Assembly: GCA_029850515.1 (NCBI GenBank)
Contig: JARCRW010000061.1
Location: forward strand, 1 to 59,368
Reading direction: 5' to 3'
DNA length: 59,368 nucleotides
Source of the DNA: Nitrosotalea sp.
GTDB taxonomy: Archaea > Thermoproteota > Nitrososphaeria > Nitrososphaerales > Nitrosopumilaceae
Under the pieces are notes generated by a model. That model was not told the DNA's origin and did not search any database. It worked only from the letters and a program-made list of their open reading frames with translations. Position 1 is the stretch's first letter. Every line of letters begins with the position of its first letter. The position numbers were made by a program, and so were the translations under genes. This document shows positions 1 through 59,368 of the stretch, piece after piece.

Positions 1-362
1 GAATTAAGATTATTTTATGTTCGGTGATTATCAATCTACAATACCTCTTCCGTTTTTTGTTGTTTATTTTTATCCTTACTTTCCTTGATGGTTTTGTTTA
101 CCATGAATTTTTTACTTCACGTTCTTATAGTTTTATGTGATATAAAGTTCCTTATTTTTTAAAACCCTAATTCGGAGAAGATCCGTATTCAGGTCTCGAC
201 AAGTTAGCAGAACCCTTTTTTATTTTAACTAGTTCTGCAAGACTCGTTACAAAGCTAGCATGAAAAAAATATGCTGTTTATTGGTTTCTCATTGTGAAAA
301 TTAGAATTAGCACTATCAGAGATAGTGTCAATCATTTTATACTGTAAGATAAGCTGAGATTT
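1..362. other. AT-rich intergenic region, left edge
   Basis: No convincing gene is seen on either strand. The stretch is strongly AT-rich with several T-tracts (for example around 50-70 and 150-165), as expected of intergenic DNA in this lineage. It contains one recognisable element, an insertion-sequence-end-like motif at 191-214, described separately. The last 60 bases must carry the promoter of the oxidoreductase that starts at 363, but no clean TATA box stands out. Confidence 0.5.
191..214. repeat. Solo copy resembling the end of the tnpB element at 18.2-19.5 kb
   Basis: The 24 bases here begin AGGTCTCGA and end GCAGAACC. Aligned without gaps to the tnpB element end at 19478-19501, 18 of 24 positions agree: the first nine bases, AA at positions 11-12, and the last seven. 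The orientation is the same as the 19478-19501 end. No tnpB-like coding sequence and no partner end is visible in the 190 bases to the left, so this is either a decayed solo end, the end of an element lying mostly outside the window, or a chance match. Confidence 0.35.
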
Positions 363-1682
363 ATGATCTTACAAGATTGGTGGTTTACCACGTTATTAGG
401 GATCAAGGAACCTATCAGAGAGCCCATAAGAGGTCAAATAAAAACAGATGTGCTCATAGTAGGTGCAGGAGCCGCCGGTCTTGCAGCTGCACTTCGCCTT
501 GTTGGATCAGGAAAGAAAGTTGTATTGATTGACAAGAATATTTGTGGCGGAAGCTCTACTGGCAAGAGTGCAGGTTTTCTAACTCCTGACAGCGAGCTTG
601 AGCTATCGCAATTGTTACGAAAGTATGGTACAAAGGGTGCCAAAGATTTGTGGGAAGTTGCTGCAAAAGGAGTTGAGATAATGGTAGACAATATAAAAAA
701 ACACCAGATAGAATGTGACCTACAAGTTCAGGATTGTCTATTTCTAGGAAAAGGTGCAAGTGGGTGGAAAGATGTACAAGACGAGGCAGAGTCACGTAAG
801 AAGCTTGGTTATTCCAGCAAAGTATATCGAGAATCAGAGGTGCCCTCTGTAATTGGATCAAATGCATATTCAGGAGCAATTCGATACACAGGAACATATG
901 GAGTCAATGCTCTTTTGTATGCACAGGGAATCAAACAGGTTCTTTTAGACAATGGCATAGAGATCTTTGAATCATCGGAGGTACTTTCTTGGGACGGCCA
1001 CACCGTTCGCACGCATCTTGGCTCTGTAACTGCAGACAAGATTATCTTTTGTATAGACAAGCCAAAACCTGAGATTACAAAATATCATGAAAGTGTATAC
1101 CATGCTCAGACTTTTCTTTCCATTAGCGAACCCTTGGGAGATGATGATATTGCAAAACTTTTCCCACAAGGACCTCTCCAATGTTGGGACTCTGACCTTG
1201 TCTACACTTATTTTCGGCTTACCGGTACAAAACGGCTACTAGTTGGTGGCGGAAACATGCTAACAACCTATGCAAAAAATGATACCACTACACCTCGTGT
1301 CATAGATCATGTCATAAATGGACTAAAAGAGAAAATCCCATCTATCCGGCCTCTCAGGTTTATTCAGTACTGGCAGGGACGCATAGACATGACCCGAGAT
1401 CTTATTCCCACTGTGCTTGTAGACCCAGAGCATCCCTGGACTCATTTTGTTCTTGGTTGTGTTGGTCTTCCATGGGGTACCTTTTGTGGAGATTTTGCCG
1501 CCCGAAACGTTCTTGACGACAAGGAACTAGATAGTGAAAAGTATTACAGATATTTTTCACCGGACAGAAAGTTCCTAATCCCATTGTGGTTAGAGCACAT
1601 TCTTGGAAAGAGAGTAGTCTTTACCATGAACAACGCATGGGCAAAATACAGGCAAAAAGACATACCTGCTAAAACCCACTAA
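363..1682 (+). CDS. FAD-dependent oxidoreductase, DAO (D-amino-acid oxidase-like) family
   Basis: Predicted flavoprotein of 439 residues. Near the N-terminus, after about 28 residues, is a Rossmann dinucleotide-binding fold, DVLIVGAGAAGLAAALRL, with the GxGxxG signature and the expected acidic residue at the end of the second strand (VVLIDK). The following segment GGSSTGKSAGF resembles the flavin-contacting loop of the DAO superfamily (glycine oxidase, sarcosine oxidase and gamma-glutamylputrescine oxidase-like enzymes). Near the C-terminus, WQGRIDMTRDLIPTV and GCVGLPWGTFCGD fit the second FAD-binding region. The substrate cannot be named from sequence; an amine or amino acid is the usual choice in this family. 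The gene stands alone, with a tRNA in the opposite direction downstream. Confidence 0.8.
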   Translation: MILQDWWFTTLLGIKEPIREPIRGQIKTDVLIVGAGAAGLAAALRLVGSGKKVVLIDKNICGGSSTGKSAGFLTPDSELELSQLLRKYGTKGAKDLWEVAAKGVEIMVDNIKKHQIECDLQVQDCLFLGKGASGWKDVQDEAESRKKLGYSSKVYRESEVPSVIGSNAYSGAIRYTGTYGVNALLYAQGIKQVLLDNGIEIFESSEVLSWDGHTVRTHLGSVTADKIIFCIDKPKPEITKYHESVYHAQTFLSISEPLGDDDIAKLFPQGPLQCWDSDLVYTYFRLTGTKRLLVGGGNMLTTYAKNDTTTPRVIDHVINGLKEKIPSIRPLRFIQYWQGRIDMTRDLIPTVLVDPEHPWTHFVLGCVGLPWGTFCGDFAARNVLDDKELDSEKYYRYFSPDRKFLIPLWLEHILGKRVVFTMNNAWAKYRQKDIPAKTH

Positions 1683-1768
1683 CGGCTTTTGTTTTCAGTT
1701 CAAATCTTTTCAAACTTTTTTAAAATCTAAAAAATCAGGTTCAGAATTTAAATACTAAAAAATTAAGG

Positions 1769-1867
1769 CGCCGGGAGAGAGATTTGAACTCTCGAACCCT
1801 TGCGAGTACGCGCTTTATGGTATATTAATTTCCAGGCGCGCGCCCTACCAGGCTAGGCGACCCCGGC
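1769..1867 (-). tRNA. tRNA-Ser(GGA) with a 15-nt anticodon-loop intron
   Basis: The minus strand folds as a class II tRNA. Acceptor strands are GCCGGGG and TCCCGGC (one G-U pair) with discriminator G73. The D stem is GCCT/GGGC, and the T arm is GAGAG-TTCAAAT-CTCTC. A long variable arm ACTC-GCAA-GGGT marks serine or leucine. The anticodon stem CGCGC/GCGCG encloses a 22-nt loop that reads C-T-GGA-A, then 15 extra bases (1815-1829), then A. This places the anticodon GGA at 1831-1833 and an intron at the canonical 37/38 site. G73 and the long variable arm support serine. CC but not CCA follows the discriminator in the genome, so CCA is probably added afterwards. Confidence 0.88.
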
Positions 1868-2271
1868 ATCATTTCGCCAATTCATTTTCGTTGTGGAATC
1901 TACCATATATTACTGTAAGAGACAATCATTTTACAAACTTCTTTTTGTGTACAATGACGACTATTGCAGAACCTGTGAAAAGTGCGCCTAGTACAATCAT
2001 GGATCATCTCAATGTACTCACATACTACTACCGGCGCCAAAGATCAGCCATTAGTATAGCATCACCTTGTAGAGCATTAAAACAATGCAAGATTGTATAC
2101 TCCAAGGAATGAAAAATCAACATTGTATTTCACATCAAGTAAAGAGGGTTCAATACCAATAAGAGCGATAATAAAAGTAGGCGAGGAAATTAATCAAATG
2201 TGGAGATCTAGCATGTTGTTGAAAGATATGATCCACATGAAGTAACTATCAGAGTGTATGTGTCAGCTAAA
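1868..2271. other. Gene-poor stretch with possible remnants of a decayed gene
   Basis: About 400 bases without a gene I can defend. On the plus strand an open frame at 1891-2112 encodes 73 residues of mixed composition. In a second frame at about 2126-2245 another stretch reads FTSSKEGSIPIRAIIKVGEEINQMW and ends at TAA. Both have fairly ordinary amino-acid composition but no start context, no recognisable domain and no TATA box. They could be two pieces of one frameshifted gene or plain chance. I recognise no family. Confidence 0.3.
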
Positions 2272-2721
2272 CTATGTCAGTATGTTTATGGTAACAGATC
2301 GTTGTAGTACATTTCCATTGTCTAAAGATGCACTTGAAATTATTTTATATCTTCCTTGATATATCTTACTTCCATCATTCTTTGTCTGATTCCACACAAA
2401 GTTTTTTTCTTCTTTTGGATCCAACTTGGAGACTACCGGAGCAGATATTGGAGAATATATTATAGTACCATCAAGTTGCACAATTTTCAAGCCATATGAT
2501 GAATCTTCAAATGTGAGTGGCACTGTTCCCGAATTTATTATTCGTATATGGATTAATTCACCTGGACGATAGTTTATTTTTTCTGGGATAATGGTGAGGG
2601 ATGGTCCATTTTCATAGACAAGTGTAGGAATTTGATTTGTAATCTGTAAGAGATATGATCCTAACAATCCAGCAGCTACTAATCCTACTATAAAAAAAAT
2701 GGCCGCGCCTTTTGGAATCAA
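2272..2721 (-). CDS. Membrane-anchored protein with a BsuPI-like beta domain
   Basis: Encodes 149 residues. Residues 5-27 (GAAIFFIVGLVAAGLLGSYLL) form one membrane helix or signal anchor, leaving a C-terminal extracytoplasmic domain. The domain has the pattern of the BsuPI-like fold (intracellular proteinase-inhibitor-like, all beta): IRIINSGTVPLTFEDSSYGLK, then LDPKEEKNFVWNQ, then YQGRYKIISSASLDNG. This domain is common in exported archaeal proteins and does not by itself show protease inhibition. The gene lies just downstream of cbf5 on the same strand (27 bases between them) and may be read through from that operon. Confidence 0.65.
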   Translation of the reverse strand: MIPKGAAIFFIVGLVAAGLLGSYLLQITNQIPTLVYENGPSLTIIPEKINYRPGELIHIRIINSGTVPLTFEDSSYGLKIVQLDGTIIYSPISAPVVSKLDPKEEKNFVWNQTKNDGSKIYQGRYKIISSASLDNGNVLQRSVTINILT

Positions 2722-2748
2722 CTTGAAAAATTCAGGTTTGATTCCTTT

Positions 2749-3747
2749 TTAATTGTTAACTACTGCCTTTGATCTCCAACTTTTTGGATATGTGTTTGGA
2801 GCCATGATGATTCTCTTGATCTTAAAGGCAAAGCCTTTTGTGTTTTCAACAATTTCATCCTCATTCAAGGTTGCTTCCGCAAGAGCCACAATTTCGCCCT
2901 TTTGTGTATATATTGCAACAAAATCTCCACGCTTCAGTCCAGGCGATATTTCAAGAATGCCAGGTATTGCAAGCTGAGCTCCATGACACAGGGCATCAAC
3001 TGCAGAGTCTCTTATTACGACAGATTTTATCTCACTTAGAGTGATTTCTATTGGCATCATTATTCTCCGTAGTTTAGTATCATCACCATTTTCTTTCCAA
3101 AGTGCATATGCATCAACAAGGTCATGCATTTTTACCAGATTAGAATCCTCATTAAAGTGTCCTACCCTAGTCCTTCTGAGCTCAATCATGGTTGCGCCTT
3201 CACTAAGAATTTCTCCCATGTCATAGAAAATTTTTCTAACATATGTTCCTGCTTCACATAAAATTCTAAGAAGCAGGAGCCGTTCCTTTTGTTCTATAAT
3301 TTCAATTTCATACACATGTCTAATCCTAGTTTGTCTAGATACCGCAGACCTTTGTGGAGGCTTTTGGAATATTTTACCCGTGAGTTGTTTAAGTACATCA
3401 TTCAGTTTTTCTTCTGGTGGAAGCGTATGCAGTCTTCCAAGAGCATGATATTCTTTTGGTCCAAGTAATAAAACTATGAGAGCTTTGGTGGCTTCTCCTA
3501 GTCCTATTGGTAAAAGTCCAGAAACTTGAGGATCAAGTGTACCACTATGACCTGCCTTTGGAATATGCAATATTTTTTTTACCCACGATACAGTTTCATG
3601 GCTTGTCGGGCCATTTGGCTTGTCAAGTAAGATAAAACCATATTCTAAAAGTTGTTCGATTGATCTTTTGTCATAATATGTACCATAGGCATCATTTGTG
3701 ATGTCTTGGTCTACCACTCTAAGATTTTGTAATTGTTTGAGAGTCAT
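2749..3747 (-). CDS. cbf5: tRNA/rRNA pseudouridine synthase Cbf5 (archaeal dyskerin)
   Basis: Catalytic subunit of the archaeal H/ACA ribonucleoprotein, converting uridine to pseudouridine in rRNA and, without guide RNA, at position 55 of tRNA. The 332-residue length is typical. The TruB-family core is clear: YGFILLDKPNGPTSHETVSWVKK followed by GHSGTLDPQVSGLLPIGLG, which carries the catalytic aspartate in the GTLDP motif. AGTYVRKIFYDMGE is another family motif. The C-terminal part from about residue 240 (SAVDALCHGAQLAIPGI...LKRGDFVAIYTQKGEIVALAEA) is a PUA RNA-binding domain. The 5' end overlaps cmk by 29 bases, and the gene closes the conserved secY-adkA-DUF106-cmk-cbf5 run. Confidence 0.95.
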   Translation of the reverse strand: MTLKQLQNLRVVDQDITNDAYGTYYDKRSIEQLLEYGFILLDKPNGPTSHETVSWVKKILHIPKAGHSGTLDPQVSGLLPIGLGEATKALIVLLLGPKEYHALGRLHTLPPEEKLNDVLKQLTGKIFQKPPQRSAVSRQTRIRHVYEIEIIEQKERLLLLRILCEAGTYVRKIFYDMGEILSEGATMIELRRTRVGHFNEDSNLVKMHDLVDAYALWKENGDDTKLRRIMMPIEITLSEIKSVVIRDSAVDALCHGAQLAIPGILEISPGLKRGDFVAIYTQKGEIVALAEATLNEDEIVENTKGFAFKIKRIIMAPNTYPKSWRSKAVVNN

Positions 3748-4303
3748 AGTAATTTTTCACCGCATTTTTTGCTTGTTCAAGGACTTGGTCTGGCCCAAGA
3801 TTATCAGTGTTGATGATGGTGTTAAACACAGATAGATCCTCGCCAAAATTAAAACCGTAAAGCTTGTGGTATAGCGTCTTGTTTTCATCATATCGTTTTC
3901 TGACTATTTCGAGTGCATCTTGTATAGATATGTCATCTCGTGTTGTCATTCTTTTAGCACTATTTTCATGTGATCCAGCAAGCCAAATTTTAATGCCATC
4001 TTTAACTAACCAAGGTAACGTATAGCTTGTTATGATAACATCTTCTGTTAAAAATATTTTTTTCAGTTTTTCATCTACCTCTTTGTCAAATTCAGGGTTT
4101 CCTTTTCTTATATTCAGAAAATGCATTCCTTCAGTGGTATCCCAGAAATCATCCCTATCAGTCTCAAAGCCTTGATCATGTGCCATTTCTTTTAACACAT
4201 CACCCCCGCTCAGATATTTCAAATTAAATTCATTGCCCAGTCCCTTTGCTATTGTAGTCTTTCCAATGGCTGGTGGACCGGAAATTATTACTGAGCGAAG
4301 CAA
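3719..4303 (-). CDS. cmk: Cytidylate kinase (archaeal type)
   Basis: Phosphorylates CMP and dCMP with ATP in the cytoplasm. The 194-residue protein begins with a P-loop, IISGPPAIGKTTIAKGLGNEF (GxxxxGKT), followed by KYLSGGDVLKEMA, the archaeal Cmk substrate-binding signature. RMTTRDDISIQDALEIVRKRYDENKTLYHKLYG corresponds to the lid and following helix. It starts one base after the stop of the DUF106 gene and overlaps cbf5, an order that recurs in many archaea and supports the assignment over other small P-loop kinases. Confidence 0.92.
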   Translation of the reverse strand: MLRSVIISGPPAIGKTTIAKGLGNEFNLKYLSGGDVLKEMAHDQGFETDRDDFWDTTEGMHFLNIRKGNPEFDKEVDEKLKKIFLTEDVIITSYTLPWLVKDGIKIWLAGSHENSAKRMTTRDDISIQDALEIVRKRYDENKTLYHKLYGFNFGEDLSVFNTIINTDNLGPDQVLEQAKNAVKNYYDSQTITKS

Positions 4304-4304
4304 T

Positions 4305-4937
4305 TTAGCTTGTATCCATTGTGGTTTTTGTAACTCTCATTATGATACCGCTAAAGGAAGCAGAAGAAAGGAAGTACCATGCCCAGAAATACAATTCGTT
4401 TACGTGATGACATATATCGAGATGTCCTGGAAGTTGAGATTCTGCAACTTTAGCTGCAGTACAAGTTAATTGAAAAAATCCTCCAGGAATAAAGTTTAGA
4501 GAAATTGGCGCTATGGCAACCGTATAAGAAAATAACGGAGGAAGTACAAAGTAGAAGACCAAAATCAATGGAAGAAACGTAAACATCATTGGCCTCATGT
4601 TCATCTGCATTACTTCCATGTTCATCTTGTTCATGTACGCAGATTTTTTGTTGAGCTCATCTGTTTTTGCCTGATCTTTTGCCTTGAATGCCGCCATTCT
4701 TTCCTTTTGCCAAGCCTTTGTTTCCTTGAGTAATCTTTTCAGTTTTTCTTGATCAACCATTTTTCGTTTTATTATTGCATTAAGTAAGTTGAGACCTATA
4801 GATATGCCCATTATACCAAAAGCAGATGGAATCATTCCCTTTACTATTGGATTAGCACTGCCCAACGGTCCCTTGCTCAGGCCAGGGATTTGAAGTACTA
4901 TTGAATTTATGAAATTAAGAAATATGCTATGTTCCAT
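4305..4937 (-). CDS. EMC3/TMCO1-type (DUF106) membrane protein insertase
   Basis: Predicted member of the Oxa1/YidC/EMC3 superfamily (archaeal Ylp1-like, DUF106), which helps insert proteins into the membrane beside the Sec channel. The 210-residue form starts at MEHSIFLNF, which overlaps the adkA stop by only 11 bases; a longer open frame to 5066 would lie wholly inside adkA, so I reject it. Visible features are a membrane helix around MIPSAFGIMGISIGLNLLNAI, a charged amphipathic coiled coil (KRKMVDQEKLKRLLKETKAWQK and following), a Met-rich stretch MNMEVMQMNMRPMMF, and two more hydrophobic segments. Lying directly after secY-adkA fits the role. Confidence 0.85.
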   Translation of the reverse strand: MEHSIFLNFINSIVLQIPGLSKGPLGSANPIVKGMIPSAFGIMGISIGLNLLNAIIKRKMVDQEKLKRLLKETKAWQKERMAAFKAKDQAKTDELNKKSAYMNKMNMEVMQMNMRPMMFTFLPLILVFYFVLPPLFSYTVAIAPISLNFIPGGFFQLTCTAAKVAESQLPGHLDICHHVNELYFWAWYFLSSASFSGIIMRVTKTTMDTS

Positions 4938-5526
4938 TGCTATACCCCATTGCATTAAGAATGCCTCGTGCCGCTTCATCAACTTTACCTTCTGTGTTAA
5001 GAACCATCTTAATTGGAGAACCGCATAATATTGAACAAGTAGACAGCATCGCACTTGTGACATCAAGTTCTTTCTTTATTTCGTCAATTGATACAATGTC
5101 TCTAGTTCTAGTTGTATCAGTCATTCTACGATTATAGATCTCTTCAGGTCTAGCAGTTATCATAATAAAACTGTCAGGATTGAGGATTTCTAGAACATTG
5201 TGTGGAAGTCCAGGGTAAAAGCCCTCTTTTGTTGAAATGAATGCGTGTGTATCTACAATTATTACATCATCATCAATAGAAGATATAGTTCGTGCAGCCA
5301 TCGATTGTAATTCTTTTTGTTCTTTGACAGAAAGTTTTCTAAGATCATCTCGATTTTGTACTCCTTTCTTTTTTGCTTCATCAAACATTACTGTTCCAAA
5401 AATTGATACACTTACCCTGATGCTTTTTTCTTTTAATAATTCTACTACTCGTGATACAACTGTGGTTTTTCCAACACCTGGAATTCCCACAATTATGATG
5501 CGTTTACTTTCTGCCAAGCAATGCAC
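4927..5526 (-). CDS. adkA: Adenylate kinase, archaeal AdkA type
   Basis: Interconverts ATP and AMP with two ADP. The 199-residue protein begins with the P-loop IIIVGIPGVGKTTVVSRVVELL. Then follow VSIFGTVMFDEAKKKGVQNRDDLRKL, the AMP-site region typical of archaeal AdkA, and IIVDTHAFISTKEGFYPGLP. ITARPEEIYNRRMTDTTRTRD covers the short lid. This is the small archaeal form, not the bacterial Adk. It overlaps the end of secY by 23 bases and the DUF106 gene by 11, indicating a co-translated operon. Confidence 0.92.
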   Translation of the reverse strand: MHCLAESKRIIIVGIPGVGKTTVVSRVVELLKEKSIRVSVSIFGTVMFDEAKKKGVQNRDDLRKLSVKEQKELQSMAARTISSIDDDVIIVDTHAFISTKEGFYPGLPHNVLEILNPDSFIMITARPEEIYNRRMTDTTRTRDIVSIDEIKKELDVTSAMLSTCSILCGSPIKMVLNTEGKVDEAARGILNAMGYSNGT

Positions 5527-6943
5527 CCAGGGTAGGCATTACTTCTTCGACTTTTTCTCGAACAAGTAAATTGTAATAGTTAATCAAGATATCAACTGTT
5601 AACAACATTCCTGTCCCTGATCCAAATGTTCCTAGTACATCAGAAGTACCAGCTAATAATCCCAATATGATAGAACCAATTATGGTGACAGATGGGATGT
5701 ATTTTTGAAGCAGGTTTTCAACAGGTTGGTTTGAACGCCTGAAACCAGGAATCTGTACCTCGGCATCAAGCAAGTTTTTAGCTGCACTCTTTGCAGAAAG
5801 ACCTCCAAGCTCAATCCACAATCTACCAAATAAGACAACTATTCCCACCATGAATAAAATATACAAAACAGCTCTAGTTGGATCTAATGCAATAATGTCA
5901 AGGCCACGCGGTGCTGTAACATAGTAAAGTATACCTCCAGTAGGAGTGGATGGAGAGGTAGGATCAAACATTCCCAAGAAATTCATAAAGGGGTTTGCAT
6001 TTCGCGGGTTAAAGTTAGCCCACATGATTTGCCCTACAAACACGGCATTAGCAGTAAGTGCAGAAGCCAAAATTACTGGAATGTTGGAAACGTACATCAA
6101 CTTGATTGGATATACTGCAGAGAATCCTCGATATTTTGTAGATACGATCGGTATTTCGATCTTAATTCCTTGTGTATATACAAGAATCAGTAAGACTCCA
6201 GCTGTTATCAGTAGACCGAATATGCCAGGTAGCTGATTGGATCTGAAAAAGAGATTAGAAAAGTCATGATTTAGTGCACCATGTATAATATTTGCAAATA
6301 CACCTACTGGACCTCCATCTCCTGCAGGTATTGGACTAAACAAGCTCCAAACCACCTGTTGAGCCACACCTGCTGCAATAAACAAACTAATTCCACTTCC
6401 AAGTCCCCATCCTTTCTGGACCAATTCATCTAATAGCATGATTATCACAGACGCGCCTATTAGCTGTCCTATCAAAATGAATATAGCTTCGTGATTTGGC
6501 ATTCTGGGTCCATAAACTGCCATTCCATACAAGGAAGACTCGGCTATGATTACTATGTAAGTAACAATCTTAGTTGCTGTTTGATACAGTTCTCTGTCCT
6601 CTGGCTTTTTAAAATCAAGATGAAATATCTCAGAACCTTTTAGAAGTTGCATCAAGAGTCCAGCAGTAACAATAGGTCCTATTCCAAGTTCTATCAACGT
6701 ACCCTGCTGTGAGGCAAAAATTACTCTGGCAAATGCAAGAAAATCAAAAGACGGTGTAGATGCCCCGTATAGAGGAGTTTGACCCATTATCATGTAAATA
6801 AACAATGCAATTCCACACCACATCAAACGAACTTGAAGTGAAATTTTCTTTTTTGGCTTGGGTACTTGTGGAATATAGACTTCAGCTTTTGAGATAATAG
6901 TTTTTAAAAAACCGGCAGAGGATGTACCTTCTTCTGCTGTCAC
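5504..6943 (-). CDS. secY: Preprotein translocase subunit SecY (Sec61 alpha)
   Basis: Channel-forming subunit of the Sec translocon in the cytoplasmic membrane. The 479 residues show the family pattern of about ten hydrophobic helices. The N-terminus (PQVPKPKKKISLQVRLMWCGIALFIYMIMGQTPLYG) leads into TM1 and the plug, followed by GPIVTAGLLMQLLKGS, and the cytosolic loop TQGIKIEIPIVSTKYRGFSAVYPIKLMYVSNIPVIL that contacts ribosome and partners is well conserved. It follows rpl15 with a 4-base overlap and precedes adkA, the normal archaeal spc order. SecE is encoded separately at 19546. Confidence 0.96.
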   Translation of the reverse strand: MTAEEGTSSAGFLKTIISKAEVYIPQVPKPKKKISLQVRLMWCGIALFIYMIMGQTPLYGASTPSFDFLAFARVIFASQQGTLIELGIGPIVTAGLLMQLLKGSEIFHLDFKKPEDRELYQTATKIVTYIVIIAESSLYGMAVYGPRMPNHEAIFILIGQLIGASVIIMLLDELVQKGWGLGSGISLFIAAGVAQQVVWSLFSPIPAGDGGPVGVFANIIHGALNHDFSNLFFRSNQLPGIFGLLITAGVLLILVYTQGIKIEIPIVSTKYRGFSAVYPIKLMYVSNIPVILASALTANAVFVGQIMWANFNPRNANPFMNFLGMFDPTSPSTPTGGILYYVTAPRGLDIIALDPTRAVLYILFMVGIVVLFGRLWIELGGLSAKSAAKNLLDAEVQIPGFRRSNQPVENLLQKYIPSVTIIGSIILGLLAGTSDVLGTFGSGTGMLLTVDILINYYNLLVREKVEEVMPTLGALLGRK

Positions 6944-7362
6944 GCTACTGCTTGCACCTCGCCACCAGATTGTTTTACCTTTTCTTCGGCGGAAGCAGAG
7001 AATTTTTCCACCTTAACAACATAAGCATTTTCAGTCTGTCCTCCTCCTAACAGCTTGTCGTAGCCTAGTTCAGTAAGGTCTATCAATTTCTTTCCACCTT
7101 CCTGTTTTCCAGATTTTGCAAAGATGTCATCCAAATCTCTTACACTAACCCATTTACGGACAAGATTTGGATGTGGTGGGTGAGTAGAATCATGACCAAA
7201 ATGTTTCGGATCAGTCAGTAGCATTCTTATGAAATGATGTTTATGTAAACCAGATTGACCAAGTCCACCCTTATGACCACTTGCTCGGTGTTGGCCTATT
7301 TGTCCCCAGCCACAGTGTCTACTTCCCCTATATTTTCTTGTTTTTCTAGTTCTTGTTGGCAT
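6940..7362 (-). CDS. rpl15: Large ribosomal subunit protein uL15
   Basis: Component of the 50S subunit core. The 140-residue protein opens with the basic, glycine-rich rRNA-binding tail typical of L15 (MPTRTRKTRKYRGSRHCG, then WGQIGQHRASGHKGG and GLGQSGLHKHHF), followed by the small globular domain with VRKWVSVRDLDDIFAK and DLTELGYDKLLGGGQ. It is somewhat short because the C-terminus ends in a simple tail (EVQAVA). It sits between rpl30 (one base apart) and secY (4-base overlap). Confidence 0.96.
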   Translation of the reverse strand: MPTRTRKTRKYRGSRHCGWGQIGQHRASGHKGGLGQSGLHKHHFIRMLLTDPKHFGHDSTHPPHPNLVRKWVSVRDLDDIFAKSGKQEGGKKLIDLTELGYDKLLGGGQTENAYVVKVEKFSASAEEKVKQSGGEVQAVA

Positions 7363-7363
7363 T

Positions 7364-7843
7364 TTACATCATTAACCTCACTTGTGCCAAGAGTTCTTTA
7401 TGACTACCAAGAATTCCTCCCTCTCCATACATCTTCTTGGTGTTTCGTTTGAATCCATGTTTGGGTGGTGATAAAGCAAACCATGGCTTGAGTGGCTTTA
7501 GTTTAGATAATGTAACAGAACCTTCAGCAAGTGATTTTGCAAGTTCATCAGTATTTTTGAATCCTAGTTGAGTCATATCTGCCGCGGTAATTTTTTGATA
7601 TCCACCTTTGCGTGCCTTCTTCTCCAACAATTCTTTTGTGGTTGACACATCAATTTCCTGCCATGACACATAATGCTTAATCTTGTCAAGCATTCCTTTG
7701 GTGTTATCTTTCTCTGGAATTATTGTAGCTCGGAATCTTTTGTCCAAGTTTAGAAGATCCATCGTAGTGGTAGCCCAATAAGGAACATTGACGGTTCCCT
7801 TCATTCTAACTATTAAGAAAGCTTTACCCATATCTTCATTCAA
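7364..7843 (-). CDS. rpl30: Large ribosomal subunit protein uL30
   Basis: Archaeal-length L30 of 159 residues. After a short leader, FLIVRMKGTVNVPYWATTTMDLLNLDKRFRATIIPEKDNTKGML is the conserved L30 fold, and the archaeal/eukaryotic C-terminal extension (KLKPLKPWFALSPPKHGFKRNTKKMYGEGGILG) matches the L7/L30e-type tail. I chose the start at 7843 because it overlaps the rps5 stop as ATGA, as at the neighbouring rps5/rpl18 junction. MGKAFLIVR at 7831 is an alternative start. Confidence 0.95.
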   Translation of the reverse strand: MNEDMGKAFLIVRMKGTVNVPYWATTTMDLLNLDKRFRATIIPEKDNTKGMLDKIKHYVSWQEIDVSTTKELLEKKARKGGYQKITAADMTQLGFKNTDELAKSLAEGSVTLSKLKPLKPWFALSPPKHGFKRNTKKMYGEGGILGSHKELLAQVRLMM

Positions 7844-8475
7844 CCCTGACTAAATGTTTGTCTCAAACAGTCCAAAACAGCTCGTGATGTAGAGGTCATG
7901 GTGTTTGTTGACCCCGTACTTTTTGTCCATGCGTCCTTTAAACCGGCTAATTTTAGAAGATTTCTAATATTTCCACCTGCTACAAGACCAAGACCTCTTG
8001 GACCTGGTATAACTTCCACTGTCACACTTCCACCCCTTCCTCTAATTTTGAATGGAACTGAATGAGGTTGTTCACATCTACATTCCCAACTTCCACAACC
8101 AAGTTTTACTGGACTTACATTAAGATAAGCTTGGTTTGTTGCTTTTTCAATTGCGATTCTCATTTGTTTTGATTTTCCCTGGCCTATTCCTAACCAACCA
8201 TTTTCATCGCCTGCTGCAACAAGTGCCTTAAATCTAGTATACTCACCATTGGTTGTTTGTTTTTGAACAATTCCAACATCTATTACTTCAGTTTTAATTC
8301 CCGGCAATAATTTTTTAATAATTCCAGCTTCTTGAATTCTATAACCATTTTCATAAATTTCTTTCATGGATGTAATCTTGTCAGTTGCCACTAGCGTCCC
8401 CAATTTTGTTCTTGGAGTCCATATTTGTTCTGGCTCTCTTCTTGGTGGTCTTGTTCTCTGTTCTGTTCTACTCAT
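7840..8475 (-). CDS. rps5: Small ribosomal subunit protein uS5
   Basis: 30S subunit protein important for decoding accuracy. The 211 residues include the double-stranded-RNA-binding-like S5 domain (VDVGIVQKQTTNGEYTRFKALVAAGDENGWLGIGQGKSKQMRIAIEKA) and the C-terminal S5 domain (RGRGGSVTVEVIPGPRGLGLVAGGNIRNLLKLAGLKDAWTKSTGSTNT). The N-terminus carries the archaeal extension with TRPPRREPEQIWTPRTKLG. The start overlaps the rpl18 stop by four bases (ATGA). Confidence 0.97.
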   Translation of the reverse strand: MSRTEQRTRPPRREPEQIWTPRTKLGTLVATDKITSMKEIYENGYRIQEAGIIKKLLPGIKTEVIDVGIVQKQTTNGEYTRFKALVAAGDENGWLGIGQGKSKQMRIAIEKATNQAYLNVSPVKLGCGSWECRCEQPHSVPFKIRGRGGSVTVEVIPGPRGLGLVAGGNIRNLLKLAGLKDAWTKSTGSTNTMTSTSRAVLDCLRQTFSQG

Positions 8476-8960
8476 TTGGATTTAACCTCACTATCTATTG
8501 CAGATTTTACTTTATCTATTTCATTTGCAACTTTAAGATGCTTACCACTAATCCTTTCATCAGATGGAAAAGTTTCTGCGTCTGCCGGTACTTCTAGACC
8601 TGCATCTATTATTCCTTTCAATGCTGCCGCAATTCTTTGAGTATATTTTCTAGTACCAGTATAAAGTACAGCGCTTTTTGTTCCACTCGCAAGTGCTTTC
8701 TTACCTGCCAGGTAACCAGTCAGATATGCTGCAGGTATACTCTTCCTGGATCCCTTCCAGCCCTTATTTAGAAGCGATCTGGAATGCGCGGATGAAAGGA
8801 CCTTATCACCTGCCATTTCAGGTTTATGAATTTGTACAAGTGTATTTTCGTTAGATATCTGAACTGTGATAAAGTCTCGTCTGCCCATAAGAAGATGTCT
8901 TCTTTTCTTATAGTTGGTCTTCTCATCCCTAGATCTACGTAGTATTTGTGAATATGCCAT
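8472..8960 (-). CDS. rpl18: Large ribosomal subunit protein uL18
   Basis: Binds 5S rRNA in the 50S subunit. The 162 residues start with AYSQILRRSRDEKTNYKKRR and continue with the L18p/L5e core (RDFITVQISNENTLVQIHKPEMAGDKVLSSAHSRSLLNKGWKGSRKSIPAAYLTGYLAGKKAL). It is the first gene of the spc segment seen here. In many archaea L32e and L19e precede L18, but here those two genes lie 7 kb away at 16.1 kb, and argF is the next gene upstream (its end is 46 bases from the L18 start). Confidence 0.96.
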   Translation of the reverse strand: MAYSQILRRSRDEKTNYKKRRHLLMGRRDFITVQISNENTLVQIHKPEMAGDKVLSSAHSRSLLNKGWKGSRKSIPAAYLTGYLAGKKALASGTKSAVLYTGTRKYTQRIAAALKGIIDAGLEVPADAETFPSDERISGKHLKVANEIDKVKSAIDSEVKSK

Positions 8961-9006
8961 ATGCTAAACCTATTTACAAAAAATTTTGGTGAAGCTCTTA
9001 TAAACG

Positions 9007-9921
9007 TTAGACTCTGAGCAGAGAAGCCATCAATGCCTTTTGCGCATGAAGTCTATTTTCTGCTTCATCCCATACTGCAGATTGTGTGCCATCTATTACT
9101 TCACCTGTAACCTCTTGACCTCTTTTTGCAGGAAGACAATGCAAGAAAATTGCGTCATGATTTGCTTTTTTCATTAAACTAGAGTTTACTTGAAAACGGG
9201 GTAGAAAGTCCTTTGTCCTATCCGTTGCTTGGTGATGAATTGAAACAAATGTATCAGTTACCACAACATCGACATTTTTTACTGCCAATACTGGATCGCT
9301 AAGTAATTGAATATCTATGAATTTTTTTGATTCTTTTATTACGTCGCGATTTGGCTCGTATCCTTTAGGAGTTGCAATATTAATGTCGATTGATGCTTTT
9401 GCGCACCCATAAATCATAGAATTGCATACATTATTTCCATCTCCTATCCATGCAATTTTTAATCCCTCAAGCTTTTTCTTTTTCTCTTTAATTGTCATAA
9501 GATCTGCCAATATTTGACATGGATGAAAAGAATCTGAGAGCCCATTTATCACAGGAATGGTGGAGTTTTTTGCCAACATTTCTACTTCATCATGTGAATA
9601 CACTCTAGCCATAATTACATCAACATATCTTGATAGAGTCTTGGCTGTATCTTCTATTGTTTCGCCCCTTTTTAGCTGCAAGTCATCAGCAGATAAATTT
9701 AGGGCATGTCCACCCAATTGAAACATTCCAGTTTCAAAGCTTACGCGTGTACGAGTTGAAGGCTTTTGAAAAATCATAGCAAGTGTTTTATTTTTTAGAA
9801 GCGGTTTAGAAATTCCTTTTTTAAGATCTTTTTTTAATTTTATAGCGTCATTTATGATTCCAAGTAATTCATTTTTATTCAACTCATTTAATGTGAGTAG
9901 ATCTTTTGTTTTTACTTTCAT
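9007..9921 (-). CDS. argF: Ornithine carbamoyltransferase
   Basis: Forms citrulline from ornithine and carbamoyl phosphate in arginine biosynthesis. The carbamoyl-phosphate motif STRTRVSFETGMFQLGGHAL is present near residue 50, HPCQILADLMTIKE in the middle, and the ornithine-specific FLHCLPAKRGQEVTGEVIDG near the end, where the HCLP motif separates it from aspartate transcarbamoylase. From MKVKTKDLLT the protein is about 304 residues. I prefer this start because its ATG overlaps the ftsY stop as ATGA; an upstream in-frame ATG at 9933 would add four residues. No other arginine gene is next to it. Confidence 0.94.
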   Translation of the reverse strand: MKVKTKDLLTLNELNKNELLGIINDAIKLKKDLKKGISKPLLKNKTLAMIFQKPSTRTRVSFETGMFQLGGHALNLSADDLQLKRGETIEDTAKTLSRYVDVIMARVYSHDEVEMLAKNSTIPVINGLSDSFHPCQILADLMTIKEKKKKLEGLKIAWIGDGNNVCNSMIYGCAKASIDINIATPKGYEPNRDVIKESKKFIDIQLLSDPVLAVKNVDVVVTDTFVSIHHQATDRTKDFLPRFQVNSSLMKKANHDAIFLHCLPAKRGQEVTGEVIDGTQSAVWDEAENRLHAQKALMASLLRV

Positions 9922-11192
9922 TTCTTCATCCATCCAAACAACGAACGTTTCTTTATAGGCTTCTCATCTTTTGACTCTTCAATTGTTTCTTTTTCGGTTT
10001 TTAATTCAGATGTAGGCTCTTTTGGTCCATCTGTTTGTTTAGTTTTTGGTCGCCCTGTAGAAATCCATTTTTGAATATCTGATGCAAGTTTTCTTGCTTG
10101 GTTATCATTTTCTGGAGGTGGTACATCAAATAGAGCAGAATATTTTTCTATATCGTTTGTGGATATTCCAGCAAATGGATCTTCTGATATTTCTTGTTCA
10201 GAAGATGGTTTTAGTTCAACTTTAGGTTCTGGTTTTAGTTCAACTTTAGGTTCTAACACTCTTTTCTTAACACCCTCGACAACTTCCTCAGGACCAAAGA
10301 GTGTTTCCAAAAACACATCTTTATCAAAAGGTTTCAGATCCTTGTATTCTTGTCCAACACCTAAGTAAAGAATTGGACTAGAGGTTACTTTTACTATAGA
10401 TATTGCAGCCCCACCACGTGCATCTGCATCACTTTTCGTAAGTATTGCCCCATCGAATGCAGTATAATTATAAAACTCTCTTGCTTGACTCACAGTATCA
10501 TTTCCAGCTAATGAATCTCCAACAAATAGTTTGAGATCAGGATTTACCACCTTGTTAATTTTAGATATTTGATCCATTAAATTTTTACTAGTTTGCATTC
10601 TGCCAGCTGTATCAATAAGTATACAGTCTATTTTGTGCGATTTAGCATAAAGAACTGCATCTCGCGCAACTGCAGCTGGATCAGAGCCATAGTTTTGAGC
10701 AATAACTTTGATGTTGAGTCGTTTCCCATGTTCACTTATCTGCTCTATTGCACCTGCTCTGTAGGTATCAGCTGCTGCAATTACAACCGAATACTTGTTT
10801 TCGCGTAAAAGATTTGCAATTTTTGCTATTGTGGTAGTTTTTCCTGTACCATTTATTCCCATAAATGATATGATGTAAGATTCTCCTTTTTCCTTATTCT
10901 TTTGAATATTAGAGACAATATCTACCTTGCCTGCTTCATCAAACATATTTGATATGCTTTTTCTTAATTCCTGTTTTACAACTTCGTCAACTGTGTCCTT
11001 GTTAACGGTAGAACCAATCAGTTGTTTTTTCAAATCACTCTTTAGCGCGTCAATAACTTCTGTTGCAACATCAGATTCCAATAGTGCAATTTCAAGTTCA
11101 AATAAAACTTCATCAATATCTTTTTCCTTTAGCTCTTTTTCTCCAAAACTTTTTGCGGCTATAGAAAATGCGTTTCTTAATTTTTCAAACAT
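9918..11192 (-). CDS. ftsY: Signal recognition particle receptor FtsY
   Basis: GTPase that docks the SRP-ribosome complex at the membrane. Residues 1-90 form the N domain, followed by the G domain with P-loop GINGTGKTTTIAKIA, the insertion-box region DTYRAGAIEQI, DTAGRMQ (G3) and TKSDADARGG (G4), ending with GVGQEYKDLKPFD. The 424-residue length exceeds a bare NG core because of a charged C-terminal extension of about 100 residues, including two copies of EPKVELKP and a basic end KPIKKRSLFGWMKK. In bacteria the extra charged domain is usually N-terminal, so the placement here is notable. It begins 11 bases after the prefoldin gene. Confidence 0.95.
   Translation of the reverse strand: MFEKLRNAFSIAAKSFGEKELKEKDIDEVLFELEIALLESDVATEVIDALKSDLKKQLIGSTVNKDTVDEVVKQELRKSISNMFDEAGKVDIVSNIQKNKEKGESYIISFMGINGTGKTTTIAKIANLLRENKYSVVIAAADTYRAGAIEQISEHGKRLNIKVIAQNYGSDPAAVARDAVLYAKSHKIDCILIDTAGRMQTSKNLMDQISKINKVVNPDLKLFVGDSLAGNDTVSQAREFYNYTAFDGAILTKSDADARGGAAISIVKVTSSPILYLGVGQEYKDLKPFDKDVFLETLFGPEEVVEGVKKRVLEPKVELKPEPKVELKPSSEQEISEDPFAGISTNDIEKYSALFDVPPPENDNQARKLASDIQKWISTGRPKTKQTDGPKEPTSELKTEKETIEESKDEKPIKKRSLFGWMKK
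10207..10254. repeat. Two perfect copies of a 24-bp direct repeat inside ftsY
   Basis: The unit begins GGTTTTAGTTCAAC and occurs at 10207-10230 and 10231-10254 with no differences. It encodes the eight-residue unit EPKVELKP in the C-terminal extension of FtsY. Because the unit is a multiple of three, copy-number changes would keep the frame. Confidence 0.9.
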
Positions 11193-11203
11193 GGTATACT
11201 GCC

Positions 11204-11641
11204 TTACTGCGTTGAACTAGGATTAGATTGTATAAGTCTGTTCATTTCATGTTGTCCCTGCTCAAGTTTCATAGAGACTTCATGTCGCTGTGATGCCAAT
11301 TGTTGCAACACCATCTCGAGTTCCTTAATTCTAGATTCCATATAGTTTATTGCGGAATTCTTATCCTGCTCCACAGAAGCTCCAGCACCTATATTTACAA
11401 TCATTTTTTGTTCAGGATTTATTTTTGCTTTAACATAGACCCCCAAACCAATTGGTACAAGCGTTTCACAATCAACATTACCTACCATTCCCTTCATTGA
11501 TTCTACCGCATTTGCTGCTTCCTGTAAAAGTCTCATTACTGTTTCTTCACGTTGTACCAAATCATTCAGATATGATTCAAGAGCTTGCATCTGTTGCAAC
11601 AAAGATTGAGCCTGTTCTTCACTCATCTGCAAAAAATTCAC
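11204..11641 (-). CDS. pfdA: Prefoldin subunit alpha
   Basis: Subunit of the hexameric jellyfish-shaped chaperone that hands unfolded proteins to the thermosome. The 145 residues show two long coiled-coil arms (residues 5-50 rich in E, Q and L heptads, and RIKELEMVLQQLASQRHEVSMKLEQGQHEMNRLIQ at the end), joined by the beta-hairpin segment CETLVPIGLGVYVKAKINPEQKMIVNIGAGASVEQD. This is the alpha-class pattern. The gene lies directly before ftsY on the same strand, a common archaeal pairing. MSEEQAQ at 11626 is an alternative start. Confidence 0.93.
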   Translation of the reverse strand: MNFLQMSEEQAQSLLQQMQALESYLNDLVQREETVMRLLQEAANAVESMKGMVGNVDCETLVPIGLGVYVKAKINPEQKMIVNIGAGASVEQDKNSAINYMESRIKELEMVLQQLASQRHEVSMKLEQGQHEMNRLIQSNPSSTQ

Positions 11642-11697
11642 TTGTTGACTATAAATTCATTCTGAAAATATCGAATAAAACAAAAAGAAGAAAGGAA

Positions 11698-12321
11698 TTA
11701 TGCTTTTATCTTTGAAAGTCGTGAATCTACTTCGTCCCAGTTTATTACATTCCACCATGCATTGACATAGTCTGCACGTCGATTTTGATATTTCAGATAA
11801 TAGGCGTGCTCCCAAACATCCAATCCCATCAGTGGGACAAGGTTTTTGGTACGTGGACTTGTCTGATTTGGCATAGTAGTAAACTCAACTTTCTTTGTCT
11901 GAGGATTGTAAGCTAACCAACCCCAACCACTTCCCTGTATAGCAATTGTGTCCTTGATGAATTTTTCTTTGAAACTGTCAAAGTTTCCAAACACCGAATT
12001 AATAGCTTCTTCTAAGCTACCTCCAGGTTTTCCACCACCACTTGATTTCATACTAGTCCAAAACAAGGCATGGTTTTCATAACCACCTCCATGGAAATTC
12101 ACTGCGCCTCGAACATTTTCTGGTACTTGATTCAAGTCTGAAAGCAACTTGGGCAGTTCCATATTTTGTAGTTCGGGACTCAGATTTGCCAATGCATTAT
12201 TCAAGCCATCAGTATATGCTTGATGATGCTTTGTGTGATGAATTTCCATTGTTTTAGCATCGATGTGTGGTTCCAAGGAATCATACGAGTATGGTACTTT
12301 TGGAAGTTCATATTTTGCCAT
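11698..12321 (-). CDS. sod: Superoxide dismutase, Fe/Mn family
   Basis: Dismutates superoxide in the cytoplasm. The 207-residue form begins [21 protein letters not shown], the canonical Fe/Mn-SOD N-terminus; an in-frame ATG 24 bases upstream would add only a non-conserved leader. Metal ligands are visible in the usual places: a histidine in [11 protein letters not shown], a histidine in [10 protein letters not shown], and D and H in [33 protein letters not shown] is the family active-site stretch. Whether it uses iron or manganese cannot be settled by eye. It is divergent from the subtilase gene at 12398. Confidence 0.96.
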
Positions 12322-12362
12322 AAAAGTTACACGTCTTTCTTGCAATTTATGGCTTTGGTTGC

Positions 12363-12372
12363 AAATGCATTT
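12363..12372. promoter_or_regulatory. Perfect 10-bp palindrome between sod and subtilase genes
   Basis: AAATGCATTT lies in the 76-bp space between the divergent sod and subtilase starts. It overlaps the AT-rich block ATTTTATCT (about 12369-12377) that is the best TATA candidate for the subtilase gene, whose GTG start follows about 20 bases later. A related ATGCAAAT sequence lies at about 12385-12392. It could be an operator, but short AT-rich palindromes are common by chance. Confidence 0.25.
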
Positions 12373-12397
12373 TATCTAGTCTCAATGCAAATACACC

Positions 12398-14428
12398 GTG
12401 ATAGAGAAATTACTAATTTTTTCTCTTGTTTTTACTTTATGCAGTATATGTTTTATTTCATACTCCCATGAAGAAAAACAAAATCTACTTTCAAGGAGCA
12501 TACAACTAGTCGGTACCCAAGTCCCACGACAACATGGCTTGAGTGGTCAAGGAGTTAAAATTGGAATAATAGACACTGGAATAGATTTTGATCATCCCGA
12601 CTTGCACGGTTACGGACCATCAGGACGAGTTACAGGCGGATATGATTATGTTAACACGGATGAGAAGCCAATGGATGTAAACGGTCATGGTACAGAGATT
12701 GCAGGCATAATTGGTGCCAATGGAAATTTTTCCGGCATAGCCCCAAAATCTCAGTTATTTGCATACAAGGTTTCATCTACTGGAGAGGCAGTCTCATCAG
12801 AATACATCATACAAGCTATCTCTCGTGCCATAAAGGACAAGATGAACGTAATTAACATCAGTCTTGGAGTAAATAGAACTAATGATGAATTAGAAAATGC
12901 AGTTGATAGTGCAGTAAAAAAAGGAATTGTGGTAGTTGTAGCAGCGGGAAACAATGGACCGGATGATAAAAGCATTGGTAGTCCAGGTAGAGATTTCAAT
13001 GTGATAACAGTTGGAGCTTCGTACAACAACATAACATCAAGTCTTGCGTCCACTTTAGAAATTGGCAACAAGCAATACAATGCTGCTCCAATGCTTGGTA
13101 CAGATGTTTTAGGAAATCCAATTGAAGGTAAAATAATTTATGGTGGATATGGAAGAGTCAAGGATCTTCAGGGCATCAATGTCAAAGATTCCATATTACT
13201 AGAACAACGAGGTAGCAATACAACTGGTGAAAAGGTATTTTTTTCTGAAAAAGAGAAAAATGCAGCGGACCGTGGTGCAAAGGGACTAATAATATACAAC
13301 AATCAGAGCGGAATTTTCTTTGGTGAACTTATAGGACCCAATTCAACCAAAGATTACCACCCAAGGATTCCTGTAATTTCAATATCAAGAGATGACGGTC
13401 TTGAATTAAAAGCGATATTGAAAAATAACACTTTGGGTAAGTTAAACATATTTTATCATCCAGACTTTGTAGCACCATTTAGCTCACGTGGGCCAGTTTC
13501 CCCATTTTATGTGAAACCAGATCTTGTTGCACCTGGAGTTTATGTAAACACCACAACAATTGGTGGCGGATATAATTTGACTAGTGGTACAAGTATAGCA
13601 GCACCGCATGTTACAGGCGCAGTAGCAATACTACTACAAAAATATCCAGGTTTAGACCCATCATCTATAGCGTCCATAATAACTACAACAACTGATCCCG
13701 TTACAGATGCATATGGAAAAATATTTCCAATCAATGTGGCAGGTAGTGGAAGATTGAATATTACAAGAGCAAGTTCTGCAGGTTTAATCATCTTACCCCA
13801 TAGCCTAGTTTTTAATCTCTCTTATGAAAACTCCAATGAGACTAGGACATTACACCTGCATTCAATTAACAACACAGTAATCCCAAAATTAAAAGTAGAA
13901 TTTTTATCGAATGAACCAAGACTTGTTTTCAACTACACAACAAGTAACAATACGCTAAATGTGCAAATTACAGACAATGCAAGAAATCTGGGAGATTATG
14001 ACGGATTTATAATAATCGATGATTCAAAAACTTTGTACCGTATTCCGGTCATGGTACATGTTACAAAGGGAACAATAAAGGAAAGCCAAAATGACGCACA
14101 GCTTAATTTTACCTTAGACTATCCTGACAAATGGTCATATGCAAAGATTTCTTTAATGAAAGCCGGTTCACAGGATGTAAAAACAATTGGCATCACTCCA
14201 CAAAATACAAAGACTATCACCATTCACAATACAGGGGAATATTGGGTTCAAGCTGATATCAAGGTGGAAAATAAAACGGATCATGCATATAAAATATTAA
14301 CGATAAATCACGTTACAGAAAGATATCCAGATATTGGAGATATTTTACACATTCCAATTAAACAGACATCTATTATTTTTTCCATAATAATCATCGCAGT
14401 TATTGCAGTACTGGTAAAACGTAGATAA
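12398..14428 (+). CDS. Membrane-anchored subtilisin-like serine protease (S8) with PA domain
   Basis: Exported protease of 676 residues, starting with GTG. Residues 1-23 form a signal peptide. The catalytic triad is intact: Asp59 in GIIDTGIDFDHPDL, His97 in NGHGTEIAGIIG and Ser399 in SGTSIAAPHVTG, with the oxyanion Asn185 in AAGNNG. A protease-associated (PA) domain is inserted at about residues 230-345 (GAKGLIIYNNQSG...RIPVISISRDDG) before the Ser segment, as in lactocepin-type subtilases. A beta-rich C-terminal region follows, then a membrane helix (SIIFSIIIIAVIAVLV) with a KRR stop-transfer end, so the enzyme is probably held on the outer face of the membrane. Substrates are unknown. Confidence 0.93.
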   Translation: MIEKLLIFSLVFTLCSICFISYSHEEKQNLLSRSIQLVGTQVPRQHGLSGQGVKIGIIDTGIDFDHPDLHGYGPSGRVTGGYDYVNTDEKPMDVNGHGTEIAGIIGANGNFSGIAPKSQLFAYKVSSTGEAVSSEYIIQAISRAIKDKMNVINISLGVNRTNDELENAVDSAVKKGIVVVVAAGNNGPDDKSIGSPGRDFNVITVGASYNNITSSLASTLEIGNKQYNAAPMLGTDVLGNPIEGKIIYGGYGRVKDLQGINVKDSILLEQRGSNTTGEKVFFSEKEKNAADRGAKGLIIYNNQSGIFFGELIGPNSTKDYHPRIPVISISRDDGLELKAILKNNTLGKLNIFYHPDFVAPFSSRGPVSPFYVKPDLVAPGVYVNTTTIGGGYNLTSGTSIAAPHVTGAVAILLQKYPGLDPSSIASIITTTTDPVTDAYGKIFPINVAGSGRLNITRASSAGLIILPHSLVFNLSYENSNETRTLHLHSINNTVIPKLKVEFLSNEPRLVFNYTTSNNTLNVQITDNARNLGDYDGFIIIDDSKTLYRIPVMVHVTKGTIKESQNDAQLNFTLDYPDKWSYAKISLMKAGSQDVKTIGITPQNTKTITIHNTGEYWVQADIKVENKTDHAYKILTINHVTERYPDIGDILHIPIKQTSIIFSIIIIAVIAVLVKRR

Positions 14429-14430
14429 AA

Positions 14431-16035
14431 TTAGATGTGCGGTCCAGCATCTTTTATTTCCTGAGCTACATTTCCAAATTTTTTGAAATTATCAACAAAC
14501 ATTTGGGCTAGTTTTTTGGCAGACAAATCATATGCATTTTTGTCAGACCAAGTATTTCGTGGATTCAAAACCTCAGAAGGAACATCAGGACATGTAATTG
14601 GAACATCCACATTAAATACCTCATCGTGTCTATATTGCACTTTATCCAACTCTCCTGAGAGTGCAGCTGTAACCATACTTCTCGTATAATGAATATTCAT
14701 TCTCTTTCCAATTCCATATGGTCCGCCTGACCAACCTGTGTTTATTAAATATACTACTGCCTTGTGTTTGACTATTTTTTCTCCCAGCAGTTTTGCATAA
14801 ACTGATGCGTGTCGTGACATGAAGGGCGCACCAAAACATTCAGAAAAGGTTGCCTTGGGTTCAGTGATTCCCCTTTCAGTACCTGCAAGCTTGCTTGTAT
14901 ATCCAGACATGAAATGATACATAGCTCCCTCTTTTGTTAGTCGGGATATGGGTGGCAATACGCCAAATGCGTCAGCTGTTAGAAATATTATGATTTGTGG
15001 ATTCCCGCCAAGACTTGGTATTACTGCACCGGGAATGTAATCAAGCGGATATGCGGCCCTAGTATTTTCAGTCAGACTCCCATCATTGAAATCTGGCATC
15101 ATGGTTTTCTTGTCAATTACAACATTTTCTAGAACTGCACCAGATCTTATTGCATCCCAGATTTGTGGTTCGGCATCTTTGTTTAGATTTATACACTTTG
15201 CATAACATCCTCCTTCAAAATTAAAGATGCCTTTATCAGACCAACCATGTTCATCGTCACCTATCAATTTTCGATTAGAGTCAGCAGATAGTGTAGTTTT
15301 TCCAGTACCTGAAAGACCGAAGAATAGAGATGTATCTCCATTCTTTCCAATATTGGCAGAACAGTGCATTGGAAATACACCTCGTGACGGTAAAATGTAA
15401 TTCATTACAGAAAACATTGCCTTTTTTATTTCTCCGGCATATGAAGTTGCTCCAATCAGGACAATTTTCTTTGTATAATTGAGAAGAATGAATGTATCAG
15501 TTTTTGTTCCATCTACTTCTGGTATTGCTTTGAAATCATTTAGTGTAATAACAGTATACTCTGGCTTGTGAGACTCTAGTTCTGAGGTAGTAGGTCTAAT
15601 GAAGAGTTGTCTTACAAAAAGGCTCTGCCATGGATGATCAGTTATAATTCTGATTGGCAATCGATGTTCGTGGTCGGCACCTACAAATCCATCAAAGATG
15701 AAGATTTCTTTGTCTACAAGGTATTTTTGCATCTTTTCAAATATTTTATCAAACTTGTCTTCTGGAAACGGGTGATTGATTTTGCCCCAATCAACGGTAT
15801 TATGAGTTTGTTCATCATCAACTATGAAACGGTCATCAGGAGATCTTCCAGTATATTTTCCGGTTTTCACAGCCAGTGCTCCGCTTGCAGTCAAAATACC
15901 CTCGTTTCTTTCTTCTATTAGATCAATGAGATTTTTGACCTGTAAGTTTCTCTGTATCTTGGCAGGTTTTATTCCCATTTGCTCCAACTGTGATACAACG
16001 TGACGAGTGATTGTAGGCTCCAAATCCTCTATCAT
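14431..16035 (-). CDS. pckA: Phosphoenolpyruvate carboxykinase (ATP)
   Basis: Interconverts oxaloacetate plus ATP and PEP plus CO2, linking the TCA cycle to sugar synthesis. The 534-residue length is normal for the ATP-dependent family. Motifs seen: RSPDDRFIV, the PEPCK-specific P-loop GLSGTGKTTLSADSNRKLIGDDEHGW, the metal-binding FEGGCYAKCINLNKDAEPQIW, and NTRAAYPLDYIPGA. Its stop lies two bases from that of the convergent subtilase gene. It is divergent from rpl32e, with about 100 bases between the starts. Confidence 0.96.
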   Translation of the reverse strand: MIEDLEPTITRHVVSQLEQMGIKPAKIQRNLQVKNLIDLIEERNEGILTASGALAVKTGKYTGRSPDDRFIVDDEQTHNTVDWGKINHPFPEDKFDKIFEKMQKYLVDKEIFIFDGFVGADHEHRLPIRIITDHPWQSLFVRQLFIRPTTSELESHKPEYTVITLNDFKAIPEVDGTKTDTFILLNYTKKIVLIGATSYAGEIKKAMFSVMNYILPSRGVFPMHCSANIGKNGDTSLFFGLSGTGKTTLSADSNRKLIGDDEHGWSDKGIFNFEGGCYAKCINLNKDAEPQIWDAIRSGAVLENVVIDKKTMMPDFNDGSLTENTRAAYPLDYIPGAVIPSLGGNPQIIIFLTADAFGVLPPISRLTKEGAMYHFMSGYTSKLAGTERGITEPKATFSECFGAPFMSRHASVYAKLLGEKIVKHKAVVYLINTGWSGGPYGIGKRMNIHYTRSMVTAALSGELDKVQYRHDEVFNVDVPITCPDVPSEVLNPRNTWSDKNAYDLSAKKLAQMFVDNFKKFGNVAQEIKDAGPHI

Positions 16036-16103
16036 CTAGTAAGACGATTCCCTATGAAAATCCTTATTATCTCTTCGGATCACGTGAGCTCAAGCAAGAA
16101 ACG

Positions 16104-16111
16104 TATTTATT
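16104..16111 (+). promoter_or_regulatory. TATA box of the rpl32e-rpl19e operon
   Basis: TATTTATT lies 25 bases before the ATG of rpl32e at 16137. That spacing puts the transcription start at or very near the start codon, so the mRNA is probably leaderless. Confidence 0.5.
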
Positions 16112-16136
16112 GTAAAATTTGGTCAGAGTCGTATAC

Positions 16137-16538
16137 ATGCCAATCAATAAAGAAGCTCTTGAACTTAGAAAAAAGGTAGCAGAACACAGACCAGATTTTG
16201 TTAGACAAGAAAGCTGGAGATATTCAAAACTTGCAGAGTCATGGAGAAAGCCAAAAGGCATGGACAACCATCAAAGAAAACAAAAAAAGGGATGGCCAGC
16301 ACTAGTACGAATTGGGTACGGGGGGCCAAAGATTGCAAGAGGATTACACCCATCAGGGTTTACTGATAATTTAGTTTACAATTTAAAAGACTTGGAAAAA
16401 CTTGATCCTAAGAAAGACGGTATCAGATTTGGTCACGGAGTAGGAAAAAAGAAGAGATCAGAGATGATTACAAAGGCAATGGAAAAAAACTTCAAAGTAT
16501 TCAACGCAAGGGTGTCAGCTAGTGGTAGTAAATCTTAA
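16137..16538 (+). CDS. rpl32e: Large ribosomal subunit protein eL32
   Basis: Archaeal/eukaryotic-specific 50S protein. From MPINKEALELRKKVAEHRP the protein has 133 residues. The core FVRQESWRYSKLAESWRKPKGMDNHQRKQKKGWPALVRIGYGGPKIARGLHPSGF is the L32e signature. I use the ATG at 16137 rather than a GTG-type start at 16119 because the conserved N-terminus and the TATA spacing both fit it. It overlaps the start of rpl19e by 17 bases. In many archaea this pair lies inside the spc operon; here it is separate. Confidence 0.95.
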   Translation: MPINKEALELRKKVAEHRPDFVRQESWRYSKLAESWRKPKGMDNHQRKQKKGWPALVRIGYGGPKIARGLHPSGFTDNLVYNLKDLEKLDPKKDGIRFGHGVGKKKRSEMITKAMEKNFKVFNARVSASGSKS

Positions 16539-16971
16539 GTCTAAAAGACAGCTAGTCTCCAGAATTCTTGGAGTTGGAGTAGGCAGAGTAAGATTTGATC
16601 CAGAATACTTGGATGATATAACAGATGCAATTACTCGCGACAACATCAGAAGTTTGATAACTGCTGGAACAATTCAAGTAAAGCCAATCGTAGGAACTTC
16701 AAAAGGAAGAGCACATTTCAAGAAATCCCAGAAACGCAAACGTGGAACTAAACAAGGTTCCAAAAAGGGAAGAAAAGGATCAAGAGTTGGAAAGAAGGAA
16801 GTATATGTCAAGAGAATAAGAGCAATGAGACATCAACTAAAAGTATCAAAATCAAGAAAAGAAATAGCAAATGAAAGTTATTGGAAATTATACAAACAAG
16901 TCGGTGGAAATCAAGTAAGAAACTTGGCCCATCTTCGTAGCTTGATAGAAGAAGTTCGTTCCAAGAAATAA
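16522..16971 (+). CDS. rpl19e: Large ribosomal subunit protein eL19
   Basis: Archaeal/eukaryotic-specific 50S protein of 149 residues with a GTG start inside the end of rpl32e. LKSKRQLVSRILGVGVGRVRFDPEYLDDITDAITRDNIRSLI is the conserved globular part. KSQKRKRGTKQGSKKGRKGS is the basic linker, followed by the long C-terminal helix (KKEVYVKRIRAMRHQLKVSKSRKEIANESYWKLYKQVGGNQVRNLAHLRSLIEE). All fit L19e with no gap. Confidence 0.96.
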   Translation: MVVNLKSKRQLVSRILGVGVGRVRFDPEYLDDITDAITRDNIRSLITAGTIQVKPIVGTSKGRAHFKKSQKRKRGTKQGSKKGRKGSRVGKKEVYVKRIRAMRHQLKVSKSRKEIANESYWKLYKQVGGNQVRNLAHLRSLIEEVRSKK

Positions 16972-16973
16972 AT

Positions 16974-17270
16974 TCAGAATCGAAAGATTCTATCCTTGTC
17001 AAGAATTTTCCCTTTCTTGATGGTTATTCCTTCTTTAGAAAGCATGTTAGTTTTTACTTTCTCACCCCATGCATAGCCTCCTATTTTACCAGTGGACAGA
17101 ATTACTCTATGACATGGAACGATAACAGGAAAGGGATTTTTTTTCATCATTCTCCCGATAGATCTTTGTCCATTTTTTAGACCAACGGCCTTTGCAAGTT
17201 CAGAGTATGTAGTAACCTTTCCTTTTGGAACTTTCAAAAGTTTTTCGTATACTTTGTGTTCAAGTTTCAA
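16974..17270 (-). CDS. ogt: Methylated-DNA-protein cysteine methyltransferase, minimal form
   Basis: Repairs O6-alkylguanine by moving the alkyl group to its own cysteine. With only 98 residues, it consists of the C-terminal DNA-binding/active-site domain: KLLKVPKGKVTTYSELAKAVGL (helix-turn-helix entry), GQRSIGRMMKKNPFPVIVPCHRVI with the acceptor Cys53 in PCHRV, then GGYAWGEKVKTNML. The N-terminal ribonuclease-like domain of Ogt/Ada is missing. The cysteine is present, which argues for an active enzyme rather than a Cys-less alkyltransferase-like (ATL) protein. It overlaps dtdA by four bases. Confidence 0.9.
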   Translation of the reverse strand: MKLEHKVYEKLLKVPKGKVTTYSELAKAVGLKNGQRSIGRMMKKNPFPVIVPCHRVILSTGKIGGYAWGEKVKTNMLSKEGITIKKGKILDKDRIFRF

Positions 17271-18046
17271 ATCTTTATCATCTCTAGATCACTTGTACTT
17301 AGCATCTCAATTATTTTTTGCTTACTCTTTCCAAGTCCGCTCCAATCTACCAGTGCAAATTTAGCTTCGTTATTTCGTTCTACAATGTGATCAAAAAGAT
17401 ACGGATCCACATTATCAAGACTATGTTTTGGAATAATGGTACCTAATGCAAAATCGCCTTCAAGAAGTTCCTTGTTGAATTTACCAGGATAATGAGTACC
17501 GCCAAAACAGATAGCCACGTCATGTTTACTTGGTGATTCTGACATTTCTTTTAAGACAATTTTTGCCACGTTTTCACATAGTTTGGTATCGGTCCATTCT
17601 CTTTCAGTCGTACCTATTTCAATGAACAGCGTTGGCTTGTTCAGGGCAGTAGGTCCATGATGAGTAGCCTCTATTGTTATGTCAAATTTCGAAAAGAGAT
17701 CCCGTTGTTCCCATAATCGTTTCATGTATGATTTTTGTCTATGAGGATGAGGTATTGCAACTTGTCTTGCAAATCCGCCAAACATGGCATCGCCAAAATT
17801 TCCCGTACTGTGACAAGTCAGTGCAAGTTCTCCACTCTCAGCAGCATGTTTTGATAAGAATACATAACCATCATAAGGATATTTTTCTTCAAGCCAGTCT
17901 GCAGATATTGCTGGAGTCGGTATTATTACAAGGTCAAAATTACTTCCATGAAAAATCCCATCATCATTTTTGTTCATTTGTTTTGAAAGAAATGTTGCCA
18001 TGTTAAAACCGGCAGGATCAGATTCGTATGCTACCAACAGATCCAT
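17267..18046 (-). CDS. dtdA: D-aminoacyl-tRNA deacylase, archaeal DtdA type
   Basis: Hydrolyses D-amino acids mischarged on tRNA, a zinc enzyme of the DTD2 class found in archaea and plants. The 259-residue protein carries the family motifs CHSTGNFGDAMFGG, AIPHPHRQKSYMKRLW, ITIEATHHGPTALNKPTLFIEIGTTEREW, and VAICFGGTHYPGKFNKELL, with histidines suited to metal binding. Its stop overlaps the start of ogt as ATGA. The two form a small quality-control/repair operon. Confidence 0.93.
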   Translation of the reverse strand: MDLLVAYESDPAGFNMATFLSKQMNKNDDGIFHGSNFDLVIIPTPAISADWLEEKYPYDGYVFLSKHAAESGELALTCHSTGNFGDAMFGGFARQVAIPHPHRQKSYMKRLWEQRDLFSKFDITIEATHHGPTALNKPTLFIEIGTTEREWTDTKLCENVAKIVLKEMSESPSKHDVAICFGGTHYPGKFNKELLEGDFALGTIIPKHSLDNVDPYLFDHIVERNNEAKFALVDWSGLGKSKQKIIEMLSTSDLEMIKI

Positions 18047-18105
18047 AGAAAATAGTCAGGATACCACTTTATTATCGTAGAGGAGAATACCGGTTTCATT
18101 ATAAT

Positions 18106-18264
18106 ATGTGCAAAAGTGTCTGGATTTTAGTTGCTAAAAGTTTGTCCGATTTACTTCATAAAATACCAGGAATCGGAACGAAAACGCTAGAGAGGACCCT
18201 AAACATTACAACATGTTCAAAATGTAGCAATTCATGTTGGTTCTGTCTGGTTATCGGGACCTGA
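18106..18264 (+). pseudogene. Small helix-hairpin-helix reading frame running into the tnpB element
   Basis: An open frame of 52 codons reads SLSDLLHKIPGIGTKTLERTLN, a convincing helix-hairpin-helix DNA-binding motif (LxxIPGIGxKT), followed by TCSKCSNSCW with a cysteine cluster. Its last codons lie inside the left inverted end of the tnpB element (from 18239) and it stops there. If the element is removed at its inverted ends, the frame continues for four codons as CPK and a stop within the flank at 19512, giving about 47 residues. The start at 18106 is uncertain because the frame stays open upstream into the dtdA promoter region. The interruption is an inference; the frame could also be a chance remnant. 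Confidence 0.4.
18239..18262. repeat. Inverted end of tnpB element, 3' side of tnpB
   Basis: Begins GGTTCTGTCTGGTTATCG and is the reverse complement of 19478-19501 except at two positions. It lies seven bases beyond the tnpB stop codon. Confidence 0.85.
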
Positions 18265-18268
18265 AATT

Positions 18269-19447
18269 TCATTTCCCAACAACTAACTTGCTTCCATCCA
18301 CTCGGAGGATTAGTGGCTGCATGGAACCATTGTTCCAATCCACATTCCCCTTCATCGGTTCAACTAAAAGCCCTCTAGGATGGCAAAGCCTACTCCACCC
18401 CTTGCAAGCAATGTTCATGGATGCTGCTACATCCCTGTCCATCGTTCTCTTGCAATTAATGCACAATAATTTTCGTCTGTGAAACCCGTCCTCTTGGAGT
18501 TTCCCTCCGCATGTTGGACAGAGTTGGCTTGTGCGTTTAGGATCTACGAATCCAACAGGAATTCCTTCCCATTCTGCCTTGTATGTAATCTGCCTTTGCA
18601 GTTCGTAGAACGACCATGAGTTTAATTTTCTGCGATACTTGTTTCCTTGCCCGTTGCCTTTTCGATATAACTTTCTAATTCCTTTGAGATCTTCGAGTAT
18701 TATCATACTCTTTGATTCCATTGCCCTTTGCACAACATCTTTTGATATTTTGTGTAAGTGTTGTTGGATTCTTCTGGAACGCCTGTTTCCCAGTCTTTGC
18801 TGAGTGTCTCTTTACTCGTACATCAAACCTCTTCAATGATTGTATCACGTGACTGGTGTTTTCCTTGATTGAAAGGAGTTTGTTTGTCTTGTACATGATA
18901 GAACCATCTCTAGTTGAAATTGTTACATTTCTTAAATTCCTGTCAATTCCAATAACATTTTCTGGAATGATTTGAGTTACTTCCTTTCTGATTGACAATG
19001 AGATTGAATGTGGAGTGATTGTGAATGATTTTACTTTTAGTGACTTGTCTTGAAGAATTTCCAATGTATGATCATTCAATAATGCATGTTGGCAATTTCC
19101 AGAACCAATGGGAATTGCCAATAGTATCCCATTTATCTTGAATCCATAACATGACACCAGATATGGTTTGGAAATATAGGGAGATTTTGGTTTTCTGCCC
19201 TTCTTGATGTCTCTTTTCATTTGTGCAAGTCTGCCACATGCGGAAGATATTGCAGTTAGTTTGTAGTATGACAAAATTTCGTATTCGGATAATTCATGAT
19301 ATGACAACAAGGAAAGTTCTTTAATGTTGAACAGTTGTTTTCAATACCAATCCTGACGCAATGATTTACCATTTGTCTGAACGTTTCCATCATGGAAACA
19401 AGTTCTCGGGTTGGCTGATATGATTGTGCAATAGATTTCATTGCCAT
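18269..19447 (-). pseudogene. tnpB: tnpB, RNA-guided nuclease of IS200/IS605-type elements, two frameshifts
   Basis: Three minus-strand pieces in two frames together make one TnpB of about 390 residues. The N-terminal piece (19447 to about 19330) reads AMKSIAQSYQPTRELVSMMETFRQMVNHCVRIGIE. The middle piece (to about 18790) contains the RuvC-I aspartate in VIGIDRNLRNVTIS. The last piece contains the RuvC-II glutamate in MIILEDLKGIRKL, the zinc ribbon CPTCGGK...CINCK, and RuvC-III DRDVAASMNI. Shift 1 is near 19325-19340, where the middle frame opens as NIKELSLLSYHELSEYE. Shift 2 is near 18790, where the frame should turn to NRRSRRIQQHLHKISKDVVQ. All catalytic residues remain, so inactivation looks recent, unless sequencing errors explain it. 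Confidence 0.88.
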
Positions 19448-19477
19448 TGATATCTCTCTTGTCTAATCATGATATCA

Positions 19478-19501
19478 AGGTCTCGATAACCCGACAGAAC
19501 C
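19478..19501. repeat. Inverted end of tnpB element, 5' side of tnpB
   Basis: Begins AGGTCTCGATAACCCGAC and ends CAGAACC. It pairs with 18239-18262 in inverted orientation with 22 of 24 matches, and a looser copy in the same orientation occurs at 191-214. The tnpB start lies 30 bases inside. Confidence 0.85.
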
Positions 19502-19545
19502 GTCCAAAATAAGAATTATAAGGACACTTTGGGAAAAGTCCTCCA

Positions 19546-19731
19546 ATGGTAAAGATAAACCCAAAGCAGATGCTCAAGGACATGGTCAACACAATGAAAC
19601 TTGCCAAAAAGTCAGATAAAGAGGATTACATGGAACATTTGAGACTAGTATCGCTTGGAATGGCCACACTTGGAGCCATTGGATTCATAATTCAGTTTAC
19701 ATTTGCCGTGATTAATTTAGGACATAGATAG
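19546..19731 (+). CDS. secE: Preprotein translocase subunit SecE (Sec61 gamma)
   Basis: Small clamp subunit of the Sec translocon. The 61-residue protein has an amphipathic cytosolic helix (NPKQMLKDMVNTMKLAKKSDKEDYMEHLRLVSLG), with the family-typical K/P/D-rich bend, followed by a single membrane helix (MATLGAIGFIIQFTFAVINLG). It is followed after one base by spt5, the universal secE-nusG/spt5 pairing. The tnpB element ends only 44 bases upstream, so the operon's promoter lies between the element and the gene, or inside the element end. Confidence 0.93.
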   Translation: MVKINPKQMLKDMVNTMKLAKKSDKEDYMEHLRLVSLGMATLGAIGFIIQFTFAVINLGHR

Positions 19732-19732
19732 A

Positions 19733-20188
19733 ATGGCCCAGGAGACAAAATCACACTTTTTTGCTGTTAGGACCACTGGAGGTCAAGAAAAGGTTGTCAT
19801 GGGATTATTGGAAAACAGAATTAAATTAAAGAAACTTAACATACAATCAGTTCTTTTGTTAGAGAACCTCAAAGGGTATGTAGTAGTGGAGGCCATAGAT
19901 GCAAATGCAGCATTTGATGCACTACAAGGAATTAGACACATCAGAGGTCAACTGAGAGGAGAATTGACGTTCAAGGATATAGAAGGTTACCTTGTAAAGA
20001 AATCCACTGTTTCAGAATTGGCAGTGGATCAAGTAGTAGAGATTATCGGCGGTCCATTCAAAGGCATGAAGGCCACAGTCACAAGAGTAGATCATGACAA
20101 GGAAGAAGCTACAGTGATTTTACTTGATGCACCTTACCAATTGCCAGTTACCGTTGATGCAAATTATCTCAAGCCCTCAACTCATTAG
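19733..20188 (+). CDS. spt5: Transcription elongation factor Spt5 (NusG-like)
   Basis: Bridges the RNA polymerase clamp and keeps it closed during elongation, with Spt4. The 151 residues have an NGN domain (HFFAVRTTGGQEKVVMGLLENRI...GYVVVEAIDANAAFDALQGIRHIRGQL) and a KOW domain (LAVDQVVEIIGGPFKGMKATVTRVDHDKEEATVILLDAPYQLPVTVDANYLK). It is part of the secE-spt5-rpl11 run. Confidence 0.96.
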   Translation: MAQETKSHFFAVRTTGGQEKVVMGLLENRIKLKKLNIQSVLLLENLKGYVVVEAIDANAAFDALQGIRHIRGQLRGELTFKDIEGYLVKKSTVSELAVDQVVEIIGGPFKGMKATVTRVDHDKEEATVILLDAPYQLPVTVDANYLKPSTH

Positions 20189-20251
20189 GACACTGTCAAG
20201 TTATCTGGGGTATGCATCTCATTACTTAACTTGGTGCCCTTATTAGCAAGG

Positions 20252-20260
20252 ATTAAATTT
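20252..20260 (+). promoter_or_regulatory. TATA box of rpl11
   Basis: ATTAAATTT lies 23 bases before the rpl11 ATG at 20284, inside the 95-bp gap after spt5. This suggests that rpl11 has its own promoter. A weak purine-rich stretch AGAGGGAAG just before the start could instead serve as a ribosome binding site on a longer transcript. Confidence 0.45.
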
Positions 20261-20283
20261 ACATTTAAGAGGGAAGAAAAAAT

Positions 20284-20766
20284 ATGGCAGACATACAGAC
20301 TGTTTCTGCACTAGTAACAGGAGGCCAGGCCAGTGCAGGTCCTCCTTTGGGTCCAACATTGGGACCTCTTGGTGTAAACATCTTACAAATAGTCACTGCC
20401 ATAAATGAAAAGACTAAAGATTTTGAAGGAATGAAAGTACCTGTTACAGTTAATGTCGATAAAGGAACAAAGAAATGGACTGTAGAGGTTGGAATTCCAT
20501 CAGCAGCAGCCCTAATTTTAAAAGAAGCTGGTATTCAAAAAGGATCAGGAACTTCTGGCGCTACATGGGTAGGGGACATTTCACCAGATGCGGTTGTCAA
20601 GGTTGCCAAATTGAAAATAGATTCATCATATGCACTTAATATAAAATCAGCATCAAAAGAAATAATCGGAACATGTCTTGCACTGGGAATCAAAATAAGC
20701 GGCAAGAATCCAAAAGAAGCAACAGCCGATCTAGAATCGGGTAAATGGGACGATAAATTAAAGTAA
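20284..20766 (+). CDS. rpl11: Large ribosomal subunit protein uL11
   Basis: Part of the GTPase-associated centre at the base of the ribosomal stalk. The 160-residue protein shows the L11 N-terminal domain (VSALVTGGQASAGPPLGPTLGPLGVNILQIVTAINEKTKDFEGMKVPVTVNVD) and the RNA-binding C-terminal domain (KGSGTSGATWVGDISPDAVVKVAKLKIDSSYALNIKSASKEIIGTCLALGIKI). In most archaea L1 follows directly; here a convergent Lrp-type regulator separates them. Confidence 0.96.
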   Translation: MADIQTVSALVTGGQASAGPPLGPTLGPLGVNILQIVTAINEKTKDFEGMKVPVTVNVDKGTKKWTVEVGIPSAAALILKEAGIQKGSGTSGATWVGDISPDAVVKVAKLKIDSSYALNIKSASKEIIGTCLALGIKISGKNPKEATADLESGKWDDKLK

Positions 20767-21225
20767 TTATTCAGCCACAGAATAGATTGGATCTTTATCT
20801 GTTTTCTGCAATTCAACAAAAGTTTCCGTATTTTGTATTCCATCTATTTTTCCTATCTTTTCTATAGCCACAGTATGTAATTCTTCAAGGTTCTGCGCTC
20901 TCAGAGTTAACAAGATATCAAATCTTCCAGTGACTTCAGATATTGCAACTATTTCTGGAGTTTTCAATAATGCCTTGTGAATCTGATCTTTCAACTTGGG
21001 ATCTCTGTTGACACCCATAGTTGCCCTCACTCCAATACCTATCAGAGACTCGTCAACTACAATTGTGAATTTCTTGATTAGTTTTTTCTTAACAAGTCTC
21101 TTTACCCTGCTATAGAGAACTGATGTGTTGACACCGAGTTTTTTTGAAAGATTAGGAACCGACGTATTACCATCTCTACTAAGCTCGGTAATTATTTTCA
21201 TATCTAATTCGTCGAATTTGTGCAA
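20767..21225 (-). CDS. Lrp/AsnC family transcriptional regulator
   Basis: Full-length Lrp-type protein of 152 residues. The N-terminal winged helix-turn-helix is at residues 1-55 (ELDMKIITELSRDGNTSVPNLSKKLGVNTSVLYSRVKRLVKKKLIKKFTIVVD). The RAM/AsnC ligand-binding domain follows (GIGVRATMGVNRDPKLKDQIHKALLKTPEIVAISEVTGRFDILLTLRAQNLEELHTVAIEKIGKIDGIQNTETFVEL). Such proteins form octamers and often sense amino acids. It is convergent with rpl11 (its stop abuts the rpl11 stop) and divergent from rpl1 across a 164-bp spacer, so it could regulate itself, rpl1, or both. Confidence 0.92.
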   Translation of the reverse strand: MHKFDELDMKIITELSRDGNTSVPNLSKKLGVNTSVLYSRVKRLVKKKLIKKFTIVVDESLIGIGVRATMGVNRDPKLKDQIHKALLKTPEIVAISEVTGRFDILLTLRAQNLEELHTVAIEKIGKIDGIQNTETFVELQKTDKDPIYSVAE

Positions 21226-21359
21226 CTTTGCGACTTGTTTTTATTACTATTTAATAAATGTAAGTTACTTTTCCAAAAGTATTCTTATTTCAAGACTAGT
21301 GTTACCACAAGAAATTTGCATAGTCATGTAATTCTCGAATGATTTTGCCGCTAAAGGAT

Positions 21360-21367
21360 TTTAAATA
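21360..21367 (+). promoter_or_regulatory. TATA box of the rpl1-rpl10 operon
   Basis: TTTAAATA lies 22 bases before the rpl1 ATG at 21390, the best TATA box in the spacer between the Lrp gene and rpl1. The spacing implies a leaderless mRNA. Confidence 0.6.
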
Positions 21368-21389
21368 GGCAAATCAGAATGCTTTCGTA

Positions 21390-22046
21390 ATGATTACCGA
21401 GTCCCAGATAGCTCAAATGATAACCGATGCCAAAAAGAGCACAAAGGAGAGAAAATTCAAGCAGGCAGTAGAGCTAATCATGGTTTTCAGAGATATAGAT
21501 GTAAAGAAAGGATTTGCGATAAATGAGACAGTCCAGTTACCAAAAAAAATGAACCAGTCATCTTCAATATGTGTTATTGCGTCAGGAGATCTTGGTGTAA
21601 AAGCAAAGAGCGCCAATGCAGACTTGGTAGTAGACAGTGCCCAAGTATCACAGATGGGATCAAACAAAAGAGAATCTCGTAAACTAATCAATGGTTATGA
21701 CTTTTTCCTTGCAGACACTTCAGTAATGGCAAATGTTGGTAAGACTCTGGGTCAATTCATGGGTCCCAGAGGAAAGATGCCAACACCACTTCCATTTAAT
21801 GCCCCAATTGAGTCAATACTGGAAAGATTTAGATCCTCAATCAGAGTGAGACTGAAAAACTCTCTTTCTTTGGCATGCAAGATAGGAGATGAGACAATGT
21901 CTGATGAAGATTTAGTTGCAAATGCTAACGCAGTAATTGGTACAATCGAAAAGAAATTACCGAGTGGTGATAAGAACATCAAGAAAATAATGATCAAGAC
22001 CAGCATGGGAAAGATCATCAAACCAATCCAACCAGGAACGAAGTAA
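21390..22046 (+). CDS. rpl1: Large ribosomal subunit protein uL1
   Basis: Forms the L1 stalk and, in several archaea, represses its own mRNA. The 218 residues fit the two-domain L1 fold: TKERKFKQAVELIMVFRDIDVKKGFAINETVQLP at the start, the inserted domain with VIASGDLGVKAKSANAD and FLADTSVMANVGKTLGQFMGPRGKMPTPLPFN (the L1 signature), and a closing segment KKIMIKTSMGKIIK. A likely leaderless transcript would leave no room for a leader-encoded L1 binding site. Confidence 0.96.
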   Translation: MITESQIAQMITDAKKSTKERKFKQAVELIMVFRDIDVKKGFAINETVQLPKKMNQSSSICVIASGDLGVKAKSANADLVVDSAQVSQMGSNKRESRKLINGYDFFLADTSVMANVGKTLGQFMGPRGKMPTPLPFNAPIESILERFRSSIRVRLKNSLSLACKIGDETMSDEDLVANANAVIGTIEKKLPSGDKNIKKIMIKTSMGKIIKPIQPGTK

Positions 22047-22047
22047 T

Positions 22048-22914
22048 ATGCGTCAGAATAGAACAACATATCCTCAAAAGAAAGCTCAGATGTACCAACA
22101 GTTACAAGAACTACCAAACAAGTACAAGGTCATAGCACTTGTAAGGATGGAAAAAGTAAGATCTTCACAATTATTACCATTAAGAAAAAAATTCAAAGGT
22201 GAAGTAGAGATTGTAAGTATTAAAGACAAGGTTGCACAGAAATCACTTTCTACACTAAAGATTCCTGGAATTGAAAAACTTGCAGCAAATCTAGTTGGGC
22301 AATGTGTATTGATGTTTACAAACATGAGCCCGATCAAACTGAACATCCTACTTGGTAAAAATAAAGTAATGATGGCAGCAAGAGGAGGAGACAAGGCAAG
22401 CATAGATGTAGTCATCAAAGCTGGTAACACTGGAATTACCCCAGGGCCAATTCTTACCGATTTTAAAGAAGCAGGAGTATCAACCAAGATTGATCAAGGA
22501 ACGGTTTGGATAACAAAAGACTCTGTAGCAGCAAAGAAAGGCGACACCATATCCGGAAAATTAGCTACCCTACTTAGCAAACTAGATGTCAAGGCGGTAG
22601 AGGCTGGCATAGTACTAAACTCTGCTTTGGAAGACAAGGTAGTTTACAATCAAGAAGAACTAACAGTAGACGTAGAACAATACAGGACTGCATTTGCCAA
22701 GGCACACCAAGAAGCATTATCACTATCCATAGCAATAGGATACATAACTAAAGAAAACGTCAACATGATACTTGCAAAGGCTGCTCAACAGGCAAGATCA
22801 CTTGCAATAGAAGCAGGCTTCCTTACGGATGATACCAAAGATGCAACAATACAAAGGGCACATGGACAGGCAAAAGCATTATCAGGCAAACTAAAGGGTT
22901 ACAGCCTTCAATAA
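22048..22914 (+). CDS. rpl10: Large ribosomal subunit protein uL10 (P0)
   Basis: Stalk base protein that carries L12 dimers. The 288-residue protein has the rRNA-binding domain (AQMYQQLQELPNKYKVIALVRMEKVRSSQLLPLRKKFKGEVEIVSIKDKVAQK...), the archaeal insertion domain (ARGGDKASIDVVIKAGNTGITPGPILTDFKEAGVSTKIDQGTVWITKDSVAAKKGDTIS), and helical spine segments for L12 dimers. It ends in AKALSGKLKGYSLQ and lacks the acidic GLGxLF-type tail that P0 shares with L12 in many other archaea; the L12 here does have GLSALFG. It starts one base after rpl1. Confidence 0.95.
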   Translation: MRQNRTTYPQKKAQMYQQLQELPNKYKVIALVRMEKVRSSQLLPLRKKFKGEVEIVSIKDKVAQKSLSTLKIPGIEKLAANLVGQCVLMFTNMSPIKLNILLGKNKVMMAARGGDKASIDVVIKAGNTGITPGPILTDFKEAGVSTKIDQGTVWITKDSVAAKKGDTISGKLATLLSKLDVKAVEAGIVLNSALEDKVVYNQEELTVDVEQYRTAFAKAHQEALSLSIAIGYITKENVNMILAKAAQQARSLAIEAGFLTDDTKDATIQRAHGQAKALSGKLKGYSLQ

Positions 22915-22931
22915 ATTAGCAAGAGAATATT

Positions 22932-23561
22932 TTAGCGTACTTTGGGCAGATTCCAGTTGTATTTCATGGCAACTAATCTCAGTATAGTTGTAACCAATAT
23001 TGAGCCAATTGTTGCCACTTCGATTTGAAACTGGACTATTAGAAGAATGTAAAAAATAACAACGCCTAGAAAGCTTGCTGATGCATATAGTTCTTTGACA
23101 AAAACCATAGGTACTTCATTTACAAACATATCCCTCAAAATTCCCCCACCTACTGCAGTTATCATTCCAGCCATGGTCATCGCCAGAAAATTCATCCCAA
23201 ATAATTGATATGCAAGAGTTGCCCCAATGGCAGTAAAGACACCCAATCCAAGAGCATCAAATTTTAAAAACAAATTCCAGTGTTTTTGTATTCTAGGATA
23301 AAGAAAGAATATGGCAACGCCAGTTACAGTAGTAATTATCACATAGTTTGGATCAGATATAGAATGTGGTGGAAAACGTCCAAGCATTATGTCTCTAACA
23401 GTACCTCCAGCTACACCAGTAATGGTTGCAAGAATTATAATTCCTACAATGTCTGCTTTGTGTTCAATTGCCTTGAATGCTCCAGTAACTGCAAAAGCCA
23501 TGGTTCCAAACAAATCCAATATCATTACAATAGTTTGAATTGGAGATGATAGTTCAGTCAA
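22932..23561 (-). CDS. TRIC-type (UPF0126) trimeric cation channel
   Basis: Membrane protein of 209 residues with about seven hydrophobic helices. It shows the internal duplication of the UPF0126/TRIC family: ITGVAGGTVRDIMLGRFPPHS in the first half and ITAVGGGILRDMFVNEVPMVF in the second, each with the GGG/GGTxRD motif. Prokaryotic TRIC proteins are potassium-permeable trimeric channels; the ion specificity here is inferred from the family only. It sits between rpl10 (convergent, 17 bases apart) and rpl12 on the minus strand. Confidence 0.88.
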   Translation of the reverse strand: MTELSSPIQTIVMILDLFGTMAFAVTGAFKAIEHKADIVGIIILATITGVAGGTVRDIMLGRFPPHSISDPNYVIITTVTGVAIFFLYPRIQKHWNLFLKFDALGLGVFTAIGATLAYQLFGMNFLAMTMAGMITAVGGGILRDMFVNEVPMVFVKELYASASFLGVVIFYILLIVQFQIEVATIGSILVTTILRLVAMKYNWNLPKVR

Positions 23562-23631
23562 ATAACAAAGTAACCAGAACTATAGTAAATAATGTTTAAG
23601 AAATTACAAAAAAGGGAATAGATTTACAGTT

Positions 23632-23931
23632 TTAACCAAATAGTGCAGAGAGACCTTCCATTGCCTGTTCTTCTGTCTTTGCAGATGGTAGTTCAGCCTC
23701 TTTCTTTGCTTCCGATGCGCCTCCGCCTGATGGTGCTGCAGGTGCAGCAACTGCTACTGGGGCAGCCTTTATTGCTTCCTCAATGTTTACATCTGCGAGT
23801 GCAGCAACAAGTGCCTTTACTTGTGCCTCGTTGACTTCAGCGCCTGAAGCCTTTACAACATTAGCAATATTTGCTTCGTTGATTTCCTTCTTTTGTTTGT
23901 GCAAAAGCAACGCAGCGTATACGTATTCCAT
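23632..23931 (-). CDS. rpl12: Large ribosomal subunit protein P1 (L12)
   Basis: Stalk protein that recruits translation factors. The 99-residue form starts [22 protein letters not shown], the standard archaeal P1 N-terminus; an in-frame ATG 18 bases upstream is less likely. After the helical dimer domain follow an alanine-rich hinge ([16 protein letters not shown]), a charged segment, and the factor-binding tail EGLSALFG. It is unusual that the gene is on the opposite strand to rpl10 and separated from it by the TRIC gene, since L10-L12 is usually contiguous. Confidence 0.95.
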
Positions 23932-24004
23932 TGTAAACAAATTTTGCAAGAGGCATAATATAAAACTATGGAGGCATGTAAAAAATAAATCTAAAATGAT
24001 TTTT

Positions 24005-24511
24005 CTAGTTTAAGATTTTAAGACCTCGACAAATAGAATACATGTATTTCTTCAAGTCCTTGTCATAAAGCGTATCCATTCTTTGTTTTAAGATTCGTTT
24101 TGCTTGATCCCTTTCTACACCATCTGGCAGAGAAAGCACGTTGTTAATCAATTCAGGTATAGATTCTCTAACCCAACCAGAAATAATATTGTGAATGTTT
24201 TTGTGTATTTTTTCAACATGATCAGTGTTGATATCAAAAACTCCAGTAAAATTATTGTGTTCTACCCTGTAGATCAAAGCAAATATGCATTCCTTTGGAT
24301 CGGGATTCTTCAAAAGTTCTAGTGATTGTGGTCCAGCTTTTCCTTGAGAGACTTTATTCTTCAGCCCTACAGGATTTATTATCATACCATTAACCCCAAT
24401 GTTGGAATTTTCTACTCCCGTTACAATTCCTACAACAATATCTCTATGTTCGCCATTTGGCTTTGATGCAAATACATGGTCTCCTTCTTTCCAGCCTTTT
24501 TTTGTAAACAT
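24005..24511 (-). CDS. Conserved-looking hypothetical protein
   Basis: Encodes 168 residues that I do not recognise. The first 55 residues are beta-like with a charged [41 protein letters not shown], which could be a small barrel such as an SH3- or PUA-like fold. The rest is helical and amphipathic ([55 protein letters not shown]). There is no signal peptide, membrane segment or metal motif. It is divergent from alaS across a 77-bp spacer and follows the rpl12 promoter region. The reading frame looks genuine by length and composition. Confidence 0.6.
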
Positions 24512-24588
24512 GAGAAACTTTCCTAATAAATCATATTTAATGTGTTGCTTCAGAATGCTTAATATCAGTCAGAAGAAAAAATTGTGAA

Positions 24589-27297
24589 ATGGACAAGGAC
24601 CAGATCCTTTCAAAGTTTTCCACTGATCCAGACAGATACTACAAGGTCACATTATTTGAAAATGAAGGATTTAGGAGAAAATCATGTGCCAAGTGCCGCA
24701 GGTTTTTCTGGACTTTGGATGACAATATTAGCATGTGTCCTGATCATATAGAAAATAGCTATTCGTTTATTGGAGACCCTCCTACAAACAAGAGGTTCGA
24801 TTACACACAAGCATGGAAGGAGGTAGAATCGTTTTTTGTACAAAATAATCATAAATCAGTCGGGAGATATCCAGTAGTTTGCAGATGGCGGGATGATCTT
24901 TATTTTACAATTGCATCCATTGTAGATTTTCAAAGAGTAATGGGGTCCAAAGTTGTCTTTGAGTTTCCTGCCAACCCACTGGTTGTTCCACAAACCTGTC
25001 TTAGATTCAAAGATATTGAAAATGTAGGAGTAACCGGTAGACATTTTTCCAGTTTTTGTATGATAGGACAACACAGCATACCAAACTCGCACGGATATTG
25101 GAAGGATAAATGTGTGGAGCTTGATTTCAAACTTCTTACAGAAAGATTTGGAATCAACAAAAAGGAAATAGTGTTTGTAGAAGACGTATGGGCTGGCGGA
25201 GGATCTTTTGGATCATCCCTTGAATACTTTGTAAGAGGATTAGAACTTGGCAATGCAGTATTCACGGAATTTCAAGGCGATCTGACCAATTATTCCATAT
25301 TGGATCAAAAGATTATCGATATGGGTGCAGGTCTTGAGAGGTTTGCGTGGATTACAATGGGAACCCCTACTGCTTATGATTGCTGTTTTGGGCCTATAAC
25401 AAAACACATGATAGACAAGGTAGGTATTGACATAGATTCCAACGTAATATCCAAATATTTCATGTCAGTAGCAAAGGCTCTCTCAGAATCAAATGATATT
25501 TCCACAGTCAGAAAGACGGCTGCGAAAATTGCAGGTTTGGATGAAATAAAACAAGATAGAATAATTTCTCCACTTGAAGGGATCTACATGATAGCAGATC
25601 ATTTGAGAACTCTTGTCTTTGCAATTTCTGATGGTGCATTACCAAGCAATGTAGGAGGAGGTTACAACTTGAGGATGATTCTCAGAAGGACGTTAGCGAC
25701 TATGGATAGATTTGGTTGGAATTTTGACCTCAACAATCTCATTGATCTTCACATAGACTATCTAAAATCCACATATCCAGAACTTGAACAAACCCGTAAT
25801 GATGTAAAAACAATAATCGAGATAGAAAAGAATCGTTACAACGAGTCAAAAGTCAGAATGAAAAATATGGCAACTACACTCAAGACACAAAACAAGAAAT
25901 TATCAGTAGATGATCTCATTCGCCTGTATGAATCAGATGGTATAACCCCAGACTTTCTCAAAGAATCTCAGATAATACCGGAAATTCCTTCCACATTTTA
26001 TGAAAGATTATCAGATTTGCACCAGTCCGAGAAGACAGAGAAAAAGGAAGAACTAGACTTGGAGGGAATACCCGATACAGATTTACTATATTACAAAGAT
26101 GATCCACATGAGTTTGAGGCCAAGGTACTCAAAATAATAAAAAACAAATTTGTCATACTTGACAAGACATCATTTTATGCAAGAGGTGGAGGTCAAGAGC
26201 CAGATCATGGAAAAATTGAAGAGTTTGATGTGATAGATGTCAGCAAACATGGAAATGTTGTATTACATGAGATCAGAGAAGGAGTACCAAAAGAAGGTAC
26301 AGTTGTAAGTTGTAAAATCGATTCAGTGAGAAGATATGGGATAACACGAAATCATACAAGCACTCACGTACTAAACGCATCTGCAAGAAATACTCTGGGC
26401 TCTTGGATCTGGCAGCATTCTGCTTTCAAGGATGCGGAATATGCAAGACTTGACATCACCCATCATTCAAATCTCACAGAAGATGAGATAATGAAAATAG
26501 AGGATCTTGCAAACACCACCATAAGAAGAAACATTCCGGTTTTGATCAACCAGTTTGAAAGAGGTGAAGCAGAACAGGAATATGGTTTTAGAATTTATCA
26601 GGGAGGAGTAGTACCAGTAAAACTAGTACGGATTGTGAACATAGAAGGATTTGATGTGGAAGCATGTGGTGGAACACATGTACAAAAAACTGGAGAGATG
26701 GGACTGATAAAAATCACAAAAGCCGAGAGGATTCAGGACGGAGTGGTCAGACTAGAATTCGTATCTGGCAAGTCAGCACTCAAGTACACCCAAAATCAAG
26801 ATCGAAAAATTTCACACATAGTAAAATCCCTTGGCTCAAGTAAAGAAAAGATGTTAGAATCATTTGAACATGTAATGAAAGATTCTGATGATGCAAAAAG
26901 AAGATTGAGACAGATAATCAAAAGAACATCTGAAGCATCTGCAAGAGAGGCCATTTCCCAGGCAAAAAGCATTGGAAAAATAAAATTGTACTCTACAGTA
27001 GATGAAGAACTCGATGAGGAATTCCACATATCAGTCGGAGAAATGGCAACCAAGATAGACAAGTCTCTCATCTATTGTGCATTCATAGTAAAAAATGAGT
27101 CAATCAAGATAATATCATTCTCTGGCGCTGATGCCATCTCTACCAAGAAAGCAGGAGATTTAGTAAAAGAAATTTCCAAAGTACTTGGAGGCTCAGGTGG
27201 TGGAAGAGACACATTTGGTCAGGGAGGAGGAAAAGACCTATCAAAGATAAAAGATGCCCTACTAACCATAGAAAAATCAATTCTTGGAGAACGATAA
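24589..27297 (+). CDS. alaS: Alanyl-tRNA synthetase (archaeal type)
   Basis: Charges tRNA-Ala. The 902-residue enzyme has the archaeal N-terminus with a zinc-like cysteine set (RRKSCAKCRRFFWTLDDNISMCPDH), then the class II core (KRFDYTQAWKEVESFFVQNNHKSVGRYPVVCRWRDDLYF, GAGLERFAW). The editing domain has the two metal-binding motifs NHTSTHVLNAS and CGGTHV. The C-Ala domain ends with the glycine-rich LGGSGGGRDTFGQGGG. It is followed after three bases by leuS, suggesting one transcript. Confidence 0.97.
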   Translation: MDKDQILSKFSTDPDRYYKVTLFENEGFRRKSCAKCRRFFWTLDDNISMCPDHIENSYSFIGDPPTNKRFDYTQAWKEVESFFVQNNHKSVGRYPVVCRWRDDLYFTIASIVDFQRVMGSKVVFEFPANPLVVPQTCLRFKDIENVGVTGRHFSSFCMIGQHSIPNSHGYWKDKCVELDFKLLTERFGINKKEIVFVEDVWAGGGSFGSSLEYFVRGLELGNAVFTEFQGDLTNYSILDQKIIDMGAGLERFAWITMGTPTAYDCCFGPITKHMIDKVGIDIDSNVISKYFMSVAKALSESNDISTVRKTAAKIAGLDEIKQDRIISPLEGIYMIADHLRTLVFAISDGALPSNVGGGYNLRMILRRTLATMDRFGWNFDLNNLIDLHIDYLKSTYPELEQTRNDVKTIIEIEKNRYNESKVRMKNMATTLKTQNKKLSVDDLIRLYESDGITPDFLKESQIIPEIPSTFYERLSDLHQSEKTEKKEELDLEGIPDTDLLYYKDDPHEFEAKVLKIIKNKFVILDKTSFYARGGGQEPDHGKIEEFDVIDVSKHGNVVLHEIREGVPKEGTVVSCKIDSVRRYGITRNHTSTHVLNASARNTLGSWIWQHSAFKDAEYARLDITHHSNLTEDEIMKIEDLANTTIRRNIPVLINQFERGEAEQEYGFRIYQGGVVPVKLVRIVNIEGFDVEACGGTHVQKTGEMGLIKITKAERIQDGVVRLEFVSGKSALKYTQNQDRKISHIVKSLGSSKEKMLESFEHVMKDSDDAKRRLRQIIKRTSEASAREAISQAKSIGKIKLYSTVDEELDEEFHISVGEMATKIDKSLIYCAFIVKNESIKIISFSGADAISTKKAGDLVKEISKVLGGSGGGRDTFGQGGGKDLSKIKDALLTIEKSILGER

Positions 27298-27300
27298 CAG

Positions 27301-30171
27301 ATGGACTGGATGTCACTTGAAGAAAAATGGAGACGCAAATGGGAGGAAGAAAAATACTTTGAGGCTGATCCAAATAATAACAAAAAATTTTTTGTCACGG
27401 TGGCGTATCCTTATCCCAACTCCCCTCAGCACGTAGGGCATGGAAGGACATACACATTAGCAGATGTGCATGCCAGGTTCATGCGTATGTTAGGTTACAA
27501 CGTGTTATTTCCAATGGGGTTCCATTATACTGGAACGCCAATTTTGGGCATGGCCAGAAGGGTTCAAGACAATGACACAAAACTACTGGAAACATTTCGC
27601 ACTTTGTACAAAGTCCCAGATGACAAAATAAGAGAGTTTACAGAACCAGTGAAGATTGCAGATTATTTTCATCAAGAGATAAAGACAGGAATGATCGAGA
27701 TGGGATACTCGATAGACTGGAGAAGAGAGTTTACTACAATAGATCCAGTATACAACAAGTTTATCGAATGGCAGTTTAGAAAACTAAAAGAAAAAAATCT
27801 CATAATTCAGGGCACTCATCCAGTAGGATGGTGTCCAAAGGATCAGAATCCAGTATCTCAGCATGACACACAAGGTGATGTAGAACCAAGTTTTACAGAA
27901 TATACAATTATCAAATTCAGATATGACAAGTACATCATTCCCACTGCAACATTGCGACCTGAGACTATTTTTGGCGTAACAAACATCTGGATAAATCCAG
28001 AGTTTGTTTATGAAATAATACAGGTTGATAATGAGCAATGGATAGTAACTAGCGAATGTGCAAGAAAGTTAGAGTTTCATAATAAAACAATAACAAGACT
28101 AGGCAAGATATCAGGCAAGGAACTGGTTGGCAAGAAAGTCAGAGTTCCTGAAAGAGATGATCAGGTTTTAATGTTGCCGGCAAGTTTTGTCAAAAGCGAA
28201 AACGGTACTGGTATTGTAATGTCTGTTCCTGCACATGCACCTTTTGACTATCAGGCTCTTGAAGATCTCAAAAAAGAGATTACAGAATATCCCAGCATAT
28301 CAGATATTCAAAATGTCAAGGCAATATCAATAATTGAGACAGAAGGTTATGGTCAAATTCCTGCGTTGGATGCCATAACCAAATTCCAAATTGAAAATCA
28401 AAATAGTGCAAAGTTAGAAGAGGCTACCAAGGAAATATACTCAAAGGAGTTTTACGGTGGCAGATTAAAACAGAACACTGGAAGGTTTGCAAACAAGACA
28501 GTCGTAGAGGCAAAGGATGAAGTAAAAAAATGGCTGTTGCAAGGAAAAAATGCAGATATCCTATACGAGCTAAACGAGATTCCCATAAGATGCAGATGTG
28601 GTGCAGAATGTGTAGTAAAGATTCTCAGTAACCAATGGTTTCTCAACTATTCAGATCCAGAATGGAAAACAAAAGTACATGCATGGATAAATGAAATGAA
28701 GATTCTTCCAGAAGAGATTAGAAACGAATTCAACAATGTTGTTGATTGGCTCAGAGAGAGAGCATGTGCAAGACAGCATGGATTGGGAACAAAATTGCCA
28801 TGGGATAAAAACTGGATAATAGAAAGCCTTTCTGATTCTGTAATTTACATGGCATATTACACCATAGCAAAATATGTGAACAATAAGGAAATCACACCAG
28901 AAAATGTATCTGATACTTTTTTTGATTATATATTTTTGAACAAGGGGAGATCAGAGGATATATCATCTCAGTGTAAAATAGCACCTGATCTTTTGGAGAG
29001 GGTAAAAAAAGAGTTCCAGTATTTTTATCCAGTAAATGCAAGGCATTCTGGAAGAGATCTAGTACCAAACCATCTGACATTTTTCATCTTCAATCACATA
29101 GCAATATTTCCAAGGGAATACTGGCCTGAAGAGATTGTAGTCAATGGATCAGTCCTAATGGATGGAAAGAAAATGTCCAAGTCAGAGGGAAACATAATTC
29201 CATTAAGAGATGCCATAAGAAACCATGGTGCTGATTCAATCAGGCTTACAATTTTGATTTCTGCAGAGTTGCTACAGGATGCAGATTTCAACCAGGAGGC
29301 AGTAAAGGGAATAAAGAACAAATTGGAAAACATGTTAGAAGAGTGTTCAAGGTATAGATCCTCTTACAATGTAAAACTTGAGCAAGAGGACAAGTGGATA
29401 AAAAGCAAGACTGAGCAGTTAGTTCTTAAAACAACTTCTTCAATACAGAAAATGAGACTAAGAGAAGCATTGCACTTTATTCTCTATGATTTCGAGTCAG
29501 ACCTTCAATGGTATGTCAAACGAGCGTTGGCAAAGAAACGTGATAATTTTACCGGAATCTTGCACGATGTATTTTCTACACGAATAGCAATGATGTCGCC
29601 TTTTGCCCCATATGCATCAGAAGAGATGTGGTCTAGACTTGGGAATACAGGTATTGTGTCAAAGTCTGCCTGGCCTACATATCATGAAGATATGATTGAC
29701 TTTGGATCAATTCAATCTGAAAACCTGCTAAAAAATACAGTTGATGATATCAAGAACATAATCAAGGTCACAAAAATTACTCCAAATAAAATAACAATAT
29801 ACACATCAGCCCAATGGAAAGTAAAGGCGTACCAGAAAATTTTGTCCAGCGTGGTGGCAGGTGAGGTAAACATAGGTTTTCTGATAAAATCTCTTATTGC
29901 AGACAAGGAAACAGAAGAAATAAAAAAAGATCCTGATTTTGTGAAAAAAACAGTCAATGACATATTATCAGAATCACAAGAAGAAAGAGAATCAAAGAAC
30001 AAAATCGGTCTTATTGATGAAAAGAAAATTCTCTCAGAACTTAATTCACTTGTACAAGCAGAATTTGGAATTACATCTCAAGTATTTTCAGAATCAGATC
30101 AGGACAAGTATGATCCAAAAAATAAATCAAGAACAGCAAGACCATACAAACCTGCCATCTTAATCGAATAG
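27301..30171 (+). CDS. leuS: Leucyl-tRNA synthetase (archaeal/eukaryotic type)
   Basis: Charges tRNA-Leu. The 956-residue class I enzyme shows the HIGH-type motif in YPYPNSPQHVGHGRTY, the CP1 editing domain inserted before KMSKS with the threonine-rich TATLRPETIFGVTNIWIN, and KMSKS in VLMDGKKMSKSEGNIIP. The C-terminal anticodon-binding and charged tail regions follow. The archaeal form places the editing domain and C-terminal extension as seen here, unlike bacterial LeuS. It is downstream of alaS in the same direction. Confidence 0.97.
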   Translation: MDWMSLEEKWRRKWEEEKYFEADPNNNKKFFVTVAYPYPNSPQHVGHGRTYTLADVHARFMRMLGYNVLFPMGFHYTGTPILGMARRVQDNDTKLLETFRTLYKVPDDKIREFTEPVKIADYFHQEIKTGMIEMGYSIDWRREFTTIDPVYNKFIEWQFRKLKEKNLIIQGTHPVGWCPKDQNPVSQHDTQGDVEPSFTEYTIIKFRYDKYIIPTATLRPETIFGVTNIWINPEFVYEIIQVDNEQWIVTSECARKLEFHNKTITRLGKISGKELVGKKVRVPERDDQVLMLPASFVKSENGTGIVMSVPAHAPFDYQALEDLKKEITEYPSISDIQNVKAISIIETEGYGQIPALDAITKFQIENQNSAKLEEATKEIYSKEFYGGRLKQNTGRFANKTVVEAKDEVKKWLLQGKNADILYELNEIPIRCRCGAECVVKILSNQWFLNYSDPEWKTKVHAWINEMKILPEEIRNEFNNVVDWLRERACARQHGLGTKLPWDKNWIIESLSDSVIYMAYYTIAKYVNNKEITPENVSDTFFDYIFLNKGRSEDISSQCKIAPDLLERVKKEFQYFYPVNARHSGRDLVPNHLTFFIFNHIAIFPREYWPEEIVVNGSVLMDGKKMSKSEGNIIPLRDAIRNHGADSIRLTILISAELLQDADFNQEAVKGIKNKLENMLEECSRYRSSYNVKLEQEDKWIKSKTEQLVLKTTSSIQKMRLREALHFILYDFESDLQWYVKRALAKKRDNFTGILHDVFSTRIAMMSPFAPYASEEMWSRLGNTGIVSKSAWPTYHEDMIDFGSIQSENLLKNTVDDIKNIIKVTKITPNKITIYTSAQWKVKAYQKILSSVVAGEVNIGFLIKSLIADKETEEIKKDPDFVKKTVNDILSESQEERESKNKIGLIDEKKILSELNSLVQAEFGITSQVFSESDQDKYDPKNKSRTARPYKPAILIE

Positions 30172-30216
30172 TAATTGCCACATGTTTTTATTAGGTGATT
30201 TTTCGTATAAGGTTGT

Positions 30217-31224
30217 TTGAAGATAGCTATAGTTGGCATAGGAGTTGCTGGAGCATATCTGCTTGCAAGATTGAAAAATCAACATGAGGTAGTAGGTTTT
30301 GAAAGGTCTACGCAAGAGAATCATGATTCCATATGTGCTTGGGGTACATCAAAGGCACCAATGGAGGAATTTGCAAAAAAAGCCGGACTTGATTTTGGTG
30401 ACTATGTAATCCATGATGGAAAGCAAATGTATGTTGACATGGGTTTAGAAAGATTTCAAATTAAGCTCAAGGGACTTTGTACTTACAACAAGATTGGATT
30501 AATAAAAGACATGGCAAAGGGATGCAAGGTGCATCACGGTACTGTTCCAAAATTACAAGATCTGGAATCAGAATTTGACATAATTGTGGATTCCACAGGT
30601 TTTCATCGATCATATCTTCCAAGACTTGAAAAAGATTTTCATCTGCCAACATATCAATACAAGGTAGAATATGAAAATGGCGTACCTTTTGATGATTTTT
30701 ATCTCAAACCATTTTCTTCAATTAGCGGCTATTTCTGGTATTTCCCATTAGGAGATAAAATTGCCCACATTGGTGCAGGAGATAAAAATAGAAATCACAT
30801 TGTAGAAACCAATGCATTCTTGAACAAATATGGTGGAAAGATCCTAAAGACTGTTGGAAGACCAATACGTCTTGCCACCCCAGACCTTTGTGAGCCATTT
30901 TATCATGGAAAGGTAGTTGGGGTTGGAGAATCCATTGGAACAGTATATCCACTGCTTGGAGAGGGAATAATTCCAAGTATGACATGTGGAGACATTTTTG
31001 TGGATACATTGGGCAACAATGAGAGATACAGACAACTGGTTCTTGAAAAATTTGCAATCTATTCAAAGGTATTATCATTTGTAAGAAACAAAATGGAAAG
31101 CAAGTTTGGCATCATGAAAAATTTTGTGGACATGTTATCAATTTATAGATACATGAAGAAAAATGAAAAAAGATTTGGAATGGAAATTAAGATGACAGAC
31201 ATGATGAAAGTAGCAAGGGCCTAG
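30217..31224 (+). CDS. Geranylgeranyl reductase-like FAD flavoprotein
   Basis: Likely saturates isoprenoid chains of archaeal membrane lipids, or of a quinone tail. The 335-residue protein begins (TTG start) with KIAIVGIGVAGAYLLARL, an FAD Rossmann motif, and continues with CAWGTSKAPMEEFA. The second FAD segment VVGVGESIGTVYPLLGEGIIPSMTCGDIFVDTL is typical of the digeranylgeranylglycerophospholipid reductase group, as is GYFWYFPLGDKIAHIGAG. It is shorter than the standard enzyme (about 390-400 residues), so it may act on a different prenyl substrate. It stands 45 bases after leuS. Confidence 0.75.
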   Translation: MKIAIVGIGVAGAYLLARLKNQHEVVGFERSTQENHDSICAWGTSKAPMEEFAKKAGLDFGDYVIHDGKQMYVDMGLERFQIKLKGLCTYNKIGLIKDMAKGCKVHHGTVPKLQDLESEFDIIVDSTGFHRSYLPRLEKDFHLPTYQYKVEYENGVPFDDFYLKPFSSISGYFWYFPLGDKIAHIGAGDKNRNHIVETNAFLNKYGGKILKTVGRPIRLATPDLCEPFYHGKVVGVGESIGTVYPLLGEGIIPSMTCGDIFVDTLGNNERYRQLVLEKFAIYSKVLSFVRNKMESKFGIMKNFVDMLSIYRYMKKNEKRFGMEIKMTDMMKVARA

Positions 31225-31226
31225 AA

Positions 31227-31928
31227 TTACATACTTACATAGCCAAAATTTTCTCTTGTTGTTCTGTTTGAGTTCATAGTATAGTCATAGATCATTTTTG
31301 AATACTCGAGCAAAATATCTTTCATCTCGTCGTGAGATTTTGCAAAATAAAATCCTGGACAGTCTCCTGTAAACTGAAACGTGGCATGGACCCGGGCTTT
31401 TCCTTTTTCATTTTCAAGCCACGATGAAAATGGATACAGATAGCACACTCCAGGTCTAGATGGATGAAGTCCACAATAACCTCTTTCGTCAAGAAATCTG
31501 CATCTGATATGAGTTCCGTCATCTATCTCTTTTTCATCGTCTTTACGTTTTAGATTAATCATAGTCATTACCACAGAGTTTCCCGCAGGCCCTTTTTCTT
31601 CCCATGTAGCTATGTTAGTCTCTTTCTTTACAAAATCCGATACTTTGTCATATTTTAGATTTTTACTTATCGTTATCAGATCACTGCTTGTAAGCGGTAA
31701 TCGTCCCTGTCTATTACAACAATTATGGCAGTCAGGCCAGTAGCATTTCCACAGGACATAACCGTTTTCATCGGATAAATAAGGAATATGAAAAATCACG
31801 TCATTAACTTTTATCGGAAAATCTGAAACATTTGTTTTTTTGCCCAAAATAAAATCTTGAATTATTGGCTCAATTTTCCAATTTTTCGATAATAGTTCTA
31901 AGGCCTCTTCAATATTTGATTTCATCAA
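31227..31928 (-). CDS. YkgJ-type cysteine-cluster protein (putative zinc/iron chelating)
   Basis: Encodes 233 residues with the YkgJ/FliB-type cysteine pattern: CYWPDCHNCCNRQGRLPLTSSDL, later RCRFLDERGYCGLHPSRPGVCYLYPF, together giving at least six cysteines able to bind a metal. Family members are thought to bind zinc or an iron-sulfur cluster and some act in protein lysine methylation; no exact role is known. No membrane segment is present. It is convergent with the geranylgeranyl reductase-like gene (two bases apart) and divergent from the small gene at 31966. Confidence 0.75.
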   Translation of the reverse strand: MMKSNIEEALELLSKNWKIEPIIQDFILGKKTNVSDFPIKVNDVIFHIPYLSDENGYVLWKCYWPDCHNCCNRQGRLPLTSSDLITISKNLKYDKVSDFVKKETNIATWEEKGPAGNSVVMTMINLKRKDDEKEIDDGTHIRCRFLDERGYCGLHPSRPGVCYLYPFSSWLENEKGKARVHATFQFTGDCPGFYFAKSHDEMKDILLEYSKMIYDYTMNSNRTTRENFGYVSM

Positions 31929-31965
31929 CTAATAAATTGAGATCGGAACTTTTTGAACGTTATCA

Positions 31966-32286
31966 ATGCTAGAAGAAAAGGGAAAGTATGCCTCTGCCAC
32001 TCAAAATCGAAGATTTGTATGGGAGAAGGTCATGTGGCCATTAATCTTAGAATTGAATACAACTAATTTCACCAATCAGCAATACAAGAAGAAGCGTGAT
32101 CAAGTATGCAAAGAACTTAACATACCATCTTCTCGAATTGCTGGAGGTTTTGTATCATTGTTGTTAAAGGGAATTTTGTACAAAGAAAATGATCTATATT
32201 CCATTCATTACAGATTGATTCCTTACATGAGACTTGGTGCAAATTGTGATTATGCCACTGCAGTTCGTGAAGCCAGTACAAAATAA
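31966..32286 (+). CDS. Small hypothetical protein, possible winged helix
   Basis: Encodes 106 residues that I do not recognise. The middle VWEKVMWPLILELNTTNFTNQQYKKKRDQVCKELNIPSSRIAGGFVSLLLKGILYKENDLYSIHYRLIPYMR has the helix-helix-then-short-beta feel of a winged-helix domain (ILYKENDLYSIHYRLIP resembling the wing), but no family signature is certain. There is no signal or membrane segment. It stands alone between the YkgJ-type gene and tRNA-Gln. Confidence 0.55.
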   Translation: MLEEKGKYASATQNRRFVWEKVMWPLILELNTTNFTNQQYKKKRDQVCKELNIPSSRIAGGFVSLLLKGILYKENDLYSIHYRLIPYMRLGANCDYATAVREASTK

Positions 32287-32317
32287 TATATTCTCAAGAA
32301 ATACCAGTCGTCTCGGT

Positions 32318-32420
32318 AGCCCGATAGTCTAGTGGCCAAACAATTTTGGGTTAGGGATCTCAGGCTCTGGATCTTATGAGAGGACACCTGGGGACGGCAG
32401 TTCGAATCTGCCTCGGGCTA
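32318..32420 (+). tRNA. tRNA-Gln(CTG) with two introns, one in the D loop and one in the anticodon loop
   Basis: Acceptor strands are AGCCCGA and TCGGGCT with A73. The T arm is GGCAG-TTCGAAT-CTGCC and the variable loop GGAC. The anticodon stem TCAGG (32360-32364) pairs with CCTGG (32387-32391) with one wobble. The loop between them is 22 nt: CT-CTG-G, 15 extra bases at 32371-32385, then A, so the anticodon CTG is at 32367-32369 and the intron is at site 37/38. The D stem GTCT (32327-32330) pairs with GGAT (32355-32358), but the D loop is 24 nt instead of about 9. Removing about 15 nt (near 32340-32354) gives a normal 73-nt tRNA. A CCAAA/TTTGG pairing spans the extra D-loop bases. The exact D-loop splice sites are inferred. 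Confidence 0.82.
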
Positions 32421-32446
32421 TCTATTATTTTTAAAAAATAATTTCG

Positions 32447-33046
32447 TTACCTAGAAGCCATTGCAATTCGTTCTAGTTCATTCTTTTTCTTGACAGACGG
32501 AGCATTCATGTCGTTTGCTGAAGCAAGTATCAAGTGTTCTGCAAGATTTTCCTCAACGGCTTTGGGGTTGGAAAATGATGCATCTCTGACACCCTCTGCA
32601 ATGAATCGTAATGCAAGATCAACTCTCCTTAGTGGTGCAACATCTACTGAAACATGATAAACAGTTCCACCATATACTATTCTAGTAGTATCTTCATTTG
32701 GTGCAGAATGTTCTACAGCTCTTATCAAAACTTCAACAGGATTCTTACCAGTTTTCAGATGGATTATATCAAATGCAGCCTTGACTGTATTTATCGCTCG
32801 AATTTTCTTTCCACCCATCCTACCTGTATTTTTTGCATATTTCTTTCCAAAGTGAGATAGTTTGTTAATGAGTCGCTCAGCTATGTTAACTTCAGCCTTG
32901 TTGAATCTTTTAAGAGCTGATCTGCCAAATGACAATGGCATTATCTCTTGTTTAAGAGATATTACATTTTTCAATCCTGGATCTTTGACATCAATATTTG
33001 AGATATCCCATTTTCTGAAAAGTAGAAGGTTTTGTGTTTCGGTCAT
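32447..33046 (-). CDS. rps7: Small ribosomal subunit protein uS7
   Basis: Nucleates assembly of the 30S head. The 199-residue archaeal form includes LPLSFGRSALKRFNKAEVNIAERLINKLSHFGKKYAKNTGRMGGKKIRAINTVKAAFDIIHLKTGKNPVEVLIRAVEHSAPNEDTTRIVYGGTVYHVSVDVAPLRRVDLALRFIAEGVRDASFSNPKAVEENLAEHLILAS, colinear with S7. It is the last gene of the rpoH-rpoB-rpoA operon and starts three bases after rps12. Confidence 0.96.
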   Translation of the reverse strand: MTETQNLLLFRKWDISNIDVKDPGLKNVISLKQEIMPLSFGRSALKRFNKAEVNIAERLINKLSHFGKKYAKNTGRMGGKKIRAINTVKAAFDIIHLKTGKNPVEVLIRAVEHSAPNEDTTRIVYGGTVYHVSVDVAPLRRVDLALRFIAEGVRDASFSNPKAVEENLAEHLILASANDMNAPSVKKKNELERIAMASR

Positions 33047-33049
33047 TTT

Positions 33050-33487
33050 CTATCTCCTTGGTTTTTCCTTCTTTCCATAGACAAGTTCCTTAAGTGAAGT
33101 ACCGTTTACTTTGAAAACCTTCCACCTTACACCAGGAATATCACCAAGTGCTCCTCCCATGGATGCGCCCATACCTTCTACATGTACTTCATCATGTTCA
33201 TCAACAAAGTTGAGGGCACCGTCCCTAGGAAGGAAGGCTGTAACCGTTTTGCCATTCTTTATCAGTTGAACTCTAACACATTTTCTTACAGCAGAGTTTG
33301 GCTGCTTTGCTTCTATTCCAACTTTTTCTAAAACTATACCTCGAGCTTGCGGAGCACCTCCAAGAGGACTTGCTTTCTTATCAAGACCTAATTCTCTTCT
33401 CTTATAGGTACCAATAGACCATTTCTGTCGTTTTCTCTTATCTTTGAGAACTCTCCCTGCAAATAGACCTAAAGGTGATTTTGCCAT
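33050..33487 (-). CDS. rps12: Small ribosomal subunit protein uS12
   Basis: Decoding-centre protein of 145 residues in the archaeal/eukaryotic S23 form. The motif [67 protein letters not shown] contains the conserved KQPNSAxRKC loop that contacts the decoding site. The N-terminal basic extension ([21 protein letters not shown]) is archaeal. It lies between the NusA-like gene and rps7. Confidence 0.97.
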
Positions 33488-33491
33488 ACCA

Positions 33492-33983
33492 TTACTCCAT
33501 TATTTTCTCCGGACTTTGAATAAGAACACTGGAAATTTGAAAGTATCTCTTTGCTAATAGTCTTGCTTTTTCTGCATTACGACCTTCTCTACCCACTACA
33601 ATTCCTTTCTTTTTTGCGTCAACTAGAATAATTGCTTGAAGTGAGCCGTCAAGTCTCTTATTTATTTTCACTTCAGAAACTAATTTTGGATTGAGCATAT
33701 TTTTTAGAAATTCAGATGGTTCTTCTGAGTATTCTACAAGTTCAACATTTCTTTTTACTACATTTTGTAGATTCTTTATTGTAGAACCGCCTTTTCCAAT
33801 GGCTAATCCCATTTTACCATGATTTACCACAAATATAACTCGGTCTTGTTTCTCGTCTTCAATACAGTCTCGTGCTGTAGCTCCTGTCACATTCTGAAAA
33901 AGTGACATTAGTTTTATTTGATCTGTTGATAGTTTTATTGTTTCCGTCATACCGTTTTTAAACTCGATCTCTTGGTGGGACAT
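33492..33983 (-). CDS. nusA: NusA-like KH-domain protein
   Basis: Encodes 163 residues with two KH RNA-binding modules and neither the N-terminal nor the S1 domain of bacterial NusA. The first is [30 protein letters not shown], the second [29 protein letters not shown]. Both contain the GxxG loop (GKGG, GREG). The archaeal protein is thought to act in transcription termination or rRNA metabolism, but its job is not well settled. Its place between L30e and rps12 in the polymerase operon is standard. Confidence 0.93.
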
Positions 33984-34024
33984 TTAAATCTTGATAGCAA
34001 ATAGATGAGGAAAAGTACATTGGA

Positions 34025-34342
34025 TTATTTCGTCTCTGTTTCAAGTTCTTTTGTTAGTGCTTTGAGATTAGTATCACTTAGAGTCTTAAGTGATAATGCA
34101 GAAATTCGAAATTGTGTGCCACACAATCTTCCGAGTTCTACCGAGGAACCATTGTAATGCAGTGTAGGAACCTTTGCATTTTTAGATACTTCTTGTATTT
34201 GTTCAAGTGTTTTTTCTGCGATAGAGTTTGATAATACGATAACTTTTGAATTTTTTATGGTGCTGATTGCTTCTTTTGTGCCAAAGGAATATTTCCCATC
34301 CTCAATTGCATCTTTTATTATTTTTTCTAATAGTTTAGCCAT
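34025..34342 (-). CDS. rpl30e: Large ribosomal subunit protein eL30
   Basis: L7Ae/L30e-fold RNA-binding protein of 105 residues. LEKIIKDAIEDGKYSFGTKEAISTIKNSKVIVLSNSIAEKTLEQIQEVSKNAKVPTLHYNGSSVELGRLCGTQFRISALSLKTL matches L30e, including the SSVELGRLCG segment that faces kink-turn RNA. It overlaps the end of rpoA by eight bases. Confidence 0.94.
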   Translation of the reverse strand: MAKLLEKIIKDAIEDGKYSFGTKEAISTIKNSKVIVLSNSIAEKTLEQIQEVSKNAKVPTLHYNGSSVELGRLCGTQFRISALSLKTLSDTNLKALTKELETETK

Positions 34343-37300
34343 CTTGAACCACTCTCATGTATAGATCTACTGTTCCTGTACCGATTGGGATGTTTGCTCC
34401 TACTATAACATTTTCTGTTACACCTTTAAGTTCTTCAACTTCTCCTGCTAGTGCTGCTTCTGCAATTGTTGGAACGGTGATTTCAAATGCGGCTCTTGCA
34501 AGCACACTAGTCTTAGTTCCAGCAATTCCATGTCTTCCAATTTGTTGTAAATAACCTCTAGAACACATCAGGTCTGATACCAACATAATATATCGTACAT
34601 CCACCTCGAGACCTTGATCTTCAAGAGTAGAACTCAATTCATTTATCAGTGAATTTCGTGCAGCTTCAATACCTAATGTACCTGCAATCTCAAAGATGTT
34701 ATTAGTTCGAATATTTTTCTTATCAATGCCATCAATTTCCCATACTTTTGCTATGTTTGAACCGGACGTCTGTATAACCCACTCTTCTCCCTGTTGTACA
34801 ATTGTAACTCTTTCTACATCTGTCACACCTTTTACAGTAGTGGATAGAATTTTGTTTCTCATTGCAAGAACCGTTTGAGTATCAGATTCTTCTGGTAGCG
34901 TAAGGGTAATTGAATTTCCACTTGGCTCGATCTCAAATTTCTTCTTGGAAGATTGTAATGCATCCACCACATCTTCAATGGTACATGCTCTTTCTCGCAG
35001 TTTGTCTTGGTTAAGATTGAGCTTAATCTTTGTAGAATAATCAGTTTCAGTACTAGAAATTAATGCACTAATCTTGGTGTGCAGAATTTCCCTTGCTACT
35101 TTGATTGCCTTCTCTTTTGATTTCTTGTAATTTTCTTCCAAGTAAATATCCATTGTGGGGGTTACAGGTTTCTTTCGTGCATCAACAAGTTCAATCAACC
35201 TAGGAAGTCCCAGTGTTACGTTTCTTTCTCTGATACCTGCAAAGTGGAATGTTCTAAGAGTCATCTGAGTACCAGGTTCACCAATTGATTGAGCTGTTAC
35301 CACACCTACCGCCTGACCAGGTTCAACCTTAGCATTATCATAAAGTTCTAGTGCTTTTTTACAGACTTTATCAACACCTTCTTTACTAAGTTTTGATTCA
35401 AGTAGAGCCTCAAGCACAGTTTTTGACAAACGTAGATTGAATGTCTTTGTGTATTTTTTTGCTAGATCTGTTATCTCTTCTTTTGTAGCTTTCTTTCCAG
35501 AATCAATGATGCTCTCAGATTCTACCAACCTAGCAATTCTAAATGCCTCACCATGATCACTTTTTGCTACATCGATACCATCTTCTCCATAGAGAAATTG
35601 TATTATGTGACCGTGTGGATCTCTTACTGTTCCATCATATTCTAGTTTAAGATGCTCAAGTGCATTGATGAGTCTTCTCTGCATGTAACCACTTTGTTGT
35701 GTTCTAACTGCAGTATCAACAAGACCTTCTCTTCCACCCATAGCGTGGAAGAAGAATTCCAGAGTAGACAATCCCTCTCTATAGTTAGATTTGACAAACC
35801 CTTTACCATCTGGGTTGGCATCATTTTCTTTAAAGTGTGGTAATGCCCTATTACTATAACCTTTGAGAATTCTTCTACCTCTGATAGACTGTTGACCCAA
35901 GGCGCCAGCCATTTGACCAATATTTAGTGATGAACCTCTAGCACCAGTTGTTGCCATTATCCTACCCGCATTAGTTTCATCAAAAGATTTATCGGCCGAA
36001 TTTCCTGCCTTGTCTCTGGCTTTTGAAAGTTCATTTACAATGTATGCTTCTAATGCTTCTTCAGCAGAAAGACCTCTGCTAAGCTGTAGAGTACCTTTCT
36101 TTGCTTGAGCAATGAAATCATAGACTCTGTCATATGATTCTTGGATGTTTTCAAGAATTCCATCTTTTGTCTTTGTTGCAAGTTCAAGATCAGCATAACC
36201 ATAACTAAATCCATAACCTGTAATGAATTGCTTTAGCATAATTAGAATAGAGTTAAGGAAGTTCTTGGCCTCTTCATATCCATAATCTTTTGTGATTCTG
36301 TGTAGGACACTATCAGGTTCTTCTGCTCCAATAGATGCTTTATCAATCACACCACTAACTAGCTGTCCGTTTTTGATTACTACATCTTTTACTGGACCCT
36401 TTGTACCTTTAGACCATTTTGATGTTATGACATAATTGAAGTCTTTTGGTAAGAATAGTGAGAATAACTGTTTACCACTATAAAGTGATCCACCTTTTGC
36501 TTTTACTGCAGGTTCTGGGAATGTTCCACTATAACCACCCAACATTGCAAGGTTTGCAAATTCTTGAGGTGTTAATGTAGTATCATCTTTTGTAAGTAAA
36601 TATGCGCCAGTAATGAAATCACGTAATGCACCAATTATAGGACCACCATATCTTGGAGAGATTAATTGGTCTTGTACACGCATTAAGAGTATAGCTTCTG
36701 CTCGTGCTTCTTCACTTTGAGGTACATGTAGATTCATCTCATCTCCGTCAAAATCAGCATTGTAAGGAGGACAGACGGATGGATGCAATCTAAAAGTCTT
36801 GCCAGGCAATACTCGGACATAATGACCCATAATGGACATTTGGTGTAATGATGGCTGTCTGTTGAACATCACTATATCGCCATCAGAAAGATGTCGTTCT
36901 ACAAGATATCCTATTTCAATATTATTTGCAATGGTTTCTCGGTCTTCAACAAAGTCAAGTCTAATTTTCACCCCGTCTGGTCTTACAATATAATTAGCAC
37001 CTGGAAATTTGCTTGGTCCGTTTATGACAAGTTTTTTCAGCCTTTCAATGTTCCATTCAGTAACAACCTCAGGAATTGTTAGTTTAGTTGCAACAGCCTC
37101 TGGAACTCCTACCTCAGAGATTTGCAAGTTTGGATCAGGCGAAATAACAGTTCTACTTGAAAAGTCAACCCTTTTTCCAGATAGTGAACCTCTGAATCTT
37201 CCTTCTTTTCCTTTTAGTCTCTGTGTAAGAGTTTTTAGAGGTCTTCCTGATCTATGGTGAGCTTGTGGGATGCCGGACACTTCATTATCAAAGTAAGTTG

Positions 37301-38129
37301 TAACATGATATTGCAAGAGATCAACCAAGTCTTGTACGATAAGTGGAGGAGTTCCAGCTTCTTTACTTTCTTTTAGTCTCTGATTCACTCTTATGATATC
37401 TACTAGTTTGTGAGTTAGATCATCCTCAGATCTGATTCCGGTTTCTAGAATAATGGACGGTCTTACTGTGACTGGTGGAACCGGTAGAACTTGTAAGATA
37501 AACCATTCCGGTCTTGCTGTTGTAGGATCATATCCTAGCAATTTCAGATCTTCATCAATCATATGCGAGAATCTCTCTCGAATTGTAATTGGAAGTAATC
37601 TGTTCTCACCAAGCTCAGTTCTTTCTATGAAAATTGTTGGTTTTGTGAATATCAATTCATATTGTGACTTGCCACAATGAGGACAAGTTTTTTCTTTCTT
37701 GGCTCTTTCAATTATTTCAGTAGGAATATGTTTAATTGAAATTACGGTATATGCCGCTTCCTTTTTCATGATTTGGTGATATTCTTCTAGCTCTTCTTGT
37801 GGAATTTTTAATCTAGCACAGGATCTACATGTAGTCAGCAAAAGTTTGTAGATGTTATCTATGAATGCGATGTGTAAAACGGGTTCTGCAAGTTCAATGT
37901 GTCCAAAGTGTCCCGGACATCTTGCTGCAGTATTTCCACATGTAAGACATTTCTGACCTGGTTCAAGCGTACCAAGTCTTCCATCCATCAATCCACCTTG
38001 AACAGACATTCCATCTTCGTCATAAGTTTCTGGTGCAGTGATTTCAGCAACAGAGTATTTTCTAATCTCTGTGGGAGACCATACAGAGAACTTTATTCCA
38101 TCAATTACTTTTATTGTTTCAAGCGCCAT
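34335..38129 (-). CDS. rpoA: DNA-directed RNA polymerase subunit A, unsplit (A' and A'' in one protein)
   Basis: Largest catalytic subunit, 1264 residues in one open frame. The N-terminal clamp has zinc motifs CLTCGNTAARCPGHFGH and CRSCARL...CPHCG. The active-site loop YNADFDGDEMNLHVPQSEEARAE carries the three Mg-binding aspartates. The part corresponding to A'' begins near residue 930 with EPGQAVGVVTAQSIGEPGTQMTLRTFHFAG and continues without a break to ANIPIGTGTVDLYMRVV. In most Euryarchaeota and Thermoproteota (Crenarchaeota) this protein is split into RpoA1 and RpoA2; the fused form is a known thaumarchaeal trait. It overlaps rpoB by one base. Confidence 0.98.
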   Translation of the reverse strand: MALETIKVIDGIKFSVWSPTEIRKYSVAEITAPETYDEDGMSVQGGLMDGRLGTLEPGQKCLTCGNTAARCPGHFGHIELAEPVLHIAFIDNIYKLLLTTCRSCARLKIPQEELEEYHQIMKKEAAYTVISIKHIPTEIIERAKKEKTCPHCGKSQYELIFTKPTIFIERTELGENRLLPITIRERFSHMIDEDLKLLGYDPTTARPEWFILQVLPVPPVTVRPSIILETGIRSEDDLTHKLVDIIRVNQRLKESKEAGTPPLIVQDLVDLLQYHVTTYFDNEVSGIPQAHHRSGRPLKTLTQRLKGKEGRFRGSLSGKRVDFSSRTVISPDPNLQISEVGVPEAVATKLTIPEVVTEWNIERLKKLVINGPSKFPGANYIVRPDGVKIRLDFVEDRETIANNIEIGYLVERHLSDGDIVMFNRQPSLHQMSIMGHYVRVLPGKTFRLHPSVCPPYNADFDGDEMNLHVPQSEEARAEAILLMRVQDQLISPRYGGPIIGALRDFITGAYLLTKDDTTLTPQEFANLAMLGGYSGTFPEPAVKAKGGSLYSGKQLFSLFLPKDFNYVITSKWSKGTKGPVKDVVIKNGQLVSGVIDKASIGAEEPDSVLHRITKDYGYEEAKNFLNSILIMLKQFITGYGFSYGYADLELATKTKDGILENIQESYDRVYDFIAQAKKGTLQLSRGLSAEEALEAYIVNELSKARDKAGNSADKSFDETNAGRIMATTGARGSSLNIGQMAGALGQQSIRGRRILKGYSNRALPHFKENDANPDGKGFVKSNYREGLSTLEFFFHAMGGREGLVDTAVRTQQSGYMQRRLINALEHLKLEYDGTVRDPHGHIIQFLYGEDGIDVAKSDHGEAFRIARLVESESIIDSGKKATKEEITDLAKKYTKTFNLRLSKTVLEALLESKLSKEGVDKVCKKALELYDNAKVEPGQAVGVVTAQSIGEPGTQMTLRTFHFAGIRERNVTLGLPRLIELVDARKKPVTPTMDIYLEENYKKSKEKAIKVAREILHTKISALISSTETDYSTKIKLNLNQDKLRERACTIEDVVDALQSSKKKFEIEPSGNSITLTLPEESDTQTVLAMRNKILSTTVKGVTDVERVTIVQQGEEWVIQTSGSNIAKVWEIDGIDKKNIRTNNIFEIAGTLGIEAARNSLINELSSTLEDQGLEVDVRYIMLVSDLMCSRGYLQQIGRHGIAGTKTSVLARAAFEITVPTIAEAALAGEVEELKGVTENVIVGANIPIGTGTVDLYMRVVQDG

Positions 38130-41100
38130 TATACTCTCTCCTTTATCAAAAGTCTAGGTGCGACATCAAGACTCATCATCTCCTGTAGAAGTAGTTTAAA
38201 CGCATATGCAACAGAAATGGAAGTAACTTTTGCTTTATCACCACATACTCTGCATACAAATCTTCTTTGTTTGATATCATAATAGGAAACCAATCCACAT
38301 CGTTCACAAATGTAGATATCAGCCTTGTCAGATTCATCTAACAATCTATCTTTTAGCATCATTGACGCTCCATATGCAATAAGACAGTCTCTTTCCATTT
38401 CACCAAATCGCAAACCTCCACCTCTTGCACGTCCTTCTGTAGGTTGTTTTGTCAACATTTGGACTTGGCCTCTTGCTCTTGCATGAATCTTGTCTGCAAC
38501 CATGTGATGAAGTTTTTGATAATATACAACTCCAATGAATACGTCTACTGCAAATGGTTTTCCTGTTCTTCCATCATACATTACTTCTTTCCCAGAATAC
38601 TTGAATCCGTTTTGCTCTAAAACGCCTTTTACATCTTCAAGTTTCTCTCCGACAAAAGCAGAGCCATCCATTTTACTTCCACGCAGTGCAGCAGCTTTTC
38701 CTGTTACAGACTCCAAAAACATTCCAACTGTCATTCTGGACGGGAAGGCATGTGGATTAATCAAAACGTCTGGAACAACTCCATCTGCAGTGTAGGGAAG
38801 ATCTTCTTGGTTTACAAGTAAGCCTACAACACCCTTCTGACCATGTCTTGACGCAAATTTGTCTCCAATTTCTGGAATCCTAAGATCTCTAACTCTGATC
38901 TTGTACATTCTGCCTCCATCGTGTGATTGAGTCATAACAACTGTATCAACAACTCCATTTTCAGAGGGTCTGACTCCTATCGATGTATCTCTTCGGTATG
39001 GTCCTTTTACTTCAAATTCTCTATATTCTTCCATGAATCTTGGCGGACTTGTTTTTCCAATCAGTATATCCCCACCCTGTGCTGTTGACTCAGTTGCAAT
39101 CACTCCATCTTCTTCTAATAATCTGTATGCCTTGTCACCTCTAAATCCACGAATATTTCCTTCGGCAGTTGGAATCTCAAAGTTATCCCTCATACCTCCA
39201 GGATATTGTTTTGCTTCAGCTTCATAAATTCGGTAGAAGAACGTTCTTCCAAGACCCCTATCAATGGATGACTTGCTCAAGACGATAGCATCTTCAATAT
39301 TATATCCATCAAATGGTAATACCGCAACAACACAATTTTGACCAGCAGGTCTGTCCTCCAATCCTAAAAGACCCATTGCTTTTGTATTAACAATTGGAGT
39401 TTGTGGGTACAACATCAAATGTTGTCTCACATATGTACTTGCATTCATGAGTGGAGTTGAAAAACCAAGACTTTGTTTTGCCATTGCAGATTCATATGTA
39501 TTTCTTGGAGACTGGTTATGTTCCGGATATGGAATTATAGATGCGCCTGCTCCCAAAATTGCAGACGGAAATACTTCCATGTGAGTATGTTTCTTTATGT
39601 CAGTTTCATCAATTGCAATGTAAGAGTTTTCTTCTTCATTAGCATCTACTAACTCAATTATTCCCATGTGCAAAAGATCTGTCCACGAAAGGAATTTTTT
39701 GCTCACCTTATCGATTAATTCTTGTGTTAAGAGAATTTTATTATCTTTGATTACAATGAGAGGACGCAAAACTCTTCCAGCATTACAATTAACATAAAGT
39801 CGTTTAGTAGAACCTTCAAAGCTAGATTGGTACAGGAAGATTCCTACGTGTGGATGAATCTTGAAGTTTCTCCTTAGATCTCGTAGAGAGTCAACGAGTC
39901 GTTGACCATCCTTAAAGTATCCAATTAATCTACCATCAACAAAAACTCTAGTACCTTCTTTTTTCAATTCATCTTTTGCGTCAGATACATAAGTTACACC
40001 CAAGTCATAGAGTTTCTCAATTATATCTTCAGATGGAACATTAACAGAAATTATTGCAGACAAAGCAAGATTCTTTACCAATCCACAATTCGAGCCCTCT
40101 GGAGTTTCACTTGGACATATCCTACCAAAGTGTGTAGCATGAAGATCTCTTGCTTCAAAGTTAGGCTGGCTTCTGCTCAGAGGTGATTGAATTCTTCTAA
40201 GGTGACTAATAGTTGAAAGATAATTGGTCCTATCAAGAAGTTGTGTTACACCAACTCTGCCTCTTCCCCAATTTCCAGTTGCAATGGCATTATTCATTTT
40301 GTCAGTAACGATTCCAGGTCTAACAGCAGCTGCTACTGCATTTATGCCTCTTTTTTGACCTGATCTTTCCAGTTGATATTTCATATCTCTGACTAGATTT
40401 CTAAATGCGGTTCTGAAAAGATCAGCAAGCATTTGACCTGCGAACTTTATGACTTTATTTCCATAATGATCTTTATCATCCGTAGCAATCCAGCCCAATT
40501 TTAGTTCGATCAGTTTGCATGTGGCTTCCCCTAGAAATAGTGCTTTTTCTTTTCTATTATCAGGATGCTTACCAAGATGTGGTAAAAGACCCCAATCAAG
40601 TAATGTTTCAGCTCTCTTAATCTGGAATTCTTCTAGCATACCAGGTGCGATTCTTTTACTAATGTAGACTATGGCATCTTTTGCAGTTGGCACATCACCT
40701 GACTTTTCAAATGAGCCTTCAAGTTCATCTTGAATATCATCCACTAATGATACAGAGGCGGCTATTTCTCTGTCAGATTCAAGACCTAATGCTCGCATTA
40801 AAGTAACTACTGGGATATCAACAGGAGAACCTGGAATCTTGGCAACAATAAGACCGTCATTTTTCATTATTAATTCCAATTTTGCCCTGTAGCCTACAAT
40901 AGAAGAATAGACCTTTGCTTTGAAAACAGTATTACCACCAACAGTTTCTCTATCTACAATAATTTTATTGTAAGAAAGATCTTCCAATCCTACTATAACT
41001 CGTTCAGAACCATTTATGATAAAGTAACCACCTGGGTCACTTGGATCTTCACCATGTTCTACTAATTTTTGTTCAGAAAGATTATGCAATATACAGGCAT

Positions 41101-41476
41101 TAGATCGAACCATGACAGGCATGTCTCCGATATGAATATACCTTGATTCTAGGATTTTTCCATCTTCTACAACACTTGCTTCAAGCATTATAGGAGATGC
41201 ATATGTGACATTTCTTAGTCGTGCTTCCATTGGTGCAATATGAGTAATAGAACCATCCAATTCCATCATACGTGGCTGTTGGAGTTTTACTTTTCCAAGT
41301 TGAATCTTGTATGGATATTCAGCGCTTTCAATTTCAATTTGTCCAACTTCATCTATAATACTTTGAAGTCCCCTTTCAAGAAATTCATCATATGAATTAA
41401 GATGTTGTCTTGCAATTCCTTCCCTCTTTAGAATATCTTGAATTATAGGCCAGCGTTTGTTTGAAATGTTTGCCAT
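38129..41476 (-). CDS. rpoB: DNA-directed RNA polymerase subunit B
   Basis: Second catalytic subunit, 1115 residues and unsplit. The N-terminal lobe includes GGYFIINGSERVIVGLEDLSYNK. The fork and active-site regions include RICPSETPEGSNCGLVKNLALSA, DGYNIEDAIVLSKSSIDRGLGRTFFYRIYEAEAKQYPGG and GDKFASRHGQKGVVGLLV. The C-terminal clamp has the zinc motif CERCGLVSYYDIKQRRFVCRVCG. It starts one base inside the rpoH stop (TAATG), so translation is coupled. Confidence 0.98.
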   Translation of the reverse strand: MANISNKRWPIIQDILKREGIARQHLNSYDEFLERGLQSIIDEVGQIEIESAEYPYKIQLGKVKLQQPRMMELDGSITHIAPMEARLRNVTYASPIMLEASVVEDGKILESRYIHIGDMPVMVRSNACILHNLSEQKLVEHGEDPSDPGGYFIINGSERVIVGLEDLSYNKIIVDRETVGGNTVFKAKVYSSIVGYRAKLELIMKNDGLIVAKIPGSPVDIPVVTLMRALGLESDREIAASVSLVDDIQDELEGSFEKSGDVPTAKDAIVYISKRIAPGMLEEFQIKRAETLLDWGLLPHLGKHPDNRKEKALFLGEATCKLIELKLGWIATDDKDHYGNKVIKFAGQMLADLFRTAFRNLVRDMKYQLERSGQKRGINAVAAAVRPGIVTDKMNNAIATGNWGRGRVGVTQLLDRTNYLSTISHLRRIQSPLSRSQPNFEARDLHATHFGRICPSETPEGSNCGLVKNLALSAIISVNVPSEDIIEKLYDLGVTYVSDAKDELKKEGTRVFVDGRLIGYFKDGQRLVDSLRDLRRNFKIHPHVGIFLYQSSFEGSTKRLYVNCNAGRVLRPLIVIKDNKILLTQELIDKVSKKFLSWTDLLHMGIIELVDANEEENSYIAIDETDIKKHTHMEVFPSAILGAGASIIPYPEHNQSPRNTYESAMAKQSLGFSTPLMNASTYVRQHLMLYPQTPIVNTKAMGLLGLEDRPAGQNCVVAVLPFDGYNIEDAIVLSKSSIDRGLGRTFFYRIYEAEAKQYPGGMRDNFEIPTAEGNIRGFRGDKAYRLLEEDGVIATESTAQGGDILIGKTSPPRFMEEYREFEVKGPYRRDTSIGVRPSENGVVDTVVMTQSHDGGRMYKIRVRDLRIPEIGDKFASRHGQKGVVGLLVNQEDLPYTADGVVPDVLINPHAFPSRMTVGMFLESVTGKAAALRGSKMDGSAFVGEKLEDVKGVLEQNGFKYSGKEVMYDGRTGKPFAVDVFIGVVYYQKLHHMVADKIHARARGQVQMLTKQPTEGRARGGGLRFGEMERDCLIAYGASMMLKDRLLDESDKADIYICERCGLVSYYDIKQRRFVCRVCGDKAKVTSISVAYAFKLLLQEMMSLDVAPRLLIKERV

Positions 41477-41727
41477 TATTCTTCCACCACGTACCTATAG
41501 TACAAACTCTCGCCAGCAGTTGGACTTTTTCGTGTAATTTTTATCATATCGCCTGGCTTTACCCCCAAACCTCTGATAGCTGGATCACTCACATAGATTA
41601 GCGGCATTTCGGTAGGCTTGGTATGATATTTTTCAAGAACCTTCACCGCTTCGTCTTTATTTATTATTTCATGTTTTGGAACATAGATATGATCTGGAAT
41701 GAGTATCTTCTCTTTTTTACTAATCAT
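41476..41727 (-). CDS. rpoH: DNA-directed RNA polymerase subunit H (Rpb5 C-domain)
   Basis: Small subunit of 83 residues that corresponds to the C-terminal part of eukaryotic Rpb5. ILIPDHIYVPKHEIINKDEAVKVLEKYHTKPTEMPLIYVSDPAIRGLGVKPGDMIKITRKSPTAGESLYYRYVVE is a full match to the RpoH fold. It is the first gene of the polymerase operon. AAAGGAG ten bases before the ATG (41738-41744, complement) is a strong Shine-Dalgarno sequence, in keeping with a leadered mRNA. Confidence 0.97.
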   Translation of the reverse strand: MISKKEKILIPDHIYVPKHEIINKDEAVKVLEKYHTKPTEMPLIYVSDPAIRGLGVKPGDMIKITRKSPTAGESLYYRYVVEE

Positions 41728-41801
41728 CTTTTAAAATCTCCTTTGAACATTAGCTGTAAACGCATGACTAATCCACAAACTAAGATGCATCCACCGAGAG
41801 G

Positions 41802-41813
41802 TTAATATATATC
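41802..41813 (-). promoter_or_regulatory. TATA box of the rpoH-rpoB-rpoA operon
   Basis: On the minus strand GATATATATTAA is the strongest TATA-like sequence in the spacer, about 75 bases before the rpoH ATG. With initiation about 25 bases downstream, the mRNA would have a leader of roughly 50 nt that carries the AAAGGAG ribosome binding site. This contrasts with the leaderless arrangement of most genes in the window. Confidence 0.6.
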
Positions 41814-41866
41814 TAATTGGAAGCGTGTCAAAATTAGCATCTTTTGTCAATAATTTTTTCCGCAAC

Positions 41867-41874
41867 TTTAAATA
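41867..41874 (+). promoter_or_regulatory. TATA box of the first PEFG surface-protein gene
   Basis: TTTAAATA lies 25 bases before the ATG at 41900. Confidence 0.55.
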
Positions 41875-41899
41875 GCAAAAAAAATCACTTCCAACCAGG

Positions 41900-42802
41900 A
41901 TGAGTACTCGCTTTAAAGGATTTGCGTTACTTGCAATTCTGCTTTGTGCTATAGGAGTAATGCCCGTTTTTGCTTCTCCATATGCTCTACAGAATCCAAC
42001 AGGTTCAAATTCTACAAATGCTACATCTGGAAATACAGGTACGCTCATCGGTTCTACATCCACAGGTCAAATCACCGTAACAACCGATAAAACTTCATAC
42101 AATGATGGAGACAAGGTTGCAATATCAGGAAGTACACAAGACTATATTTCTGATACACCAATTACGGTCATTATCACCAACCCAATAGGAAACATTGTCA
42201 AAATTGACCAAGTGAATTTAGGATCTGATAGAACCTTTTCAACATCTATAATGGCTACAGGCACTCTCTGGCAGGCAGCAGGTACATACACAGTAAAGGT
42301 ACAATTTGGTAGCCCAGATAGATCAGCTGAGACAACCTTCCAATTCGCCGGCTCTACTAGCAGTTCATCAGCAGGAAACACCATACCTGTAGATGGTACA
42401 AGCCTTTCTGTAAAATACAGCATAACCAATGGCAAAGTCCTTGGCATAAAGGCTGACATGCAATCAAAATCACTGATTGTATCAATACAGACTACTGGAG
42501 ATGGAGTATTAACAGTAACACTCCCAAGAGCACTGATTAATGCAACACTACCAACAGGTCAAGATGACAAGTACTATGTACTAGTAGACGGTCAGGAAGC
42601 TGATTTCCAAGAGACTAGCACTACAACAACCGATAGAACTCTATCAATTCCATTTACTGATGGAACTCAAGAAATAGAGATAATTGGTACACAGATAGTT
42701 CCAGAGTTTGGCCCAATCGCAGCTCTAGTACTTGCTATTGCAATAATATCAATAATTGCAGTATCAGCAAAGACTGGACTAAGATTTATGCCAAAATACT
42801 AG
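41900..42802 (+). CDS. PEFG-anchored surface protein 1 (two beta domains)
   Basis: First of five tandem paralogues. The 300 residues have a signal peptide (FKGFALLAILLCAIGVMPVFA), a first beta domain at about 48-145 resembling MG2/Ig-like domains (ITVTTDKTSYNDGDKVAISGS...IGNIVKIDQVNL...AAGTYTVKVQFG), and a second domain at about 165-262 (KYSITNGKVLGIKADMQSKSLIVSIQTTGDGVLTVTLPRALINATL...YYVLVDGQEADF...IEIIGTQIVPEFG). The C-terminus is PEFG, then a hydrophobic helix and KTGLRFMPKY. PEFG-CTERM signals are known in Nitrososphaerota and thought to be processed by an archaeosortase, which is not in this window. It probably decorates the cell surface; the ligand is unknown. Confidence 0.88.
   Translation: MSTRFKGFALLAILLCAIGVMPVFASPYALQNPTGSNSTNATSGNTGTLIGSTSTGQITVTTDKTSYNDGDKVAISGSTQDYISDTPITVIITNPIGNIVKIDQVNLGSDRTFSTSIMATGTLWQAAGTYTVKVQFGSPDRSAETTFQFAGSTSSSSAGNTIPVDGTSLSVKYSITNGKVLGIKADMQSKSLIVSIQTTGDGVLTVTLPRALINATLPTGQDDKYYVLVDGQEADFQETSTTTTDRTLSIPFTDGTQEIEIIGTQIVPEFGPIAALVLAIAIISIIAVSAKTGLRFMPKY
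42701..42802 (+). repeat. 102-bp near-identical 3' cassette, copy 1 of 5
   Basis: Begins CCAGAGTTTGGC and ends with the stop codon; encodes PEFG, the membrane helix and the basic tail. The five copies (42701, 43326, 44520, 45436 and 46509) differ from each other at only two positions: a C/T change that gives Leu or Phe in ALVLAIA/ALVFAIA, and one silent C/T in copy 4. Confidence 0.97.
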
Positions 42803-42806
42803 GACG

Positions 42807-42827
42807 CTCTACTTTTTCATTTTTTTA
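42807..42827 (+). terminator. T-rich terminator after PEFG gene 1
   Basis: CTCTACTTTTTCATTTTTTT follows the stop codon by four bases. Nearly the same sequence follows genes 2 (from 43432) and 3 (from 44626). Archaeal termination works at such T-tracts without a hairpin. Confidence 0.5.
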
Positions 42828-42840
42828 AATATACATAAAT
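42824..42840 (+). promoter_or_regulatory. TATA box of PEFG gene 2
   Basis: TTTAAATATACATAAAT ends 27 positions before the ATG at 42867. The same 17 bases occur at 43688-43704 at exactly the same distance from the start of gene 3. Confidence 0.65.
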
Positions 42841-42852
42841 ATCCATTATGCT

Positions 42853-42925
42853 TAATCGCCAATAAGATGAGTACTCATAAAGAATATGCGTTGATCGCAA
42901 TTCTTGCTACGGCAGCTGTAGTAGG
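42853..42925 (+). repeat. 73-bp identical 5' cassette, copy 1 (gene 2)
   Basis: From TAATCGCCAATAAG just before the ATG to GCTGTAGTAGG in the signal-peptide region, this stretch is identical to 43717-43789 of gene 3. It covers the ribosome approach, the start codon and the first 19-20 codons. Past it the two genes diverge immediately. Confidence 0.95.
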
Positions 42926-43427
42926 TGTTGTACCTGCTTTTGCAGCAACCAACCCATATCTAGCATGCCCCGACTGTAACGACACCAGCAACATTCAACA
43001 AATACCACCATTAGCAATAACGGTGACAACTGACAAACCAGTTTACGATCACAATTCACAAATTATGGTCACTGGACATGTTGCAAATCCATACCCAGGA
43101 CAAGATGTAACCGTAGAGGTAACAAGCCCATCAGGCAATGTAGTATCAGCGGCTCAATTACCCTTAGACAACAGTGGAAATTTTGTTACAAAAATAAACA
43201 CTGCTGGCAGTCTCTGGTTTGAGAATGGACAATATGCAATTACAGTACAACAAGGAGACCAGCAAGCAAGAGTTAATTCAGCTGTATTCCAACTCACAGG
43301 CGAACCACAAGGTGGATCAGCAATTCCAGAGTTTGGCCCAATCGCAGCTCTAGTACTTGCTATTGCAATAATATCAATAATTGCAGTATCAGCAAAGACT
43401 GGACTAAGATTTATGCCAAAATACTAG
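42867..43427 (+). CDS. PEFG-anchored surface protein 2 (single beta domain)
   Basis: Shortest of the five paralogues, at 186 residues. The signal peptide is STHKEYALIAILATAAVVGVVPAFA. A small CPDC cysteine pair follows (LACPDCNDTSN), then one MG2/Ig-like domain (ITVTTDKPVYDHNSQIMVTGHVANPYPGQDVTVEVTSPSGNVVSAAQLPL...ENGQYAITVQQG), then GGSAIPEFG with the shared helix and tail. The second domain of the other four is missing: the frame goes straight from domain 1 to the 3' cassette. A clean in-frame deletion or a cassette fusion would explain this. The CPDC pair could form a disulfide or bind a metal outside the cell. Confidence 0.87.
   Translation: MSTHKEYALIAILATAAVVGVVPAFAATNPYLACPDCNDTSNIQQIPPLAITVTTDKPVYDHNSQIMVTGHVANPYPGQDVTVEVTSPSGNVVSAAQLPLDNSGNFVTKINTAGSLWFENGQYAITVQQGDQQARVNSAVFQLTGEPQGGSAIPEFGPIAALVLAIAIISIIAVSAKTGLRFMPKY
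43326..43427 (+). repeat. 102-bp near-identical 3' cassette, copy 2 of 5
   Basis: Same sequence as 42701-42802. Here the upstream bases AATT replace the TAGTT that precedes the cassette in genes 1, 3 and 4, so the junction is visible. Confidence 0.97.
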
Positions 43428-43520
43428 AACTCTCTACTTTTTCATTTTTTATGATTTTGACTTAGTGAAAACATTAGATCTCATACATCTTTTGCCGCAA
43501 TAAAATATACAATCAAAAAG

Positions 43521-43546
43521 TGTGAAAACACAATGTGGTGTCACAT
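43521..43546. promoter_or_regulatory. Two adjacent short palindromes in the spacer
   Basis: TGTGAAAACACA (43521-43532) and ATGTGGTGTCACAT (43533-43546) lie side by side. Both have the TGTG...CACA form. They are about 140 bp before the TATA box of gene 3, far for an archaeal operator, so a role is uncertain. Confidence 0.3.
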
Positions 43547-43687
43547 GTATTTTGGATCAAAGTTTCATCAATTTCAATATTAAAAATAAACGTGGTATGC
43601 ATCAAGTCTTATGAGATCTTAATAGCATAGAACCCTTAACCGTAATCACTTGTGAAATAACATTTGCCCATTAAATTTCAATTGTCT

Positions 43688-43704
43688 TTTAAATATACAT
43701 AAAT
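43688..43704 (+). promoter_or_regulatory. TATA box of PEFG gene 3
   Basis: TTTAAATATACATAAAT, identical in sequence and in distance from the ATG to that of gene 2. The bases between the TATA box and the 5' cassette differ, so the identity is not simply one long copied block. Confidence 0.65.
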
Positions 43705-43716
43705 AGTCTTACTTCA

Positions 43717-43789
43717 TAATCGCCAATAAGATGAGTACTCATAAAGAATATGCGTTGATCGCAATTCTTGCTACGGCAGCTGTAGTAGG
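43717..43789 (+). repeat. 73-bp identical 5' cassette, copy 2 (gene 3)
   Basis: Identical to 42853-42925. Marks genes 2 and 3 as partners of a recent copying or conversion event at their 5' ends. Confidence 0.95.
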
Positions 43790-44621
43790 CATCATGCCGG
43801 CATTTGCTTTATCACCGGCAGATACAACAACGAATTTAAGCCAAATCAGCCCCAGTACTGGATCTCAACAAATTCTGCCAATTGCAGTGTCTACAGACAA
43901 AAGTGCATACGACAGACAGTCAATAGTAATTGTTACAGGACATGTCCAAAATTCCATAGGCGGACAAGCTGTCACCATGAAAGTTTCAGACCCCAATGGA
44001 AATGTTGTAGAAGTAGATCAGATAACATTGAACAGCAACGGTGATTTTCAAGATAAAATCAACACCTCAAGCCCACTATGGTCTGCAGGTGGAACTTATA
44101 CCATTTATGTTCAAGCTGGCGCACAACAAGGACTACTTTCAACAACAACACAGTTCACACTACCTGGCGGCGGACAGTCAAGTTGTGCACCGCAACAACT
44201 TGCAGCTACAACTGGTAGTGAAATGTACTGTATCGACTACACCATCAATGGTGGAACGGTTTCTGGAGCAACATTGGATACTGCATCAAAAGCCCTTGTT
44301 GTAAACATACAAGCAAACAACGATGGTCAGATCACTCTTAACATTCCAAGATCAGTGCTTGATGCAAAAAGTGGTACAGGTGACAGTGTCTTTGCAGTCT
44401 TGGTAGATGGTGAACAGATACAACAATTCACAGAATCACCTTCCGCAGACACAAGAACAATCACAGTTCCATTCCAAATGGCATCTGAAAAAATTGAGAT
44501 AATCGGTACACAGATAGTTCCAGAGTTTGGCCCAATCGCAGCTCTAGTATTTGCTATTGCAATAATATCAATAATTGCAGTATCAGCAAAGACTGGACTA
44601 AGATTTATGCCAAAATACTAG
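43731..44621 (+). CDS. PEFG-anchored surface protein 3 (two beta domains)
   Basis: Encodes 296 residues. The signal peptide is the same as in protein 2 apart from its last residues (GIMPAFA). Domain 1 is ISPSTGSQQILPIAVSTDKSAYDRQSIVIVTGHVQNSIGGQAVTMKVSDPNGNVVEVDQITLNSNGDFQDKI. Domain 2 contains two cysteines (SSCAPQQ and EMYCIDYTINGG), then ALVVNIQANNDGQITLNIPRSVLDAKSGTGDSVFAVLVDGEQIQQF and EKIEIIGTQIVPEFG, then the shared helix with ALVFAIA. The cysteine pair within domain 2 is not present in the other paralogues and could form a disulfide. Confidence 0.88.
   Translation: MSTHKEYALIAILATAAVVGIMPAFALSPADTTTNLSQISPSTGSQQILPIAVSTDKSAYDRQSIVIVTGHVQNSIGGQAVTMKVSDPNGNVVEVDQITLNSNGDFQDKINTSSPLWSAGGTYTIYVQAGAQQGLLSTTTQFTLPGGGQSSCAPQQLAATTGSEMYCIDYTINGGTVSGATLDTASKALVVNIQANNDGQITLNIPRSVLDAKSGTGDSVFAVLVDGEQIQQFTESPSADTRTITVPFQMASEKIEIIGTQIVPEFGPIAALVFAIAIISIIAVSAKTGLRFMPKY
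44520..44621 (+). repeat. 102-bp near-identical 3' cassette, copy 3 of 5
   Basis: Carries the T variant (ALVFAIA), shared with copy 5. The 24 bases after the stop are also the same as after copy 1, so the shared tract extends past the gene. Confidence 0.97.
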
Positions 44622-44691
44622 GACGCTCTACTTTTTCATTTTTTATTACTGACATAGTAAAGGAAATATACAACTGAAAGACAACTTCGAT

Positions 44692-45537
44692 ATGCAATAT
44701 ACGCCTATTTTCATGGTATTAATTTTATCCCTGTCAGCGTTATCAATTCCCGTCTTCGCACAAACAACATCATCAGCATCACCACCTGCGCCGGCATCGA
44801 TTACAACCAGTATCGACAAATCGTCATATACTCTGGGGGATACGATTGTTATTTCAGGTCAAGTACAGGCAGTGGTTGTGGGAACTCCACTGGTCATACA
44901 GATCTTTGATCCAAATAATAGTCTGGTTCAAATAGCACAGATTGACGTATCGCAAGATGGCAAGTACACAGATACCATCAAGGCCGTGGGACCATACTGG
45001 ACATCAAACGGTGTCTATACTGTCAAGGTGCAATACGGTCCTCCAAATGTAACTGCTCAAACTACTTTTGCTTTTCAAAGTACGCCTACAATCATAAGTA
45101 ATGTATTTCAACTTAAAGACCCCAATAGTCAACAGACTTTCAATGTCAATTACACCATAAATGGTGGAACCATAAATACAATGACTATAGATGCCCAGAG
45201 TTTGTCAGTTATTGTTTCAGTAAATTCCACAAGTGACGGAACAGTCACACTACAATTACCAAGAAGTTTGATCGATGCAAAGACAAGTTCAGGCCAAGAT
45301 GACACATTCATCATCTTAATAGATGGAGCAGAAGTCAAACCACAAAGTGAATCTGCAAATAATGATTTTAGAAATATAACTGTTCAATTCTTGCAAGGAG
45401 ATCAAGATATAGAAATAATCGGTACACAGATAGTTCCAGAGTTTGGTCCAATCGCAGCTCTAGTACTTGCTATTGCAATAATATCAATAATTGCAGTATC
45501 AGCAAAGACTGGACTAAGATTTATGCCAAAATACTAG
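44692..45537 (+). CDS. PEFG-anchored surface protein 4 (two beta domains)
   Basis: Encodes 281 residues. The signal peptide (MQYTPIFMVLILSLSALSIPVFA) is not similar to that of proteins 2 and 3. Domain 1 is ITTSIDKSSYTLGDTIVISGQVQAVVVGTPLVIQIFDPNNSLVQIAQIDVSQDGKYTDTI. Domain 2 is FNVNYTINGGTINTMTIDAQSLSVIVSVNSTSDGTVTLQLPRSLIDAKTSSGQDDTFIILIDGAEVKPQ. It ends with DIEIIGTQIVPEFG and the shared tail. A weak TATA-like AAATATA lies about 21-27 bases before the ATG. Confidence 0.88.
   Translation: MQYTPIFMVLILSLSALSIPVFAQTTSSASPPAPASITTSIDKSSYTLGDTIVISGQVQAVVVGTPLVIQIFDPNNSLVQIAQIDVSQDGKYTDTIKAVGPYWTSNGVYTVKVQYGPPNVTAQTTFAFQSTPTIISNVFQLKDPNSQQTFNVNYTINGGTINTMTIDAQSLSVIVSVNSTSDGTVTLQLPRSLIDAKTSSGQDDTFIILIDGAEVKPQSESANNDFRNITVQFLQGDQDIEIIGTQIVPEFGPIAALVLAIAIISIIAVSAKTGLRFMPKY
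45436..45537 (+). repeat. 102-bp near-identical 3' cassette, copy 4 of 5
   Basis: Differs from copies 1 and 2 by one silent base (GGT for GGC in PEFG). The sequence after the stop is not shared with the other copies. Confidence 0.97.
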
Positions 45538-45564
45538 AACTACAAGTCAAATTTTCTTTTATCA

Positions 45565-45574
45565 ATACATAAAT
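45565..45574 (+). promoter_or_regulatory. TATA box of PEFG gene 5
   Basis: ATACATAAAT matches the core of the TATA boxes of genes 2 and 3 and lies 32 positions before the ATG at 45606. A long inverted repeat overlaps its 3' end. Confidence 0.55.
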
Positions 45575-45594
45575 ACTCAAGATCCTTGAGTATT
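45572..45594. promoter_or_regulatory. 10-bp perfect inverted repeat at the PEFG gene 5 promoter
   Basis: AATACTCAAG and CTTGAGTATT are perfect inverted copies with a 3-base spacer ATC. The repeat starts within the TATA box and ends 12 bases before the ATG, exactly where a repressor would block polymerase. None of the other four promoters has it. It could instead form an RNA hairpin if transcription starts upstream. Confidence 0.6.
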
Positions 45595-45605
45595 GGCTAG
45601 CAGGT

Positions 45606-46610
45606 ATGAAAAGATCAAGTATCTTTTATTTAGCATTGTTAGCAATTACAACAAGCATTGCAGTAATTGCATTACCAGTTTATGCACAGACCAGTGGAAA
45701 TGTAACAGTGGGAGGAGGACCGCCTAATCCAAATGCAAATGTAACTACTGCTTATGAACTCTTACAACAGGAAGCTAATCAAACTGGAGTAAGTAAATCC
45801 ACAATTGTGCCTTTGTCCATCAATACAGATTTGCCTACATACAGTCAAGGTGACACGGTAATCATGACAGGACATATCAGAGATCCCATAAATGCAACTG
45901 CTGTAACAATCAAAGTCATCAGTCCATTGAAGAACTTGGTTTTCATTGGTCAGCTGTCACCTGATGCAGATGGAAGTTTTACCAAGACATTTGCAGCTAC
46001 CGGACAATATTGGAAAGATGCTGGAAATTACACAATAATAGCTCAATACGGATTATACTTGAATTCAACTGCAAGTTTTCACTATAACGGTGGAGATGGA
46101 AGCGCCACAATTACCAAAGCTCTCAATGGAACATACCCATTACAGTCAGGAAATCAGATCTACAATATACCATACATCATAAAGGGTGGTACTGTTAGCA
46201 GCATGAGTATTTTTGCACAACAATATACTCTTGAAATTGCATTAAACACTAACGCAAATGGTTCTATTACAGTCACCCTACCTAGAAGCATGATAGATGC
46301 CAAGATACCGCCGCCTCCAAATCCTGACGCAAACTTGACTGGAGCAAAGATAAACACAGCAGGATTAGAAGATGCCACATTCATAGTTACAGACGGTGGA
46401 AAGCAGGTCACACAGTTCAGTGAAACAAAGAATCAAAATGTAAGAACACTTAGTATCCCATTCAGCAAGGGCGATTCCAAGATTGACATAGTTGGCACCA
46501 TAATAGTTCCAGAGTTTGGCCCAATCGCAGCTCTAGTATTTGCTATTGCAATAATATCAATAATTGCAGTATCAGCAAAGACTGGACTAAGATTTATGCC
46601 AAAATACTAG
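45606..46610 (+). CDS. PEFG-anchored surface protein 5 (two beta domains, longest)
   Basis: Encodes 334 residues. After the signal peptide (MKRSSIFYLALLAITTSIAV and LPVYA) there is a linker GGGPPNPNANVTTAYELLQQEANQTG not seen in the others. Domain 1 is LSINTDLPTYSQGDTVIMTGHIRDPINATAVTIKVISPLKNLVFIGQLSP. Domain 2 has an extra loop (IPPPPNPDANLTGAKINTAGLEDATFIVTDG) that repeats the PPNPxAN motif of the linker. It ends KIDIVGTIIVPEFG and the shared tail with ALVFAIA. It is the only one with its own inverted repeat in the promoter. Confidence 0.88.
   Translation: MKRSSIFYLALLAITTSIAVIALPVYAQTSGNVTVGGGPPNPNANVTTAYELLQQEANQTGVSKSTIVPLSINTDLPTYSQGDTVIMTGHIRDPINATAVTIKVISPLKNLVFIGQLSPDADGSFTKTFAATGQYWKDAGNYTIIAQYGLYLNSTASFHYNGGDGSATITKALNGTYPLQSGNQIYNIPYIIKGGTVSSMSIFAQQYTLEIALNTNANGSITVTLPRSMIDAKIPPPPNPDANLTGAKINTAGLEDATFIVTDGGKQVTQFSETKNQNVRTLSIPFSKGDSKIDIVGTIIVPEFGPIAALVFAIAIISIIAVSAKTGLRFMPKY
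46509..46610 (+). repeat. 102-bp near-identical 3' cassette, copy 5 of 5
   Basis: Same as copy 3 (T variant). The bases just upstream (GGCACCATAATAG) differ from the GGTACACAGATAG of genes 1, 3 and 4, so sharp identity begins at the cassette. Confidence 0.97.
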
Positions 46611-46735
46611 GACTGGCTCATTTCCACATTTGCAAATATTTTCAAGACCTAGAGAGATCTAGTAATTACAATCAAATCATGTAAATCACAACAACCGATT
46701 TGTTAAAACATAACAAATCTAGCCTCAAAAAATCA

Positions 46736-46846
46736 ATGACAGCATCAACAATAATTGAAGAAGTAAAAAAACATACAATCAATGTTGTTTATGCAGATCA
46801 TAGATTTATTATACAAGACCAAAGAAAGACAAACTATGGATTTTGA
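46736..46846 (+). CDS. Possible small open frame of 36 codons
   Basis: Reads MTASTIIEEVKKHTINVVYA and continues to a stop at 46846. Composition is protein-like, and it overlaps the start of the next gene in another frame. It could be a short upstream gene, or the real N-terminus of the downstream protein if a frameshift occurred near 46836. There is no family match and no clear TATA box. Weakly supported. Confidence 0.25.
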   Translation: MTASTIIEEVKKHTINVVYADHRFIIQDQRKTNYGF

Positions 46847-47174
46847 ATTTGAAGAGTTTGATTCTACTGAAGACATATTTATTGCCATGTCTACAATGGC
46901 CCCACCGATGAAGAACATTTTACCGATAAACTCATACAAAGGATATATTTTTTCAATAATTCCCCTAACCCCTGCTTCGGGAAATTCATATTTGATGATA
47001 TATGTAAAAGGAAAACTTGATGGAAAATTATTAGAGTTTGACATGAACCTAAAAAAATTCAAGAATGTAGAAAGTGCAGAAAGATCAGACAAGATCTATT
47101 TTGTCGTTTTGACTCCAAAATCAAACACTATTGCAGATGCAGCAATTAGAATACTAGAGAAAAAATCTACCTAG
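46836..47174 (+). CDS. Small hypothetical protein
   Basis: From MDFEFEEFDSTEDIFIAMSTM the protein is 112 residues; an in-frame ATG at 46782 would add 18. It is soluble, with mixed alpha/beta composition (APPMKNILPINSYKGYIFSIIPLTPASGNSYLMIYVKGKLDGKLLEFDMNLKKF...KIYFVVLTPKSNTIADAAIRILEKK). I recognise no family. It lies between the last surface-protein gene and the convergent radical SAM gene, whose end it overlaps by eight bases. Confidence 0.5.
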   Translation: MDFEFEEFDSTEDIFIAMSTMAPPMKNILPINSYKGYIFSIIPLTPASGNSYLMIYVKGKLDGKLLEFDMNLKKFKNVESAERSDKIYFVVLTPKSNTIADAAIRILEKKST

Positions 47175-48732
47175 TATAGGAAGGAGCATTTACGGATCTG
47201 CTTCTTGCATATTTTTCCATTATATCTTCCGGAAGCTTGCCGTTGAACAAGTCTTTAGACAAACCTCTAAGATATCGCATTATTGCCCAAGTTCCAGCTT
47301 TTATCATGCCATACATGACAAGTTTCATTGGAGGACCAAATGTCTTGTTTCTAATAATTATAGGAATGATATCATTAATAACTCTCAGATTGTGTTCCCA
47401 AGATTTCCAAAATAGTGTAAATTGAGCCTCATTGAGATTGCCAAAGTGCATCGAATTCTTCTCATTAAAGTCTTGATACAATAGCGGAGCAACAAGACCT
47501 CGCATTCTCGTTTTCTTGAAATCCTCAATCAAATCTATAGTATACTGGGTTTCATCAGGAGTCTCATCTGGCCAACCAATTATGATAGTAGCTGCTGGGA
47601 ACCAATGATTCTCATTTAATATTCTTGCACCTTCTCTTACAACCCAACCCCATTCATCTGTAGAGAACGGTTTTGTTTTTACGCCAAGGTGTTTCTTAAC
47701 CATTCTTGGTGCTACCGTCTCAATTCCAAGATTGGTGGCAAGCCACTTTTCATCGCTCATGCCATTTACTTCGGACATATCATGTAAAAGTTTAGGATCA
47801 GCGCATACAGCTGAGAATGTCATGTGAGTTGTTCCAACAAACCTTGCACCTAGAGACTTTAGTCCTTTCCACAATTCAATTATCGCATCATAATTTGGTT
47901 GAAAGTTTCTATTATCACATCCATAGAGAAGCATTTCATCAGAATGTAACCAGATAGAGTCAAAACCATAATTCAGATTCATTTTTGCTTCTTGTTGTAA
48001 TCGTTCTAGCGGCAAGTCTTTTTTCGATCTTTTGTTAACATCACAAAAGTCACACCCTCTTCCACACCCTCGCATTGCTTCAATTAGAGAATTAACAGTA
48101 GGTCCCTGAATCATCGGAATGTTTTGAATATTCTTAACAAAACAGTGCATCAGTTCAGGAGCATCACCTTTTTCAAGATCATGGAAAAGATCCAAAGCTA
48201 ACTCATCTGCTTCCCCTACAACAACAGTATCAATTCCATGGATTTTCATTCTATCAGTTTTTGCAAGCTCCCATGCTCCGTTCCCACCAACGACAACATG
48301 AAAATTATACTTCTTTTTTAGCTGAATTATTTTGGCACACATTCTCTTGAATTTCATTGCAACATAAGAGAGCTTTTCAGGTGACATGGTAGTAGTCACT
48401 GGGGCCATACCAAGTGGATCCATTACATTTATTCCAACTACTTTAGTGTCAGGACCAATGCATTTTTCGAGATAATCAGGATTTGCAATAAACACATCTT
48501 CTCTTTTGTAACCTTGTAACAGTGCAGACTCTACTCTGCGCAATCCAACTTGAGCAACCTTGGCTTCACCAGTTATTTGATCAGTTTCAACTGGAGGACA
48601 AAATACTTTATCAAAGACCCATTCAGGAACTACCTCATAAGGGCCACATGCTATGAAACCATACAGAAAATTACCCCTATAGTTAGTCATAAGGCTACGA
48701 TCTGCAGTTAGAACTATTCTCCTTCCTGCCAT
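47167..48732 (-). CDS. Radical SAM enzyme with B12-binding-like N-terminal domain
   Basis: Encodes 521 residues. The radical SAM cluster motif CxxxCxxC is GCGRGCDFCDVNKR near residue 225. The N-terminal part, up to VVGGNGAWELAKTDRMKIHGIDTVVVGEADELALDLF, has the Rossmann-like layout and the GGNG...GEADE segment of the B12-binding radical SAM class. ATIIIGWPDETPDETQYTIDLIEDF is the usual C-terminal barrel motif. In this lineage such enzymes include the GDGT ring synthases (Grs) that make cyclopentane rings in tetraether lipids, but I cannot confirm that this is one. Other substrates are possible. Confidence 0.8.
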   Translation of the reverse strand: MAGRRIVLTADRSLMTNYRGNFLYGFIACGPYEVVPEWVFDKVFCPPVETDQITGEAKVAQVGLRRVESALLQGYKREDVFIANPDYLEKCIGPDTKVVGINVMDPLGMAPVTTTMSPEKLSYVAMKFKRMCAKIIQLKKKYNFHVVVGGNGAWELAKTDRMKIHGIDTVVVGEADELALDLFHDLEKGDAPELMHCFVKNIQNIPMIQGPTVNSLIEAMRGCGRGCDFCDVNKRSKKDLPLERLQQEAKMNLNYGFDSIWLHSDEMLLYGCDNRNFQPNYDAIIELWKGLKSLGARFVGTTHMTFSAVCADPKLLHDMSEVNGMSDEKWLATNLGIETVAPRMVKKHLGVKTKPFSTDEWGWVVREGARILNENHWFPAATIIIGWPDETPDETQYTIDLIEDFKKTRMRGLVAPLLYQDFNEKNSMHFGNLNEAQFTLFWKSWEHNLRVINDIIPIIIRNKTFGPPMKLVMYGMIKAGTWAIMRYLRGLSKDLFNGKLPEDIMEKYARSRSVNAPSYTR

Positions 48733-48838
48733 TCCTTTCTTCGAGTTCTTTCTACTATGATATAAATCGTTTACCTTGCTATATCATTTTGAAAATTTTT
48801 ACTTTTGACATATAAACAGGCATTACATATTACAGACA

Positions 48839-49558
48839 ATGAGCGGAATAGAACCACGACATGTCGAAGCGCATCAAAAAGAAAGTAGCTCGATAAGAGA
48901 TTTCGTATTTGGGTTTGGAGACGGTATAAACACATCATTAGGGTTGGTAGCTGGGGTTGGGGGAGCAGAAGTATCTTCCAACATTATCATACTAGCAGCT
49001 ATTGTTGCCATGTTTACAGGTGCAAAAGCAATGGCAGTTCAAAATTATCTTGCTGTAAAATCACAAAGACAGATTTTAGATTCTGAAATTGAACGTGAAA
49101 AATGGGAAATGAATAATGTGCCAGAGGCAGAGAGGAGAGAAATAGAAGACATATACAAAACAAAAGGATTCACAGGTCAAGATTTGGACAGGATTGTAAA
49201 CAAAATAACATCAGACAAGAAAGTTTGGTTAGACACAATGCTTACAGAAGAACTCAAATTAAATTTAGAGATAGTAGGAAGTCCCCTAAAAAGTGCATTT
49301 CGTATGTTTGGTGCTTTTCTCGTAGGCGGAATCTTACCAATCATTCCATATTTCTTTCTGAGTGGACATGTTCCACTTTTTGTAGCAATTGGTGTTAGTC
49401 TTTCTGCATCTTTTGTAATCGGAGCAACAAAGTCAAAGATTGCAAACATAAGCATGTTGCGAGGAGGATTAGAAATGGCAGGACTTGGAACAGGCATTGC
49501 CCTCATAGGATATGGAATAGGATCAGAATTGGGAAGCCTTGGAATTATTAAGGCCTAG
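48839..49558 (+). CDS. VIT1/CCC1-family iron/manganese transporter
   Basis: Membrane protein of 239 residues. The N-terminal SSIRDFVFGFGDGINTSLGLVAGVGG is the family signature around TM1. TM2 (IIILAAIVAMFTGAKAMAVQNYLAVKSQRQ) is followed by a long charged cytosolic segment rich in glutamate (SEIEREKWEMNNVPEAERREIEDIYKTKGFTGQD), the metal-binding loop of VIT1, then three more helices ending SELGSLGIIKA. Family members export or store Fe2+ or Mn2+. It ends overlapping larB by 11 bases on the opposite strand. Confidence 0.9.
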   Translation: MSGIEPRHVEAHQKESSSIRDFVFGFGDGINTSLGLVAGVGGAEVSSNIIILAAIVAMFTGAKAMAVQNYLAVKSQRQILDSEIEREKWEMNNVPEAERREIEDIYKTKGFTGQDLDRIVNKITSDKKVWLDTMLTEELKLNLEIVGSPLKSAFRMFGAFLVGGILPIIPYFFLSGHVPLFVAIGVSLSASFVIGATKSKIANISMLRGGLEMAGLGTGIALIGYGIGSELGSLGIIKA

Positions 49559-50333
49559 TTTTCTTTCGTACGCTTCTATTTGCAACATTAGCTGCAAATG
49601 CTCCTGCACCTATTCCGTTATCAATATTAACAACAGATAGCCCAAGAGTGCAGCTTTGTAACATAGATGCCAATGCTGCAATTCCCTTTTCTCCATAACC
49701 GTATCCAACTGAGGAGGGAACTCCAATCACAGGTATGTCAACCAAGGATGAGACTACTGATGCAAGTGCACCTTCCATCCCAGCAACCACTATAATTACA
49801 TCCACCTCCTCACATATCACTTTCTTGATTACAGGAAAAAGACGATGAATTCCTGCTATACCTATATCATAACTACAAATACATTGACATCCCATAGACT
49901 CACACGTCAGTCTGGCTTCCTCTGCTACTCCAATATCAGAAGTTCCCGCTGTCAGTATACCCACTTTTCCTCCAGTAAAATGTAGTTTTGGAGAGAAGAG
50001 TATGGTCGTAGTATTTTTGCCCGTATGTATTTTCAATTTATTCTTCCTAGAAAATGCCAATATTTTCTTGTAGTGATCTTTGCTTATTCTAGAAACAAGA
50101 ACAGAATCTGCTTTAGATGTGGTTGTGAGAATTATTTTCTTAATATCTACAAGTTCTTTTTTTTCTGCAAATATTACTTCAGGTATTCCACGTCTCAGCT
50201 TTCTACTTATATCGATCTTGGCAAAATCTTCAATTTTTTCAACAGAGTAAAGAGAAAGCAGTTTCTTGGCCTGAGAGACATTTATCTTTCCAAGATCAAG
50301 TGAATGTAATATTTCGGTAAGATCCAATACCAT
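49548..50333 (-). CDS. larB: LarB, pyridinium-3,5-biscarboxylic acid mononucleotide synthase
   Basis: First enzyme of nickel-pincer nucleotide biosynthesis: carboxylates nicotinic acid adenine dinucleotide and splits off AMP. The 261-residue protein has the short N-terminal segment ending RRGIPEVIFAEKKELVDI and the PurE-like C-terminal domain GKVGILTAGTSDIGVAEEARLTCESMG, VVAGMEGALASVVSSLVDIPVIGVPSSVGYG, and LSVVNIDNGIGAGAFA, all characteristic of LarB. It is on the minus strand, 36 bases downstream of... the mdh gene is its upstream divergent-side neighbour on the other flank (mdh ends at 50370), so mdh-larB may be one transcript. Confidence 0.93.
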   Translation of the reverse strand: MVLDLTEILHSLDLGKINVSQAKKLLSLYSVEKIEDFAKIDISRKLRRGIPEVIFAEKKELVDIKKIILTTTSKADSVLVSRISKDHYKKILAFSRKNKLKIHTGKNTTTILFSPKLHFTGGKVGILTAGTSDIGVAEEARLTCESMGCQCICSYDIGIAGIHRLFPVIKKVICEEVDVIIVVAGMEGALASVVSSLVDIPVIGVPSSVGYGYGEKGIAALASMLQSCTLGLSVVNIDNGIGAGAFAANVANRSVRKKTRP

Positions 50334-50369
50334 TTGATAACTAGTGTGTAGTTAAAAATTTAATCAGTT

Positions 50370-51278
50370 TCAAAGATTTGAGATGGCATTTTTGACACTT
50401 TCTACACCCTTTTTGAACCACTCTTTTTCATTTGAATCTAGGTCTAATTCTACTATTTTTTCAACGCCATTTCTGCCAATAACTGCAGGTACACCAATAG
50501 ACACATCAGAATGACCGTATTCTCCCTCCAGATATGTCGCTACGGGAATAACTTGTTTTGTGTTGTTTAATACCGCTTCTATAATGACAGATATTGCGTT
50601 ACCCGGGGCATGGACTGTAGCACCCTTGAGTTCTATTACTTTTGCTGCAACCTGTCTTGTTCCTTGTACAATTTCATCAATTTTCTCTTTTGATAGTACT
50701 GAAGACAATGGGATTCCAGAGACTGTGGAGAATCTTGGAAGCGGCAACATGTTTTCACCATGTTCCCCAATCACAAGACCACGTATAGAGTTCCTAGAGT
50801 AACCAGTAGATTCATGAATAAATTGTGTAAAACGTGACAAGTCAAGCATGCCCCCCATTCCAAACACTCTGTTTTTTTGAAATCCTGAAACTTTGTACGT
50901 GAGATATACCATAGGATCTAATGGATTAGTCACTGGAATTATCATTGCATCTTTAGCATGTTTCTGAATATTTTCTACAACACCCTTTACTATTGATGCA
51001 TTTATTTTCAAGAGATCCATTCTTGTCATCCCAGGTTTTCTGCCAGAACCTGCAACAACAACTACAATATCAGATCCTTTCATTTCAGAATAATCATTTG
51101 ATCCCCTGACGTTGACGTCAATCCCTTTTTCTGCCAACATATGGTTTATGTCCATAGCCTCTCCTTGTGGGAGGCCCTGAACAACATCTAATAATAATAT
51201 CTCATCTGTGACTTTTCGAAGAGCTGTGAATAGTGCTGCCGCTCCGCCAACTTTTCCTGAACCGATAATTGTAATCAT
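50370..51278 (-). CDS. mdh: Malate dehydrogenase (LDH/MDH superfamily)
   Basis: Interconverts malate and oxaloacetate. The 302 residues start with the NAD-binding motif [14 protein letters not shown] and have Asp31 at the end of the second strand (ILLLDVV), which favours NAD over NADP. The substrate loop GRKPGMTR has Arg80 and Arg86, as in malate rather than lactate dehydrogenases. LDLSRF carries Asp146 and Arg149, and GEHG the catalytic His173. It lies upstream of larB on the same strand (36 bases apart) and is divergent from larC, so it is enclosed by nickel-pincer genes. Confidence 0.93.
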
Positions 51279-51407
51279 AAAAGGCCCTCACTTTAATCTC
51301 TAATTAAACTTGACTGTTTCTTACCAGTCCACATTACAGTTATCCAGTAACCAAAATTATGAATCAAATTACAATTTATATGCATTTCAGTATGTTTAGA
51401 AAATACC

Positions 51408-52640
51408 ATGGTACTAGTAATTGATGCACAGGTAGCTGGGATTTCAGGCGACATGTTACTTTCTTCACTAGTAGACATGGGTGCAAAAAAGTCCAAAGTT
51501 ATAGATGGAGTATACTCAGTTGAAGAATATCTCAAAGGTTCTAAAATTGTAAAAATAGATTTTGAAAAAACTGTCAAACATGGAACAGAATCTACACATC
51601 TTGTATTAGAGACAGATGAAAAGCATCATGAAAGAAAAGGAATCGAGATTCAAGAATGTATTTTATTCACATCAGACAAGATAGGACTATCTGAAAAAGC
51701 CAAAGTTTTTGCAAAAGAAAGCATTAGATCATTACTTTATGCCGAGTCAAACATACACGGAGAGCCACTTGAGTCGGTACACTTTCACGAAGCATCAAGT
51801 ATTGACACCGCCATAGACATCATAGGTTCTGCCATTGCATTAGATGATTTGAGATTGTTTTCAAACGAGATTATTTCAACACCCGTAGCAGTAGGTGGTG
51901 GAACCCTAACATTTTCTCACGGGATTGCATCCAACCCTGCAAGCGCAATACTAGAAATATTTCGTGGTTCTGACATAGCAATTCGGGGAGGACAAATAAG
52001 AGAAGAACTTACGACCCCCACTGGTGCAAGTCTGCTTGTAAATTTAGCAGATAGATGTTCGGAGTTTTATCCAACAATGAAGATAAAATCAATAGGATAT
52101 GGTGCTGGGAGTAAGAACTTTGATGGATTTCCCAATGTTTTGAAAATCGTCCAAGGAGAATCAACAGAAGAGTTTCAATTAGACACCATACAAATTCTTG
52201 AAACAAACCTAGATGATGTATCCGGTGAGACAATAGGACACATGATTGACAAGTTGATTGCAAATGGTGCAAAGGATGTTACCGTAACAGGTGGTATAAC
52301 AAAGAAAGGAAGGCCAACAAATCTAGTTTCTGTGATATGTGATCCACTTGTTACAAATACCTTGATTAGTACACTAATTTCAGAGACCGGCACTTTAGGT
52401 GTACGAATAAGATCATCTAGTCGCTATGTGGTTCCAAGAATAGTTGTTTCAGTACCCATCGTGATACAAGGAAATAACTTTATCGTAAAATGTAAAATTG
52501 TAAAACACAATGAAACTATAAAACATTTCAAGGTGGAATCAGACGACGTCAAGACAATTTCAGATTCCCTATCATTACCATTCAAAGAAACATCAGAACT
52601 GATATCAGGTGAAGTCAAACTGAGGCTAAACATAAAATGA
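51408..52640 (+). CDS. larC: LarC, nickel insertion protein for the pincer cofactor
   Basis: CTP-dependent cyclometallase that inserts nickel into the pincer nucleotide. The 410 residues are one continuous frame, whereas in some bacteria larC is made by programmed frameshift from larC1 and larC2. Motifs: IDAQVAGISGDMLLSSLVDMGA (N-terminus), ESVHFHEASSIDTAIDIIGSAIALDDL with the metal-binding HFHE, STPVAVGGGTLTFSHGIASNPASA, TPTGASLLVNLAD, and the C-terminal ETNLDDVSGETIGHMIDKL. It overlaps larE by four bases (ATGA). The 129-bp spacer to mdh holds both promoters. Confidence 0.94.
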   Translation: MVLVIDAQVAGISGDMLLSSLVDMGAKKSKVIDGVYSVEEYLKGSKIVKIDFEKTVKHGTESTHLVLETDEKHHERKGIEIQECILFTSDKIGLSEKAKVFAKESIRSLLYAESNIHGEPLESVHFHEASSIDTAIDIIGSAIALDDLRLFSNEIISTPVAVGGGTLTFSHGIASNPASAILEIFRGSDIAIRGGQIREELTTPTGASLLVNLADRCSEFYPTMKIKSIGYGAGSKNFDGFPNVLKIVQGESTEEFQLDTIQILETNLDDVSGETIGHMIDKLIANGAKDVTVTGGITKKGRPTNLVSVICDPLVTNTLISTLISETGTLGVRIRSSSRYVVPRIVVSVPIVIQGNNFIVKCKIVKHNETIKHFKVESDDVKTISDSLSLPFKETSELISGEVKLRLNIK

Positions 52641-53437
52641 AACAGATAGAAGATCTGGTGACTTGGTTTCATGGAAAAGAGAAAGCTTTAGTGGCTCTTT
52701 CAGGAGGAGTTGATAGCGCCCTAGTAGCATATGCCGCCCAAATAGCACTAGGCAAACAAGCTGTTGCTGTTACTGCAGATTACAAGACACTCTCTCGAGA
52801 GGAACTTGATTCTGCAAAAAAAGTTTGCCAAGAAATAGGAATCAGACACATAATTATAGAATATAGTGAGTTAGATAATCCAGATTTTGTAAAAAACGAC
52901 AAAAATAGGTGTTTTCATTGTAGAACAGAATTGGCAGAGCATCTTGTTGCTCTATCAAAAAGAGAAAAGATCAACTTAATTGTGGACGGTACAAATCTAG
53001 ATGATTTAGCGGAATATAGACCCGGAATAATAGCGCTCAAAAAAAATGGTGTCCAAAGTCCCCTTGTAGAAAGCGGGTTCACAAAATCTAATGTCAGAGA
53101 TGTTGCAAAAGAGATTGGCCTTTCCATTCATGACAAACCATCCAACTCTTGTCTAGCATCACGCATCCCATGGGGCAACACCGTCACAGCTGAAAAGCTT
53201 GAAAGAATAGAGAAGAGTGAAATTATGATAAAGCATCTTTTTGGAGTAAGGCAGGTAAGAGTTCGGGATTTTGGAAATATGGCAAGCATAGAGGTAGATA
53301 AAAATGAGATAGTCTTTCTAGATGACGAGAAAAAAATGGCAATACTTGAAAAATACATGAATGATATGGGATTTGGCAATATCTTAGTCGATCCCAAGGG
53401 CTATAGACCAGGCAAACTCAATGTGATAACAGATTGA
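52637..53437 (+). CDS. larE: LarE, sulfur transferase for the pincer cofactor
   Basis: ATP-dependent enzyme that adds the two sulfurs of the nickel-pincer nucleotide. The 266 residues have the PP-loop LSGGVDSALVAYAAQ (residues 21-35), RCFHCRTELAEHL (Cys92, Cys95), VDGTNLDDLAEYRPG, and KPSNSCLASRIPWG with Cys172, which corresponds to the sacrificial cysteine region of known LarE proteins. Only one cysteine is seen in that region, which fits the type that gives up its own cysteine sulfur rather than the type with a three-cysteine iron-sulfur cluster. The cysteine desulfurase that follows overlaps it by four bases. Confidence 0.94.
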   Translation: MKQIEDLVTWFHGKEKALVALSGGVDSALVAYAAQIALGKQAVAVTADYKTLSREELDSAKKVCQEIGIRHIIIEYSELDNPDFVKNDKNRCFHCRTELAEHLVALSKREKINLIVDGTNLDDLAEYRPGIIALKKNGVQSPLVESGFTKSNVRDVAKEIGLSIHDKPSNSCLASRIPWGNTVTAEKLERIEKSEIMIKHLFGVRQVRVRDFGNMASIEVDKNEIVFLDDEKKMAILEKYMNDMGFGNILVDPKGYRPGKLNVITD

Positions 53438-54591
53438 TCTATCTAGATAACGCCGCATCTACACCCGTTCATGAAAAAGTCATAGAAGAAATGGTTCCTT
53501 ACTTTAGGGAACAATATGGAAATCCTTCTTCCATACACAGACATGGAAGATTTGCAAACACGGCTATTCAAAATGCAAGAAAACGAATTGCTTCACTTAT
53601 CAATGCACATAACAATGAAATACTTTTAACTTCTGGAGGAACCGAGTCAAACAATACAGCAATTTACGGTATAGCATCACAAAGCAAGGGAAAACACATC
53701 ATAACATCATCCATTGAGCATGATGCCATACTAGAACCGTGTAAGCATCTTGAGAAAGAAGGGTATACAATATCTTTTCTTCCAGTAGACAAACATGGTT
53801 TTGTAGATCCTGAGGATCTCAAAAAAGAAATTTCAAGTGATACATGTCTAATTACAATAATGTATGCAAATAATGAAGTTGGAACAATACAACCCATAAA
53901 GAAAATGGTCCAGATTGCAAGAGAAAAGAACATCATTTTTCATACAGATGCAGTTCAGGCGGTAGGAAAAATTCCTATAGATGTCAAAGACCTCGGGGTA
54001 GATTTGCTTTCAATATCATCTCACAAGATAAATGGTCCAAAAGGCGTTGGAGCATTATACATCAGAAATGGCGTAAAGATGGCCCCTTTGATATTAGGCG
54101 GCGGTCAAGAAAATGGGCTTCGATCTGGCACAGAAAATGTGGCAAGCATAGTTGGATTTGGAACAGCATGTGAACTTGCAAGAAACAACATGGGTGAGAA
54201 TTCAATTTATCTTGAAAAACTAGCCTCAAAATTAACTACGAGAATATTACAAGAAATACCAGCTACAACTCTTAATGGGCATCCCGATATGAGAACTCCC
54301 AATAACACTCATTTTACTTTTTTTGGCATAAATGGAGAAGATCTTATAATAAAATTGGATGAACATAAAATATCTGCATCTACCGGTTCTGCATGTTCTG
54401 TAAAGATACAGAAAGCGTCACATGTTTTAAAAGCAATGGGTTTTTCACATGAACAAGTTACAGGGTCATTACGCCTTACAGTTGGAATAACAAATACAGA
54501 GCAAGAAATAGATGAAACCGTAGACACACTAAAAAAAGTTGTTCTGGAGTTACGTGCGGTATCCCCATACAAAAGCAAGTACAACTTTTAG
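53434..54591 (+). CDS. iscS: Cysteine desulfurase, IscS/NifS family
   Basis: PLP enzyme that takes sulfur from cysteine as a persulfide. The 385-residue protein starts at a TTG overlapping the larE stop (TTGA): IYLDNAASTPVHEKVIEEMVPYFREQYGNPSSIHRHG. The PLP lysine is in SISSHKINGPKGVGALY, with H and D in THDA-like IIFHTDAVQAVGKIPID, and the active cysteine is in STGSACSVKIQ near residue 320, in the short-loop arrangement of group I enzymes. Translational coupling to larE suggests that it supplies sulfur to the pathway, though it may also serve Fe-S and tRNA thiolation. Confidence 0.94.
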   Translation: MIYLDNAASTPVHEKVIEEMVPYFREQYGNPSSIHRHGRFANTAIQNARKRIASLINAHNNEILLTSGGTESNNTAIYGIASQSKGKHIITSSIEHDAILEPCKHLEKEGYTISFLPVDKHGFVDPEDLKKEISSDTCLITIMYANNEVGTIQPIKKMVQIAREKNIIFHTDAVQAVGKIPIDVKDLGVDLLSISSHKINGPKGVGALYIRNGVKMAPLILGGGQENGLRSGTENVASIVGFGTACELARNNMGENSIYLEKLASKLTTRILQEIPATTLNGHPDMRTPNNTHFTFFGINGEDLIIKLDEHKISASTGSACSVKIQKASHVLKAMGFSHEQVTGSLRLTVGITNTEQEIDETVDTLKKVVLELRAVSPYKSKYNF

Positions 54592-54604
54592 TTCAGGAAT
54601 TCAG

Positions 54605-57600
54605 TCAGGGTAGAACCTGAATTTTATATTGATTTTGATCAACAAGCGGCACTAGAGAATCCATTCCATTCCATACATAGATTTCAGCAGAATAGATGCC
54701 AGGGAGTGTTGGTACCCAGCTAATTTCTTCATTGGTAGTAGATAGATTCACAATATTGCTTTGAGACCATTTGAGAAAAACTACTTTGTTGCTACTATCT
54801 TTTATTTGAACAATGTACGAAATTTCTTGGGAATTTTGATATATGTTTGAGAGCATACTCTTGAAGTTTATTGTTTGTCCAACATGTGGACTTTGTAGTA
54901 ATGGTCTTCCAGATTGATCGCTAATTTGTGTAGATGCTGAAATCATGTGCATTGTGATCTTGGGCACATATTGATTTGTGATTGCCGTAGGCTGAGTTTT
55001 AGCAGGAACTGCCACTGTAGAGCCCACTATTACGGACCTACCATATGCATCTCGAAAGTCATGATACCATGCTTGGACATTACCTCCCACAGGAGATATC
55101 AAGGTGGTCTTGTCCTCACTGCATATCCAAGAAGGCATTTTAAAAACTCCTTTGAACACACCGGTACCTGGCCCAGTTTCAGTTAAAGTAAAACCAGTAG
55201 CAGCAAGACCTCCGTATGACACTCCATTTATCGTACAATGCTGGAATCTAAATCCCTTAATCCAGACTTCTAAGAGTATGTTTCCATTATTATCTCCGAC
55301 AGTATCATCTGCCGTAGAGCCCGGATCATTTACGCTTGGGTAACTTATGATGGTATTAGCGTCAGTAACCAAATCTGGATCAGTAACCGTTATTGTGACA
55401 TCTGAACCAATTCTATAATTTGATGAATCAAGTGTTACGGTACCAGTACTTGTTGGAAGATTATGTTGCGACGTAACTGTTGTTGATGTTCCACTTTGTG
55501 TGCCCAAGATGGAAAAATGGATTGCGTTGGCATCTGTGAGTTCAGTGTTTATAAGAAATTTAATATTACTGCCAAAAGTTTGGAGGCCTTTGATCAGAGT
55601 GGGATCAAACTGGTTTAGTTGGTTTATTACCGCATATTCAATTGTTCCTGAAAATATACCAGAATTGGGAGATGTTTCTTGTAGTTCGGCTCGATAGATG
55701 GCATTGTTTACTTGTTGGTTGTTATGAATTCCAAAAGAGAAAAGATCAAACACGATTGGTTGAGTGTCACTGGGGTTTGATATCTTTCCAGAAGTATTGA
55801 AGTTAATCTCCAAGAATACAGGTAGATTTGATGACATGGAGTTGATTGAAGATACAGCATTGTTGCTTATCTGTAGTAAACCATTACCAGACACAATTTC
55901 TCCCGGAGTGACAATCGTGACTGGTGAAGAGCCAACAGATCCAAAATATAGAGTCATACTCGTACTGGAAAAGGAAGTTATCCCAAGTTGTCGTTGAAAA
56001 GATCTGAGATCATAATTAACCCAATTGGTTCCATTTGAATTTGATTGACTGGTATCTATGAATAGGTCTTTTAGAGATTGAGCAGAAATGCCAAGATTTA
56101 GTGTAATTTTCTGAAAACTTGGCATTGACTGAGATCTGGTGTCAATTATCAATCGTAATGAGTTAGCATCAAACACAGTAGATGGCACACTGATCGAACT
56201 TGAACTATTATAGAATGTAACATCAGAAGAACTACTCAGTGTTATTGGATTTCCAATCTTCAAGGTAGGGATTTTTGCAGAAGTTCTAAAAACATCTAGT
56301 TGATCAATTAGGTTGGAATTGATATTTTGATCATTATCCACTAGAGTGATTGTTTCTTTTTGACCAGGACCAAATTGACTTTGGCCGCTACCAACATTAA
56401 GACTTGCAGTAGTAGTACCAGAAACAATAGAAGCGCTCTGAAGATTATAAGTAATTGAACCAGAGTGAGACCTAGGAGCATTTGATAGTATCCCTATGGT
56501 TGATACACCAGCAAAGGAGCTCTCAAAAATTCCAGTATGCGGTCCTGTTTCTACAAAAGTTACTAACTTGTTATACCCACCACTAAGCGATGTGCTAGTC
56601 TGGACAGAGTTAGTTTTCAAGTTAACAACATCTGATGTATCCATACTCAATCTTCCATTGTCTTTGAACCCAAGACTACTCAGGTATGGTATTAGATTTA
56701 CAAGACCTGAACCACTTGCGCTTCTGCCTGACTCTGCAAAGGCTTGGTAAAATGTTGCAGGAGTAGATCCAACATTAAAAGTCCAAGAATCTTGAGATGT
56801 AGGATCTATACTTAGTTCAGCATCATCAATGGTTGCAAATACATCAGAACCTGATGGATATTGAGTTCTATCAAGGCTTAACGAGATATTTGGAATATCA
56901 GAATAATCAAGATCAACACTTTGTGTGCCTGTAGATCTATCATATTCTATGTGCACGTTATTACTAAGCGTGAAGAGTTGAATCAGAGGCCATACATTTT
57001 GATTTATTCCTATTTGTCCTGATGGGACTTTGGGGTTGGAATTCAGAGAGGGCGAGTTTCGTATAACATTATTTTGACTTGATGGAGTTGTAGGTGTACC
57101 GCTACACGAATTAAAACCTGCTGTCCCTTGAGTAGTTCCGGATAATCCTGCAGAATCTGGAATTGCCACCCCATCAGTCTGAGACACATCTACTCCCAAA
57201 ACAGAGGAAGGTGTAGAGCTTGAACAAAAAACTCCAAAATCAATACTTTGTCCAGGAGAACCAGATAATGCCGCTTGGTCAGCTTGTTTTGCACTATCAG
57301 TATTAGCAAAAAATGCATACCAATTACCATCTGAGCTTTGTGCCATCAGCAGATGTCTTCCATTTATTGAAACATTTGGCTGACCCATTGCTTGATCTAG
57401 CTGAGTATTATCCTCTTGTACAATAACTTCTGTTATCATAGGTCCAGAAATATGATTACTGAAAATACTATTTTCTGAAGAGACAAAAAGATTAGGGTGA
57501 TCAGAATAGGCTTTTACATCAGGCGAAGATAATGGTGGAACAATCATTGAAAAAGCTAGAAGAATTACCAGAATTTTATACAACTTTCTAATATGATGAG

Positions 57601-57658
57601 ATGTACAAGATAACGTTATCGAACAATTCATACTGAATTTTGTTAGCATGTCATGCAT
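54605..57658 (-). CDS. Large secreted surface protein with ETGPxTGxF repeats, S-layer-like
   Basis: Encodes 1017 residues. A signal peptide near residues 24-50 (IRKLYKILVILLAFSMIVPP) is followed by an entirely beta-rich, Ser/Thr/Asn-rich chain. A diagnostic motif recurs: FVETGPHTGIFESSF (near 368), LQETSPNSGIFSGTIEY (near 657) and LTETGPGTGVFKGVF (near 825), together with acidic DxD turns such as VDNDQNINSN and VTDPDLVTDAN that may bind calcium. This motif type is known in thaumarchaeal S-layer proteins. There is no membrane helix and no PEFG tail at the C-terminus (NQYKIQVLP), so it is either released or held by self-assembly. It is convergent with iscS. The start could also be MNCSITL at 57631. 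Confidence 0.82.
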   Translation of the reverse strand: MHDMLTKFSMNCSITLSCTSHHIRKLYKILVILLAFSMIVPPLSSPDVKAYSDHPNLFVSSENSIFSNHISGPMITEVIVQEDNTQLDQAMGQPNVSINGRHLLMAQSSDGNWYAFFANTDSAKQADQAALSGSPGQSIDFGVFCSSSTPSSVLGVDVSQTDGVAIPDSAGLSGTTQGTAGFNSCSGTPTTPSSQNNVIRNSPSLNSNPKVPSGQIGINQNVWPLIQLFTLSNNVHIEYDRSTGTQSVDLDYSDIPNISLSLDRTQYPSGSDVFATIDDAELSIDPTSQDSWTFNVGSTPATFYQAFAESGRSASGSGLVNLIPYLSSLGFKDNGRLSMDTSDVVNLKTNSVQTSTSLSGGYNKLVTFVETGPHTGIFESSFAGVSTIGILSNAPRSHSGSITYNLQSASIVSGTTTASLNVGSGQSQFGPGQKETITLVDNDQNINSNLIDQLDVFRTSAKIPTLKIGNPITLSSSSDVTFYNSSSSISVPSTVFDANSLRLIIDTRSQSMPSFQKITLNLGISAQSLKDLFIDTSQSNSNGTNWVNYDLRSFQRQLGITSFSSTSMTLYFGSVGSSPVTIVTPGEIVSGNGLLQISNNAVSSINSMSSNLPVFLEINFNTSGKISNPSDTQPIVFDLFSFGIHNNQQVNNAIYRAELQETSPNSGIFSGTIEYAVINQLNQFDPTLIKGLQTFGSNIKFLINTELTDANAIHFSILGTQSGTSTTVTSQHNLPTSTGTVTLDSSNYRIGSDVTITVTDPDLVTDANTIISYPSVNDPGSTADDTVGDNNGNILLEVWIKGFRFQHCTINGVSYGGLAATGFTLTETGPGTGVFKGVFKMPSWICSEDKTTLISPVGGNVQAWYHDFRDAYGRSVIVGSTVAVPAKTQPTAITNQYVPKITMHMISASTQISDQSGRPLLQSPHVGQTINFKSMLSNIYQNSQEISYIVQIKDSSNKVVFLKWSQSNIVNLSTTNEEISWVPTLPGIYSAEIYVWNGMDSLVPLVDQNQYKIQVLP

Positions 57659-57697
57659 ACACTAGGTTTTAACTAGGGCAAGAGATGAAAGGGTGAT

Positions 57698-58201
57698 GTG
57701 ATAAAACCTAAACCAATCCTAATAGTAAGTGGAATATTAGTATTGATAGGTATTGCAATAACAGCATATCAATCACAGATAACTTCAGAAAATCTTTCAA
57801 ACCAACAAAATACTCTAGGCATTGGAACACAGATGATTGTTACAAAGGAAATGAATCCAGATAACAACCAGAAAGGAGTGTACTCTATTCAAATAACAGA
57901 TTTTAAAAATGAAGACAATGTCAAGGCAATAATAATTGATCCTACTGGCATACCCATAATAACAAAATCCATAACAAAAAGCCCAATTCAGGAAATATTC
58001 AAGATTTCTTCATCAGGAAATTATACATTACGGATAGAAAATCACGGACAAAGCGAGATACAGGTTCTTGGAATTATTGGATACTATCCACAAAATATAG
58101 AATTAGCAGATATTTCAGGGTTCATAGCGCTCATAATAGGTCTTAGCGGGCTTGCAGTTGGTATGATGTATCTCATTAGAAATCATCGTGTCAGGTCTTA
58201 A
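57698..58201 (+). CDS. Small two-helix membrane protein with external beta domain
   Basis: Encodes 167 residues, with a GTG start. TM1 is PILIVSGILVLIGIAITAYQ, the middle about 100 residues are beta-like and probably outside (TKEMNPDNNQKGVYSIQITDFKNEDNVKAIIIDPTGIPIITKSITKSPIQEIFKISSSGNYTLRIENHG), and TM2 is ISGFIALIIGLSGLAVGMMYLI with a basic tail NHRVRS. The arrangement is common for archaeal membrane proteins of unknown role, and no family is recognised. It is divergent from the S-layer-like gene and overlaps the gene at 58198 by four bases at its 3' end. Confidence 0.7.
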   Translation: MIKPKPILIVSGILVLIGIAITAYQSQITSENLSNQQNTLGIGTQMIVTKEMNPDNNQKGVYSIQITDFKNEDNVKAIIIDPTGIPIITKSITKSPIQEIFKISSSGNYTLRIENHGQSEIQVLGIIGYYPQNIELADISGFIALIIGLSGLAVGMMYLIRNHRVRS

Positions 58202-58518
58202 TTGAGAAATTGATCTAGTTCAGTTAATCCATCAACTACGCTTTTAAAATTATCGTCGCTTTCCATAATTTTATTTAGTTTGTTAAGATCAACTTTAAAA
58301 ATTTCCTTGCCATCATTTCGATTTATCACAACAAACTTGTGTTCGATTACATATGAAAGAAGATCTTTTATCTGACCTAGGGAGAGTTGCAGTTTATCTG
58401 TAAGATATGCAGAGTCTTTTTCTCCGCCTTCAAGCTCTGCAAGAATAGAGGACACTCCTGGATCAACTAGAGTTTCCATCATTTTTTGCTTGTCAAAGCT
58501 TTCATTCATGTCTATCAA
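58198..58518 (-). CDS. Small hypothetical protein, possible winged helix
   Basis: Encodes 106 residues: KQKMMETLVDPGVSSILAELEGGEKDSAYLTDKLQLSLGQIKDLLSYVIEHKFVVINRNDGKEIFKVDLNKLNKIMES. The helix-helix-helix-then-beta-hairpin pattern (SAYLTDKLQLSLGQIKDLLSYVIEHKFVVINRNDGKEIFKVD) resembles an ArsR-like winged helix-turn-helix. It overlaps the VWA gene by four bases (ATGA type), so the two are co-translated. It could regulate the operon or be a structural partner of the VWA protein. Confidence 0.6.
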   Translation of the reverse strand: MIDMNESFDKQKMMETLVDPGVSSILAELEGGEKDSAYLTDKLQLSLGQIKDLLSYVIEHKFVVINRNDGKEIFKVDLNKLNKIMESDDNFKSVVDGLTELDQFLN

Positions 58519-59368
58519 CTATTCCTGGAATATAATATTTTTTTTCTGTTAGATATAAAATCACTTATCAGAACCCTATCAATTTTTTCTGGATTTATGT
58601 AGTATGCCCTTCCTTTCAAATGTTTTTCAAGACTTTCAACATAACTCAACAATTCCGACTCTTCACTTACCATGATCGTATCAATTTCAATACCTTCTTT
58701 TCTGCATTTTTTTGCTTCCTGTAGAGTTTTTGCTTCCACGGCAGGATCAACTTGTCTGTACCTGTAACACAAGTATACGGATTCATCAACTATATCCAGT
58801 TTCATATCTCGCTCATTTTTTATTTTAGAAAGAGTTGTTTCATCAGGCCTATAAAAATGCGAATACGGTTTATCTGCCAATATGGAATTTTTTTGTGATT
58901 CATTGTCTACAAAACATGCACTTGGTTGACCATCAGTTATCATAACAATTCTTTTATTTTGAGATCCATCTTTCTTTAGAATTTTTAACGCAAGTCTTAA
59001 TGCGGCTTGATAATTTGTATAATGAAGAAAATTATCATTTGCATCATATGTTTTCAGATATGGTATATCAGAAGGATTGATTTGTGCTGCAAGTGAGCCA
59101 AAACCTACAATGTAAACAGAGTCATTTGGAAAGAATTTTTTATTTAATACAAATAATGCCCACAAAGCCTTTTTTGCAGCCTCTATTCTGGTTCCTTCTC
59201 CAGAATTTAGAGAGTACTTCATGGTAGAGCTGAGATCTATACAGTAAACCACCGCAACTTTTACTTCCTCTTTTGTTTCAAATTTTTCAAAATCATCAAA
59301 TTTTATTTCAAGTGGGAATTGAATTGATTCATTTTTACTTTTTTTTCTTTGGATTAGATGTAGTATTG
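58515..59368 (-). CDS. VWA-domain protein, 5' end beyond the window
   Basis: The frame is open to the right edge, so at least 284 residues are seen and the N-terminus is missing; a GTG at 59252 is not a convincing start, because conserved-looking sequence (FPLEIKFDDFEKFETKEEVKVAVV) precedes it. VVYCIDLSSTMKYS has the MIDAS-type DxSxT/S motif, and IVMITDGQPSACF carries the third metal-binding aspartate. In between are EGTRIEAAKKALWAL and YTNYQAALRLALKIL, as in VWA proteins of the MoxR-associated type. An AAA+ partner may lie outside the window. Function unknown; it may act in protein complex assembly. Confidence 0.8.
   Translation of the reverse strand, partial: ILHLIQRKKSKNESIQFPLEIKFDDFEKFETKEEVKVAVVYCIDLSSTMKYSLNSGEGTRIEAAKKALWALFVLNKKFFPNDSVYIVGFGSLAAQINPSDIPYLKTYDANDNFLHYTNYQAALRLALKILKKDGSQNKRIVMITDGQPSACFVDNESQKNSILADKPYSHFYRPDETTLSKIKNERDMKLDIVDESVYLCYRYRQVDPAVEAKTLQEAKKCRKEGIEIDTIMVSEESELLSYVESLEKHLKGRAYYINPEKIDRVLISDFISNRKKILYSRNS

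Follow-up and report, generated by a model that had tools for sequence, protein, structure and literature searches.

A decayed tnpB element with IS6-type ends in Nitrosotalea, and a one-sided TAM-like motif beside its archaeal relatives

The window, by which we mean the whole stretch of 59,368 nucleotides analysed from a Nitrosotalea sp. genome (G000), contains one broken tnpB between two 24-bp terminal inverted repeats, with all features of the element on the minus strand. The LE repeat, on the 5' side of tnpB, runs from 19,478 to 19,501 and is identical to both ends of an IS6-type element, L024, described below. The RE repeat, on the 3' side, runs from 18,239 to 18,262 and was characterised by 24-mer searches and by RNA pairing. 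The two repeats pair at 22 of 24 positions, as the sequence-only reading of this DNA had claimed. In the predicted omegaRNA the RE repeat doubles as the 3' arm of the final hairpin and ends in ACAGAACC at the guide boundary; the predicted 3' scaffold, made up of the last part of the frame and the RE repeat, covers 18,239-18,358. A putative guide stretch lies in the flank beyond RE, at 18,219-18,238. It is placed there from TnpB biology, and the earlier reading had correctly put the guide on this side, left of 18,239. Directly outside LE is one copy of an 8-bp target duplication (19,502-19,509; TTTTGGAC on the minus strand), followed by a TAM-like TTA (19,510-19,512). Relatives without the insert have both sequences at the empty site.

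The tnpB is a pseudogene with two frame changes, in agreement with the earlier reading; in minus-strand order it runs from frame 0 to frame 2 and back to frame 0. ORF translation and tblastn identified an N-terminal part in the first frame (19,256-19,459) and a middle part in the second frame, containing GIDRN (18,675-19,337). The C-terminal part, in which the first frame is regained (18,269-18,811), contains LEDLK, the zinc ribbon and DRDVA. The tblastn pieces overlap at about 19,300-19,340 and 18,795-18,811, which confirms the places proposed for the frame changes. All three catalytic residues (D in GIDRN, E in LEDLK, D in DRDVA) and the four cysteines of the zinc ribbon were found as stated, and these columns are invariant in an alignment with 20 relatives. 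The C-terminal piece matches the Cas12f1-like_TNB and guided_TnpB models, the latter at 99.1 bits, slightly below the cut-off of 100. The RuvC D/E/D and zinc ribbon are those of a TnpB (OMEGA) nuclease.

The right flank of the element (the secE side) matches 36 of the 37 genomes of the genus. In two close relatives that are free of the insert (L219 and L220, flank 93-94% identical) the site reads TTCTTA-TTTTGGAC-ATGAATTG. In the window, TTCTTA-TTTTGGAC stands ahead of LE and most of the second TTTTGGAC is missing after RE. Since the LE copy and the empty sites are intact and the RE copy is mostly gone, the duplication once existed and was then damaged. A near-identical sister species (G006, flank 99% identical) shares the insertion and has lost a large internal part of it, so the window copy was inherited. 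Judged by these comparisons, the window copy is an old, inherited, decaying relic. The sequence-only reading had offered three accounts of the frame changes. Recent inactivation is doubtful, as the element is just 72-74% identical to the copies compared. The other two would make the window copy an active one, its frame changes being assembly errors or programmed frameshifts; the catalytic residues are kept and the reading regains the first frame. We consider this very unlikely and have set it aside. Sequencing error fits poorly with the internally deleted sister copy at the same site, and frameshifting translation with the single uninterrupted frame of intact relatives. The damaged RE-side duplication also speaks against activity, as does the host genome, in which no IS6 transposase was matched at 1e-30.

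Another genome of the genus, G005, has an insert (L029, L218) at the same nucleotide and in the same orientation as the window element, of another subtype (elements 72% and flanks 95% identical). These same-nucleotide inserts reflect either replacement by conversion or a second insertion.

A sequence search of 61 genomes for the 24-mer repeat (at most 3 mismatches) gave matches in seven, each a genome of the window's genus, and most of these matches were paired with a tnpB between them; a reversed control pattern gave no match in the same genomes. The ends in the window are therefore above chance. The earlier reading had made their role depend on their presence in related copies, and related copies do have the ends, together with exact 8-bp duplications. 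G005 has five tnpB elements between copies of the 24-mer. Four are about 1.25 kb long and have a single open frame of 404-408 codons, counted from stop to stop, and the fifth is shortened by a deletion; the duplication is an exact 8 bp in four of the five and 7 bp in L029. G020 contains a 1265-bp element with the same 24-mer and an 8-bp duplication. A 567-bp element in G023 (L025:3396-3962) has the same repeats and an 8-bp duplication, does not contain tnpB, and is flanked by NTR (see below) on neither side.

In G026 the same 24-mer bounds both ends of a 4.9-kb element with an 8-bp duplication (L024). Its transposase of 371 residues belongs to the IS6 family (NCBIfam NF033587, 129.1 bits, cut-off 125) and also matches the Pfam DDE_Tnp_IS240 domain. 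This element (L024:3722-8631) also carries an Eco57I-like restriction-modification (methylase) gene. According to a review of the IS6 family, its members are recognised by a GG tip, a CTGT motif and duplications of 8 bp (PMC7986276). The place of archaeal members in the bacterial IS6/IS26 family has been doubted (PMC6807381), and for this reason we use the label IS6-type. The tnpB elements have the GG..CTGT repeats and the 8-bp duplication, and they contain tnpB alone, with no IS6 transposase of their own. They are described here as non-autonomous; L024, with its identical ends, is a candidate partner, and movement driven by an IS6-type transposase would account for the likeness.

The sequence-only reading had taken the element for an IS200/IS605-type one with unusual ends, which proved wrong: the ends are of the kind that bounds IS6-type DDE elements. 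That the element nevertheless belongs to IS200/IS605 (IS1341-type), its inverted ends being accidental, might be argued from the protein, which is TnpB, and from matching profiles, some of which are named IS200/IS605. The repeats and exact 8-bp duplications of the relatives make this extremely unlikely, and we have set it aside. The tnpB element contains no Y1 gene, Pfam Y1_Tnp was found in only 3 of the 37 genomes of the genus, and it was absent from G005, the host of several intact copies. Moreover, the TAM-like motif does not abut LE, as it does in IS200/IS605, but lies 8 bp out, past the duplication. Elsewhere in the window genome a Y1 transposase (G000:C87:4776-5119; L347, L349) lies close to another tnpB stretch (G000:C87:3853-4332); the two may form a genuine IS605 element whose TnpB is of a different lineage. 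The window also contains, close to the left end of the contig, a single IS6-type end (GGTTCTGCTAACTTGTCGAGACCT, 191-214, minus strand) that equals the ends of the IS6 element in L307; no partner for it was found in the window (at most 6 mismatches to the tnpB-type repeat).

At 1e-40, a TnpB profile had matches in 60 of the 400 genomes searched in the order. In a scan of named genomes, the 79 loci retained (the best of 313 confirmed) had hosts in Nitrosotalea, Nitrosotenuis, Nitrososphaera, Bathyarchaeota, Asgard and other archaea. Two candidates from this first detection, L129 and L150, were spurious judging by their ends, and a uniform pipeline replaced it. With that pipeline 190 loci gave 198 tnpB regions, 148 of them distinct, and 41 non-redundant tnpB elements had IS6-type repeats and duplications matching at 7-8 of 8 positions. 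When ends were paired across different loci as a null, 1 of 591 pairs passed. L103 was kept among the 41 although its ends are doubtful; L029, whose duplication is 7 bp at best register, was missed. In the other 107 distinct regions no repeats plus duplication were found, for which decay, contig ends or other carriers are possible reasons. None of 64 loci from viral contigs had these ends, and their best segment was at most 38% identical.

Several sequence types can be told apart among the repeats of the 41 elements, and the order also has IS6 transposase elements of corresponding types. Of the 34 such IS6 elements analysed, none had tnpB inside it, so tnpB would move in trans; this result and the lack of an IS6 transposase match in the window genome make the partner in trans one that we infer. 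The 34 elements are about 1.9-7 kb long, far above the usual 0.8 kb, and may therefore carry other cargo. Several of them, from several genomes (L315, L317, L318 and L322, and also L308), have in common the flank TTATAAGAGT(A/G)T and, after it, duplications resembling TGTTTTAG; at L322 the elements at this flank form a chain. A preferred site or tandem build-up is possible.

The RE end was read in 92 distinct copies of tnpB, and 32 of these were placed in an alignment that took no account of structure. The consensus contains two helices within the last codons and a third formed by the codons round the frame end and the repeat. Its positions pair in 93.5% of cells, against 84.0% after shuffling (0 of 500 shuffles as high), and slid versions of the consensus reach at most 57%. 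Changes on both sides of a pair numbered 41, against 12.5 in shuffled alignments (0 of 500), a count in which the consensus comes from the same alignment and related rows are counted repeatedly. The repeat pairs better with its own arm (-8.3 kcal/mol) than repeats of foreign type do (-5.4 kcal/mol) in 62 tails drawn from the 80 with an anchor among the 92 copies (Wilcoxon 3e-10, a value that includes the relatedness of the tails). In single-sequence folds of the set used (the window, L068, L026 and L028, with L154 and L176 left out), the window (z -2.73) and L068 (z -2.09) beat their shuffles and L026 and L028 did not. As two of four is weak evidence, we relied on the covariation counts. Rfam returned no family for the RNA in six loci and the window element, and one sub-threshold chance match. 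By covariation, an omegaRNA structure is predicted at the 3' end, as in other TnpB systems, with the downstream repeat as an arm of its last hairpin.

In other TnpB systems the guide starts directly after the RE end, according to the SisTnpB1 study (PMC10640517). A guide starting at RE would here begin with the duplication, and the TAM of the empty site must then adjoin the LE-side duplication on its outside. At this place an NTR triplet (T, then A or G) was found in 34 of the 41 elements, and TTR in 21; outside the RE-side duplication the numbers were 7 and 2 of 41. The local background of NTR is 15.0%, giving a binomial p of 7e-22 on the LE side and 0.42 on the RE side. The duplication itself has no conserved position (at most 0.25 bit per position in the 41 elements).

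A preference of the transposase itself for TTR outside its target, with tnpB as mere cargo, might produce such a motif. Target preferences exist in some DDE transposases, and for most of the tnpB elements the exact transposase was not found in the same genome. This explanation is quite unlikely. The 34 tnpB-less IS6 elements come from the same order, end in repeats of the same kinds and are poor in the motif on both sides (NTR 3/34 and 5/34 at the two ends); the figure of 34 overstates the independent sites, since several of these elements abut the end of another element (flank ACC) and some have one target site in common. In addition, the motif is oriented relative to tnpB and clusters with the TnpB lineage. 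Three of the seven exceptions to NTR (L295, L296 and L298) form one TnpB clade, and L095, L103 and L290 group with L292 in another; L141, with a shortened open frame, is the only exception inside the main clade. On the TnpB tree NTR requires 5 changes (shuffled mean 11.5; 0 of 500), and all motif labels together require 8 (12.3 when shuffled; 0 of 200).

A held-out set of 148 loci with 143 tnpB regions (59 of them viral) yielded 9 further elements. Repetition of NTR had been the aim, and NTR was present in only 2 of the 9, the commonest ending being TTT. T at -2 was present in 8 of 9 on the LE side and 0 of 9 on the RE side (p 4e-4). A T-rich motif at a fixed place is repeated in the held-out set and NTR is not; the kind of motif follows the TnpB tree.

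Within the main clade the motif is near-universal even at perfect 8-bp duplications, including those of the 97%-identical copies L026 and L027. This is more than slow loss of motif-less insertions would easily give, and it counts against the reading that we prefer below. Together with the fixed distance and the restriction to one side, it is an argument for an origin of the motif at insertion: the TnpB ribonucleoprotein, scanning for a TAM, would bring the IS6-type transposase, and insertion would follow 8 bp from the TAM. An RNA-guided nuclease would then help a DDE transposase to select its target, one duplication length from the TAM, and each insertion would program the guide for its own empty site. 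We hold this to be rather unlikely. The donor's guide is directed at the donor's own site; targeting would therefore need TAM binding alone, and we know of no link between TnpB and a DDE transposase of that kind.

In the reading that we think probable, an IS6-type transposase moves tnpB in trans, and tnpB persists because its product cuts empty alleles; the window copy is a decayed one. The window element would be a non-autonomous one, a single tnpB between IS6-type terminal repeats. The DDE transposase of another element would bind the repeats, move the tnpB element and leave an 8-bp duplication, as the common ends and the duplication length suggest. TnpB would be produced with an omegaRNA ending in the downstream repeat, so that the guide would begin with the 8-bp duplication and run on into the flank. 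On an empty allele the triplet found outside LE would precede the guide sequence and could serve as TAM. By analogy with the TnpB of IS200/IS605, the nuclease would cut such alleles, and repair from the occupied copy would keep the element; insertions without a TAM could not force retention and would be lost. Consistent with this are the common ends, the duplications, the one-sided motif limited to tnpB elements, the RNA covariation that includes the repeat, the invariant catalytic residues and the motif-bearing empty site. Copy-in IS6 transposition leaves no excised empty site, unlike that of IS200/IS605. If the reading is right, the TAM-like motif and catalytic residues, kept all the same, favour cutting of empty alleles (drive) over post-excision repair as the selected role. 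One study reports such a drive in plasmids, with TnpB of the IS200/IS605 type (PMC11870625).

If this reading is correct, prokaryotic TnpB is not tied to IS200/IS605 or IS607 and has entered IS6-type DDE elements, as Fanzors have in eukaryotes, with the target duplication fitted differently. The elements would then offer a natural test of the selected role of TnpB, and a set of small archaeal nucleases with predicted TAM and RNA. The titles and abstracts searched, with subscription papers and most preprints outside their range, held no report of a prokaryotic TnpB in IS6-type or other DDE elements.

With the TnpB of IS200/IS605 and IS1341 elements (ISDra2; SisTnpB1), the proteins have in common the RuvC D/E/D and the zinc ribbon and, as predicted here, an omegaRNA at the 3' end of the gene, a guide read from the flank and an AT-rich TAM (PMC10640517). 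IS200/IS605 and IS1341 elements are without terminal inverted repeats or target duplications, and the TAM abuts LE as the TnpA target, whereas elements of the window type have IS6-type repeats, an 8-bp duplication and a TAM-like motif outside it. The GG tip and CTGT motif, the 8-bp duplications and the IS240/IS6-type DDE transposase of corresponding elements are those of IS6 (PMC7986276, PMC6807381). The tnpB elements differ in having no transposase; the IS6 review names one member with a passenger gene, ISDsp3 (PMC7986276). The nearest precedent is formed by the eukaryotic Fanzor1 and Fanzor2, TnpB homologues in DDE-type elements with TIRs and TSDs, as here (PMC10711439, PMC3627910). According to the same sources, Fanzor1 occurs in IS4-type elements with 8-bp duplications, and the TIR is predicted to contribute to the guide RNA scaffold, a further likeness; the TSD is described as lying within the scaffold in Fanzor1 and Fanzor2*. 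The present hosts are archaea, and in their elements the duplication, at most 0.25 bit per position, is variable and is preceded by the motif; it would therefore belong to the guide, unlike the scaffold TSD of Fanzors.
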